Positions 1-38,422 of a stretch of DNA of 38,422 bases are shown in pieces. The translations under genes were made by a program, and so were the position numbers. Location: NCBI GenBank assembly GCA_017420185.1, contig JAFOJM010000007.1, forward strand, positions 1 through 38,422, given 5' to 3'. How positions within the stretch are numbered: position 1 is the first letter of the stretch; each line of letters opens with the position of its first letter. The notes beneath the pieces were generated by a model, which saw only the letters and a list, made by a program, of their open reading frames with translations, made no database searches and was not told the DNA's origin. The DNA comes from Candidatus Saccharimonadota bacterium. GTDB lineage: Bacteria > Patescibacteriota > Saccharimonadia > Saccharimonadales > Saccharimonadaceae.

Positions 1-760
1 CGTTCTGCTCGTTATAGAGATAAAAAATACTCGCAATTTTATCTGGTATTTGTTCAACTATTTTTCCTTTTTCTTTTTCATATTCTGTAAAGATGTAATC
101 TATTAGACTCATGAGTTCCTTTGGCTTGATATCATAAAGAAAATGCATATTTCTAATCAAGATATTGCGTAATAAATACGGAGTCGCTTCGTTAATCTTT
201 GGTTTGGGTAAAGTGTCGGAATAAAAGATGTTGAAGTATTCTTCGATAAAATCTATAAGGTCGCCAGCAGTGAAACCGCCCAATGTATTTATGGATAGAT
301 ATGGCTCCTCATTTTTGCCATCAGAATATCTTTCGCGATTATTATTGTAATGCCTATCAAATGATATGCCATCCATTATGTATGCACGCATGGGGTGTGC
401 GATTGATTCGTATATTCGAATGGCTACGGCTAAATCTAGCCAATCATAGCATTCTACGAAATAATCTAGAATATGTTGTTTATTTTTCTCTAGACTTTCC
501 GTTGTACAGAAACTGAGTAGTTGACGTACCGTACTAATAGGTTGGTCCCATTTTGCCCTAACTATTGCGACTCGCTGCGAGGGATTCCATAGTGAACTTT
601 TTTTCAAAACATTTTTATCAAAGTTGCTAAAAAGGTCGTTCTTTGCACCCTCAAAGATAGCGATGGCTCGAGATACGATAAAGTCGTCTGCGTCAATAGA
701 CGGAACGTGTTTCGTATGGTCGTACATACCAAAATAATCGTGTATTCTGGATTTCTTCAT
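1..760 (-). CDS. Unknown protein, 5' part, runs off the left edge
   Basis: The minus-strand frame opens at ATG 760 and stays open to base 1, giving at least 253 residues starting MKKSRIHDYFGMYDHTKH; the C-terminus lies outside the window. I do not recognise the family. The protein is hydrophilic, rich in aromatic and charged residues, with no signal peptide or membrane segment in the visible part and a predicted helical character (for example DYFVECYDWLDLAVAIRIYE near the middle). The start is well supported because a TGGTATAAT extended -10 box ends 7 nt before the ATG, the spacing seen at most other genes here. The mRNA is therefore probably leaderless. Family and function cannot be stated. 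Confidence 0.8.
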   Translation of the reverse strand, partial: MKKSRIHDYFGMYDHTKHVPSIDADDFIVSRAIAIFEGAKNDLFSNFDKNVLKKSSLWNPSQRVAIVRAKWDQPISTVRQLLSFCTTESLEKNKQHILDYFVECYDWLDLAVAIRIYESIAHPMRAYIMDGISFDRHYNNNRERYSDGKNEEPYLSINTLGGFTAGDLIDFIEEYFNIFYSDTLPKPKINEATPYLLRNILIRNMHFLYDIKPKELMSLIDYIFTEYEKEKGKIVEQIPDKIASIFYLYNEQN

Positions 761-767
761 CTCTTAT

Positions 768-773
768 ATTATA
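768..773 (-). promoter_or_regulatory. Leaderless -10 box for the left-edge gene
   Basis: TATAAT preceded by TGG (extended -10), 7 nt before ATG 760 on the minus strand. The expected start of transcription falls at or next to the ATG. Confidence 0.7.
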
Positions 774-963
774 CCATATTCCCAGAGAAAATCATCTCCG
801 CCAGGGGCTCTGTAATGACGATTGCAGGCGTGTTAAGCCCAAAGCTAATAAATTGTACGTTTTGGTGATAAACCCGCTCAAACTCGCTTAAAACACCCTA
901 AGGACATTTTCGTCAAAAAGGCTTTATTTTTCTCAGAATTAGGAGCAAAATTTCAATTTAATT

Positions 964-1167
964 ATGAAAATGCCGAAATCCATCACCATTATGAAATATC
1001 TCGGTACTGACGGAGATTGTCACTTCGAGATTGTCGACGATTTGCAGTTTCCAGATCTTGAGGACAGGATGAATTACCTCGCCAGACTAGAGCGTAGGCT
1101 TTGGGCTGATGGCGAGATAGTTGGGCATTTATGGACTAGAACGTCAGAAAGTTGCGGTGTGATATGA
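964..1167 (+). CDS. Small unknown protein, first gene of a three-gene operon
   Basis: This encodes 67 residues (MKMPKSITIMKYLGTDGD...), ending in TGA that overlaps the next start as ATGA. I see no known domain, and the protein is soluble and mildly acidic. No Shine-Dalgarno site sits at a usable distance from ATG 964. A second ATG at 970 lies 7 nt after a TTTAAT hexamer, so a leaderless start at 970 is possible and would shorten the protein by two residues. The following overlapping genes argue that it is a genuine coding gene in one transcription unit. Function unknown. Confidence 0.6.
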   Translation: MKMPKSITIMKYLGTDGDCHFEIVDDLQFPDLEDRMNYLARLERRLWADGEIVGHLWTRTSESCGVI

Positions 1168-1394
1168 AACTGCTTCAACCCGATATTTGCCGAAACTTCT
1201 ACCGCTACGAGCAAGTCCGTAGGGGTGGTAAATACAATATGATTATGGACGCAAGGTTTGCGATGATAGAGGCGGGGCTGAGTGCGAAAGAGTATGCAAA
1301 CGTGATCAGCCATTATTCCGAGTATAAGTCGGCAATAGAGGAGAACTTCGACTCGATAGATAATTTTATGGAGGTTTTTAGGTGCGGCTCTTAG
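1164..1394 (+). CDS. Small unknown protein, second gene of the operon
   Basis: This encodes 76 residues from ATG 1164 (MKLLQPDICRNFYRYEQVRR...). The start is chosen because ATGA at 1164-1167 overlaps the stop of the upstream gene, the usual sign of translational coupling. The frame is open further upstream (a TTG at 1152), but the overlap is the better start. The sequence contains a helix-rich stretch (AEYNV-like, SHYSEYKSAIEENFDSIDNF) and no membrane segment. No family recognised. It overlaps the third gene by 13 nt. Confidence 0.6.
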   Translation: MKLLQPDICRNFYRYEQVRRGGKYNMIMDARFAMIEAGLSAKEYANVISHYSEYKSAIEENFDSIDNFMEVFRCGS

Positions 1395-1678
1395 ATTACG
1401 AGTGCCAGACTACTTTCTGGCAGGATTTCACTATTGCCGATAAGTTTGGGCTTGAGGCAGTTAAAGACACTTATAGGAGAGCTAAGGAAGAATGGGGCGA
1501 TGACCGTATATATGGCACCGAACTCTCGATGGTACTTAATCATAAGTGCTGGTATTACTACGAGCGAAATAACACTCTGAGCAAACTATATTCTGACCTT
1601 TGGGCTGAGTATCACGATTACGTGCTTGATAACTGGAAAGGAGAGGGTTTACAGTACTATTTGCAAATTACGGATTAG
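1382..1678 (+). CDS. Small unknown protein, third gene of the operon (GTG start)
   Basis: This encodes 98 residues starting at GTG 1382 (MRLLDYECQTTFWQDF...). The GTG start is decided by a full GGAGGT Shine-Dalgarno site at 1370-1375, 6 nt upstream, inside the end of the preceding gene. The protein is rich in Trp, Tyr and acidic residues (WYYYERNNTLSKLYSDLWAE) and looks like a compact soluble fold. It is the last gene of the 964-1678 unit; the next promoter is at 1722. No family recognised. Confidence 0.65.
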   Translation: MRLLDYECQTTFWQDFTIADKFGLEAVKDTYRRAKEEWGDDRIYGTELSMVLNHKCWYYYERNNTLSKLYSDLWAEYHDYVLDNWKGEGLQYYLQITD

Positions 1679-1721
1679 CCCATTTTAATATAGCCATATT
1701 TATCGACAGCATCAAAAATGA

Positions 1722-1727
1722 TATAAT
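1722..1727 (+). promoter_or_regulatory. Leaderless -10 box
   Basis: TGATATAAT extended -10, ending 6 nt before ATG 1734. It would start a transcript at the first base of the short leader ORF rather than at the large gene. Confidence 0.7.
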
Positions 1728-1733
1728 TATGCC

Positions 1734-1775
1734 ATGGTTATCAAGATAAAAACTTATTTGGCGGTTATCTTATGA
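1734..1775 (+). CDS. Leaderless 13-codon leader ORF
   Basis: ATG 1734 opens a 13-residue ORF (MVIKIKTYLAVIL) that ends in TGA at 1773-1775. The stop overlaps the start codon of the next gene as ATGA (1772-1775). The downstream gene has no recognisable Shine-Dalgarno site of its own, so ribosomes loading on the leaderless ATG 1734 and terminating at 1775 are the most likely source of initiation at 1772. Whether the hydrophobic peptide has a role is unknown. Coding status is inferred from promoter spacing and the overlap only. Confidence 0.5.
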   Translation: MVIKIKTYLAVIL

Positions 1776-3037
1776 GTGAGTTTCTGCATAGCGGTCCGGA
1801 GTCGTTTGAAAACGAGCAAGAATCCGATTCTGGTTTGGCAGAATTGGCTGCCAATGGTCTCTCTCGTGTCATCGATGAGCGTGGTGATAGTATTGGACAC
1901 GATGATGACGAATATAACGAGGAGCGCCCTAATGACAACGATGATGACGAAGGCGACTATGATGATAGCTATGAAGAAGAGGACGATGATGAATATGGCG
2001 AATATGATGATGAAGATTATTACTCTGAATATGAGGAGCAACATTATGGCGAAGAGCGTGCCGATTTTGATGAAGAAAGATTAACGCTTCAAGAAATTCC
2101 TTTGCCAAAAGAAATCTTAGAGCGCTATTCTTTTATTGGCGAATTACCTCACGGCGTTGCCGTCATGGGCGGCGTCGCTAGAAGTATTGCACGAGAAATT
2201 ATCACTGGTGAGCGCGAACCGATTCGCGATATTGATCTTGTTAATATTACTGACGAAGATGGTAATAGTGAAGTCGATTATGAAACCCTTGACGCTCTTT
2301 CACGAAAATATATGCCAGATGATTATACCTTCGGCCACGGTGTCGGAAATGATACCATGGACCATTATTTCAAATCGCGTGATTTTACTATTAATCAGAG
2401 CCTCATAATGGACGGTAAACTCATTATCAGCGATCTTGCCTACAACGATTTTCAAGAAAATATTATTCGCCCTACTTATTTCGAGCATCCTTATGATGGC
2501 GATGAAATAAGTAGTAGACTTTTTCTTAAGGCTTTAATGATGCGTAGTGTAGTTTCTCAGATTTCGGATTCAATCCCGCTTATAGAGGATATGGAGCGCC
2601 CTGATTATATCGGTTCATTTGATACGGCGCTATTCTTGAATAAGGCTATGAGTAGGGGAGCTGAAACTGCGCGCGTCTTTACTGGGGATTTAGCTGATTG
2701 GGATATTATATCGGAAGAATATGCCGGTCGCCCTGTCGCCCTTGCTAAAGCGCTTCTTGAGGATGTTTATGCGTTTGAATTTCGCCCATCCACGGATGAA
2801 CGTTTTAAGGATATCGCAGAATGTGATGACATGGGTGGATTCTTCGTGCCATCTTCAATGTTAAGCTATCATGCTTCAGATCCGGTAATTCGTCGTGCTA
2901 TCGCCGAATATGAGGACGGAATAGGCGAGTCTATTAATAGTGGGGAAGAACGACTCTCCGGTTATTACACTCAAGCCGAATATGACGATATCAATCGTTC
3001 TGGCGGCTATGATGACGATTACGATGATTATGCTTAA
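1772..3037 (+). CDS. Divergent poly(A) polymerase/CCA-adding-like nucleotidyltransferase with acidic N-terminal tail
   Basis: This encodes 421 residues. Residues 1-105 are extremely acidic (runs of D, E and Y such as DDDEGDYDDSYEEEDDDEYG). From about residue 125 the sequence follows the head domain of polymerase-beta-type nucleotidyltransferases: GVAVMGGVARSIAREI, then PIRDIDLVNI, matching the hG[GS]...DhDh pattern, then RDFTINQSLI, which resembles motif B of class II CCA-adding enzymes, and NIIRPT. The C-terminal part is helical. The RNA-binding C-terminal domains of true CCA enzymes are not obvious, so a tRNA nucleotidyltransferase role is not established; a toxin/antitoxin-like or RNA-tailing enzyme is possible. 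It is followed by two hairpins at 3043-3106. Fold assignment is fairly secure, substrate is not. Confidence 0.65.
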   Translation: MSEFLHSGPESFENEQESDSGLAELAANGLSRVIDERGDSIGHDDDEYNEERPNDNDDDEGDYDDSYEEEDDDEYGEYDDEDYYSEYEEQHYGEERADFDEERLTLQEIPLPKEILERYSFIGELPHGVAVMGGVARSIAREIITGEREPIRDIDLVNITDEDGNSEVDYETLDALSRKYMPDDYTFGHGVGNDTMDHYFKSRDFTINQSLIMDGKLIISDLAYNDFQENIIRPTYFEHPYDGDEISSRLFLKALMMRSVVSQISDSIPLIEDMERPDYIGSFDTALFLNKAMSRGAETARVFTGDLADWDIISEEYAGRPVALAKALLEDVYAFEFRPSTDERFKDIAECDDMGGFFVPSSMLSYHASDPVIRRAIAEYEDGIGESINSGEERLSGYYTQAEYDDINRSGGYDDDYDDYA

Positions 3038-3042
3038 TTAGC

Positions 3043-3106
3043 ACAAAAAATACCGCTCTCGCGGTTTCTTAGAAAAAGGTTAACCCCGGACTTTCGCCCG
3101 GGGTTT
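3043..3106. terminator. Tandem terminators between convergent genes
   Basis: CCGC-TCTC-GCGG at 3053-3064 is preceded by an A-run and followed by TTTCTT. A second stem AACCCCGG/CCGGGGTT spans 3082-3105, with T-rich flanks on both strands (minus side CCTTTTTCT). Together they separate the plus-strand gene ending at 3037 from the minus-strand gene ending at 3189. Confidence 0.75.
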
Positions 3107-3188
3107 ATGTTGATAGTTACAATGTGCGAACCAGTTTATAGCGATGGTGCGCTTTATTACTTAGCTAGGGGGAGGTGGGTTCAGGCTT

Positions 3189-4760
3189 TCAGCGTTCCTC
3201 GCGATGGAACAATCCCCAACCCTGTCCGATGGACGGGCAAGATCTGGTTCCAGTCAGTCCGGCTTTACCGAAGAAAGCCTCCTCGATACCGTTCTGGATT
3301 TCCGCTACCCTTTCAAGCTGAGCTTCGGTGATCGTTTCAGGACGATAGATCACATAGAACTCATGAGGAGCTGCGGTATAGGCATGACGCCATTCCAGGA
3401 CAAGTTCTCCGGGCATAATCTGATCCCATACTTCGTATCCCTCGTCGTAACGCTGAATGCGACGCGAATCTCCGGTGATACCATCACGGGGACGATCCAT
3501 ACCGTTAGGCATGATAACGTAACCCTGACCAGCATTGGTAGCACCAGAACGATTCCAGATCTGGATATTGCTCGGTAACCCGAGAGCTTTCGCTTCTTCC
3601 TGAGCCTTCTTAAGGCGCTCGGCAGCTTCTTCGGCTTCACGCTTCTCTCGAATCTCCGTCTCCTTTGACTCGAGCATTGCGATACAGGACTTCAGGCCGT
3701 CCTCGCTATAGGCAAATTCATGTGCGGATTCCTCGTGATAGGTATGGTAGTTCCAATACCTTTCATAAGGTTCAAACACTTTTGCCTTTTCGGAAGAGGT
3801 CGTTTCCATGCGCCAGCCGATTCCGACGAACCTAGCCTCAAGGGCCAAGAATTTCGGCTCGAATTCGGCTTTCGCCGCATCTCTAGCCGCCCATGCTGCT
3901 TTTGTATCGGAAACGCGCTGTTCCTGCTCAGTGATCCACTGCTCGGCTTTCTGAACATTTTCCTCTGTATAGAGGTACTGAGTGTATTCGATCTTGAAAT
4001 ACGAATCGAGCATCTCAAATGTTTTTCTGCCCCAATGGTATTCACCGAAAAAATCATTTAGTGGGACAAGACGCTTCTCAACTGCTTCAAGCCTAGCAAC
4101 AAGTCCGGCTTTCGCCTGACGGGATTCTTCTTCGGCCGCCAACTTAGCCTTGTAGGCTTTGTCATTGGATTCAGAGGTTTCTCTCTGGAGCTTAGCGTGC
4201 TTCTCGCGATAAGCTTTCGCTCTGCGCTCGAATTCCGCCGTGTGATCCACCTTTGTTTCGCCATCAACTTCGTCGATATGCAAAACTCTGGAAAAACCGA
4301 CCGGCACAACCCAGAAGTCATTACCAGCTCCACCGCCGTTGCTAGAAGCTCTGCGGAAGTATTTTACTCCTTCGATAGCATTTGCTTCATCGGAGTAGGT
4401 TCCGCGATGACTGTTGAAGCATCCACCCCAGGAAACGCGCACCAATAAGTCCTTAGCGAACTTGGGGTTCTTCGGACGGAAGCAGGCTCCGCCCTTTTTG
4501 CTACGCCAGAAATCGCCAAACATGAACTCGGCGTCGCCGTCGAAGTCCATATTCATGCTGTCAGTAACCTCGCGGTCACTACTGTAGCGAAGCGGGTTGA
4601 TGGGTTTCCCGTTGGCGTCGAGTTCTACCTCTTTGCCAACAACGAATGTGATGTTCGGGCAGTATTTACCAAAGATGTTGACCAGAAAACCAGTCTCCGT
4701 CTCATAACAGGTCTCTCCGAACATTTCGCGTGCCTCAACGATTGCCATAGTCTTTTTCAT
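3189..4760 (-). CDS. Unknown large coiled-coil protein
   Basis: This encodes 523 residues starting MKKTMAIVEAREMF, with an AGAAAGGAGA Shine-Dalgarno site before ATG 4760. The N-terminal 150 residues look globular and rich in Phe, Gly and Trp (WRSKKGGACFRPKNPKFAKD, RRASSNGGGAGNDFWVV). Residues about 175-400 are long charged helices (KAKLAAEEESRQAKAGLVARLEAVEKR; EIREKREAEEAAERLKKAQEE) typical of coiled coil. The last 120 residues are globular again (GYEVWDQIMPGELVLEWRHAY). There is no signal peptide or membrane segment and I recognise no family. It is transcribed from a near-perfect promoter with a leader of about 220 nt, so expression is probably high or controlled. Gene certain, function unknown. 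Confidence 0.85.
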   Translation of the reverse strand: MKKTMAIVEAREMFGETCYETETGFLVNIFGKYCPNITFVVGKEVELDANGKPINPLRYSSDREVTDSMNMDFDGDAEFMFGDFWRSKKGGACFRPKNPKFAKDLLVRVSWGGCFNSHRGTYSDEANAIEGVKYFRRASSNGGGAGNDFWVVPVGFSRVLHIDEVDGETKVDHTAEFERRAKAYREKHAKLQRETSESNDKAYKAKLAAEEESRQAKAGLVARLEAVEKRLVPLNDFFGEYHWGRKTFEMLDSYFKIEYTQYLYTEENVQKAEQWITEQEQRVSDTKAAWAARDAAKAEFEPKFLALEARFVGIGWRMETTSSEKAKVFEPYERYWNYHTYHEESAHEFAYSEDGLKSCIAMLESKETEIREKREAEEAAERLKKAQEEAKALGLPSNIQIWNRSGATNAGQGYVIMPNGMDRPRDGITGDSRRIQRYDEGYEVWDQIMPGELVLEWRHAYTAAPHEFYVIYRPETITEAQLERVAEIQNGIEEAFFGKAGLTGTRSCPSIGQGWGLFHREER

Positions 4761-4981
4761 GGTAATCTCCTTTCTTCCCTAGGGGAAAAGCCAATGCCTT
4801 GTAAGATTAAGAGGATTTTCCTCACATTGGCGACTCCTGCTCCTTGTGAGCAGCGTTAAACCTGCTATAAACTAGTAGGCTTGACGCTGCTCAGAAGATA
4901 ACAGAATGAAGATGCCATGAAATTGATATTCCTAGCTAATTGTTAATCATTCTGAACTTGAGCTGCTTTTCTCAAATTCAT
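4761..4981 (-). promoter_or_regulatory. Long structured 5' leader of the 4760 gene
   Basis: About 220 nt separate the predicted transcription start from ATG 4760. On the transcript strand there is a strong stem GAGCAGCG...CGCTGCTC and, closer to the start codon, GCCAATG...CATTGGC, which ends just before the Shine-Dalgarno site. Near the 5' end is TTGAGAAAAGCAGC, which also appears with small changes in the leader of the 8795 gene. No known riboswitch consensus is recognised. Confidence 0.6.
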
Positions 4982-4987
4982 ACCTAC

Positions 4988-5016
4988 ATTATAGCACACT
5001 TTACCAAAATTGTCAA
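4988..5016 (-). promoter_or_regulatory. Consensus promoter TTGACA-N17-TGCTATAAT
   Basis: On the minus strand TTGACA (5016-5011), a 17-nt spacer ending in TGC, and TATAAT (4993-4988). It drives the 4760 gene through its long leader. Confidence 0.85.
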
Positions 5017-5067
5017 TATGCCACCCCTGTAAAGAAAAAATAAGCGTAATAGCTAACAGATATGGCA

Positions 5068-5091
5068 AACGGCCGGATTTCTCCGACCGTT
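5068..5091 (-). terminator. Terminator hairpin after the MYG1-family gene
   Basis: AACGG.CGGA-TTTC-TCCG.CCGTT forms a 9-pair stem with one mismatch, just downstream of the minus-strand gene ending at 5124 and upstream of the 4760 promoter. The T-run is short. Confidence 0.55.
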
Positions 5092-5123
5092 TTATGTGGA
5101 ATTAGGGGGTGTATTATTGGTTG

Positions 5124-6062
5124 TCAGTCGTTCACTGCTTTTTCCGCGAGGGCGATAGCGTCCTCTTTGGTTTTAGCTACGGCGAAGAATCTAGCCGTAT
5201 GACAGAAAACAGCCGTTTCTACACCAGAAGCTTCCTTAAGCTCCTTATCTCTAAGTCCACGCCATCCCTCAGGGAAAGGCTTCCTCTGAGCCATCATATC
5301 ATCGATTGTCGGCGGAATTGCCTGTACATTCCAATTACCATCGACCGCCGGAAAAACTGCGTAGAGCAAGTTAGCGGCTTTCGGGTTATCGGAAGTGAGG
5401 ACGGCTTCAAGCCACCCACCGATGAACTGATCCATGACGATTACAGCGCCATCTGCGGCCTCGATCTGTTCCTTAACCAATTTCTGCCCACGGATTGAAG
5501 AAATGGCGACTTTGATTTCGCGCTCCAGTATCATACCTGCGATTTCGCAAGCCTTTACGAAACACTCATCTGCGTCTTCATCTTCATCCCAGAGGCTATT
5601 GTAGGTCGAAATAACCGAGGAAACCGACATCGAATCGCCTTTTTCGCCTTGGCCATTATCCCTTGCGTCAATACCTCTAATGAGGGCATTATCGACATAG
5701 GATACGACTTCAAGTGCTATTTCGTCATCGACTCCCTTAGCCTCGCCTAGTTTCTTGACGATTTCCGCTCCGTACTCACGCCAGATTAAACCGGCAGAAG
5801 AGTAGGTGATTCCGTCAGGGCGAACCTCGGAGAAGCTTTTCTGATGATGGTCGAAGCGTTTTCGGGCGGGATCAAATTCGCCACCAACATCGTACACGAT
5901 AACTTTCGTGTTATTGATGACATTCTGATCTCTAGTCCTGAACAGCTCCACCGGGAACAGAATTGCGAGCATCGCCGTTGCGAATACCTCATCCGCGTGG
6001 TGCGGAGCGGTATGCGTTACGGCATTGACGACCTCAGAATAAGTTTTGTGAACTCGTACCAT
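5124..6062 (-). CDS. MYG1/UPF0160 family metal-dependent hydrolase
   Basis: This encodes 312 residues, a usual length for the bacterial family. Visible motifs are THTAPHHADEVFATAML near residue 16 (family pattern THxGxxHxDE), RTRD near 43, VYDVGGEFDPARKRFDHHQ near 55-73 with the HH metal ligands, and YSSAGLIWREYG near 86. MYG1 proteins are DHH-related phosphoesterases; eukaryotic MYG1 is described as a 3'-5' RNA exonuclease, while bacterial members are poorly characterised. The first motif has T-A-P where the family usually has D-G-x-F, a small divergence. ATG 6062 follows a GGGAGGTG Shine-Dalgarno site. The family call is secure and the substrate unknown. Confidence 0.9.
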   Translation of the reverse strand: MVRVHKTYSEVVNAVTHTAPHHADEVFATAMLAILFPVELFRTRDQNVINNTKVIVYDVGGEFDPARKRFDHHQKSFSEVRPDGITYSSAGLIWREYGAEIVKKLGEAKGVDDEIALEVVSYVDNALIRGIDARDNGQGEKGDSMSVSSVISTYNSLWDEDEDADECFVKACEIAGMILEREIKVAISSIRGQKLVKEQIEAADGAVIVMDQFIGGWLEAVLTSDNPKAANLLYAVFPAVDGNWNVQAIPPTIDDMMAQRKPFPEGWRGLRDKELKEASGVETAVFCHTARFFAVAKTKEDAIALAEKAVND

Positions 6063-6114
6063 AGTTTACACCTCCCTAATTGATAATGTACGAAACACGA
6101 TAGTTCCACTTATC

Positions 6115-6143
6115 ATTATAGCATACATTACCATTTTTGTCAA
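6115..6143 (-). promoter_or_regulatory. Consensus promoter TTGACA-N17-TGCTATAAT
   Basis: Minus strand TTGACA (6143-6138), 17-nt spacer ending TGC, TATAAT (6120-6115). The leader of about 50 nt contains GATAA...TTATC, a weak outer stem, before the GGGAGGTG ribosome site of the MYG1-family gene. Confidence 0.85.
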
Positions 6144-6158
6144 TCAAAGCTTATGCTT

Positions 6159-6743
6159 CTACCTCTGTCGCACTAGGTCTTTTAATCTATTAACTAACGA
6201 GGTTAAGTCAATTTTAATCTGTTCAGGAATCTGCTTCTTCTCTACGATCTTTAAGAACTCATTATAAAACCATAGCTCATCATCTTTGCTAGCATTGAAT
6301 TTTTGCCAAATACTATCGCCGACTCTTTCATATTCTTCCAGTATATCTGTCAGGTTATGAATCTTATCGGCGGTAGAAACGATTAGTGATCGTTCGTCTT
6401 CTACGCTATCTAGGTGTGCTAAATAACCTCTTTTACGCTCTATCCAAGGTTTTTCTGGCTCGCCAGCAGTTTTATCTTCCGAAACATCTTTTACGATTTT
6501 GACTATCTCATCGCCGAAATCATTCCTCATATCCGTTTCGGAATATACCGTAGGCTTTACATCCTCTAAAATATCATGCAAAATACCTGCTACAACCGTG
6601 TTTTCATCGGTCGTATATTCCGAGATAATCATTGCTACCGCGACAGGATGTGCGATATATGGAATGTCTGTACCTTTCCTCGTTTGATTGCGATGCGCTT
6701 TAGACGCTACTTTTAGAGCCAGATTAACCTTGTCGCTAATCAT
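6159..6743 (-). CDS. HD-domain protein, SpoT/MESH1-like (p)ppGpp hydrolase
   Basis: This encodes 194 residues. It carries the ordered motifs of the RelA/SpoT hydrolase domain: AHRNQTRKGTDIPYIAHP (residues 16-33), GILHDILED (53-61, with the HD metal-binding pair) and STADKIHNLTDI (about 123-134). There is no synthetase, TGS or ACT domain, so it is a stand-alone small alarmone-hydrolase-like protein. The family removes the 3' pyrophosphate from ppGpp; related HD proteins act on other nucleotides, so the substrate here is an inference. Its ATG overlaps the stop of the upstream P-loop gene by one base (TAATG), which indicates translational coupling and a shared task. Confidence 0.85.
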   Translation of the reverse strand: MISDKVNLALKVASKAHRNQTRKGTDIPYIAHPVAVAMIISEYTTDENTVVAGILHDILEDVKPTVYSETDMRNDFGDEIVKIVKDVSEDKTAGEPEKPWIERKRGYLAHLDSVEDERSLIVSTADKIHNLTDILEEYERVGDSIWQKFNASKDDELWFYNEFLKIVEKKQIPEQIKIDLTSLVNRLKDLVRQR

Positions 6744-8212
6744 TAGATAACCTTACCTAGATCTTCTTTGTTTGCCGCCCAGGCCACGGTTGAACCCTCG
6801 CCCGGCTGGAATGCGGCAATACCTGCAACTTTGCCCTTATAACCAGAAGCGATAGAAGCTTTGAGCCAATTCGGACCTTGCGTAGAGATTACTACTACGG
6901 CATTTTCAGGGAGCTGAGGAACGGTCATCGTTTCTAGATCCGCAGGTGAAATTGGGTTATTTGAAGCGTGAGCTGTATTATGGACGACATAGATTGGCTT
7001 ACCTTCCATTTCGCCTTGTTGCTGTGGTTCAGCCCACCATTTGGCGTCTAGCTCCTCGGCTTCTGGGAGCTTCTTTACAGGAATGTAGCCGTCTGGACCA
7101 CGCAAACGTACATCACTACTCCCAGCATCTTCAAATGCCATAGCAAGCGCAATGGCCTCCCAAGAGTTAACTGGGCCGTTTAGCCATGCCGGCTGCCCAT
7201 CGAAATCAAGGGCCTTTTCGTAAATCTGTGGGATTGCCGAACGTAAAATTTGCTTATTTTGCACCTGTTTTTGCTGTCCATCTCTGGTAGTAATAGTCCG
7301 TTCAATGGTTTCATTTGGTAAATCTTTGAATACTTCTGGAATAAATACTTCAAAAGGATTGGCGTTCTCGCCCTCGTGGGCTTCTTTATAGGCAACATTG
7401 CCCTCTACTAAGCCAGATATCAAACCTGCAACCTGCTTGATAGTTTCTCTGTCAGCTGCCGGTTCGCCACGCTCGAGGTGATGCACCGAGCTTACAATAT
7501 GGCTCTTTTCTGGCTCCATTGGACGTTGAACGTCATGATTGCCTTGATAATGACTATGGAGTTTAGCTATGACTTCGATATTATTTTCTTCGAAAAAGTC
7601 GCGCCATTCCGCTACTTTTGATAAGTCGCCAGCGAGAATAATAGCATGGGTTGCACCCTCAATCATTTGGGCATTTTCCTCGCTCGTCCGGCCACCAACG
7701 TCAATAATCATTAGCGGGCCTTCCCAGTCGTGGATCTTCTTTTTGCGATCTGCTACGAATTCAGGCGTGAATTTACCTTTTTGACGGAATTTTACTACTT
7801 CTGGATCGTCGTAATGGCGCTGAAGCCATGGGCCTTCGCCGTCTGGCGCCGCACTAAATGAAAATGTATTATCTTTGTCTAAGTTCTGAGTCAAAGCTTC
7901 TATAAATACTGATTTTCCAGAGTGTGGTGGGCCGCCAATAACGATTTTTATGCCTCTTTTTAGCTTTTCTTGGCGCTCCGCCAGACTCTCTGCCGTATCT
8001 ATAGCCGGAATACTCTCGGCTAAAGCTTCCGAGGATTGTTCTTCCTCTGCGCTCCCCATAGAATCTACCGATTCCAGCGCTCTCTGTCCTAACTCCTGCA
8101 CTGGAGTTGTATCTGGTTGCTCAATGTTTTCTATGTTCTCTTGCCGATTTTCCGTCGGCGCCTCAAATTGAGGCCACTCAGCTCCACTGGAACTGGGGAA
8201 TGACTCATTCAT
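6743..8212 (-). CDS. P-loop NTPase-like protein with a Csx3-like C-terminal domain
   Basis: This encodes 489 residues. Residues 1-85 are acidic and low in complexity (rich in E, Q and S). A Walker A motif GGPPHSGKS lies at 93-101 and a Walker B-like LMIIDVGG at about 167-174, so an NTP-binding core of the kinase/GTPase type is likely. The last 85 residues (ISPADLETMTVPQLPENAVV, then STQGPNWLKAS, then VAGIAAFQPG) resemble the Csx3 fold of type III CRISPR ring nucleases, which typically shows a GRGPIWL-type core followed by a DPR motif. Here the DPR-like position reads QPG and I cannot place the catalytic histidine, so the domain may bind rather than cleave a nucleotide. There is no CRISPR locus in the window. 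Shine-Dalgarno AAAAGGA precedes ATG 8212, with TGGTATAAT about 45 nt upstream. The P-loop is secure; the Csx3 likeness is a by-eye call. Confidence 0.6.
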   Translation of the reverse strand: MNESFPSSSGAEWPQFEAPTENRQENIENIEQPDTTPVQELGQRALESVDSMGSAEEEQSSEALAESIPAIDTAESLAERQEKLKRGIKIVIGGPPHSGKSVFIEALTQNLDKDNTFSFSAAPDGEGPWLQRHYDDPEVVKFRQKGKFTPEFVADRKKKIHDWEGPLMIIDVGGRTSEENAQMIEGATHAIILAGDLSKVAEWRDFFEENNIEVIAKLHSHYQGNHDVQRPMEPEKSHIVSSVHHLERGEPAADRETIKQVAGLISGLVEGNVAYKEAHEGENANPFEVFIPEVFKDLPNETIERTITTRDGQQKQVQNKQILRSAIPQIYEKALDFDGQPAWLNGPVNSWEAIALAMAFEDAGSSDVRLRGPDGYIPVKKLPEAEELDAKWWAEPQQQGEMEGKPIYVVHNTAHASNNPISPADLETMTVPQLPENAVVVISTQGPNWLKASIASGYKGKVAGIAAFQPGEGSTVAWAANKEDLGKVI

Positions 8213-8286
8213 TTTTTTTAAATCCTTTTGTTAAGTATTACCTAATAAAATTATACCATGAAAATGGTATTTTTAGACAAAGGGAA

Positions 8287-8308
8287 AGCCCGGACGGTTG
8301 TCCGGGCT
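8287..8308 (-). terminator. Terminator hairpin after the 8460 gene
   Basis: AGCCCGGAC-GGTT-GTCCGGGCT is a perfect 9-bp stem, followed on the minus strand by TTCCCTTTG. It sits between the minus-strand gene ending at 8460 and the promoter of the P-loop operon. Confidence 0.7.
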
Positions 8309-8459
8309 ATGATAGTTCCCAATATTCAGTTGTAGAAGGGGGGGAAGCAGAGCTCTTTTTTGGTCGGCGTTTGTTGCGGATTGTCCGCTAGAAGTTAAGG
8401 GCGAACCTTAGAACTTTTATTTCACGCTTTCCGTAGGAGATGCTCGTCATCGAGCTGCT

Positions 8460-8795
8460 TTAGACGAGGGCAAACCTCTTGCAGCCGATGATGCGGCCAT
8501 CAGCGTCACGCATCGGATCCGCCGTGATAAGCAGGTCATCGACCCTGCGTCCGACAGCCTTGGCTGCGTTTGCGGTGATGATGCTGACCACGTAGTAGGT
8601 TCCTTCTGCGTACTCCGGCAGATCCTCCGGCTCGCCGAACTTCATGGAGACAAGCTCCACTCCGTCAAGATTGCCGACGACTTCTGCGGTCTGCTTCGCA
8701 CGGGCGATGCCCTTGCTCTCGAAGGACTTCACGATAGTTCCGTCCTCGTTGCAGATGTTGATGGTATGCGGGGTGAGATTGATAATGTTCGTCAT
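8460..8795 (-). CDS. Small phage-type conserved protein
   Basis: This encodes 111 residues from ATG 8795 (MTNIINLTPHTINICNEDGT...). The start is fixed by GGAAAGGAG upstream; the open frame extends 10 codons further but without a ribosome site. The pattern INLTPHTINI, then SKGIARAKQT, then FGEPEDLPEYAEGTYYVVS, then DPMRDADGRIIGC matches a small family often seen in phage genomes and bacteria, with no assigned function to my knowledge. It is expressed from a consensus promoter through a leader of about 240 nt. Family likeness from memory, function unknown. Confidence 0.75.
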   Translation of the reverse strand: MTNIINLTPHTINICNEDGTIVKSFESKGIARAKQTAEVVGNLDGVELVSMKFGEPEDLPEYAEGTYYVVSIITANAAKAVGRRVDDLLITADPMRDADGRIIGCKRFALV

Positions 8796-9069
8796 GGCGA
8801 ACTCCTTTCCGGGGCCTTGCCCCAATGTACTATCAGGGAAACGGTCCCAGTTCCGCCCGCACCGAACTCTAACTTTCGCAAGGTGGGGTGGCTGAAGATA
8901 ATATATTCAATAAACTTAGATTAATTGTATTATCTTCACTCATCCCACCTTGAGATGAGTTATTATTCTACACGTCGTATTGGTCTTAATGTTCTTAAGC
9001 TTTTCGATTGGCTGCTTTCCTTTCTCAAGCTTATGACACCATTATAGCACAAGCGCTTTATTTTGTCAA
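8796..9069 (-). promoter_or_regulatory. Consensus promoter plus long structured leader of the 8795 gene
   Basis: Minus strand TTGACA (9069-9064), 17-nt spacer ending TGC, TATAAT (9046-9041), then about 240 nt to ATG 8795. The leader holds CTCATC...GATGAG, a 10-bp stem GAAGATAATA...TATTATCTTC, and GGTGGG/CCACCC-type complementarity. A GGGGC-AA-GGCCCC hairpin lies next to the GGAAAGGAG ribosome site. The 5' end carries TTGAGAAAGGAAAGCAGC, related to the 4760 leader. No known riboswitch recognised. Confidence 0.7.
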
Positions 9070-9133
9070 TAGTTTTTACATAAAATTGACAATAATACAA
9101 TTAATTGCTCAGAAAGTACCTCTGTTCGCGACA

Positions 9134-9394
9134 CTAATTTAAATCATCAATCATACAATCCAATTTTTTAATTCTGGCGTTAGATTCATCTTTCATTAAT
9201 CTTTTATACTCTTCATCATTTAGGCACTTAATCCAAAGTTTTTCTTTCATGTCGCCTGCAAAGAGCATTTCTTCAGCCTCTAACTCCATCATCTCAAGAC
9301 GGTCATTATCGCTTCCGGGAGCCTCTTCTTCAGTTATACGGCGGTAGCAAGGCAAGCTTCGGCTGTTTAGGTATTTCATTAAAACTAGTTTCAT
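9134..9394 (-). CDS. Small unknown acidic protein
   Basis: This encodes 86 residues (MKLVLMKYLNSRSLPCYRRI...), with a strongly charged helical C-terminal half (EEEAPGSDNDRLEMMELEAE; NDEEYKRLMKDESNARIKKL). There is no Shine-Dalgarno site; the ATG is preceded by AATTAAATTATT, a string also found directly before the micro-gene at 9965. No family recognised. Moderately likely to be a real gene. Confidence 0.5.
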   Translation of the reverse strand: MKLVLMKYLNSRSLPCYRRITEEEAPGSDNDRLEMMELEAEEMLFAGDMKEKLWIKCLNDEEYKRLMKDESNARIKKLDCMIDDLN

Positions 9395-9486
9395 AATAAT
9401 TTAATTATTTCGCTTCCAGTAATTTTGAGGGCTTTATTTTTCCGAGCAATACGGGATAATTGTTTCAAAATCAATATAAGGAGAGT

Positions 9487-9885
9487 ATGACGAACAGAGG
9501 CAACATTCCTAAATATTCGCAAAAAGCTGCTTATTTACAGGAGGCAAAATCTTCGTTTAATAAACTCGACAATAAGGGCTTTGCTAAACTGGAGAAGATT
9601 GCGAAATACACCTCATTATTTCGGCACCAAACTTCTTATATCGATAAAAAATTGTTGCCATTTATGTATGACAACGGTCTTTTTACTGGCAGTGATTATT
9701 GGCTTGACGGTTTGGAGTGGTTAGAGCAAGATACGAAAAACAGAATCAAAGAGCTTGACCTAGACAATACTCTTATTCTTTTAACGTCAGCTTTGGCTGG
9801 CAACGACAATAAAGGTGCTGATTATTGGTATCGCATTGGTATTACTGCCCAACTACTTAAACATTTGTCGCAATTAAGGGGCTAA
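9487..9885 (+). CDS. Unknown small helical protein
   Basis: This encodes 132 residues from ATG 9487 (MTNRGNIPKYSQKAAYLQEA...). The start is chosen for the AAGGAGAG Shine-Dalgarno site just upstream; an in-frame start at 9460 lacks one. The protein is soluble, with a Tyr/Trp-containing middle (FTGSDYWLDGLEWLEQ) and NKGADYWYRIG near the end. No family recognised. Its TAA at 9883-9885 overlaps by 4 nt the stop of the convergent micro-gene 9882-9965. Confidence 0.65.
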   Translation: MTNRGNIPKYSQKAAYLQEAKSSFNKLDNKGFAKLEKIAKYTSLFRHQTSYIDKKLLPFMYDNGLFTGSDYWLDGLEWLEQDTKNRIKELDLDNTLILLTSALAGNDNKGADYWYRIGITAQLLKHLSQLRG

Positions 9886-9965
9886 ACATCTAGTTCTGGT
9901 ATTACACCCTCGTTCAATTCTATCTTGCCATCAATCTCGCATAACTCGCATTCAATATTCATCAT
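9882..9965 (-). CDS. Possible 27-residue micro-gene with a CxxC pair
   Basis: Two consecutive ATGs (9965 and 9962) open a 27-residue ORF (MMNIECELCEIDGKIELNEG...) ending in TAG at 9882-9884. It contains one CELC pair. The upstream string AATTAAATTATT is shared with the 9394 gene. If TAAATT acts as the -10 box, the second ATG lies 6 nt downstream, which fits the leaderless spacing used elsewhere. Coding status is tentative because of its length. Confidence 0.3.
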   Translation of the reverse strand: MMNIECELCEIDGKIELNEGVIPELDV

Positions 9966-10045
9966 AATAATTTAATTTTCCCCCACTTAGCCCCCATAAT
10001 ATAGTAAACGGCAAAACGGACAAAACGGCATTATGACATAATTGT

Positions 10046-10183
10046 TTAACTCTCTGGGTTATAATCCTCTAGTCGATTACGGATATCTTCCTTGTAGATG
10101 GTTAAAGCTTGCTTAATTTGCCCCAGCCAAAATTTCTTGTTAGAAGCCGCCATCTCGGCCTTTTTTCTTGTTCGCTCATCCAT
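10046..10183 (-). CDS. Possible 45-residue basic helical protein
   Basis: ATG 10183 opens a 45-residue ORF (MDERTRKKAEMAASNKKFWL...NRLEDYNPES) with a charged, helical composition. There is no clear Shine-Dalgarno site or -10 box; the frame is open a few codons further upstream with GTG and TTG candidates. It may be a degraded fragment or a genuine small gene. No family recognised. Confidence 0.3.
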   Translation of the reverse strand: MDERTRKKAEMAASNKKFWLGQIKQALTIYKEDIRNRLEDYNPES

Positions 10184-10421
10184 AAGATGCACTTCACAAT
10201 AAGAAAAGGCCAATTTGACGGCTTCTAGTTAAGAAATTTCTGTTGTCCGAGCGGGATGAGAGCCGTAGGTTCGCCCTTTCAAGGAGATGAGCGAAAAGAA
10301 AATTTATTTTCTTTTCCGAATGACGCAGAAAGGTGCACTTTTGCACAGCAAAAGTGTTTATTCTGTCGGTCCAGTTATTGTTTTAGTAGTCCTTCTATTG
10401 TTCTTTTGTGCTTACCACTGG
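10184..10421. other. Gene-free stretch with hairpins
   Basis: No convincing gene. It holds GAAAAGAAAATT next to its near-complement TATTTTCTTTTC (about 10287-10317), and a GCACTTTTGC/GCAAAAGTG inverted pair at about 10335-10357. There is no obvious promoter or ribosome site. Function unknown. Confidence 0.4.
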
Positions 10422-10679
10422 CTAGGCTTTCTTCCATCTTTTTAGCGTGGGGAAAACTTTTGCGCAGTAGTCTTTCATTTGCTCGTTGGTCATACCGGCT
10501 TGCTCACCAAACTGTGAGCATTTGTCGATAAACTCTTCCATGGTGCATTTCTCGACAAACTCGCCGTCTTTGTAACACCACTTGCAGTAATCTTCGTTTT
10601 TGCTGCCGTCTTTTTCGGTGGCAAACATTTCCTCTGAGGTAAGTGGCATTGCACAACTTTGACAGATTTTTTGTTCCAT
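10422..10679 (-). CDS. Putative zinc-ribbon domain protein
   Basis: This encodes 85 residues. CQSCAMPL near residues 7-14 and YCKWCYKDGEF near 32-42 provide four cysteines in a CxxC...CxxC arrangement, and GSKNEDYC plus the C-terminal FPTLKRWKK match the small stand-alone zinc-ribbon family (Pfam zf-ribbon_2 type). Such proteins are common and their partners unknown. ATG 10679 has AAGGA 8 nt upstream, and TGTTATAAT lies about 30 nt further up. The family call is good, the role unknown. Confidence 0.85.
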   Translation of the reverse strand: MEQKICQSCAMPLTSEEMFATEKDGSKNEDYCKWCYKDGEFVEKCTMEEFIDKCSQFGEQAGMTNEQMKDYCAKVFPTLKRWKKA

Positions 10680-10749
10680 ATTATATATCCTTGTTTAACT
10701 ACCATAATTATAACATTAATGCGGCTATTTTTGAGTCATTCGGCATTGC

Positions 10750-10806
10750 TGTATAACTTGCCGTATTTTATATCTACTGTATTTTGGAAGCTATGCGATG
10801 TAAGAT
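10750..10806 (+). repeat. Fragment of a dispersed repeat (GTATTTTGGAAGCT type)
   Basis: TTGCCGTATTTTATATCTAC, then TGTATTTTGGAAGCTATGCG, then ATGTAA. The same run of sequence (CCGTATTTCGGAAGCT followed by a GATGTAA-like end) begins the hairpin element at 20836, and it recurs twice at 36763-36840. Confidence 0.55.
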
Positions 10807-11655
10807 CTAAAGGCTGTGGCGGGCGAGCTCTTGCTCGTGAGCTCTGATGGATTGCATTGCTTGAGCTTTGGAATCGGCGCAGGTAGATTCGTTATTTGTG
10901 AAAGCATCTTTGTTACGTGAATATAGCTTGAGCGCTTCGGTAACGGTGGTTCCAATAGTATGCGCCTCGTCTTCGATTAATTGATCCCTATAGCCATGGT
11001 AGCCGTTTTGTGGGCTTAGGTAATTTTTGAAATTTTCCCCATAAATTACGCTGCGCAAGGTAGGCGAATCGCTTGAGAGGTAATCTTGCCGAGCATGCCA
11101 CATCTCGTGTGCGATGCACGATAGCATTTCTCCCGCTATATTGCTAGCGTCGCCATCATGTGCACTACTCGCTTTGGCGAAATTAAACCATATGGTATCC
11201 GTACCTGGCACATATAGGCCCCAAGTATCTGCATATTGCTCATCATTTCCGGGAAGAGCCTCCAGCTGCACTTGATTCCCTATGCCAAAAATTTCTGAAA
11301 ATAGCGCAATGGCGCCCTTAATACTGCCATCTACACCTAGACCATTCTCGTCTTGCACAAATTGATCTGACAAGGCGCCTATTTCTGCTGCCGAGGCATA
11401 TATTCCAAATGTGTATGGGTCGACAAACTGTTTTCCCCATTCCCTATTTGTTGGCCCTTCTCCGATATGCACTTTGACGAGCTCGTCTTCGTCTATAGGA
11501 GATTCCGTCACGGCGCTTAGCTTGGTTGCAACCCAATCATTCCAGCGGGTGATGAATTGTTTTTGAGGGTCGAATTCTTCTGCCTCTTCTGACATTTTTA
11601 TAAAGGCATCTTTGCTGGAGGTTTCGTTTGAGATTTTAGCCTCTTCGCCACGCAT
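10807..11655 (-). CDS. Putative zinc metalloprotease-like protein (HEMWH motif)
   Basis: This encodes 282 residues. CIAHEMWHARQDYL near residue 188 supplies the HExxH zinc-binding signature, and the stretch GYRDQLIEDEAHTIG about 45 residues later could give the third ligand. The upstream part TWGLYVPGTDTIWFNFAKAS resembles the beta-edge of small metallopeptidases that precede the active helix. There is no signal peptide, so it acts inside the cell or travels by another route. ATG 11655 lies 6 nt after TGCTATAAT, giving a leaderless start. The peptidase role is inferred from the motif only. Confidence 0.65.
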   Translation of the reverse strand: MRGEEAKISNETSSKDAFIKMSEEAEEFDPQKQFITRWNDWVATKLSAVTESPIDEDELVKVHIGEGPTNREWGKQFVDPYTFGIYASAAEIGALSDQFVQDENGLGVDGSIKGAIALFSEIFGIGNQVQLEALPGNDEQYADTWGLYVPGTDTIWFNFAKASSAHDGDASNIAGEMLSCIAHEMWHARQDYLSSDSPTLRSVIYGENFKNYLSPQNGYHGYRDQLIEDEAHTIGTTVTEALKLYSRNKDAFTNNESTCADSKAQAMQSIRAHEQELARHSL

Positions 11656-11661
11656 AGTTAC

Positions 11662-11667
11662 ATTATA
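11662..11667 (-). promoter_or_regulatory. Leaderless -10 box for the HEMWH gene
   Basis: TGCTATAAT on the minus strand, ending 6 nt before ATG 11655. Confidence 0.75.
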
Positions 11668-11732
11668 GCACGCGTGAATGTTTGAGGCTAATGCTTAGCT
11701 TTCTATTTGACGATATACGCACTATCCCATGC

Positions 11733-11738
11733 TATAAT
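11733..11738 (+). promoter_or_regulatory. Leaderless -10 box for the 11746 mini-ORF and the membrane synthase gene
   Basis: TGCTATAAT ending 7 nt before ATG 11746. The large gene starts 52 nt further on. Confidence 0.7.
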
Positions 11739-11745
11739 TACCTAA

Positions 11746-11769
11746 ATGGGCGGCAAAGTTTACATGTGA
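11746..11769 (+). CDS. Leaderless 7-codon leader ORF
   Basis: ATG 11746 opens MGGKVYM followed by TGA at 11767-11769. It sits where the promoter grammar predicts a leaderless start and ends 28 nt before ATG 11798. It may prime or regulate translation of the downstream gene, whose own ribosome site (AAAGAG) is weak. Tentative. Confidence 0.35.
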   Translation: MGGKVYM

Positions 11770-11797
11770 TTGTGGCCCAGCTAAAGAGTAGTAATTG

Positions 11798-13303
11798 ATG
11801 AATGCGATTAATTGTTTTTTCAAAAAATATGCTGACTATATAGCTTTGTTTGTGCTAAATGCAGCAGAGATGATACTGGAGCTGGTAGCGGCACGGCTAA
11901 TGTCGCCATATTTTGGCAACAGTAATTTTGTATGGACCGCTATTATAGGCATAATATTGCTGGCTATGAGTCTGGGCAACATACTGGGCGGAAAACTCGC
12001 CTCTTGCGGGAGCGCTAGATACTGGGCAAGCTTGCTTTTACTTTTTGCGTCTATTTATATAGCTGCTACTCCACTAGTGGATGCGCCGATTTTGAAATCC
12101 GTCAAGGACGTGGGACTAGGCACACAATTTTCTTCGGTGATAAGTAGTGCTATATTCTTTCTTTTGCCGTCTACGATACTAGGCATCATTACTCCTATCA
12201 TCATGAAAGAGCGAATCGGCGACGGCAAAGACAAAGGTAAAGAGTCTGGGCGCATCACAGCCATAATTGCAATAGGGAGTCTGACGGGTACTTTCTTGGG
12301 TGGATTCTTGCTAATACCAGCACTAGGGACCAAAATGATCTTTGCCTTGCTAGGCGCGGTGATTATTCCTACGGTATTACTGCTGAGACCTCTGTCTGCA
12401 ACTAGATCCGGCAAGCTCCAATGGGGACTGGTGGCGACCCTAGCTATTGCAGCGACCGTAAGTATTGTATCGGTAGCAACAGTAAATGACGACACCGCGA
12501 AGGTGGCAAACATAAGCGTTGACACCGAATATGGCAGAATAATTATAGAGGAGGGCACCCGCAATGGAGAGCCAGTACTATATTACAAGCAAAGTGGCGC
12601 GTATTCTTCGGCTACTTACTTAGACGACGATCGTAAATTTGATCTGGTGTTTGATTATCTTAAAAAATACGATTTGATGCTAGATTTTGTGGATGCAAAA
12701 CAAGTAGCGATGATAGGCGGGGCGGCCTACCAATATCCAAAATATTTTATTTCGCATTTTCCCGACAAGACTATGGATGTGATAGAGATTGACCCCAAGT
12801 CTACAGAGATTGCACGGAAATATTTCTTTTTGGATGATTTGATTCATACTTATGGCGAAGATAGGCTGGGGCTATACAATGAAGATGGTAGGATTTTCTT
12901 ATCAAATAGCGATAAAAAATACGACGCCATCCTAAACGATGCTTTTTCTGGCGAGGTGCCAGTAGGAACGCTAGCTACGGTGGAGGCCGCCGAGACGATC
13001 AAGCAAAGTTTGGTGCCAAATGGCGTATATATGTCAAATGTGCTAGGAGCGGTAAGTGGTGACAAGGGCAAGTTCTTACGGGCAGAGGTAAAGACCTTGA
13101 TGAAAGTTTTTGACTATGTATATGTGGTGCCGGTGCACGAAAACTCCACAAGTGCTCAATACGTAAACTGGCTGGTGATAGCCACAGACAACAAGTACCG
13201 GCCACAAACAGCGATAGATATAGAGATAGGCGACGATGACATCGTATTGACAGATGACTACAACCCTGTAGATAGTTTGGTATCTACAGGGTATCATGAT
13301 TAG
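11798..13303 (+). CDS. Membrane-anchored spermidine synthase-like protein
   Basis: This encodes 501 residues from ATG 11798 (a TTG immediately upstream is not needed). The N-terminal 215 residues contain about seven hydrophobic helices (FVWTAIIGIILLAMSLGNIL; FSSVISSAIFFLLPSTILGI). The C-terminal 260 residues form a Rossmann methyltransferase-like fold: VAMIGGAAYQYPKYF, DVIEIDPKSTEIARKYF, EDGRIFLSN and YDAILNDAFSG, as in polyamine synthases. Fused membrane/SpeE-like proteins are widespread and often of unproven substrate; spermidine synthesis is only one possibility. It ends in a 12-bp hairpin and faces the envelope operon four bases away. Confidence 0.85.
   Translation: MNAINCFFKKYADYIALFVLNAAEMILELVAARLMSPYFGNSNFVWTAIIGIILLAMSLGNILGGKLASCGSARYWASLLLLFASIYIAATPLVDAPILKSVKDVGLGTQFSSVISSAIFFLLPSTILGIITPIIMKERIGDGKDKGKESGRITAIIAIGSLTGTFLGGFLLIPALGTKMIFALLGAVIIPTVLLLRPLSATRSGKLQWGLVATLAIAATVSIVSVATVNDDTAKVANISVDTEYGRIIIEEGTRNGEPVLYYKQSGAYSSATYLDDDRKFDLVFDYLKKYDLMLDFVDAKQVAMIGGAAYQYPKYFISHFPDKTMDVIEIDPKSTEIARKYFFLDDLIHTYGEDRLGLYNEDGRIFLSNSDKKYDAILNDAFSGEVPVGTLATVEAAETIKQSLVPNGVYMSNVLGAVSGDKGKFLRAEVKTLMKVFDYVYVVPVHENSTSAQYVNWLVIATDNKYRPQTAIDIEIGDDDIVLTDDYNPVDSLVSTGYHD
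13263..13292. terminator. 12-bp hairpin in the 3' end of the synthase gene
   Basis: ACCCTGTAGATA-GTTTGG-TATCTACAGGGT is a perfect stem lying inside the last codons of the plus-strand gene, just beyond the end of the convergent minus-strand operon. It could stop transcription from both sides, although there is no long T-run. Confidence 0.5.
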
Positions 13304-13307
13304 CCGC

Positions 13308-13817
13308 TTATTTGCTGTTGTAGTAGGAGTGTCCGGACTTGCCTGGGGTGTATGTTGGGTCTAGCTGAATAGCCTGAGAGTCACTAACGAGTCTAACTTC
13401 ACCAGTGCTGCTAGTACATTCGTTGTCGTCGTACGGATTTTTGTTGTACGATGTTACATCCCTACAGTGCCACAATATTTTGGTACCTTCTGCAATGATT
13501 TTATCAACCGGCTCGGTGGTGATTTCTGTGCGAACTGGATCGCGTTTGATTTCTTTCCCTTTTTCATATGTGACGCTATAGGTATATGTCTTTACGCCAG
13601 GCTTACCAGCTTCTCGTACTACAGTCTTGCCGTATTCTACGGATGAATCTTTGACGGTGATAGTATTGTACGGAATAGACTCAGTGGTAGTCTCTTCTTT
13701 TACTACTGTTGATGGTGCGGCAGAAAAACATATACCGGCAATAGCAACAGTACCAAGTAGCGCCAATGTGATACCTGCGAATGCGCGTCTTGTGGACTTG
13801 CTTTTTGTATTACTCAT
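13308..13817 (-). CDS. Membrane-anchored G5-domain protein
   Basis: This encodes 169 residues. One hydrophobic helix at about 13-32 (FAGITLALLGTVAIAGICFS) acts as a signal or anchor. Residues about 38-112 follow the G5 domain: ESIPYNTITVKDSSVEYGKT, VREAGKPGVKTYTY, then PVDKIIAEGTK. G5 domains bind polysaccharide in cell-wall proteins of Gram-positive bacteria. The tail has two cysteine-bearing segments. An AAGGAG site lies directly before ATG 13817, and the gene starts 8 nt after the preceding stop. It is the last gene of the five-gene envelope operon. Confidence 0.8.
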   Translation of the reverse strand: MSNTKSKSTRRAFAGITLALLGTVAIAGICFSAAPSTVVKEETTTESIPYNTITVKDSSVEYGKTVVREAGKPGVKTYTYSVTYEKGKEIKRDPVRTEITTEPVDKIIAEGTKILWHCRDVTSYNKNPYDDNECTSSTGEVRLVSDSQAIQLDPTYTPGKSGHSYYNSK

Positions 13818-13825
13818 AGTTCTCC

Positions 13826-14617
13826 TTATTTACTTTCCTTTTCAGATTTTTCTCTAGCAAGTGCCCTATTGTACATATCGTCCATATGGTCTGGCTCTGT
13901 AGTGACAGCCATTTTGGCTTCGCAGAGAGACTTTACAGACTGGTTGTAATGCGCGACGTTGCTTAGCACGCTATTTTTGGACTGCTTGAGCCTCTCGGCA
14001 TAGCCTGGATAGAGTGCTAGCTTAGATACGCCGTTGATAATATAGGCTCTGCGGTCAGCGATTTCGTCGAGTAGCTTGTTGTACTCGTATTTCGCCATCA
14101 TGTATTCGTACAATTTGGCATTGGTGAGCTGCTTGGTGGCGGCATATGTCATAAAGCCCGTACCGATGTAGAGCAAAATCTGTAATCCGCCCATAACTAC
14201 ATTTTGCTGCAGTAGGAAATTCCCCTCCATGGTCTCGATATTCTTAAGATCTAGGCCTATACGTAGCCAAGCTAGATATATGCCTACTACCAACCATATA
14301 GCAATTTCTATGGTCTTGGTTTTGTATTTTACCTTTGTGTTGGCGCTCTGATAGCCAATTGCAGCCATAGAGAAGAAACATACCATACCAGTGATGATGG
14401 ATATTACTAGTGCACGAGGGTCATTTTTATCTACACTCATAACCTGGGCTAGAGAGTTATTGAGAAGTAGAGCGTCCGTAATCTCACTTGCAATCCCTAC
14501 AAGTAAGAAAATAACACTGACCCACGGAAAATGAATCCCATAATCACCGCCGTCTAAGCGTGGCTGCTCATCTTCTGGAGTAGTTGTAGTTGTAGTTTTT
14601 TTGCGAAAAATACTCAT
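13826..14617 (-). CDS. Four-helix membrane protein of the envelope operon
   Basis: This encodes 263 residues from ATG 14617, which shares its A with the TAA of the preceding gene (TAATG) and has GGAGA upstream; an ATG five codons earlier is less likely. After a T-rich, polar start (FRKKTTTTTTPEDEQPRLDG) there are about four hydrophobic segments (VSVIFLLVGIASEITDALLL; LVISIITGMVCFFSMAAIGY; IEIAIWLVVGIYLAWLRIGL; GGLQILLYIGTGFMTYAA), then a helical cytoplasmic tail. No family recognised. Its coupling to its neighbours points to a complex. Confidence 0.75.
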   Translation of the reverse strand: MSIFRKKTTTTTTPEDEQPRLDGGDYGIHFPWVSVIFLLVGIASEITDALLLNNSLAQVMSVDKNDPRALVISIITGMVCFFSMAAIGYQSANTKVKYKTKTIEIAIWLVVGIYLAWLRIGLDLKNIETMEGNFLLQQNVVMGGLQILLYIGTGFMTYAATKQLTNAKLYEYMMAKYEYNKLLDEIADRRAYIINGVSKLALYPGYAERLKQSKNSVLSNVAHYNQSVKSLCEAKMAVTTEPDHMDDMYNRALAREKSEKESK

Positions 14618-15114
14618 TATTTTTTCTCCCATTTTAGATTATCTACTAATTCTTCGTATTTAAGCTTGAGGCTTGCGGAGTCGTCGTAAAGCCTACAGTG
14701 GTCAACAGGGATGGTCGTGTCTGGATCCAAAGCCACAATAGCACGCCTAAGCCGCAGGTCGGCCTCTTTGGCACGCTCCATGAGCTCTTCGTAGCCGGTG
14801 TATTCTGCATAGATTTCGGCTTTGCCGTCCGCATAGAGCTGGTCTAGCTTGTTGGCTTTATTGATGAAGCGGTCTTCGATATTGAAATCTTTTTTGCTAA
14901 ACTTTGAATCTACGTATTGACGAACATAGAAGAGCGCTCTAGGGTCTAAGACTCCTTCTTGCTGTAGGTCGTTTACGGTCTCTTTTTGAAGCGCATCTAA
15001 CTCTTCTTTACTGATAACTTCGAGAGTAGATTTGGGCTTTTCCCATTCAGAAGAATCATCTTCTGAGCCGAAGAAATTCCGTACGATGGGTATCTTTTGT
15101 ATAAAATTATTCAT
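14617..15114 (-). CDS. Soluble helical protein of the envelope operon
   Basis: This encodes 165 residues, acidic and helical, without membrane segments (TLEVISKEELDALQKETVND; EELMERAKEADLRLRRAIVA). The TAA of the upstream gene ends directly before ATG 15114, and GAAAGGAA is the ribosome site inside that gene's end. It overlaps the next gene by one base. It is probably a cytoplasmic partner of the membrane components; no family recognised. Confidence 0.75.
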   Translation of the reverse strand: MNNFIQKIPIVRNFFGSEDDSSEWEKPKSTLEVISKEELDALQKETVNDLQQEGVLDPRALFYVRQYVDSKFSKKDFNIEDRFINKANKLDQLYADGKAEIYAEYTGYEELMERAKEADLRLRRAIVALDPDTTIPVDHCRLYDDSASLKLKYEELVDNLKWEKK

Positions 15115-15984
15115 TTATTTATTCCTTTCTTGAAGATTATTTATCCAGTATTCTGGTGCCATTAGCGAATCTATGACGTATTTGAGGCCATTTTTTTCAA
15201 TGGTTTTGGTGGCAATACGCGCGTAGTTTTCGCTGCGGATTTTGTAGTCTTGTTCTATTTTACTTTTTTGACTAATGTAAGCGATTTCGTGCCTACGAAT
15301 GTCGTCTTCTATGCTGTTGATTCGGATTTTTAGGTCTACTTTTTCTTCGATAAGCGCCTCTAGCTTGTTGCGTTCGGTTTTTCTTTCTCCTTCTAGGTAG
15401 AATTTTTGCGCACCTGTAGCAGCTCGGCTCAGCCTTTTGCTGATTTCTCCTAGTTTGTCTTCACTTGTGCGAATTTGCAAGGAAACTTTACCGATAGCTT
15501 CGTTGGTGTTGTCTAGGTCTTTTTTGAGTCCGCTGCAGATTTCTGCGTATTCTTCGGCGATTTTAACAAGTAGTGCGTTTCTGGAGACGACTAGTTGCTC
15601 CATGTATTTGGTATAGACGTGGTAGTTCCAGCGGCCATCGGGCTCTTTTTCGCGAAGATATACTTTCCAGTTTTTGATACCGTGCTGTTTGCCGTAATCT
15701 TGATTGATAAGTTTTCTATCTATGCGGCCATGGTATATATCTTTCCAGATACAGTGGTAAGCTATGGCGCCTTCGTATTTGGTAGACTCAACAATGAATA
15801 CTATTATTGGCACGATAACAAGGACAAAGACGATAAATATACTCCAGCTGCCGTTCATGACGCCTAGATTGTATAGTAGGATGCCCGTAAATAAATCTAT
15901 GAGGATAGCTATAGCAGTACAAAACACGATATTGAAGGTTTTGTTGTGCGCAATATAGTTGCTGTATTGTGAATATTCAATCAT
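15115..15984 (-). CDS. Two-helix membrane protein with long coiled coil
   Basis: This encodes 289 residues. Two hydrophobic helices lie near residues 17-40 (IVFCTAIAILIDLFTGILLY) and 47-66 (WSIFIVFVLVIVPIIVFIVE), followed by a large cytoplasmic domain. Residues about 140-250 are charged heptad-like helices (EAIGKVSLQIRTSEDKLGEI; GERKTERNKLEALIEEKVDL). AGAGGA precedes ATG 15984, one base after the stop of the OmpA-like gene. The layout recalls stator-type or secretion-scaffold proteins, but I recognise no family. Confidence 0.75.
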   Translation of the reverse strand: MIEYSQYSNYIAHNKTFNIVFCTAIAILIDLFTGILLYNLGVMNGSWSIFIVFVLVIVPIIVFIVESTKYEGAIAYHCIWKDIYHGRIDRKLINQDYGKQHGIKNWKVYLREKEPDGRWNYHVYTKYMEQLVVSRNALLVKIAEEYAEICSGLKKDLDNTNEAIGKVSLQIRTSEDKLGEISKRLSRAATGAQKFYLEGERKTERNKLEALIEEKVDLKIRINSIEDDIRRHEIAYISQKSKIEQDYKIRSENYARIATKTIEKNGLKYVIDSLMAPEYWINNLQERNK

Positions 15985-15985
15985 A

Positions 15986-17200
15986 TTAGTCCTCTAGAAC
16001 TTCTAGAATTACCGTCCTGTGTTCGACAGCTACACCGGTGTCACCACAGTAAGGTATTTCTTCGCGGTCATCTTGCGGGCCATCCACACCATTGACGGTA
16101 ATTTTGGACGTATCTACGTGTAACTCGCTCAAGATGTTGCGGATAACAGTAGCTCTATCGATACTTAGCTGGGTACCTTTGCCCTCTCCACATTTGGTCT
16201 GATAACCAGTGAGCTTGATACGCACCCCTGTGGTATCGTTGAAATTTTTGGCAAATTCACTGAGAATATCTTTGACTTCGTCGTAATTGATAAGATTGGC
16301 GGTGTTTTTGTCGAACTTTGCGATGTTGGCATTGAGGGAAAATTTGTACCCTGGCTTAAGCTCTCCAGGGACAATGGTAGGGTTGACCCAGTAATCAGTA
16401 GCAACAGACGTAGTGGTGTCACTGATATTGATGGATTTAGGGTTCATGCTGATACCTACATAGCTGAGTGCTGCTATGTAAATATTCTCGGTCTTGTTGA
16501 TTAAGCTCTGGGACAGTGGCAACTGGCCATTTGTTGTAAGCGTTTGTCCGGCCCCGTACCAGATAAGGCTGGTGCGCCCATAATCATTTTGACGGATATT
16601 GGAGTCTGATATTCTACCGGTGATATATTTTTCATCTTTAGACAATAGCCCATCAAAAGCAAAGTTCACAATGCCAGTATCGGATAGGCCTGATCCGTAA
16701 ACTATAATTAGCGGGCTCTCGGCGCCAGTACCTTTGAGGTAGCTAGCAGCTCGCATAATGGCTTCATAATAATTGGCACCACCTTCAGATGGAGATGTCT
16801 TGGCTGCCTCATTTATGCCTTTGATAAGCCTTTTGATTTGGCCTTGCTGATTGGCTTGATTGTGGTCTTTCTTCTCGATATATTTACTTGCTATTTCTAT
16901 AGAATACGGGTTGGCGGTAGCGGAATACATACATACGTTTGGTTTTTTGTCTAGCGGTGTGGCCGTAAATACATCTTTGACGGTTTCTTCAAAATTTTCG
17001 TTACTGAAATCCGGGGCGGGAGAATTAGCAACATTACCAACCACAAAACAAACCGCGTCGTGGTCGGCAGATGGAGACTCTGGGCCTTCGCCGCTTGACG
17101 GAGTCCCGTTTATTGACTTAATGGCAATGATAAGCAACAATATAATAACAACAAAACTAAAGAGCTTGTTGCTTTTCTTCTGCTTACTATGATGGTGCAT
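15986..17200 (-). CDS. Membrane-anchored vWA-like protein with OmpA-like C-terminal domain
   Basis: This encodes 404 residues from ATG 17200 (MHHHSKQKKSNKLF...). That start is chosen for AGAAAGGA 9 nt upstream; ATG 17242 in the same frame is an alternative but lies only 2 nt after a GGAGG. A single hydrophobic helix at about 14-32 is followed by a vWA-like region (DAVCFVVGNVA near 50; SPLIIVYGSGLSDTGIVNFA near 185). From about 285 there is an OmpA-like peptidoglycan-binding domain: FDKNTANLINYDEVKDILSE, VRIKLTGYQTKCGEG, LSIDRATVIRNIL, then EHRTVILEV. It probably ties an inner-membrane assembly to the wall. First gene of the operon. Confidence 0.75.
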   Translation of the reverse strand: MHHHSKQKKSNKLFSFVVIILLLIIAIKSINGTPSSGEGPESPSADHDAVCFVVGNVANSPAPDFSNENFEETVKDVFTATPLDKKPNVCMYSATANPYSIEIASKYIEKKDHNQANQQGQIKRLIKGINEAAKTSPSEGGANYYEAIMRAASYLKGTGAESPLIIVYGSGLSDTGIVNFAFDGLLSKDEKYITGRISDSNIRQNDYGRTSLIWYGAGQTLTTNGQLPLSQSLINKTENIYIAALSYVGISMNPKSINISDTTTSVATDYWVNPTIVPGELKPGYKFSLNANIAKFDKNTANLINYDEVKDILSEFAKNFNDTTGVRIKLTGYQTKCGEGKGTQLSIDRATVIRNILSELHVDTSKITVNGVDGPQDDREEIPYCGDTGVAVEHRTVILEVLED

Positions 17201-17371
17201 ATTGTATAATCCTTTCTTTAAGATAGGTAATGCATAGTGCATTACCTCCGTTAACCCGTAACGGGCATGCCGCCAAAACCCCTATCAGATATCGCCATGA
17301 GACTATCTGACTAGGAATAAGTGCAGCCCCTTACTTAATTCCATTATACCACATAATTCATAAAAAGTCAA
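17201..17371 (-). promoter_or_regulatory. Promoter and structured leader of the envelope operon
   Basis: Minus strand TTGACT (17371-17366), 17-nt spacer ending TGG, TATAAT (17348-17343), then about 140 nt to ATG 17200. Stems on the transcript: GGAA.TAAGT...ACTTATTCC, TCAGATA...TATCTGA, CCGTTA-CGGGT-TAACGG, and a perfect GGTAATGCA-CTA-TGCATTACC. The last stem contains ATG 17242 and a five-codon ORF (MHYLS) with GGAGG nine bases upstream. The arrangement suggests control of translation. No known riboswitch recognised. Confidence 0.65.
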
Positions 17372-17387
17372 TTATAATATCATTATT

Positions 17388-17522
17388 TGGCGTTATTGCA
17401 CAAATTATACGATGCCTGGTCACACTTCTATTCTTGAGACACACTCAAGGACCGTTCGGCCAAAGCCTATGGTCCCAATAATAGAGGTCGCGACCAGGCT
17501 TTAGGCTAATTATGCGCCAATG
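17388..17522 (+). repeat. Structured dispersed repeat, copy 1
   Basis: About 135 bp able to fold into nested stems. GCCTGGTC (17414-17421) pairs with GACCAGGC (17492-17499), CTTCTATT pairs with AATAGAGG, and an inner GGACC pairs with GGTCC. Copies 2 (29814) and 3 (31006) share the core CCAAAGCCTATGGTCCCAAT. A TATAAT at 17373-17378 lies just before it on the plus strand, so it might be transcribed. It separates the envelope operon from rlmH. Confidence 0.8.
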
Positions 17523-17535
17523 TCATGCCGTGTGT

Positions 17536-17541
17536 TATAAT
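17536..17541 (+). promoter_or_regulatory. Leaderless -10 box for rlmH
   Basis: TGTTATAAT ending 6 nt before ATG 17548. Confidence 0.75.
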
Positions 17542-17547
17542 GATGGC

Positions 17548-17979
17548 ATGATAAAAATAATTGCCGGTGGAAAGAAGAACGCTGGATGGGTGGCCGAGGC
17601 ATGCGAAGAGTACGAAAAGCGACTGCGTAAGCCTTTTGAGATAGCATGGATCTATATGCCAGAGGAAAAACTAGAAAAATACCTAGCCGAGTGGCCTTTT
17701 GGAGGACGAGAGTATGTGATGTGTTGCGATGAGCGCGGTGAAAATATATCATCACCCGAATTCGCCGGCAAGCTAGAGAAAGCTTTTGGCACCGGGCGTG
17801 AGATAGTGATACTGATAGGGGGTGCTTACGGCTTTACCGATACGGTGCGTGCTAAGTCAGATTTCGTCTGGAGCTTTTCTAAACTAGTATATCCGCATGG
17901 TATAGCCCGGGTGGTGTGCGCTGAGCAGATATATCGCGCATCGCAGATACTGAGTGGTGGACCGTATCACCACGAATAA
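17548..17979 (+). CDS. rlmH: 23S rRNA (pseudouridine1915-N3)-methyltransferase RlmH
   Basis: This encodes 143 residues, close to the usual 155-160. The SPOUT-fold signatures are visible: VILIGGAYGF near residue 91-100 (the knot and AdoMet-binding loop) and the family's C-terminal RASQILSGGPYHHE, ending in the conserved HxE-like tail. The enzyme methylates pseudouridine 1915 in helix 69 of 23S rRNA. ATG 17548 is preferred over the upstream open frame because of the leaderless -10 spacing. Its stop lies in an imperfect palindrome that also carries the tsaD promoter. Confidence 0.95.
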   Translation: MIKIIAGGKKNAGWVAEACEEYEKRLRKPFEIAWIYMPEEKLEKYLAEWPFGGREYVMCCDERGENISSPEFAGKLEKAFGTGREIVILIGGAYGFTDTVRAKSDFVWSFSKLVYPHGIARVVCAEQIYRASQILSGGPYHHE

Positions 17980-17996
17980 TTATTCGCGGTGTGATA
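17965..17996. promoter_or_regulatory. Palindrome joining the rlmH stop and the tsaD -10 box
   Basis: TATCAC...CGAATAATTATTCG...GTGATA forms an imperfect hairpin. Its left arm holds the last rlmH codons and its right arm runs into the tsaD -10 box (17995-18000). It could end rlmH transcription or place an operator on the tsaD promoter. Confidence 0.5.
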
Positions 17997-18000
17997 TAAT
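17995..18000 (+). promoter_or_regulatory. Leaderless -10 box for tsaD
   Basis: TGATATAAT ending 6 nt before ATG 18007. An ATG directly abutting the box at 18001 is too close to be transcribed, which decides the start. Confidence 0.75.
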
Positions 18001-18006
18001 ATGGAT

Positions 18007-19050
18007 ATGAAAATACTTGGCATAGAGACTAGTTGCGACGAGACAGCCGCTGCTGTAGTGCAAGATGGGACGGAGATTCTGTCAAACGTAGTAGTGAGCC
18101 AGATAGATATATTTGCCGAGTATGGCGGCGTGATACCAGAAGTAGCAGCTAGAAGCCATCTAGAAGCGATGATGCCAGTGATAAGAAAGGCTTTGGCGGA
18201 TGCTGAGTGCACCTGGGACGACATAAATGCAATAGCCGTGACTCACGCGCCAGGGCTACTGGGGTCGCTACTTATTGGCACCCTGACGGCACGTACTTTG
18301 GCGATACTGCACGATAAGCCACTATATGCCGTGCATCATCTTAAGTCGCACGTGTATGCGAATTGGCTGACAGGCGGACATGCGCCACAATTTCCTGTCT
18401 TGGCATTGGTAGTGTCTGGCGGGCATACGCAGATACTATATATGCCGGCGCACAATAAGTTTGAGATTGTAGGGACCACGCATGATGATGCCGTAGGGGA
18501 GTGCTTTGACAAGGTAGCGAAAATACTGGGACTACCCTACCCTGGCGGGCCAGCCATAGCCAAGGCGGCGCTTAACGGGGATGCGCATAAGTATAAACTA
18601 CCTCACCCAAAAGTAGCCGGACTTGATTTTTCTTTTTCTGGGCTAAAGACTGCGGTACTGCGAGCCGTACAAAAGGAGCTAGGGCTCCCTATATCACATC
18701 CGTCGTATGATCTAAAAAACCATCTGACGGCTAGCCAGGTGGCGGATTTTGCAGCGAGCTTTCAAAAAACAGCGATAGAGATATTGTGTGAAAAATTGAC
18801 TGCAGCTACGGAGCAGTACCCAGATGTGCAATCTGTAGTAATAGCCGGCGGCGTAAGCGCCAACAGGGCTCTACGGGATGCGCTGCCGGAAGCGTATTTC
18901 CCTACTCCGGCGCTATCTGGCGACAATGGTGCTATGGTGGCAGCAGCGGCATACTACGAGATTGTTTCTGGGGTGGAGCCTACCGACCCATATGCACTAA
19001 ATATCTACCCGAGAATATCGGTAGAAAATACTGGCACTGGGACTATTTGA
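18007..19050 (+). CDS. tsaD: tRNA N6-threonylcarbamoyladenosine transferase TsaD
   Basis: This encodes 347 residues, a normal length. The ASKHA-fold motifs are present: ILGIETSCDETAAAV at the N-terminus, HHLKSHVYANW near 105-115 with the HxxxH-type metal ligands, VVSGGHTQIL, DDAVGECFDKVAKILGLPYP, DFSFSGLKTAV and VIAGGVSANRALR. With TsaB, TsaC and TsaE (not in the window) it makes t6A37 in ANN-decoding tRNAs. The gene ends in TGA and overlaps the convergent helicase reading frame by 8 nt. Confidence 0.97.
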   Translation: MKILGIETSCDETAAAVVQDGTEILSNVVVSQIDIFAEYGGVIPEVAARSHLEAMMPVIRKALADAECTWDDINAIAVTHAPGLLGSLLIGTLTARTLAILHDKPLYAVHHLKSHVYANWLTGGHAPQFPVLALVVSGGHTQILYMPAHNKFEIVGTTHDDAVGECFDKVAKILGLPYPGGPAIAKAALNGDAHKYKLPHPKVAGLDFSFSGLKTAVLRAVQKELGLPISHPSYDLKNHLTASQVADFAASFQKTAIEILCEKLTAATEQYPDVQSVVIAGGVSANRALRDALPEAYFPTPALSGDNGAMVAAAAYYEIVSGVEPTDPYALNIYPRISVENTGTGTI

Positions 19051-20764
19051 TATCCTGAAAATCTATTTTGAGGAGTTTTTTGATGATACGGTGCAAATCT
19101 CCCTCTGGAATGCCGCCTAGGTCCGTGATGATTTTTGTCATGGCGGCGGCATCTAATGAAGCGATGATGGTGAGACAATGTTTGGTGCGACTCGAGGCTA
19201 CATAAAAAACATTTTTGGCATTGTCGTCTTTGAATGAATCTTCATCGAAATCTATCATAATGACCACGTCACTCTCGAGGCCTTTGTATTTGCGGGCTGT
19301 AGTGAATAGTATTCCTTCTCCATCGAGCTCATTTGTTAGGCGGTAGCCTCCGACTGATTCCCTGCCGGCCAGGATGGATTTTTGTAGAGTTTTGAGAGTG
19401 AGGATGGTGATTTGACTGCGCTTGAAGCCTTTTTCGGTGGTGTAGAAGCGGATAGTTTCGGCTATACCCTCAATGGCTCTCTCTATGGATGGGTAGTTGT
19501 TTAGGCAAGGTGTGTCCCCGCTGATTTATTGGGCCAGTATTACATTATCTATAGCTACGGGAGAATAAGCTGTGCTTGCAATCTCAAAGGTATTGCGGCA
19601 GTTTTTGCTAAGCACTAGCTGACAGTCTAGCTTTTTGAGCCAATTGATGGTGCTTTGGTCCCATTTGTGAACTAGCTGATTTTTGTCGTAGAAGACATAA
19701 AAATACCCGCCGGCCGCCTTGGTGATGTCTAGCAAAAATTCTAGGTGGTCTGCCGCGAAATCTTGGCCTTCGTCTATAATGATATGGTCAAACTGGTAAT
19801 TGTCACTAAATGAGTTTAATAGAAAATTTGTTATTGCTTCTGGCTCGGCATTTTCGTAGCCACCGGCTTTGGCATAGAGCTGATTAAGATTAGCGAAAGT
19901 GACATTGGGGAGCTCATCGGAGAAATTGTCCCTAAGATACTGGAGAATCAGCTTGTTGAAGCAAAGGAATAATATACTAGCGTCCTTGGGTAGGCGCCTG
20001 GCGCACTCTAGGGCTATCATGGTTTTACCAGTACCACTAGCACCGTGAATACCTGCAGTGCGCTGCTCTACTAGATAATCTAGCAGGCCAGCTTGCTCGC
20101 GCGTGAGCTGATTGAACAAGAAATCTCGCTCCTGGAGCTCTGATGAGATACTAGGTACGATACGAAAAGTAGGGGCAAAAACTTTGATTACGTCTTCTAT
20201 GAGCTGCTTGGGAGAGCCAGCGATAGCCTTGCCCTTGATACCGTTGCCACTGAATGCACGATTGATAGCCGCTTCTGGGCTGAAAAGGTCTGATTCGGTG
20301 AAAGTATTTGAGGATTGATATTCGGACGAGAGCTTTCCGCGGATTTCGGAACCTTTGATATCTGGGAACCAAACTGTAGGGATAATTTTGTAATTACTCA
20401 CCGCGGCATTAGGCGACTCCTCTAGGAGTGCACCAAAGCGATCTACGCTGCGCCATGCTTGGTCTAGTGGTGAGCATTTGAGTGGGTGCTCTACGCTGTC
20501 GCGATTTATAGAATACCATTGGCCGTCACGGTCACGCTTGATGCCGCCCCCCTTGACTTCTATTACCAAAAAACCTCGCGCGGGGTCAAAGACTAGAAAA
20601 TCCGCCTCGCCTTTTTGGTAGTGACCTTGGCGCTCGTTGCCCCATTTGACTGAGTAAAAAACACAGTAAGAGTCTGGAAGTTTTTTGAATGAGCTGTAGA
20701 CTCTCTTTTCGCCATTACTACCGTGATATTCGCCTGTTTGCCCTACTGGGATAAATATTGCCAT
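19043..20764 (-). pseudogene. NERD-domain UvrD-like helicase interrupted by an in-frame TAA
   Basis: From ATG 20764 the frame codes for 412 residues, stops at TAA 19528-19526, and continues in the same frame without another stop to 19043 (573 codons in all plus the TAA). The first part has a NERD nuclease-like domain (GEADFLVFDPARGFLVIEVK), Walker A GIHGASGTGKT, motif II IIIDEGQDF and a motif IV-like LSKNCRNTFEIAS. The part after the TAA carries motif V (FTTARKYKGLESDVVIM) and motif VI (FYVASSRTKHCLTII). The two pieces are clearly one helicase. A recent nonsense mutation, an assembly error or readthrough are the options. AAGGG precedes the start, with TATAAT 20 nt above. Confidence 0.85.
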
Positions 20765-20835
20765 TGATAACCCTTGTGGTTATTATTATATACCATTTAT
20801 CGTTATTTTGGGAGGAGATGACCAAACTTTAGTTA

Positions 20836-20974
20836 CTACATAATTCACCGTATTTCGGAAGCTACGCTTTGATGTAATCAGAGATTATACATCAAAGCTT
20901 CGCCCCTCCGGCGGCCAAATCCGCCTAAAGGCGGATGTGGCCTTGATGTTCCTCAATACTGGTGAATTATGTAG
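20836..20974. repeat. MITE-like hairpin element
   Basis: CTACATAATTCACC (20836-20849) and GGTGAATTATGTAG (20961-20974) are perfect 14-bp terminal inverted repeats, extended by GTATT/AATAC with one bulge. Inside are GCTTTGATGTAATC...GATTATACATCAAAGC (20866-20898) and ATCCGCCT-AA-AGGCGGAT (20919-20936) flanked by GGCC/GGCC. It carries no gene. The left end CCGTATTTCGGAAGCT recurs at 10750 and twice near 36800. No direct target duplication is obvious. Confidence 0.75.
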
Positions 20975-21057
20975 CTAGATTTCTAATACAAATGGATATT
21001 GGGATTTGATTGCGTTGGAAAGAAAAAGCCACCAGACGTGCTGGTGGCGAGTGAAGG

Positions 21058-21876
21058 CTAGAAGAAATATACTTCTCTGCCTTCGCTGTAGAATTGACCT
21101 TGGCTGTCTTCCGGTGGCCATTCGTCGATGGTGGCGTCTTCCGGTAGTACGTCAGTTTTGGCGTCCGGAGGAGCGCCAGCTGTGGACGCAGTGTCGCCAC
21201 TGTCGGCGCCGGCGGTATGGGGGCTGGTACAGGTATCGTCTATCTTCCAGTCGCTAGGGACGGGGTCGGGACGGTGCTGGCTATCACCGGGCTCGTCGCA
21301 GGACTCATCGTCGCAAGGCTCGTCGGCGGTCGGCGTAGAGCTGACATAAGCGTAGCCATATGCATCTACGGTGTCCGCGGAATCAGGCTCGTCATCACAG
21401 AGCTCGTCGATAGTCGGGCTGCTGGGCTTAGGGTCGGGGCCGGCCGGAGCGGGAACGCAGCGCTCATCAATGGCGCTAGAATAGCGTGCCCCAGCGAAAA
21501 GGGCCTTGACCTCCTGCACCCTATCGATGCAGTCCCAGAATGCCTGACGGGCCTCCGGCTTGATGCCGGTGTCCTTGAAGATGATATCGTTGATCCAGGA
21601 CGGATTCTGACGAATGACAGGGTTGTTGATCCCGTTGCCGATGGCCACGAGGAGATTCCTATGCGGAGACATCTCAGCGATAGTGGCGCTGATGGTTGTG
21701 GTAGCATCGCTCTTGGGCGACAGGCGACCAGCATCGATGGCCTCTTTAATGGCCACTATGACGTAGTCTTCGCCATCAGCGGGCGGTGCCTCGAGGAGAA
21801 CCTTCAGAGCCTCCTGGATCTTCTTGGGATCGTCGATGTACAAGCTCTCTACGAGCTTTCTTACTTCAATTAACAT
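21058..21876 (-). CDS. Unknown protein with acidic, Cys- and Pro-rich tail
   Basis: This encodes 272 residues from ATG 21876, chosen for AAAGGAG 8 nt upstream (the open frame extends 20 codons into the leader). Residues 1-130 look like a compact helical domain (ALKVLLEAPPADGEDYVIVA; EARQAFWDCIDRVQEVKALF). Residues 145-272 are low complexity, acidic and rich in P, D and S, with several cysteines (DELCDDEPDSADTVDAYGYA; DEPCDDESCDEPGDSQ). There is no signal peptide. No family recognised. Local GC is higher than in neighbouring genes. It belongs to the consensus-promoter group. Confidence 0.7.
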   Translation of the reverse strand: MLIEVRKLVESLYIDDPKKIQEALKVLLEAPPADGEDYVIVAIKEAIDAGRLSPKSDATTTISATIAEMSPHRNLLVAIGNGINNPVIRQNPSWINDIIFKDTGIKPEARQAFWDCIDRVQEVKALFAGARYSSAIDERCVPAPAGPDPKPSSPTIDELCDDEPDSADTVDAYGYAYVSSTPTADEPCDDESCDEPGDSQHRPDPVPSDWKIDDTCTSPHTAGADSGDTASTAGAPPDAKTDVLPEDATIDEWPPEDSQGQFYSEGREVYFF

Positions 21877-21971
21877 AATGTGCGCTCCTTTAAAATAAAT
21901 TTGAATATTCAAAACCGGAGAGATTTTGAATCTCATGGTGTAATTGTAGCATATTTGTGTGAATTTGTCAA
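21877..21971 (-). promoter_or_regulatory. Consensus promoter and leader of the 21876 gene
   Basis: Minus strand TTGACA (21971-21966), 17-nt spacer ending TGC, TACAAT (21948-21943). The leader of about 60 nt contains GAGATT-CAA-AATCTC and the palindrome TTGAATATTCAA before AAAGGAG. Confidence 0.8.
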
Positions 21972-22016
21972 TACTGGGAGGTGGTAGTGATGATTAGGGT
22001 TGAAGAGTGGGCAAAA

Positions 22017-22050
22017 ATCACGCGCCAAGTGGTGACAAGTGGCGCATGAT
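22017..22050. other. Intergenic hairpin
   Basis: ATCA.GCGCCA...TGGCGC.TGAT forms an imperfect stem around AGTGGTGACAAG, between the surface-protein gene end and the 21876 promoter. It may be part of the transcription end of the surface-protein gene. Confidence 0.4.
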
Positions 22051-22119
22051 AGAGAGCACTGGTAGCTGGGGATAATATTGGCTGGGGCTTGTGGGCGCTG
22101 AATGGGTGCCCTGGGATTA

Positions 22120-22144
22120 GTAGCCCCCACTAAGTGGGGGCTAC
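22120..22144 (-). terminator. Hairpin after the large surface-protein gene
   Basis: GTAGCCCCCAC-TAA-GTGGGGGCTAC is a perfect 11-bp stem located 40 nt downstream of the minus-strand stop. The T-run is missing, so it may be an RNA 3'-end protector rather than a classical terminator. Confidence 0.55.
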
Positions 22145-22184
22145 GCTGGGCTCTGAAAGGCTGGAAGTAGAAAAAGCTAAACTA

Positions 22185-25100
22185 CTACCTAGCTACGCAC
22201 CGCAACGGGAGGCTGCCAGCCCTATCGCTGCTAATCTGAGGGGACAGATTGCCATAGGCATTGAAATAGATTTCGTACGAATTGCCATTGTTATAAACCA
22301 CGCTAGACCAATAGTACCCGAATTTACCTACGTAGCCCGAGCTGCCATTCCAGTGGCCACCATATACGAAATAGGTAGGGCTGTTCTGGATATTACCGCT
22401 GGTGCCAGAAGTGAAGCCTTGGGCGTTTGCTAGGTTTTGATAAGACTTATCACCGCTATAGGTAGGTAATCTCCAGCCGGCAGGGCAGATAGATTGGTTT
22501 ACGTCTGTATCATATGTAGTATAAGAGCTGGAGCTATTCATAGCTACAGCAGCAGTCCAGTTATAGTAGTTACCTACATGATAGTGGGTACCACCAGACG
22601 TAGCAGATGGATCTGATACTGTCATGTTGCTAAGAGTGCCACCACTAGTAGTTACATTGCCATTCCAGTAAAGATTGCCTGGGTTGTAGGAGAATGGGGC
22701 GGTAGTAGAGCTAGTCCAGCTAGAAGTGGTGCTAGTAGATACAGTAGGTGTCCAGGTAGTGCCAATAGTAGAATTAGCTAGGTCTGTATCTGCACTAGTG
22801 TAGGTCCTGCCGGCTTCTATGTCTAGGTCTAGGTTTTGAGCCATCCAGATGTTACCATCAGCAAGCTTGGCCACCCAATAGGTTTTGCCATCACGATTAT
22901 CTATTGCTTGCATAGGATCCCCCTCATTCAACGTACTCTTCCAATTAGCAATATCTTGCATATATGGTGCCCTTTTCCACTGTGCATATAGAATAATACT
23001 GGCCACCCCGTCCCCCGCAGAAAACTCCTGCCTATTGGTATACGTTATGCCGCTTCCATCCCTTTCTGTGTTCCAACTAGCAAGGTTGTACCCATTTTTA
23101 GTAAACCCATTCTGGCTCAGAGGCGCTGTTGTATTTTCTCCTATACCTTGTTCCGCCATCTCCCCACCATCATTCCCATTGCCATCAAAGATGATGGTAG
23201 TTTGTATAGGAGCCACGCAGCGTACAGAATATCCACTATACTTATTATTGCTACTTGTACTCACGTAACTATTATAGAGGTATAGGGAGTAAGCACTGCT
23301 AGTACTATTCGCAGTGGATGCCCAATAGTAACCATAGTTACCACGACTACTTGTTTGCGAATTATACCAATACCCAGAATAGATGAAGTTATTTGGGAAA
23401 GAACGCCAGGCATTGGAGCTGTTGCCAAGTAGGTTGTTTAGGTAGTAGAAGCCACCATTAGTATTACCCTTACCATTGTTTGTGTCACCACTACCGCCAT
23501 ATGGTAGTTGCCAACCTGCAGGACAGATGTCGCCTGCTGCTACTTGGTTGCTTGTAGTATCATATGTGCCTCTACCAGCTGTAGCAGAGTACCAGTTGTA
23601 GTAGTTACCATAGGAGTAGAGATTTGTATTGAAGTCACTGGCGTGAGTACCATTTGTGTAGTTCTGGTTAAAGGATGGTGAGGTGGTAGTGGCTGCTACA
23701 TTGTTAGTGTTTAGCTTGGATTGGTTATAACATGGTGTGCTATCGTAATTCGTACACCAACTATTACTTGTAGTAGATAGGAAGTTGCTAGTGGTACCTG
23801 CATTGTAATCGTTAGTAAGTGGCAGGGCTGGGTAATTAGTGTTTTGCTGTGATAGTTCTGAGCTATTATCTAGTCTTAGGTTTTCTATCATCCAGTAGTT
23901 ACCATCTGCTAGTTTAGCTACTGCATATACTTCATTGTCTCTGCTATCTTTTAGTGCTGTTACATAGCCATTTGGTTTGGTAGCTAGTGTAGTACCATCA
24001 GCTAGTTCTGTAGTGAGGAGATCGTCTGTTTGGAAGGTAAGGTCGTCTCCTTGTGAGTCTTTAGCTACTCCTGCCCAGATGGCGTTTAGCTCTAGTTTGC
24101 CTGTCTGGCTCATCCTCTGCTGCATTTCCCTGCCTATAGTAAGTGTTTCATTAGGACCATAGATAGTTACGTCTTCACCATTTGTTAATTTAGTATATGC
24201 ATCTTTGTCTTCGCTCCAGCCTATGAAACCATAGCCTGCACGTTGGTAGTTAGATGCTAGTAGGTCTACTGTTCTACCTGCAGTGGTAAAATCTGTAGTA
24301 TATTGGGTGACATTATTCATATCCGTAGTATCATCTGCGCCATTACCATTGTAGGTGATTTCTATGATTGGATCCCAGATGGCATACATTGTTACTTTTT
24401 CGTCTGGAGAGTTAAATACGTAGTTCGTAAAATCATCTGCACTAGTGTAAGTACCAATTAGTGCATTCTTGTCTGTGCTCCAGCCAAGGAATCTATGTGT
24501 TGTCTCAGTACTTGGTACAGCATAGCTTCCTATGACAGGGTTGTTACCTACTAATGGTACATCATTACCGTCTGCGTCTTGTGCAGTGATTATGGCGTAG
24601 TAGCCATAGCCAGGCTGGGCACAATAACTCTGATAGGAACCATTAGTTGTATAAGCGAATGTCACGGCATCCACGTCACTGAGATCTGTCTCTACATCAT
24701 TGTAACTACCAAATACATATTTACCGTCAGCATTGCCAAAAGTCTTTACTGCAGAAGTATAATTTGCTTTTGCGGTATAGTCTGAATGGGCACCAGACCA
24801 GAAGGTGAAGTAATCATCTTGGTCTGGACCACAAGCACTATCATTACCAGACTGTACTATTTTTACATGAACATTAGTAGCAGTATCTGCAAATCTATAC
24901 ACTGTCGTGGAGTTTAGGTCATATCCATACATACCATCTTGTTCTCCTTCATCATTTACATTTGGCGTATGGGAATAAGCAACTGTCTGAGAAGTAGGTA
25001 CATTTGGGATGTATTTTATTGTATTAGTAGTTTGTTCTTCATTACCATTAAAGTACAATCCATTCCCATCAAAAGTAACTGTAGCTACTGGTGGGTTGGT

Positions 25101-25958
25101 TAGTGCAGTGTAGGTAATGTTACTACCTTCATAGGTACCTTTAGGAGTATCTGGAGTAATGTAGAAGCCATAGTAGATAGTAGTAGTATCATTCTCTTCT
25201 GTTTCTGAATAGTCGTCTATGGATTTTAGGATGGTAGGGTTATCCTGATCCATGGATAAGGCTGTGTAGATATTATCGTCTTTAGTTTCTGGCTTTGTGA
25301 GTGATAGGCCATAGGTGTTGTCTGTGAGAGATACATACTGAGACAAATCTTCTTCATTTATGGCTACCATAGGGATGATGTTAGATTCGTCTGTAGTAGA
25401 TACTAGGTTAGTATCTTCTGCATAGGCAGATAATACGTAGCCAGATGTTGTTGCTTCTTCTACGGTGAGTTCTACTGGTAGATATGCAAAGACTGGTGTA
25501 TCTCCTACTTCTATGGTGAGGTCTTCGCTATTTACGTCTACTGTGAGTTCTGTACCGCCTTCTATGGCACTGGTATTAGTTTTATTACTATTTGCTAGTA
25601 GTATTGCTAATGTACCTACTGAGGCTAGGAGGGCTAGTGCAGATAAGCTAGCAGTGATGCGCTTCCTAGAGCTAAATATTGCCTTGCATTGATCTACTGC
25701 ATGGACTAGCTTTGTCACCTTTCCTTGCTTTTTATGTTTGTTGTAAAGTACTGCTACTACTATTGCTGCAACCGCAAGCAATATGATAGCGCTGATAATA
25801 GTAGCTTCTGGCCCACCTATACCATGCGTAAACAAGCCGGTACTAGGAGCCGTAGGGTCCACTCCTGCACCCGGATCCACTGGTGTAGGCGTGGGCGTAG
25901 GACTGGGCGGCGTGCCCGGCTCTACGATATTAAGTTTGATATTGGTGCTTGCAGCCAT
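22185..25958 (-). CDS. Large surface protein with two Fibrobacter-type paralogous domains and InlB-like repeats
   Basis: This encodes 1257 residues. Start ATG 25958 has GGGAGGT 5 nt upstream. Order: Pro/Thr-rich segment (about 14-30), a hydrophobic helix near 53-73, a second near 100-122, then beta-rich regions. InlB/Listeria-Bacteroides-type repeats appear as TFDGNGLYFNG...GWS near 290-500, ITYNGNGAD...AIWAG, and IIFDGNGNDG...ILYAQWKR. Two Fib_succ_major domains follow the pattern VAKLADGNYWMIENLRLD...CPAGWQLP...YYWAST...SVRCV (about 660-895) and VAKLADGNIWMAQNLDLD...CPAGWRLP...YYWSS...LRCVA (about 1015-1257). It is rich in N, S, T and Y, as expected for an exposed adhesin. It probably faces the host or partner cell. 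Binding partner unknown. Confidence 0.85.
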   Translation of the reverse strand: MAASTNIKLNIVEPGTPPSPTPTPTPVDPGAGVDPTAPSTGLFTHGIGGPEATIISAIILLAVAAIVVAVLYNKHKKQGKVTKLVHAVDQCKAIFSSRKRITASLSALALLASVGTLAILLANSNKTNTSAIEGGTELTVDVNSEDLTIEVGDTPVFAYLPVELTVEEATTSGYVLSAYAEDTNLVSTTDESNIIPMVAINEEDLSQYVSLTDNTYGLSLTKPETKDDNIYTALSMDQDNPTILKSIDDYSETEENDTTTIYYGFYITPDTPKGTYEGSNITYTALTNPPVATVTFDGNGLYFNGNEEQTTNTIKYIPNVPTSQTVAYSHTPNVNDEGEQDGMYGYDLNSTTVYRFADTATNVHVKIVQSGNDSACGPDQDDYFTFWSGAHSDYTAKANYTSAVKTFGNADGKYVFGSYNDVETDLSDVDAVTFAYTTNGSYQSYCAQPGYGYYAIITAQDADGNDVPLVGNNPVIGSYAVPSTETTHRFLGWSTDKNALIGTYTSADDFTNYVFNSPDEKVTMYAIWDPIIEITYNGNGADDTTDMNNVTQYTTDFTTAGRTVDLLASNYQRAGYGFIGWSEDKDAYTKLTNGEDVTIYGPNETLTIGREMQQRMSQTGKLELNAIWAGVAKDSQGDDLTFQTDDLLTTELADGTTLATKPNGYVTALKDSRDNEVYAVAKLADGNYWMIENLRLDNSSELSQQNTNYPALPLTNDYNAGTTSNFLSTTSNSWCTNYDSTPCYNQSKLNTNNVAATTTSPSFNQNYTNGTHASDFNTNLYSYGNYYNWYSATAGRGTYDTTSNQVAAGDICPAGWQLPYGGSGDTNNGKGNTNGGFYYLNNLLGNSSNAWRSFPNNFIYSGYWYNSQTSSRGNYGYYWASTANSTSSAYSLYLYNSYVSTSSNNKYSGYSVRCVAPIQTTIIFDGNGNDGGEMAEQGIGENTTAPLSQNGFTKNGYNLASWNTERDGSGITYTNRQEFSAGDGVASIILYAQWKRAPYMQDIANWKSTLNEGDPMQAIDNRDGKTYWVAKLADGNIWMAQNLDLDIEAGRTYTSADTDLANSTIGTTWTPTVSTSTTSSWTSSTTAPFSYNPGNLYWNGNVTTSGGTLSNMTVSDPSATSGGTHYHVGNYYNWTAAVAMNSSSSYTTYDTDVNQSICPAGWRLPTYSGDKSYQNLANAQGFTSGTSGNIQNSPTYFVYGGHWNGSSGYVGKFGYYWSSVVYNNGNSYEIYFNAYGNLSPQISSDRAGSLPLRCVAR

Positions 25959-26114
25959 GTATGACCTCCCATTAATTAGTTGATATTCAGTATATGTATA
26001 TATGGTCTATATACTTATGGTTATATTTTACCCCCCACCCGGCAAAAGTCAAGGGACTGCTGTGCCCCTGGCGGACTGGGGTGAGAAATGTCGAAAAATG
26101 TGAAAATTTTAGGC

Positions 26115-28493
26115 CTAAAGGGTGAGGCGGGGGTTGTTGTCAAAAATGCGAGCGGTGAGCTTGCGCATGAGGCGACGCATGAGTTCGAAAATAATTAGCC
26201 CTGCGCCGATGATGATGGCCATAACGATGAGATTGGCCGGAGTGAGAATGACGAATTCGAAAAAGTCGCGAATAAGTGGAGCGGCAAAGGCTGCCACCAT
26301 GATACCGATGATGGCGATAAGGAGGCCGGCGCGGAGCTCGTTAAGCGGACGGGAGATCCAGTAAATAAGGACTAGGTCAATAGTGAAGGTGACGAATACC
26401 GAGATAGTGGTGAGCTCCGGATGTGAGAAGCCTTGGATGTGAGAGACAATAGAGAGCGCAGCCATACAGAACGATACGGTGAGCCCTACTGGGAAGGAGT
26501 AGGTGAGGATGTTTTTGGTGAAACTGTTTTTGATGCGGTCGGTATTGTGCTCCAGGGCAAGGACTAGCCCCGGGAAGCCGATACAGGCGAAATTAAGCAG
26601 CGACATTTCGATGGGGGTAAATGGGTATTCCATAGGTAAAATCACAAATACCACCGCAAGGATAGATGCATACACAGTCTTAGCTAAGAAGAGGGCGGTG
26701 GAGCGCTCTAGGTTGTTGATAGACTGACGGCCTTCGTCGATAATGCTAGGCACGGCAGCAAAGTCGGAGTCTAATAGTACTAGCTTGGCGCTACGGCGGG
26801 CGGCATCGGAGCCTTCGCCGATAGCAATAGAGCAGTCGGCCTCTTTCATGGCGAGGATGTCATTGACGCCATCGCCGGTCATGGCTACGGTATTTCCCTG
26901 CTTTTTGAGGGCGAGGATGAGCTCTTTTTTCTGTGCTGGCTTGACGCGGGTGAAAATATTGTAATCTTTGACTAGCTTGGTGTATTTGATCTTGCCTTTG
27001 ATAGTAGAGAGATCCACACCTTGGATGTCTTTTATCCCTACTTGGGTGGCAATGTTCTCTACTGTGGTAAGGTTGTCTCCCGAGATGATCTTGATAGAGA
27101 TATCGTTGTGGTAAAAATAGTCGATTATTTCGTGGGCGTCGCGACGAAGCTCGTCTTTGAGTAAAACAAAACCGAGGACGATCTCTGACGCGGTATCATC
27201 GGCTAACTTTTTATTCGCTGTGGAAGTTTTGCCTGTCTTAGCTTTTGAGTAAGTACGCTTTATTACAGTAATGACGCGATATTCACCGGATAACTCACTG
27301 GCCATAGCTATTGATTTTTCGTCACTGGTGACAAATTCGGCTGCACCCATAAGATACTCGGTGTCGCCGATGCGGACGCCGGAATATTTGCGGTCAGACG
27401 AGAAGGGGATTTCCTCGGCAGTGCCCTCCATTTCGCGAATGTTGGTACCTAGGAGAAGTTCTTCTTTCAAGGCGAGTGAAGTAGCGGTATCGGAGCTAGA
27501 GTGGCTTAGAATAGCCGTAAGCGCGGTCTGAAGGGCATTTTGGGACTGGCCTTCGGCTGGGACCATATCTACTGCCCGCATTTTGCCAGTAGTGAGCGTG
27601 CCGGTCTTGTCTAGGCAAATACAATCTACGCGGGCGAGCGTCTCTACAGAGTAAAGGTCCTGAACGAGGACTTTTTGCCGACCAAGACGAATGGTGGCAA
27701 GGGCCAGCACACTAGAGGTAAGTAGGATGAGGCCCTCAGGGATCATATTAATAAGTGCAGCCACTGTACTAGTGACAGCCACCTCTGTAGTGGTGCCTGG
27801 CACGCGAAATCTAGCCCAGAGTAGAAGCACACCTATAGGAATGAGAGCATAGGAGATGTATTTTACGATATTGTTCATTAACGTAAAAAGCTTGGAATTG
27901 GCTGTCTTGATGGTGTAGGCAGATGACTCTAGCTTGTTGATGAAATTGTCTGCGCCGACAGCGGTGGCTGTAGCCTTGCAGGTGCCAGATACTACAAAAC
28001 TACCAGAGGTGAGACGGTCGCCTGGGTGCTTGGTGATGTTGCTAGATTCACCAGTGATGAAGGACTCGTTGACCTCTACAGTGCCGGAGGCGATTTTGCT
28101 GTCCACTAAAATCTGGTCGCCGATAGACAGTACAATTAGGTCGCCCTCTACGATATCTTCAGCGCGAATCTGAACTGGCTTACCATCTCTAATAACTGTG
28201 GGCTTTTGCTCGGAAAGGAGGCGCATTTTGTCGATGGTACGCTTGGCGCGGACTTCGTTGATGATGCTAATGAGAGTATTGGCGATGGCGATAAAAATGA
28301 AAAGCAGGTGCTTGTAGCTGCCAACTAGGAGTACCATGGTGGCAAGAATGAGGTTGACAATATTAAAGATAGTGAGAGTGTTGCGGAGGATGATTTTGCC
28401 GATGGAATTTGAAGATTTTTGGGACACCCTGTTGGTACGCCCTTGTGCGACTTTTTCTGCGACTTCTGCACTGCTAAGACCTGAGTGGTTCAT
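26115..28493 (-). CDS. Cation-translocating P-type ATPase, CtpE-like
   Basis: This encodes 792 residues. Motifs: TGES at 147-150 (actuator), PEGL at 252-255 in the M4 helix, DKTGTLT at 295-301 with the phosphorylated Asp, and TGDGVNDILAMKEAD in the hinge. There is no N-terminal heavy-metal domain. The PEGLILLTS M4 motif is that of the CtpE group, which in mycobacteria is linked to calcium uptake; the ion here is inferred. ATG 28493 lies 7 nt after a TGATATAAT box, giving a leaderless mRNA. It separates the intact surface-protein gene from its decayed relative. Confidence 0.9.
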   Translation of the reverse strand: MNHSGLSSAEVAEKVAQGRTNRVSQKSSNSIGKIILRNTLTIFNIVNLILATMVLLVGSYKHLLFIFIAIANTLISIINEVRAKRTIDKMRLLSEQKPTVIRDGKPVQIRAEDIVEGDLIVLSIGDQILVDSKIASGTVEVNESFITGESSNITKHPGDRLTSGSFVVSGTCKATATAVGADNFINKLESSAYTIKTANSKLFTLMNNIVKYISYALIPIGVLLLWARFRVPGTTTEVAVTSTVAALINMIPEGLILLTSSVLALATIRLGRQKVLVQDLYSVETLARVDCICLDKTGTLTTGKMRAVDMVPAEGQSQNALQTALTAILSHSSSDTATSLALKEELLLGTNIREMEGTAEEIPFSSDRKYSGVRIGDTEYLMGAAEFVTSDEKSIAMASELSGEYRVITVIKRTYSKAKTGKTSTANKKLADDTASEIVLGFVLLKDELRRDAHEIIDYFYHNDISIKIISGDNLTTVENIATQVGIKDIQGVDLSTIKGKIKYTKLVKDYNIFTRVKPAQKKELILALKKQGNTVAMTGDGVNDILAMKEADCSIAIGEGSDAARRSAKLVLLDSDFAAVPSIIDEGRQSINNLERSTALFLAKTVYASILAVVFVILPMEYPFTPIEMSLLNFACIGFPGLVLALEHNTDRIKNSFTKNILTYSFPVGLTVSFCMAALSIVSHIQGFSHPELTTISVFVTFTIDLVLIYWISRPLNELRAGLLIAIIGIMVAAFAAPLIRDFFEFVILTPANLIVMAIIIGAGLIIFELMRRLMRKLTARIFDNNPRLTL

Positions 28494-28500
28494 GTATAGA

Positions 28501-28506
28501 ATTATA
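28501..28506 (-). promoter_or_regulatory. Leaderless -10 box for the P-type ATPase
   Basis: TGATATAAT on the minus strand, ending 7 nt before ATG 28493. Confidence 0.75.
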
Positions 28507-28564
28507 TCATATATGATATAATGTTGCTTGCTTGGAATCGCTTACTTTTACAGTGGCGGGGTGG

Positions 28565-28909
28565 CTATTTTATGAGGCAGCGAATAGAGTAACCGAAGAC
28601 TCTCTAATTGCTACCAGCTGGATAAACACTGTAGTTAACGAAATCCAAGAAGTACGCATTGCCGCTATCACTGATTGTGCTAGACCAGTAATCGTTAGTC
28701 CAGCCACTTAAAGACGTACTGGTAAATTCTATAGTGCTCCTAGTTGGCTGCCAATTGGCGGAGATGTCGGTATCTGCTGGGGTGTAAGTCTTGCTGCTGT
28801 TGTCTATAGTGGGATAGAATAATTGACGGTAGCATAGATGCCGACTGTTATGATAGCGGCAAACAGCGCCAGTAGCGTTATTTTATGAGAATATAATCGC
28901 ATCTTCATA
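28565..28909 (-). pseudogene. Decayed Fibrobacter-type domain surface protein
   Basis: ATG 28909 begins a plausible membrane-anchored start (MKMRLYSHKITLLALFAAII...) that ends at a TAG after 34 codons. In another frame the next 200 nt read SKTYTPADTDISANWQP, then WTNDYWSSTISDSGNAYFLD, a TAG, then RVFGYSIRCLIK and a final TAG at 28565. These segments parallel RTYTSADTDLANS...YYWSS...LRCVAR in the 22185-25958 protein. The gene has therefore lost most of its middle and gained a frameshift and a nonsense codon. It still has a TGTTATAAT box upstream (about 28933). Confidence 0.75.
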
Positions 28910-28968
28910 TATAGGCCTTGTATTATATATATTATAACATAAGCATTGTAAAAATTGATACTAGAAAA

Positions 28969-28991
28969 AGCGCCGAGTTGTGCTCGGCGCT
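28969..28991 (-). terminator. Terminator of the DUF1771-like gene
   Basis: AGCGCCGAG-TTGTG-CTCGGCGCT is a perfect 9-bp stem followed on the minus strand by TTTTTC, directly downstream of the gene ending at 29011. Confidence 0.85.
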
Positions 28992-29010
28992 GTAGGATTG
29001 ATATGATGTG

Positions 29011-29721
29011 TTATTTGGCTTTGCTAGATGCGTGGTTACATTCGGCCGCAGCTTCCTCTGCTGTTCTGCGCTGAAGTTCAGTCTTGATAGCGATATGAGC
29101 AGCTTTGGCGGCATAAAATTCATCCCTAAGACGTTCACGCTCATCCTTGGCAGACTTAAACTTGTCACTTGCTGCACGATGAATTTGACTTGCCCTATCG
29201 TACGCCAACCTAGCAGCGTGAAAAACTTCGCTGCCGCCGGGTGTCTTGTCTTCTGCCGCTCGTCTTGCCTGCTTTATTTCTTCATGGAGCTCCTTGGCCT
29301 CCATATTGAGGGTATTGCGACGGTCTCTGTGTTCATAGCCTTCAATGGATAGCATTCGCGCGGCAAGCTTATTGCCACGTTCGTATTCAGCGTTAGCATT
29401 TTTAAAACATTCGACCATAGCTCGGTGCGCTGCGTCCGCTTTCTCACGAATGTCATCGATACTGTCACCGATATAGCTACAAACCAGGTGATACTCGTCC
29501 CATACGGCGCGATTGCCATCCCGAGCCTCTATCATGGCCTGAAATTCCTTGTCTAATTCTTCCCTGGCCTGGTGACGCTGGTCTGCGGCTTTTTGTTTTG
29601 CGAGGAAGGCTTCTGCGGCGGCTTTTTTGGCTTTGCCATATAGCCTTCCTGCTTCTTTTTTGTTGCGGTACGCTGTCTCTTCTCTCTTTTTCAAACTCTT
29701 TAAATACTCTGACATCTTCAT
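29011..29721 (-). CDS. Helical protein with DUF1771-like segment
   Basis: This encodes 236 residues, Ala/Lys/Glu/Arg-rich, almost wholly helical and probably a coiled coil. The middle (DIREKADAAHRAMVECFKNA, then AEYERGNKLAARMLSIEGYE, then NTLNMEAKEL) follows the DUF1771 pattern of R.eA...a...r......A..Ay..G....A..LS..g....., known mainly from proteins linked to Smr nuclease domains. No Smr domain is present. The start at 29721 has AGAAAGG upstream; a second ATG two codons later is possible. It belongs to the consensus-type promoter group and ends in a strong terminator. Role unknown. Confidence 0.65.
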   Translation of the reverse strand: MKMSEYLKSLKKREETAYRNKKEAGRLYGKAKKAAAEAFLAKQKAADQRHQAREELDKEFQAMIEARDGNRAVWDEYHLVCSYIGDSIDDIREKADAAHRAMVECFKNANAEYERGNKLAARMLSIEGYEHRDRRNTLNMEAKELHEEIKQARRAAEDKTPGGSEVFHAARLAYDRASQIHRAASDKFKSAKDERERLRDEFYAAKAAHIAIKTELQRRTAEEAAAECNHASSKAK

Positions 29722-29768
29722 CCTAACCTTTCTCTAAAAGTACAAACCTAAATAGGTTGCCAATATAT

Positions 29769-29796
29769 ATTGTAGCATATTTTGCAAGAAATGCAA
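29769..29796 (-). promoter_or_regulatory. Promoter of the DUF1771-like gene
   Basis: Minus strand TTGCAT (29796-29791), 16-nt spacer ending TGC, TACAAT (29774-29769). The short leader carries the palindrome AACCTATTTAGGTT before AGAAAGG. Confidence 0.65.
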
Positions 29797-29813
29797 GTGG
29801 CGGAGGCTGGATT

Positions 29814-29968
29814 GGCGTTGTTGCATAAATCATACGATGACTGGTCACACCTCTATTCTTGGGACACACAACTTCGTGCGCCTTTGGCGAACAAGGACCG
29901 TTCGACCAAAGCCTATGGTCCCAATAATAGAGGTTGCGACCAGTCTCCAGGCTAATTATGCAACAATG
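29814..29968 (+). repeat. Structured dispersed repeat, copy 2
   Basis: About 155 bp. The outer arms TTGTTGCATAA (29818-29828) and TTATGCAACAA (29956-29966) are perfectly complementary. GACTGGTC pairs with GACCAGTC where copy 1 has GCCTGGTC/GACCAGGC, a compensating change. CCTCTATT pairs with AATAGAGG. The apical loop has an extra GCGCC-TTT-GGCG hairpin absent from copies 1 and 3. It lies just beyond the 3' end of the FemAB gene. Confidence 0.85.
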
Positions 29969-29985
29969 CCTCGCGGCTTCTATTC

Positions 29986-30939
29986 TTAGGATAGCTTGCG
30001 CAAATGTCGGTTGATCCAGCGGAAGGCTTGGTATAGGTGATATTTGTAGGTATTAACGACAATGTCGTAAGTGCCGGCGTATGTAACCGGCTCACCGCCG
30101 AAGGACTGCTTGAACTTAGTGAAGCCTTTCCATGGGTGGCTATCTGAAGCATCTTCTGGAGCAATACCCCAGAAATCGAAAGATTTAAGACCTTTGTCGT
30201 GGGCGTCTATCAGCATTTGGCACACCACAATGGATGGAGCGGCAAGCTTAGTGTAGGATTTGTCCTGCGCGGCCTGAATATAGTAGCGGGTAGTGGCGTC
30301 ATCAAAAATCAGCACGGCAGCAATAACTTTTTCGGCTGCGGGGTCTGGATGCTCATCTGCGAAGGTTGGATTGTATTTTACAAGGTACAAACTAGCGAAT
30401 GGCTGTGCGAGCTGTTTTGCGAGGTAATCTTCGGAAAATACGCCGATTCCCTTGTCTTTGGCTAAGGTCTTTTGGAGCTCTACTAGGTGACGGATGTCTG
30501 CGGGATTGTGGCTTATTTCTACTTTGAGGCCTTTTTTGGCGAATGTGTTGAAATACCCTCTGGTGCGGCGAGGAACGTCGCCGAGGATCTCTTCCCTGCT
30601 CCTACTAATATCGATTATTAGCGAGTGGGCTGGATTGAGGTCGGTGGACTTTCGGGCTGATTTGGGCAGGTATTTAACCATCTCGGCGGATTGAGGTTCT
30701 ATGCGGATAAAGATAGCCTGGTGCGACTTTGCAAGGGCCTGAAGTGACTCTATGGCCTTGGTAAAGCCTGCTTTACCCGTGGCAACAGGGCCATAAGGTA
30801 GATATAGATAATTCCCTACTGGAGTTTTTTTGAGAATAGCTAAGTAATGAAAATCTTTTTCCTGCTGTAGAAAACTGGTTTCCCCTAGTGCATCCTGGAA
30901 ATTTTGCCAGTCTTTGGATTGAGTGATTGGAATATTCAT
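29986..30939 (-). CDS. FemAB/FemX-family peptidoglycan bridge aminoacyltransferase
   Basis: This encodes 317 residues. The paired GNAT-like folds of the FemAB family are recognisable: DFHYLAILKKTPVGNYLYLP near 29-48, LIIDISRSREEIL...RRTRGYFNTFAKKGLKVEIS near 107-144, TRYYIQAAQDKSYTKLAAPS and KSFDFWGIAPED near 255-266, then WKGFTKFKQSFGGEPV at the end. These enzymes transfer amino acids from aminoacyl-tRNA to lipid II to build interpeptide bridges. The long coiled-coil hairpin of S. aureus FemA is absent. ATG 30939 lies 7 nt after a -10 box. The gene is flanked by two same-orientation copies of the structured repeat. Confidence 0.9.
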   Translation of the reverse strand: MNIPITQSKDWQNFQDALGETSFLQQEKDFHYLAILKKTPVGNYLYLPYGPVATGKAGFTKAIESLQALAKSHQAIFIRIEPQSAEMVKYLPKSARKSTDLNPAHSLIIDISRSREEILGDVPRRTRGYFNTFAKKGLKVEISHNPADIRHLVELQKTLAKDKGIGVFSEDYLAKQLAQPFASLYLVKYNPTFADEHPDPAAEKVIAAVLIFDDATTRYYIQAAQDKSYTKLAAPSIVVCQMLIDAHDKGLKSFDFWGIAPEDASDSHPWKGFTKFKQSFGGEPVTYAGTYDIVVNTYKYHLYQAFRWINRHLRKLS

Positions 30940-30946
30940 AACAATT

Positions 30947-30952
30947 ATTATA
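30947..30952 (-). promoter_or_regulatory. Leaderless -10 box for the FemAB gene
   Basis: TGATATAAT on the minus strand, ending 7 nt before ATG 30939. Confidence 0.75.
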
Positions 30953-31005
30953 TCATACGTTTACGCGTAACCTTAGTGTCTTGGGCTGCTTTTCTTAGGG
31001 TTTGA

Positions 31006-31133
31006 CGTTATTGTATAAAACATACGATGACTGGCCACACCTCTATTGGGCACACTCTAGGACCGTTCGGCCAAAGCCTATGGTCCCAATAATAGAGGTT
31101 GCGACCAGTCTTCTGTCTAATTGTGAAACAATA
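31006..31133 (+). repeat. Structured dispersed repeat, copy 3
   Basis: About 128 bp, the shortest apical part of the three copies. It shares CCTCTATT/AATAGAGG, the core CCAAAGCCTATGGTCCCAAT and the GACTGG...CCAGTC stem. The outer arms are ATTGTATAA and TTGTGAAACAAT, weaker than in copy 2. Its right end abuts the stop codon of the 10-codon orphan ORF at 31135. Confidence 0.85.
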
Positions 31134-31134
31134 C

Positions 31135-31167
31135 CTAATTATTTCCTCTTGAGTGTTCAAATCGCAT
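31135..31167 (-). CDS. 10-codon ORF left behind a strong leader (probable truncated gene)
   Basis: ATG 31167 has a GGGAGGG ribosome site 7 nt upstream, among the strongest in the window, yet the frame codes only MRFEHSRGNN before TAG at 31135-31137. The structured repeat copy 3 begins two bases later. The most economical reading is a gene whose body was removed when the repeat or femAB segment arrived. A genuine leader peptide is the alternative. Confidence 0.4.
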   Translation of the reverse strand: MRFEHSRGNN

Positions 31168-31329
31168 TTTTATACCCTCCCGCGTGAAGTTTTTTGACAT
31201 TCAAAAACTTTTATTATCAAAACCTACCGCTCAGGTATCTCTACCTGTCGGTGTGAAATCTTTCTCCCAATAGCATGTCGGGTTGCTAGTGGTTATTTCC
31301 ATTGTACTGAAGCTGGGGGTTTTTGTCAA
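31168..31329 (-). promoter_or_regulatory. Consensus promoter with long structured leader, no intact gene
   Basis: Minus strand TTGACA (31329-31324), exact 17-nt spacer, TACAAT (31306-31301), then about 130 nt of leader. Stems include ACCG.CAGGTA-GAGA-TACCTG..CGGT and AAGTTTTTGA-ATG-TCAAAAAACTT. GTCGGGTTGCTAG occurs twice on the plus strand (about 31277 and 31329), around the -10 and -35 boxes. It drives only the 10-codon ORF. Confidence 0.7.
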
Positions 31330-31475
31330 GTCGGGTTGCTAGCCATGCGGTGTGCTAGGCATAAGAGGAAAGCCGGCTTCCTTGCTTATTCTTTTTGTGG
31401 AAAAAATAGTGTATTTTGGTGGAAATTTTCGTGATTCTACTTAACCTAATCGTCACTATGGTAAAATGGGTTTAT

Positions 31476-31682
31476 ATGGCATATATTCGGAAATTCAAGA
31501 CGACTTCTGGCGCGACCGGGGTGCAGGTGTGCTATAAGGAGCAGGGAAGAGTAGTACGTACGATACATATAGGGTCTGCTTCTTCACCTAGAGCACTGGA
31601 GCGACTAGTGCGGGAGGCGCAGGGAATTATAGATGGCGACAAAAAGCCACTTTTTGACTTGAATAAATTTAACCTGGACTAA
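31476..31682 (+). pseudogene. Transposase N-terminal remnant (IS1634/IS4-type)
   Basis: ATG 31476 codes 68 residues (MAYIRKFKTTSGATGVQVCY...) that resemble the first segment of IS1634-type DDE transposases (typical M-A-[FY]-[IL]-R-K...SGATAVQ...HIGSA...L). The reading frame then ends in TAA and no catalytic DDE domain follows. No terminal inverted repeats of an IS are visible. TGGTAAAAT lies 8 nt before the ATG. The frame is open further upstream to 31416, but that part shows no ribosome site. Confidence 0.65.
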
Positions 31683-31712
31683 CATCTAGGCATTGTTTGG
31701 TTGCATAGGTGA

Positions 31713-31718
31713 TATAAT
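31713..31718 (+). promoter_or_regulatory. Leaderless -10 box
   Basis: TGATATAAT ending 7 nt before ATG 31726. Confidence 0.75.
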
Positions 31719-31725
31719 TTGATAA

Positions 31726-32484
31726 ATGACACATAATTTTTTTGACATAAAAAAGAGTAGGTTTTTAGCTTTGTTTAAAAAAATTAAATCTAATGGAGAT
31801 TATCGTGATAAGGTAATACTTTGCATCAGTACTGCAGTAAATTATTTTTTTGCAGGGTTTCAGCTATACGGTGGCATAAGGTATAGGTCTGCCTGGTTTG
31901 CAGCATTGGGTGTGTATTATGCCGTACTGACATCTGTGAGGCTTTATCTTGGGCTCTCAAAAGCAAAGCGTGGTCGTAATGCGTGGAAGGTTTTCCATTT
32001 CTCTGGATTGGCTTTAGTTATTGCAAATCTTGCATTAATCATAATGATTTCTATTATGATAGCAGAGCCGAGTATTACTACGTATGGGTACAGCACAATA
32101 ATAACTGCTGGTGTGGTTTTTTGGACATTTTATTTGTTGGTTTCGGCCGTCGTTGCAACGGTAAGGAAAAAAGGGGAGCACGACGCAGTAACCTTGGCAG
32201 GGAGCATCGTACAATTTGTAGGTGCTACTGTATCTATACTGATGCTGCAGACAGCCATGATAGCGAGCTATGGCGCGCAAGTCTTGACAAACACGGTGGC
32301 GGCTTTGCAACAGGTAGAGGAGGCAGTAAACTTACCTACAGAGGTGAATCTTGTTACCAATGAGTTGGTGGAAGCATTTGTCGTTTCTAATAGAATTACT
32401 GGCATAGTTGTGGGGCTAATCGTGTTAGCAGTAACTATATATATGATAGTAAAGGGAAGGAGAGAATATCGCAGGTTTACTTAA
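31726..32484 (+). CDS. Multi-spanning membrane protein, unknown
   Basis: This encodes 252 residues. After a basic N-terminus (KKSRFLALFKKIKSNGD) there are about six hydrophobic segments, among them VILCISTAVNYFFAGFQLYG, ALVIANLALIIMISIMIAEP, IITAGVVFWTFYLLVSAVVA, IVQFVGATVSILMLQTAMIA and a final ITGIVVGLIVLAVTIYMIVK. I recognise no transport signature. Start well supported by the leaderless box. It is followed on the same strand by two more membrane-protein genes with their own promoters. Confidence 0.8.
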   Translation: MTHNFFDIKKSRFLALFKKIKSNGDYRDKVILCISTAVNYFFAGFQLYGGIRYRSAWFAALGVYYAVLTSVRLYLGLSKAKRGRNAWKVFHFSGLALVIANLALIIMISIMIAEPSITTYGYSTIITAGVVFWTFYLLVSAVVATVRKKGEHDAVTLAGSIVQFVGATVSILMLQTAMIASYGAQVLTNTVAALQQVEEAVNLPTEVNLVTNELVEAFVVSNRITGIVVGLIVLAVTIYMIVKGRREYRRFT

Positions 32485-32534
32485 AATGTGGTAAAATACA
32501 AAGCATAATCGTTATTTAAAAAAGAAAGGATGTA

Positions 32535-33074
32535 ATGAGTAATAATGAGTATCTAAACGAGGAGAGGTATCAAAAAAGCAAGAGGGCACTACTAGCGACA
32601 TCATTGATTTTTGCCGTTGCTGGCCTATTAATTGGTGGTGGCTTAATAGTGGGCGGCATTCTTAAGCAAAGCTCTGCTTCCCAGATTGATACTTCGATGC
32701 CCACATATTCTGCTAGCACAAATTATGACGATGCTTTGAACCAATTTGATGAGTCGGCAAAACAGAGTAATGCTCGAATGGATAGGGTTGCAAAGAAGAA
32801 TAATGAAGAGCTTGCCGCTTTTGGGATGATAGGTGGAGGTGCTTTTGCATTATTTACCTTTTTAGGTATTGCTGGAGCTCTCTTTGTCACAGCAAAGCGT
32901 AGAGAAATAATGGCTTTCCAAGCACAACAGGTGGCACCGCTAGCAAAAGAGGGTATAGAGAAAGCTACTCCGGTAATGGGTAAGGCTGTTGGAAGTATTG
33001 CTAAGGAAATTTCTAAAGGCATACAGGAAGGTAAGGCCGAGAGCGCGAAAGGGGAGGAAGAGCCAAAGAAATAA
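32535..33074 (+). CDS. Membrane protein with two helices, unknown
   Basis: This encodes 179 residues from ATG 32535, with AGAAAGGA 4 nt upstream and TGGTAAAAT at 32489-32497. Two hydrophobic helices (LATSLIFAVAGLLIGGGLIV near 22-41; FGMIGGGAFALFTFLGIAGA near 96-115) flank a polar loop of about 50 residues (SASQIDTSMPTYSASTNYDD). The C-terminal tail is Lys/Glu-rich. No family recognised. Confidence 0.7.
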   Translation: MSNNEYLNEERYQKSKRALLATSLIFAVAGLLIGGGLIVGGILKQSSASQIDTSMPTYSASTNYDDALNQFDESAKQSNARMDRVAKKNNEELAAFGMIGGGAFALFTFLGIAGALFVTAKRREIMAFQAQQVAPLAKEGIEKATPVMGKAVGSIAKEISKGIQEGKAESAKGEEEPKK

Positions 33075-33215
33075 TAGTGTTCTGTTTGTCGAGAAATGGC
33101 CCTGGCGAATGCGGGGCTATTTTGATTTCGATGAGAGCATTTGGATAGCTGGTAAATTTGTGTCGAGTTATATGATTCTGAGTCTTGCTAATTTGCTTTT
33201 GCTTATGTGCCATGC

Positions 33216-33221
33216 TAATAT
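33216..33221 (+). promoter_or_regulatory. Leaderless -10 box (TAATAT variant)
   Basis: TGCTAATAT ending 6 nt before ATG 33228. A TTGCTT hexamer lies 17 nt upstream of the box. Confidence 0.6.
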
Positions 33222-33227
33222 GAGGAC

Positions 33228-34004
33228 ATGAAGAAGAATGGCAAGAAAAATAAATTATCATCAAAAACAAAAATTTTTATTATACTAGGAGCAGTTGGAA
33301 TAGGTATTGTTGCCATAGCTGTAACATTGCTAGTAATTGCGGCTTTGGAGAAAGAAGGAGCTTGTCCTAGCGGATATCATCGGCACTGTGCTCCCTTGGG
33401 TGGGAACACGGAACGTTGCGATTGTGTGAAAGATGGCACTTATCCCATTGTGGATGAGAAGCCGATAATATATATTTACCCGGAAAAAGAGACGGAATTA
33501 ACTGTACGTCTAGGCTCGCCCGAGAAATTAACAACTAGTTACCCTAATTACGGTGATGGATGGCAGGTAATCGCCGAGCCTGGAGGAAGGCTCATAGACA
33601 CCAAGACAAACAGGGAATTATATAGTCTTTACTGGGAGGGGACTGACGGAGAGTTCGATATTACTGATGACGGTTTTGTTGTGGCCAGTGCGGACGTGAT
33701 GGATTTTCTGGAGGAGAAATTAGCATTGCTGGGACTAAGCGACAGGGAAGCGAATGAGTTTATTATATATTGGCTACCCAAGCTACAGAAAAACAAGTAC
33801 AATTACATACGCTTTGCATCTAGAAATGAGATTGATGAGTATATGCCATTAGATATTATGCCGCGACCAGATACTTTGATCCGTGTATTGATGATAGCTA
33901 AGCCGATAGATGACTCTATAGATATACCAGAGCAAATCCTTGGTCCGACTCCAGAAAGGTCTGGCCTCACCGTAGTGGAGTGGGGAGGTACTCTAGTAGA
34001 ATAA
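33228..34004 (+). CDS. Membrane-anchored conserved protein of unknown function
   Basis: This encodes 258 residues. A basic start (MKKNGKKNKLSSKTK) and one helix (IFIILGAVGIGIVAIAVTLL) anchor it. A Cys-rich segment follows (CPSGYHRHCAPLGG...RCDCV). The remaining 180 residues begin with KPIIYIYPEKETELTVRLG and include YPNYGDGWQVIAEPGG and LYSLYWEGTD. This matches from memory a widespread hypothetical family of the KPVIYLYPE type in Firmicutes and candidate phyla. No catalytic motif is evident. The body is probably outside the membrane. Confidence 0.75.
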   Translation: MKKNGKKNKLSSKTKIFIILGAVGIGIVAIAVTLLVIAALEKEGACPSGYHRHCAPLGGNTERCDCVKDGTYPIVDEKPIIYIYPEKETELTVRLGSPEKLTTSYPNYGDGWQVIAEPGGRLIDTKTNRELYSLYWEGTDGEFDITDDGFVVASADVMDFLEEKLALLGLSDREANEFIIYWLPKLQKNKYNYIRFASRNEIDEYMPLDIMPRPDTLIRVLMIAKPIDDSIDIPEQILGPTPERSGLTVVEWGGTLVE

Positions 34005-34021
34005 AATTAATCCCATCTTTA

Positions 34022-34052
34022 CAAAATATCCCCTTTACAAGGGGATATTTTG
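34022..34052. terminator. Bidirectional terminator
   Basis: CAAAATATCCCC-TTTACAA-GGGGATATTTTG: a perfect 12-bp stem with A/T-rich arms, serving the plus-strand gene ending at 34004 and minus-strand valS ending at 34068. Confidence 0.85.
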
Positions 34053-34067
34053 ACTATTTGTGTCTAG

Positions 34068-36704
34068 CTAGATTAATTCGAGTTGGGTTTTGAGACGAGA
34101 GATGAGCTGCTCTTTTTCCTGAATCTGATCCCTAGTCTCTTTGACTAGGTGTGCAGGGGCTCTATCTACGTAATTTGGGTTAAGCATGCGGGCATTGAGG
34201 CCGTCTAGCTCGCGGCCGACAGTGAGGATACGCTCGGTGAGGGCGTCTTTGTAATCCTTGACTATCTTTTCGGGGACGTCTAGATATAGCTCGTGATTGG
34301 CCAAAGCTAGCCTGAGGCCGCGCGGGGCACCGTCTAGGCTATTGATGGTGGGAACCTTAGCGAGAGAGCGGATTAGGAATTCATTATCCTCTACGAGGCT
34401 GTCTTTGTCGTATAATAGGCCATATTTTTTGGCGTTATTAGTGCCTGGAAGGGCCGCTAAGGTGCCTCTGACTTCGGACACGACTGTGATAAGGCTATCG
34501 AACGTGCTTGCGCTTATAGGGTCAAATTTGAGCTTCTCAGGCCATTTTGCTGTGACGATGAAGCCATCTGTCCAGGATAGATTCTGCCAAATAGCCTCGG
34601 TGACAAATGGAGCAAATGGGTGCAAAGTAACGAGCAGCGACTCTAGAGTGACTTTGAGGAGGCTGGTGTTTTTGAAAATCTTTTGGCTCTCCAAGAACCA
34701 GTCGGCGTATTTGTCCCAGATAGTCTGGTAGAGCACTTCTACGGCCTCAGCAAAGCGGTAATCTTGCATGCATTGCTCTACTTGGCTAGTGCAAGTGTTG
34801 ATTTCGCGACAAATCCAGTCTTCACCCATGTTGTCTGTAGTGTAGGTGGGACTATTATTTAGCTCTGCCTCTTCACTATCTATGATTGACTGGACGAGGC
34901 GGGAGATGTTCCAGAGCTTGTTGCAAAGATTGCGGCCGGCTATGACGGAATTCTCAGAGAAGGCTTGGTTCATGCCGGCGGAGCGGCCACGGAGAATTCC
35001 AAGACGGAAGGCATCGGAGCCGTACTTAGTGACGAGATCCATAGGGTTGATAACATTGCCTTTGCTTTTGCTCATTTTTTTGCCATGGGCATCAAGAACT
35101 AGGCCATGGAGATAGACTTCACGGAAGGGAACCTCGCCAGTAACATATAGGCCTATCATGATCATACGTGCCACCCACGCAAAGAGGATGTCGCCCGCAG
35201 TCTCCATGACATTGAGTGGATAATATGGGTTGAAATTACCTTCGGTCCAGTCTGTACAGACGATGGGCCAGTGTGAGCTAGAGAACCAGGTATCAAATGT
35301 ATCTTCGTCGCGAATGTATTTAACTCCGCCGACTTCGATTTCTTTGAGGTGGGTACGGCGATCAAAGATCCAATCTGGCTCGTCGGTAGCGGTAGTGTCG
35401 GCTTTTCTAAACATGGGGATGGCAATGCCCCATGGAATTTGGCGTGAAATATTCCAATCTTTGAGGTTTTTTAGATAATCTATGAGGATTTTCTGCTTAC
35501 TGTCTGGGTAAAACTTAATCTCGTTGGCTTCTAGATGCTCTATGGCAATGGCAGCAAGCTTCTTGACGTCAACAAACCACTGCTCTTTAAGCATGGGTTC
35601 GATGATGGTGCCGCATTTGTAACAATGGGCCACAGAGTGGGTGATTTTTTTCTCACCACGGAGAAGACCTTGCTCTTTGAGATCTTTCAGAACTTGTTTG
35701 CGACATTCGGCAGTAGTGAGGCCTAAGTATTTTTCTGGAGTATTGATCATAGTGCCGTCTTCGGCAATAACTTTGATACGATCTAGATTATGACGCTGAC
35801 CTACCTCGAAATCGTCAAAATCGTGAGCGGGAGTGATCTTAACTGCGCCAGTGCCATACTCTGGGTCTGCATGTTCGTCGGTGACTACTGGGATTTCTCG
35901 GTCGGTGAGCGGTAAATGAACTGTAGTGCCTATGATGTCTTTGTAGCGGGTATCTTCTGGATTGACGGCTACAGCAGTGTCCCCAAAGAGAGTTTCTGGA
36001 CGCGTGGTGGAGACAATAATCTCGCCGCCATCATAGATGTATGCGATGTCCCAGAGGGTACCTTTTTCATCTTTATGTTCTACTTCTATGTCGGCAAAGG
36101 CTGTTTGGTGTTTGGTGCAGAAATTTACCAATTTTTCACCCCTATAGACCATGCCGTCGTTCCACATTTTTTCGAATGTAGTGTAAGCACGATCGATGAC
36201 GTTTTCGTCCAGCGCAAAGGTGAGATCGTCCCAAGAGCAAGAGGCGCCGAGAGCACGAAGCTGCAGCTCCATATTGCCGCGTTGTTCGGCCACAAAGTCC
36301 CATACCTTGGCATATAGCTCGTCGCGACTATATTCAAAACGCGTGTGGCCGTGCTTCTCAAGCTCACGTTCGTATACTACCCAGGTCTCGAACCCAGCGT
36401 GGTCTGCACCAGGAATATACCAAGTAGACTTGCCACGTAATCTGTAGTAACGCGCCAGAGAATCTTCTACGGCAATAGTAAGACCGTGACCGATGTGTAG
36501 ATTGCCATTGGCATTGGGGGGTGGCATAACAATGGAATAAGTATCACGAGACGGCAGAGAAGACTCCGCTCTGTCGTCTACGCCATCGCCATCGTCGTCT
36601 ACTGGCACAGTGGGAATAATAGGGGCGAAAACGCCGCTAGCTTCCCAAGCGCCATAAATATCACTTTCGTATTCTCCTGGTTCGTAACTACTTGCAAATT
36701 TCAT
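34068..36704 (-). CDS. valS: Valyl-tRNA synthetase
   Basis: This encodes 878 residues from ATG 36704, the normal size. Class I motifs: PPPNANGNLHIGHG with HIGH at 70-73, and GKKMSKSKGNVINP for KMSKS. The editing domain (TTRPETLFGDTAVAVNPED), the anticodon-binding region and a C-terminal coiled-coil arm (KETRDQIQEKEQLISRLKTQ) follow. Residues about 33-50 carry an insert PVDDDGDGVDDRAESS that looks like a calcium-binding DxDxDG loop and is unusual for ValRS. The frame extends 21 codons upstream of 36704, but the leaderless box (TGTTACAAT, 6 nt before) fixes the start. Confidence 0.97.
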   Translation of the reverse strand: MKFASSYEPGEYESDIYGAWEASGVFAPIIPTVPVDDDGDGVDDRAESSLPSRDTYSIVMPPPNANGNLHIGHGLTIAVEDSLARYYRLRGKSTWYIPGADHAGFETWVVYERELEKHGHTRFEYSRDELYAKVWDFVAEQRGNMELQLRALGASCSWDDLTFALDENVIDRAYTTFEKMWNDGMVYRGEKLVNFCTKHQTAFADIEVEHKDEKGTLWDIAYIYDGGEIIVSTTRPETLFGDTAVAVNPEDTRYKDIIGTTVHLPLTDREIPVVTDEHADPEYGTGAVKITPAHDFDDFEVGQRHNLDRIKVIAEDGTMINTPEKYLGLTTAECRKQVLKDLKEQGLLRGEKKITHSVAHCYKCGTIIEPMLKEQWFVDVKKLAAIAIEHLEANEIKFYPDSKQKILIDYLKNLKDWNISRQIPWGIAIPMFRKADTTATDEPDWIFDRRTHLKEIEVGGVKYIRDEDTFDTWFSSSHWPIVCTDWTEGNFNPYYPLNVMETAGDILFAWVARMIMIGLYVTGEVPFREVYLHGLVLDAHGKKMSKSKGNVINPMDLVTKYGSDAFRLGILRGRSAGMNQAFSENSVIAGRNLCNKLWNISRLVQSIIDSEEAELNNSPTYTTDNMGEDWICREINTCTSQVEQCMQDYRFAEAVEVLYQTIWDKYADWFLESQKIFKNTSLLKVTLESLLVTLHPFAPFVTEAIWQNLSWTDGFIVTAKWPEKLKFDPISASTFDSLITVVSEVRGTLAALPGTNNAKKYGLLYDKDSLVEDNEFLIRSLAKVPTINSLDGAPRGLRLALANHELYLDVPEKIVKDYKDALTERILTVGRELDGLNARMLNPNYVDRAPAHLVKETRDQIQEKEQLISRLKTQLELI

Positions 36705-36710
36705 AGTATT

Positions 36711-36716
36711 ATTGTA
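36711..36716 (-). promoter_or_regulatory. Leaderless -10 box for valS
   Basis: TGTTACAAT on the minus strand, ending 6 nt before ATG 36704. Confidence 0.7.
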
Positions 36717-36762
36717 ACATAATTTGCTAAAATATGAAGTGTTAGCGTAATCTATGGTATGA

Positions 36763-36840
36763 TACATAATTCACCGTATTTCGCAAGCTTAGAAAAATGT
36801 CCTGCAGAAGTTACATTATCTACTGTATTTCGGAAGCTGC
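36763..36840 (+). repeat. Two partial copies of the CCGTATTTCGGAAGCT repeat
   Basis: TACATAATTCACCGTATTTC (from 36763) followed by GCAAGCT, and ATTATCTACTGTATTTCGGA (from 36815) followed by AGCTGCGCGG. The first matches the left end of the hairpin element at 20836, the second the fragment at 10770. Confidence 0.65.
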
Positions 36841-36850
36841 GCGGTATAGT

Positions 36851-36985
36851 GGAGCCTGCGGGTCCTGGCACTCACACTCTCTCTCGGGGCGCGTCCAGCC
36901 GGCCCATCGCCATGGGCGGCTGGCGCTACACCTCAGTTTGCCAACTTCCGGACCCCCTTCGATAGAGCGTTGAGTGCCACCCGCA
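36851..36985. ncRNA. GC-rich, highly structured intergenic segment, candidate ncRNA or repeat core
   Basis: About 135 nt, clearly richer in GC than its surroundings. Outer stem GCGGGT.GGCACTCA / TGAGTGCC.ACCCGC, then GGGG.GTCC/GGACCCCC, then CCAGCC/GGCTGG capped by GCCCAT-CGCC-ATGGGC. It has no ORF of note. I compared it with SRP RNA (GTCCGGAAG appears on the minus strand), but the conserved tetraloop stem is absent. It may be the core of the repeat whose ends lie at 36763-36840 and about 36990. Confidence 0.45.
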
Positions 36986-37054
36986 AAATACGTAATATTA
37001 GAAGTACACCATAACTTCTTAGGTGCAGCTCTTTACAAAATAGCAAAAGCGTGA

Positions 37055-37060
37055 TATAAT
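37055..37060 (+). promoter_or_regulatory. Extended -10 box
   Basis: TGATATAAT with no ATG at the leaderless distance; a leader of about 50 nt leads to GGAGGT at 37100-37105. Confidence 0.65.
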
Positions 37061-37115
37061 AGTATTAGAGGCTTGGTTTTAAGGCTCTAGTAATATAGTG
37101 GAGGTGCACCCTAGG

Positions 37116-37338
37116 ATGAGAGAAACTTATTCTACTAGAAAATGGATTGCAATACGCGGAACAAATTGCCAGAGAATTACGAGCAAATGGATACAGGATA
37201 ATATCTGGCCCGTATGAGGCAATGGTACCGCGCGGAGAGGACCGCAACGGAAACCCGATCTTGGTGCCTGGCTACAGAATAGTAGTAGACGATGGATGGG
37301 TTCCGCAAGGTACGTCTCGTCAAGAGATTTCTTTCTAA
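37116..37338 (+). pseudogene. Small conserved-looking protein with an apparent one-base shift at its start
   Basis: GGAGGTG at 37100-37106 points to ATG 37116, whose frame yields only 33 residues. The convincing protein is one frame over: from 37120 it reads EKLILLENGLQYAEQIAREL, then RANGYRIISGPYEAM, then GYRIVVDDGWVPQGT, to TAA at 37336-37338. Removing one A after the ATG (ATGAGAGAAA to ATGGAGAAA) would fuse both into a normal 73-residue protein. Options are a recent insertion, an assembly error, or a +1 frameshift. The first in-frame alternative start is TTG 37147 without a ribosome site. Family unknown. Confidence 0.6.
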
Positions 37339-37343
37339 CTTTC

Positions 37344-37369
37344 GCCCCGCTATGGTAGCGGGGCTTTTT
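37344..37369 (+). terminator. Rho-independent terminator
   Basis: GCCCCGCTA-TGG-TAGCGGGGC followed by TTTTT, six bases after the stop of the small gene. Confidence 0.92.
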
Positions 37370-37384
37370 CTTATTTAGTAATTT

Positions 37385-37765
37385 TTAAGATTTGTATTCG
37401 AGCTGGGTGCGGATTTGCTCAAACTCGTCTGGGGTGAGGTCTAGCGTGCGGCCGTATTGCCAGGTTTCGTCTAGCGGCATGAGGTGGACATGAGCATGAG
37501 GGACATCGGTGCCGACTACCTTCCAGAGAGTGCGCGCACCTAGGGATTTTTCCATGTGCTGGCTGAGTGTTTTGACTGTGGCCATGAGAGCCTGATAATC
37601 TTCGTCTGGGAGATCGTAGATCTTGTCAACCTCAAGCTTAGGAATGACAAGGACGTGACCTCTGGACTCTGGGTGGATGTCGAGAAAGGCGAAGGTTTTG
37701 TCGTCTTCGTATATTTTGTAGCAGGGAATTTCGCCCTGAATGATTTTTGTAAATATGCTAGGCAT
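37385..37765 (-). CDS. HIT-family nucleotide hydrolase
   Basis: This encodes 126 residues. The histidine triad HAHVHLMPL is near residue 90-98, preceded by FLDIHPESRGHVLVIPK in the nucleotide-binding half. Four residues at the N-terminus (FTKIIQGEIPCYKIYED) match the HINT/HinT branch start. Such enzymes hydrolyse nucleoside phosphoramidates or dinucleoside polyphosphates. AGGAGA lies 6 nt upstream of ATG 37765, and the start overlaps the end of the PAP2 gene by 8 nt, so both come from one transcript. Confidence 0.92.
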   Translation of the reverse strand: MPSIFTKIIQGEIPCYKIYEDDKTFAFLDIHPESRGHVLVIPKLEVDKIYDLPDEDYQALMATVKTLSQHMEKSLGARTLWKVVGTDVPHAHVHLMPLDETWQYGRTLDLTPDEFEQIRTQLEYKS

Positions 37766-38237
37766 TTTTGTATCTCCTTGTGATTAAATAATATATTCCA
37801 GCAAAAACCGTTGCAAAAATTAGGCCGCCGATAACATCGGACACCCAGTGCATGTTGGCGGCTACGCGACCCACACATACTGTAGTAAGTAACGCGAGCA
37901 TGAGTAAAACGATAATAACGCGCATGGCACGAGATTTGACATAATAAGGCAATACGGCAGCGGTACACAAAAAGATGCTGGCAACTACCATAACATGGGT
38001 AGAAGGGAAGGACGGCTCGCCGGAGCCGTTGGGGCGAGTGTTCCAAATGAGGATTTTATCGAAAACGAAATACGTGACAGCCATAAGTATAAGGGGAAGG
38101 AACATCCAGAGAAGTGGCTTGTCGACTTTGGTAAGCGACTTACGCTTGACCCATTGGCACAAGCCAAGGATAGCAAACACGACCAATATGGCGATAGAGG
38201 CTACAAGGATAATATCGGTAATCTTGGACCATTGCAT
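37758..38237 (-). CDS. PAP2-family membrane phosphatase
   Basis: This encodes 159 residues with about five hydrophobic segments. The three phosphatase motifs are present in order: FDKILIWNTRP (K...RP), SFPSTH (PSxxH) and GRVAANMHWVSDV (R...H...D). The family dephosphorylates lipid pyrophosphates such as undecaprenyl pyrophosphate or phosphatidic acid; a role in recycling the peptidoglycan carrier fits the FemAB enzyme elsewhere in the window but is inferred. ATG 38237 lies 6 nt after TGCTATAAT. The promoter is divergent from that of the tRNA. Confidence 0.92.
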   Translation of the reverse strand: MQWSKITDIILVASIAILVVFAILGLCQWVKRKSLTKVDKPLLWMFLPLILMAVTYFVFDKILIWNTRPNGSGEPSFPSTHVMVVASIFLCTAAVLPYYVKSRAMRVIIVLLMLALLTTVCVGRVAANMHWVSDVIGGLIFATVFAGIYYLITRRYKNA

Positions 38238-38243
38238 AGAATA

Positions 38244-38249
38244 ATTATA
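38244..38249 (-). promoter_or_regulatory. Leaderless -10 box for the PAP2-HIT operon
   Basis: TGCTATAAT on the minus strand, ending 6 nt before ATG 38237. Confidence 0.75.
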
Positions 38250-38271
38250 GCAGATTTTAATAAAAATATGT

Positions 38272-38365
38272 TATAATAATATAGTCACCTTGATGGTGAT
38301 GCTCATTTAATTTCTAGGTGGATGTCCTCAAAACATCCACATGTGTGGATTGACCCTAAAGGTCA
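38272..38365 (+). promoter_or_regulatory. tRNA promoter and three-hairpin leader
   Basis: TGTTATAAT (box 38272-38277) followed by three consecutive stems: TCACC-TTGAT-GGTGA (38285-38299), GTGGATGT-CCTCAAA-ACATCCAC (38318-38340) and TGACC-CTAAA-GGTCA (38351-38365). The tRNA begins 16 nt later. The stems may direct processing of the tRNA 5' end or form a separate small RNA. Confidence 0.6.
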
Positions 38366-38381
38366 TGACACGCACCATTGT

Positions 38382-38422
38382 GTGCCCGTAGCTCAGCTGG
38401 ATAGAGCGTTTGCTTGCGGAGC
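38382..38422 (+). tRNA. tRNA-Arg(GCG), cut by the window end
   Basis: Acceptor strand GTGCCCG (38382-38388), TA, D-stem GCTC/GAGC around AGCTGGATA, then anticodon stem TTTGC and loop TTGCGGA. The anticodon at 38416-38418 is GCG, reading CGC and by wobble CGU. The 3' half lies outside. Most bacteria decode CGN with tRNA-Arg(ACG) modified to inosine, so GCG is noteworthy. Confidence 0.85.

Follow-up and report, generated by a model that had tools for sequence, protein, structure and literature searches.

Five closely packed open reading frames occupy the minus strand between positions 13308 and 17200 of the window (the whole 38,422-nt stretch of DNA that was analysed), with a near-consensus promoter in front of them. 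A preliminary description had read them as a five-gene operon with its own consensus promoter, encoding a trans-envelope set that recalls a stator and matches no named system. The locus thus raises the question of whether these genes belong together and, if they do, what kind of envelope structure they encode.

The operon itself is confirmed. On inspection of the sequence, the first two genes (g1 and g2) lie one base apart, g2 and g3 abut, g3 and g4 overlap at TAATG, and g5, which is preceded by AAGGAG, follows g4 after 8 nt, such that all junctions are indeed overlaps or gaps of 8 nt or less. The start of g1 first called, at 17242, lacks proper Shine-Dalgarno spacing, and the internal ATG at 17200, which follows AAAGAAAGGATTATACAAT and yields a protein of 404 residues, fits the N-termini of the relatives. 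With agreement at 11 of 12 consensus positions, the promoter outscores every other site in the region; similar TTGACTTT...TGnTATAAT sites lie upstream of g1 in several relatives.

The 5' leader folds much better than shuffled sequences (z -4.26). It matched no Rfam family, and no conservation of the leader was found in the other loci, in which only the promoters are alike. The structured leader is thus specific to this genome, and for that reason it lends no support to the proposal, made partly on its account, that assembly of the module itself is regulated.

Table 1. Positions of the operon and its features in the window
Feature	Position	Strand	Description
Promoter	17343..17371	(-)	TTGACT, 17-nt spacer, TATAAT, TG before -10
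Structured 5' leader	17201..17342	(-)	Long stem-loop followed by a 10-bp hairpin, GGTAATGCACTATGCATTACC, ahead of the RBS
g1 ORF as first called	15986-17242	(-)	Start corrected to 17200
g1	15986..17200	(-)	404 aa; single TM helix followed by vWA-like and OmpA-like domains, both predicted outside
vWA-like domain of g1	16436..17068	(-)	Residues about 45-255; from fold matches to many VWFA proteins and alignments
OmpA-like domain of g1	15989..16354	(-)	Residues about 283-404; from PDB profile and structural match
g2	15115..15984	(-)	289 aa; cytoplasmic coiled-coil after two TM helices
g3	14617..15114	(-)	165 aa; soluble, helical, no TM helix
g4	13826..14617 (ORF 13826-14632)	(-)	263 aa; four TM helices and a 73-residue cytoplasmic helix
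g5	13308..13817	(-)	169 aa; TM anchor or signal, single G5 domain, two Cys in the C-terminal segment

A conserved four-gene module and its fifth slot

The first four genes form a conserved module. Copies were found within one family of the Saccharibacteria, which are tiny parasitic bacteria: 13 of the 174 genomes of the genus carry the module, as do a few sister genera. The gene order is constant at every one of the 13 loci in the genus (counting that of G023, where a contig break splits g4), and the genomic surroundings vary. Since this order is maintained among relatives at low identity, 20-54% within the genus, the operon is not a product of chance. Furthermore, the pairwise identities of g1-g4 co-vary across the loci (r 0.82-0.96), as against r 0.67-0.71 with the nuclease described below. 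Gene fusion is a usual sign of contact between the proteins concerned; in two genomes, G265 and G427, g3 and g4 are a single fused protein, and contact between proteins 3 and 4 is therefore likely. No relatives were found among phages and plasmids (tblastn with protein 4) or in IMG/VR (protein 1), and nothing in these collections therefore points to an origin in phages or plasmids.

The expected conservation of gene order in other Patescibacteria thus holds for g1-g4, whereas the fifth gene, which had been counted as part of the set, stands outside it. The identity of the G5 domain in protein 5 is certain (Pfam G5, E 2e-21; one TM helix), yet a G5 protein fills this slot in the present genome alone, and in 14 of 18 loci the slot holds a membrane-anchored nuclease of the staphylococcal type (SNase). 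Within the genus, SNases occur in 11 of the 13 module-bearing genomes and in 8 of the 161 others (Fisher p about 7e-11, uncorrected for phylogeny). The relatives' nucleases match Pfam SNase with E from 2e-17 to 5e-24, carry one N-terminal TM anchor, and by alignment to staphylococcal nuclease retain the equivalents of its catalytic Asp21, Arg35, Glu43 and Arg87. The fifth gene is missing in G211 and G427, and no SNase was found in the assembly of the present genome, which is 78% complete.

Single SNases without the module were seen in eight genomes. The two SNases of G213 were considered as split copies of the module and rejected, as both stand alone; likewise, a PADLOC match of the SNases to C3a212 extends over the SNase domain alone and was not counted as evidence of a connection with type III CRISPR. 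Some copies of the module have nucleotide genes nearby: a dCMP deaminase 210 nt upstream in G023, and genes for UDG, thymidine kinase and thymidylate kinase downstream in G023 and G193. Such genes are absent from the flanks of most loci.

Architecture of the encoded proteins

Protein 1 was modeled with AlphaFold at a pLDDT of 83 and a pTM of 0.80, with one TM helix. The identity of its C-terminal OmpA-like domain is certain from family profile and fold: Pfam OmpA was matched in 16 of 18 relatives, a PDB profile search gave YiaD at E 1e-9, and structural comparison gave Z of about 13 to MotB and OmpA domains. Arg349 is invariant, and a cysteine pair lies at 337 and 385. However, the DAP-contacting Asp of the GHTD motif is absent both from the window protein, which reads TGYQTK, and from the aligned relatives. 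Wall binding by protein 1 is uncertain on this account, so that of the wall-binding OmpA-like domain described earlier the fold stands, and the function is less well supported than stated.

The vWA-like domain is recognised from its fold, which resembles VWFA proteins in BFVD, with probabilities up to 0.97 at low TM-scores; no Pfam VWA match was found in g1, and the assignment is hence a fold-level one and not strong; a profile search of PDB with this region alone gave chance matches only. The alignments show a GNxxNSP motif in place of the MIDAS sequence DxSxS, which is absent, together with an invariant GSG and Asp174.

The remaining three proteins were correctly described as a two-helix coiled-coil protein, a soluble helical protein and a four-helix membrane protein, with predicted topologies of two, zero and four TM helices, respectively, and the view of the set as trans-envelope is likewise supported. 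In several relatives protein 2 is TM-less. For protein 4, hydropathy alone gave three TM helices, while the AlphaFold model has four (32-60, 67-93, 99-127 and 134-164), and its invariant residues are Asp48 in TM1, Gly88, Trp108, and Tyr150, Thr153 and Gly154 in TM4. The monomer was predicted at a pTM of only 0.57 and has no significant match among solved folds; the Foldseek/VIA list contains generic helical matches only, at Z under 8, and the absence of stators from it proves nothing alone. A profile of protein 4 found no sequence match in PDB, and no stator.

That no named system would be recognised has proved correct for Pfam, NCBIfam, PADLOC, PDB sequence and PDB fold. The best PADLOC result for g1-g5 was a partial match of g2 to CARF_TM (E 0.0025, 16 bits), which was taken as chance, and no paper on the operon was found in the mostly open-access journal literature searched. 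The module is new by exclusion, in that no tested known kind fits it, which does not in itself demonstrate a new function; it adds three families of membrane or cytoplasmic proteins without known relative.

Possible roles of the module

Our best explanation, held tentatively at a little short of an even chance, is that g1-g4 encode a conserved Saccharibacteria membrane complex, a platform linked to the wall that would serve a single exported, exchangeable partner, encoded by the fifth gene and usually a nuclease. Protein 4, with its four membrane helices and long cytoplasmic helix, would be the membrane hub, bound from the cytoplasm by protein 3 and the coiled-coil protein 2. Protein 1 would extend outward from its single membrane helix, with a vWA-like domain, free of metal, that would make protein contacts and an OmpA-like domain that may engage the cell wall. 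As the partner is usually a membrane-anchored thermonuclease, the platform would usually serve to retain or regulate an enzyme that breaks down nucleic acid on the cell surface, most plausibly supplying nucleotide salvage in an organism unable to make nucleotides. A wall-binding G5 protein takes the partner's place in the window, and the locus would therefore encode a variant of the platform that binds wall or surface instead of cutting nucleic acid. The occurrence of the same set with G5 in the nuclease's place thus speaks for a platform on the cell surface whose outer part can be exchanged, and the lack of an SNase in the incomplete assembly of this genome, together with the two loci without a fifth gene, argues that holding a nuclease is not the module's only role. 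Nor can it be a general route to nucleotides, as only about 7% of the genus carries it. The comparison of genomes and the models establish the module, how widely it is conserved, the topology predicted for its proteins, the fusion of g3 with g4 and the link to the nuclease, whereas the assembly of the proteins into one complex, their contacts and the physiological role are inferred.

Saccharibacteria lack nucleotide synthesis, and DNA uptake by the com system is dispensable for growth in one species, S. epibionticum (PMC10633639). A conserved envelope module tied to a surface nuclease offers, in the few species that have it, a defined, deletable set of genes with which to study how nucleotides are acquired from host cells. 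A bolder version, which we think quite improbable, would make the module an undescribed, Saccharibacteria-specific envelope machine, possibly energised via the Asp in TM1 of protein 4, which captures and cuts nucleic acid on the outside of the epibiont and hands it on to supply nucleotides, the nuclease or G5 being its exchangeable outer tool.

The same components could instead face the host. These organisms are epibionts (PMC10633639), vWA-like and G5 domains are frequent among surface proteins, and an accessory, fast-diverging family is what would be expected of surface-exposed parts; a structure for adhesion or host contact, with the nuclease or G5 acting on host material, nevertheless seems unlikely, since a simple adhesin would need neither proteins 2 and 3 nor the cytoplasmic half of protein 4, a large repeat-rich display domain is absent, and the vWA-like domain lacks the metal site that MIDAS vWA domains use for adhesion. 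The patchy distribution, the variable genomic sites and the two divergent variants within one genus would suit a barrier defence in which incoming phage or plasmid DNA is cleaved by the surface nuclease, as would the restriction-modification genes that adjoin the G006 and G188 copies. Yet most copies lie among housekeeping genes, PADLOC offers for g1-g4 and the SNase only the two partial matches already discounted, and the window copy has no nuclease, which together leave defence a distinctly poor prospect. The missing nuclease counts equally against an accessory of natural transformation, in which an EndA-like entry nuclease would trim surface DNA for ComEC. The nuclease is suitably placed, being membrane-anchored at the surface, and com genes are general in the group, whose cultured members are transformable (PMC10633639); however, com genes are widespread where the module is rare, and none was recognised by eye beside the module in the loci viewed, so that this role is very improbable.

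Comparison with known systems

The module resembles MotAB/ZorAB, ExbBD and TolQR in that an OmpA-like domain ends a single-pass protein, whose neighbour spans the membrane several times and extends into the cytoplasm. Protein 1 could be taken for the wall-gripping B subunit of such an ion-driven stator or force transducer, its closest folds including MotB, B. subtilis MotS and ZorB, and protein 4 for the A subunit, with a long cytoplasmic helix that recalls the ZorA tail and with the invariant Asp in TM1 and Thr153 in TM4. However, protein 1 carries an added vWA-like domain, and its predicted TM helix bears an acidic residue in 0 of 18 relatives, where MotB and ZorB have an Asp. Protein 4 has a different topology, its TM2-TM3 loop being short where MotA carries a cytoplasmic domain, and lacks both a sequence match in PDB and a significant fold match. 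MotA_ExbB (PF01618) homologues were found in none of the 18 module-bearing genomes, while 8 of 14 control genomes were positive. The stator likeness put forward in the preliminary description therefore fails, and this tempting reading of a vWA-OmpA operon is very improbable and can be set aside.

The FtsZl1/vWA/OmpA/GTPase operons (Makarova and Koonin 2010, PMC2875224) likewise combine vWA and OmpA domains with uncharacterised membrane proteins in an envelope-associated operon. In the module, by contrast, the two domains are fused, the MIDAS is absent where it is intact in most of theirs, and the genes include no GTPase; the FtsZ-like Tubulin_2 (PF13809) was found in 0 of 18 module-bearing genomes and in 3 of 14 controls.

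We know of no four-gene vWA-OmpA module beside the SNases of mycoplasmas or pneumococcal EndA, and the window copy differs from both in having no nuclease. It is in the SNase-bearing relatives that the likeness to the membrane-bound SNases of mycoplasmas (PMC12115388) and to EndA (PMC3764208) lies, namely in a surface-anchored nuclease, and with the mycoplasmas there is the further likeness of a cell that depends on nucleotides from outside.

Conservation of g1-g4

The existence of a conserved module comprising g1, g2, g3 and g4 is near certain. A search of 174 genomes of the genus with a g1 profile built from three sequences found g1 in 13; the loci were fetched, and each open reading frame was scanned with family profiles to establish gene order. 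In all 13 loci, g1-g2-g3-g4 are neighbours in the same order, so the order of the first four genes noted in the preliminary description does recur in other Patescibacteria. Since g1 copies are only 20-54% identical within the genus, this order is maintained by selection rather than by recent descent.

Wider samples of the family (394 genomes), order (393) and phylum (380) contributed G277, G917, G265, G427, G871 and the very divergent G430, all from the same family; outside the family, the OmpA domain was the sole part to match in the order and phylum samples. Relatives found in the scans came only from Saccharibacteria, and ruminant gut was the source of several. A conserved g1 peptide, which as one short pattern could miss distant relatives, occurred at 13 loci among 84,980 GTDB species, again all Saccharibacteria, and searches of phages, plasmids and IMG/VR turned up no relatives with the sensitivity applied.

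Across loci, the pairwise identities of the four genes rise and fall together (r 0.82-0.96), and g3 and g4 are fused into one protein in two genomes. For these reasons, the module proteins likely form one complex. The least constant member is g2, whose product carries two transmembrane helices in one subgroup but lacks them in the second; it was not recognisable in G871, in which one 169-residue protein of uncertain kinship sits between g1 and g4. In G430, the g1-like protein carries a lipoprotein-type signal replacing the transmembrane anchor, and the helical multi-spanning protein encoded after it also has an Asp in its first transmembrane helix.

The window is one contig of a 695-kb genome, 78% complete. 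Its five minus-strand genes are joined by junctions of at most 8 nt and preceded by a promoter, TTGACT-17-TATAAT. The start of g1 is likely 17200 rather than 17242, and the 142-nt leader before it has a strong predicted structure (z -4.26), matched no Rfam family, and was not found at the other module loci compared. Within the leader hairpin, GGAGG is followed after 9 nt by ATG CAT TAC CTA TCT TAA, possibly encoding a five-codon leader peptide, MHYLS, directly ahead of the g1 ribosome site.

The fifth gene and the genomic surroundings

The fifth position encodes an N-terminally anchored staphylococcal-type nuclease (SNase) in 14 of 18 loci, G430 excluded. About half of these nucleases have a C-terminal Cys-containing segment, and in alignment they retain the catalytic equivalents of Asp21, Arg35, Glu43 and Arg87. 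Few genomes of the genus carry an SNase gene (19/174): 11 of 13 module-bearing genomes do, against 8 of 161 others (p 7e-11, genomes treated as independent), a strong association. In G023, a contig break lies inside g4: one contig ends in its N-terminus, and a second opens with its C-terminus, the nuclease gene following directly. The window instead encodes a G5 protein, and no SNase was found in its assembly. In G265 the position is taken by a small anchored protein rich in Cys and Asp, and no fifth gene follows the module in G211 or G427. The five-gene unit originally described thus resolves into four conserved genes and a variable exported partner.

Genomic neighbourhoods differ among most module loci. 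In G018, which has no module, the site occupied by the operon in the window holds one unrelated gene, between rlmH and a spermidine-synthase-like gene that is inverted relative to rlmH. Together, these observations indicate that genomes probably acquire or lose the module as a whole. The variants in G023 and G193 are placed as if exchanged at one site.

Several neighbouring features are collected in the table. The spermidine-synthase-like gene is itself accessory, present in just 3 of the other genomes searched, and the zinc-ribbon-like gene lies directly upstream of g1 in G021. The NERD-domain helicase gene looks frameshifted or broken, the downstream frame resembling a UvrD-type helicase end.

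Coordinates of features in the window and at related loci
Feature	Window (strand)	Other loci
g1	15986-17200 (-)	
g2	15115-15984 (-)	
g3	14617-15114 (-)	
g4	13826-14617 (-)	
g5	13308-13817 (-)	
Leader hairpin with possible MHYLS frame	17218-17249 (-)	
Spermidine-synthase-like protein with N-terminal membrane part	11795-13303 (+)	L082 6309-7814
Small zinc-ribbon-like protein (KICQSCAMPL...)	10422-10679 (-)	L026 7352-7666 (+)
NERD-domain helicase frame, 412 aa, ending early, and separate downstream 74-aa frame	19526-20764, 19043-19267 (-)	
Repetitive surface protein, 1257 aa, whose C-terminal region looks FISUMP-like (Fibrobacter major paralogous type) by eye	22185-25958 (-)	Similar proteins near other module copies: L005 128-4666, L006 5822-6655
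Two divergent module variants (G023, G193), each beside UDG, thymidine kinase and thymidylate kinase		L057 159-4103; L027 3398-5907
Divergent g1-like gene and following gene (G430)		L056 7399-11455

Predicted architecture and possible role

The AlphaFold model of protein 1 is good (pLDDT 83, pTM 0.80). Its C-terminal half is OmpA-like (structures of MotB and OmpA match at Z about 13; profile E 1e-9), and its N-terminal half resembles vWA domains, with fold matches to many VWFA proteins in BFVD, although every sequence library searched missed it. The DxSxS metal site of the vWA-like domain is replaced by GNxxNSP. In OmpA domains, the Asp of the GHTD motif contacts diaminopimelate, as does a conserved Arg; alignments show that protein 1 keeps Arg349 and lacks the Asp. 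The domain may still bind a wall of different composition, or protein.

Protein 4 is predicted to form four transmembrane helices followed by a 73-residue helix (pLDDT 77, pTM 0.57), with no significant match to any solved fold. Invariant among 17 aligned sequences are Asp48 in TM1, Gly88, Trp108, and Tyr150, Thr153 and Gly154 in TM4. The buried Asp and Thr may have a part in moving ions or protons; alternatively, they may keep the helices in contact.

We infer an arrangement in which protein 4 would be the membrane hub, proteins 3 and 2 its cytoplasmic partners, protein 1 an outward-directed vWA-OmpA arm, and protein 5 an exported tool. Such a platform role has about an even chance of being correct. 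With the nuclease as the usual tool, the likeliest task would be to cleave nucleic acid at the cell surface. Nucleotide supply would be the likeliest gain, because Saccharibacteria are unable to synthesise nucleotides and one species does not need the com system for growth (PMC10633639). Genes for dCMP deaminase, UDG, thymidine kinase and thymidylate kinase beside some module copies fit this reading, though their placement may be due to chance. Nucleotide scavenging by the nuclease-bearing copies is nevertheless a tentative proposal, and somewhat doubtful. The window copy, with its G5 protein, must do something else or less; its output is probably wall or surface binding.

Comparison with known systems

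The preliminary description likened the operon to a stator or trans-envelope machine. The stator likeness fails on three points: acidic residues are absent from the transmembrane helix of protein 1 in all 18 relatives; between its TM2 and TM3, protein 4 has no counterpart of the cytoplasmic domain of MotA; and PF01618 matches no MotA/ExbB protein in the 18 module-bearing genomes, as against 8 of 14 control genomes. The FtsZl1-vWA-OmpA system (PMC2875224) was likewise rejected, the Tubulin_2 protein being absent from the 18 genomes. With Zorya, which requires ion flow, the wall-binding domain of ZorB and the tail of ZorA (PMC11890865), the module has its general outline alone in common.
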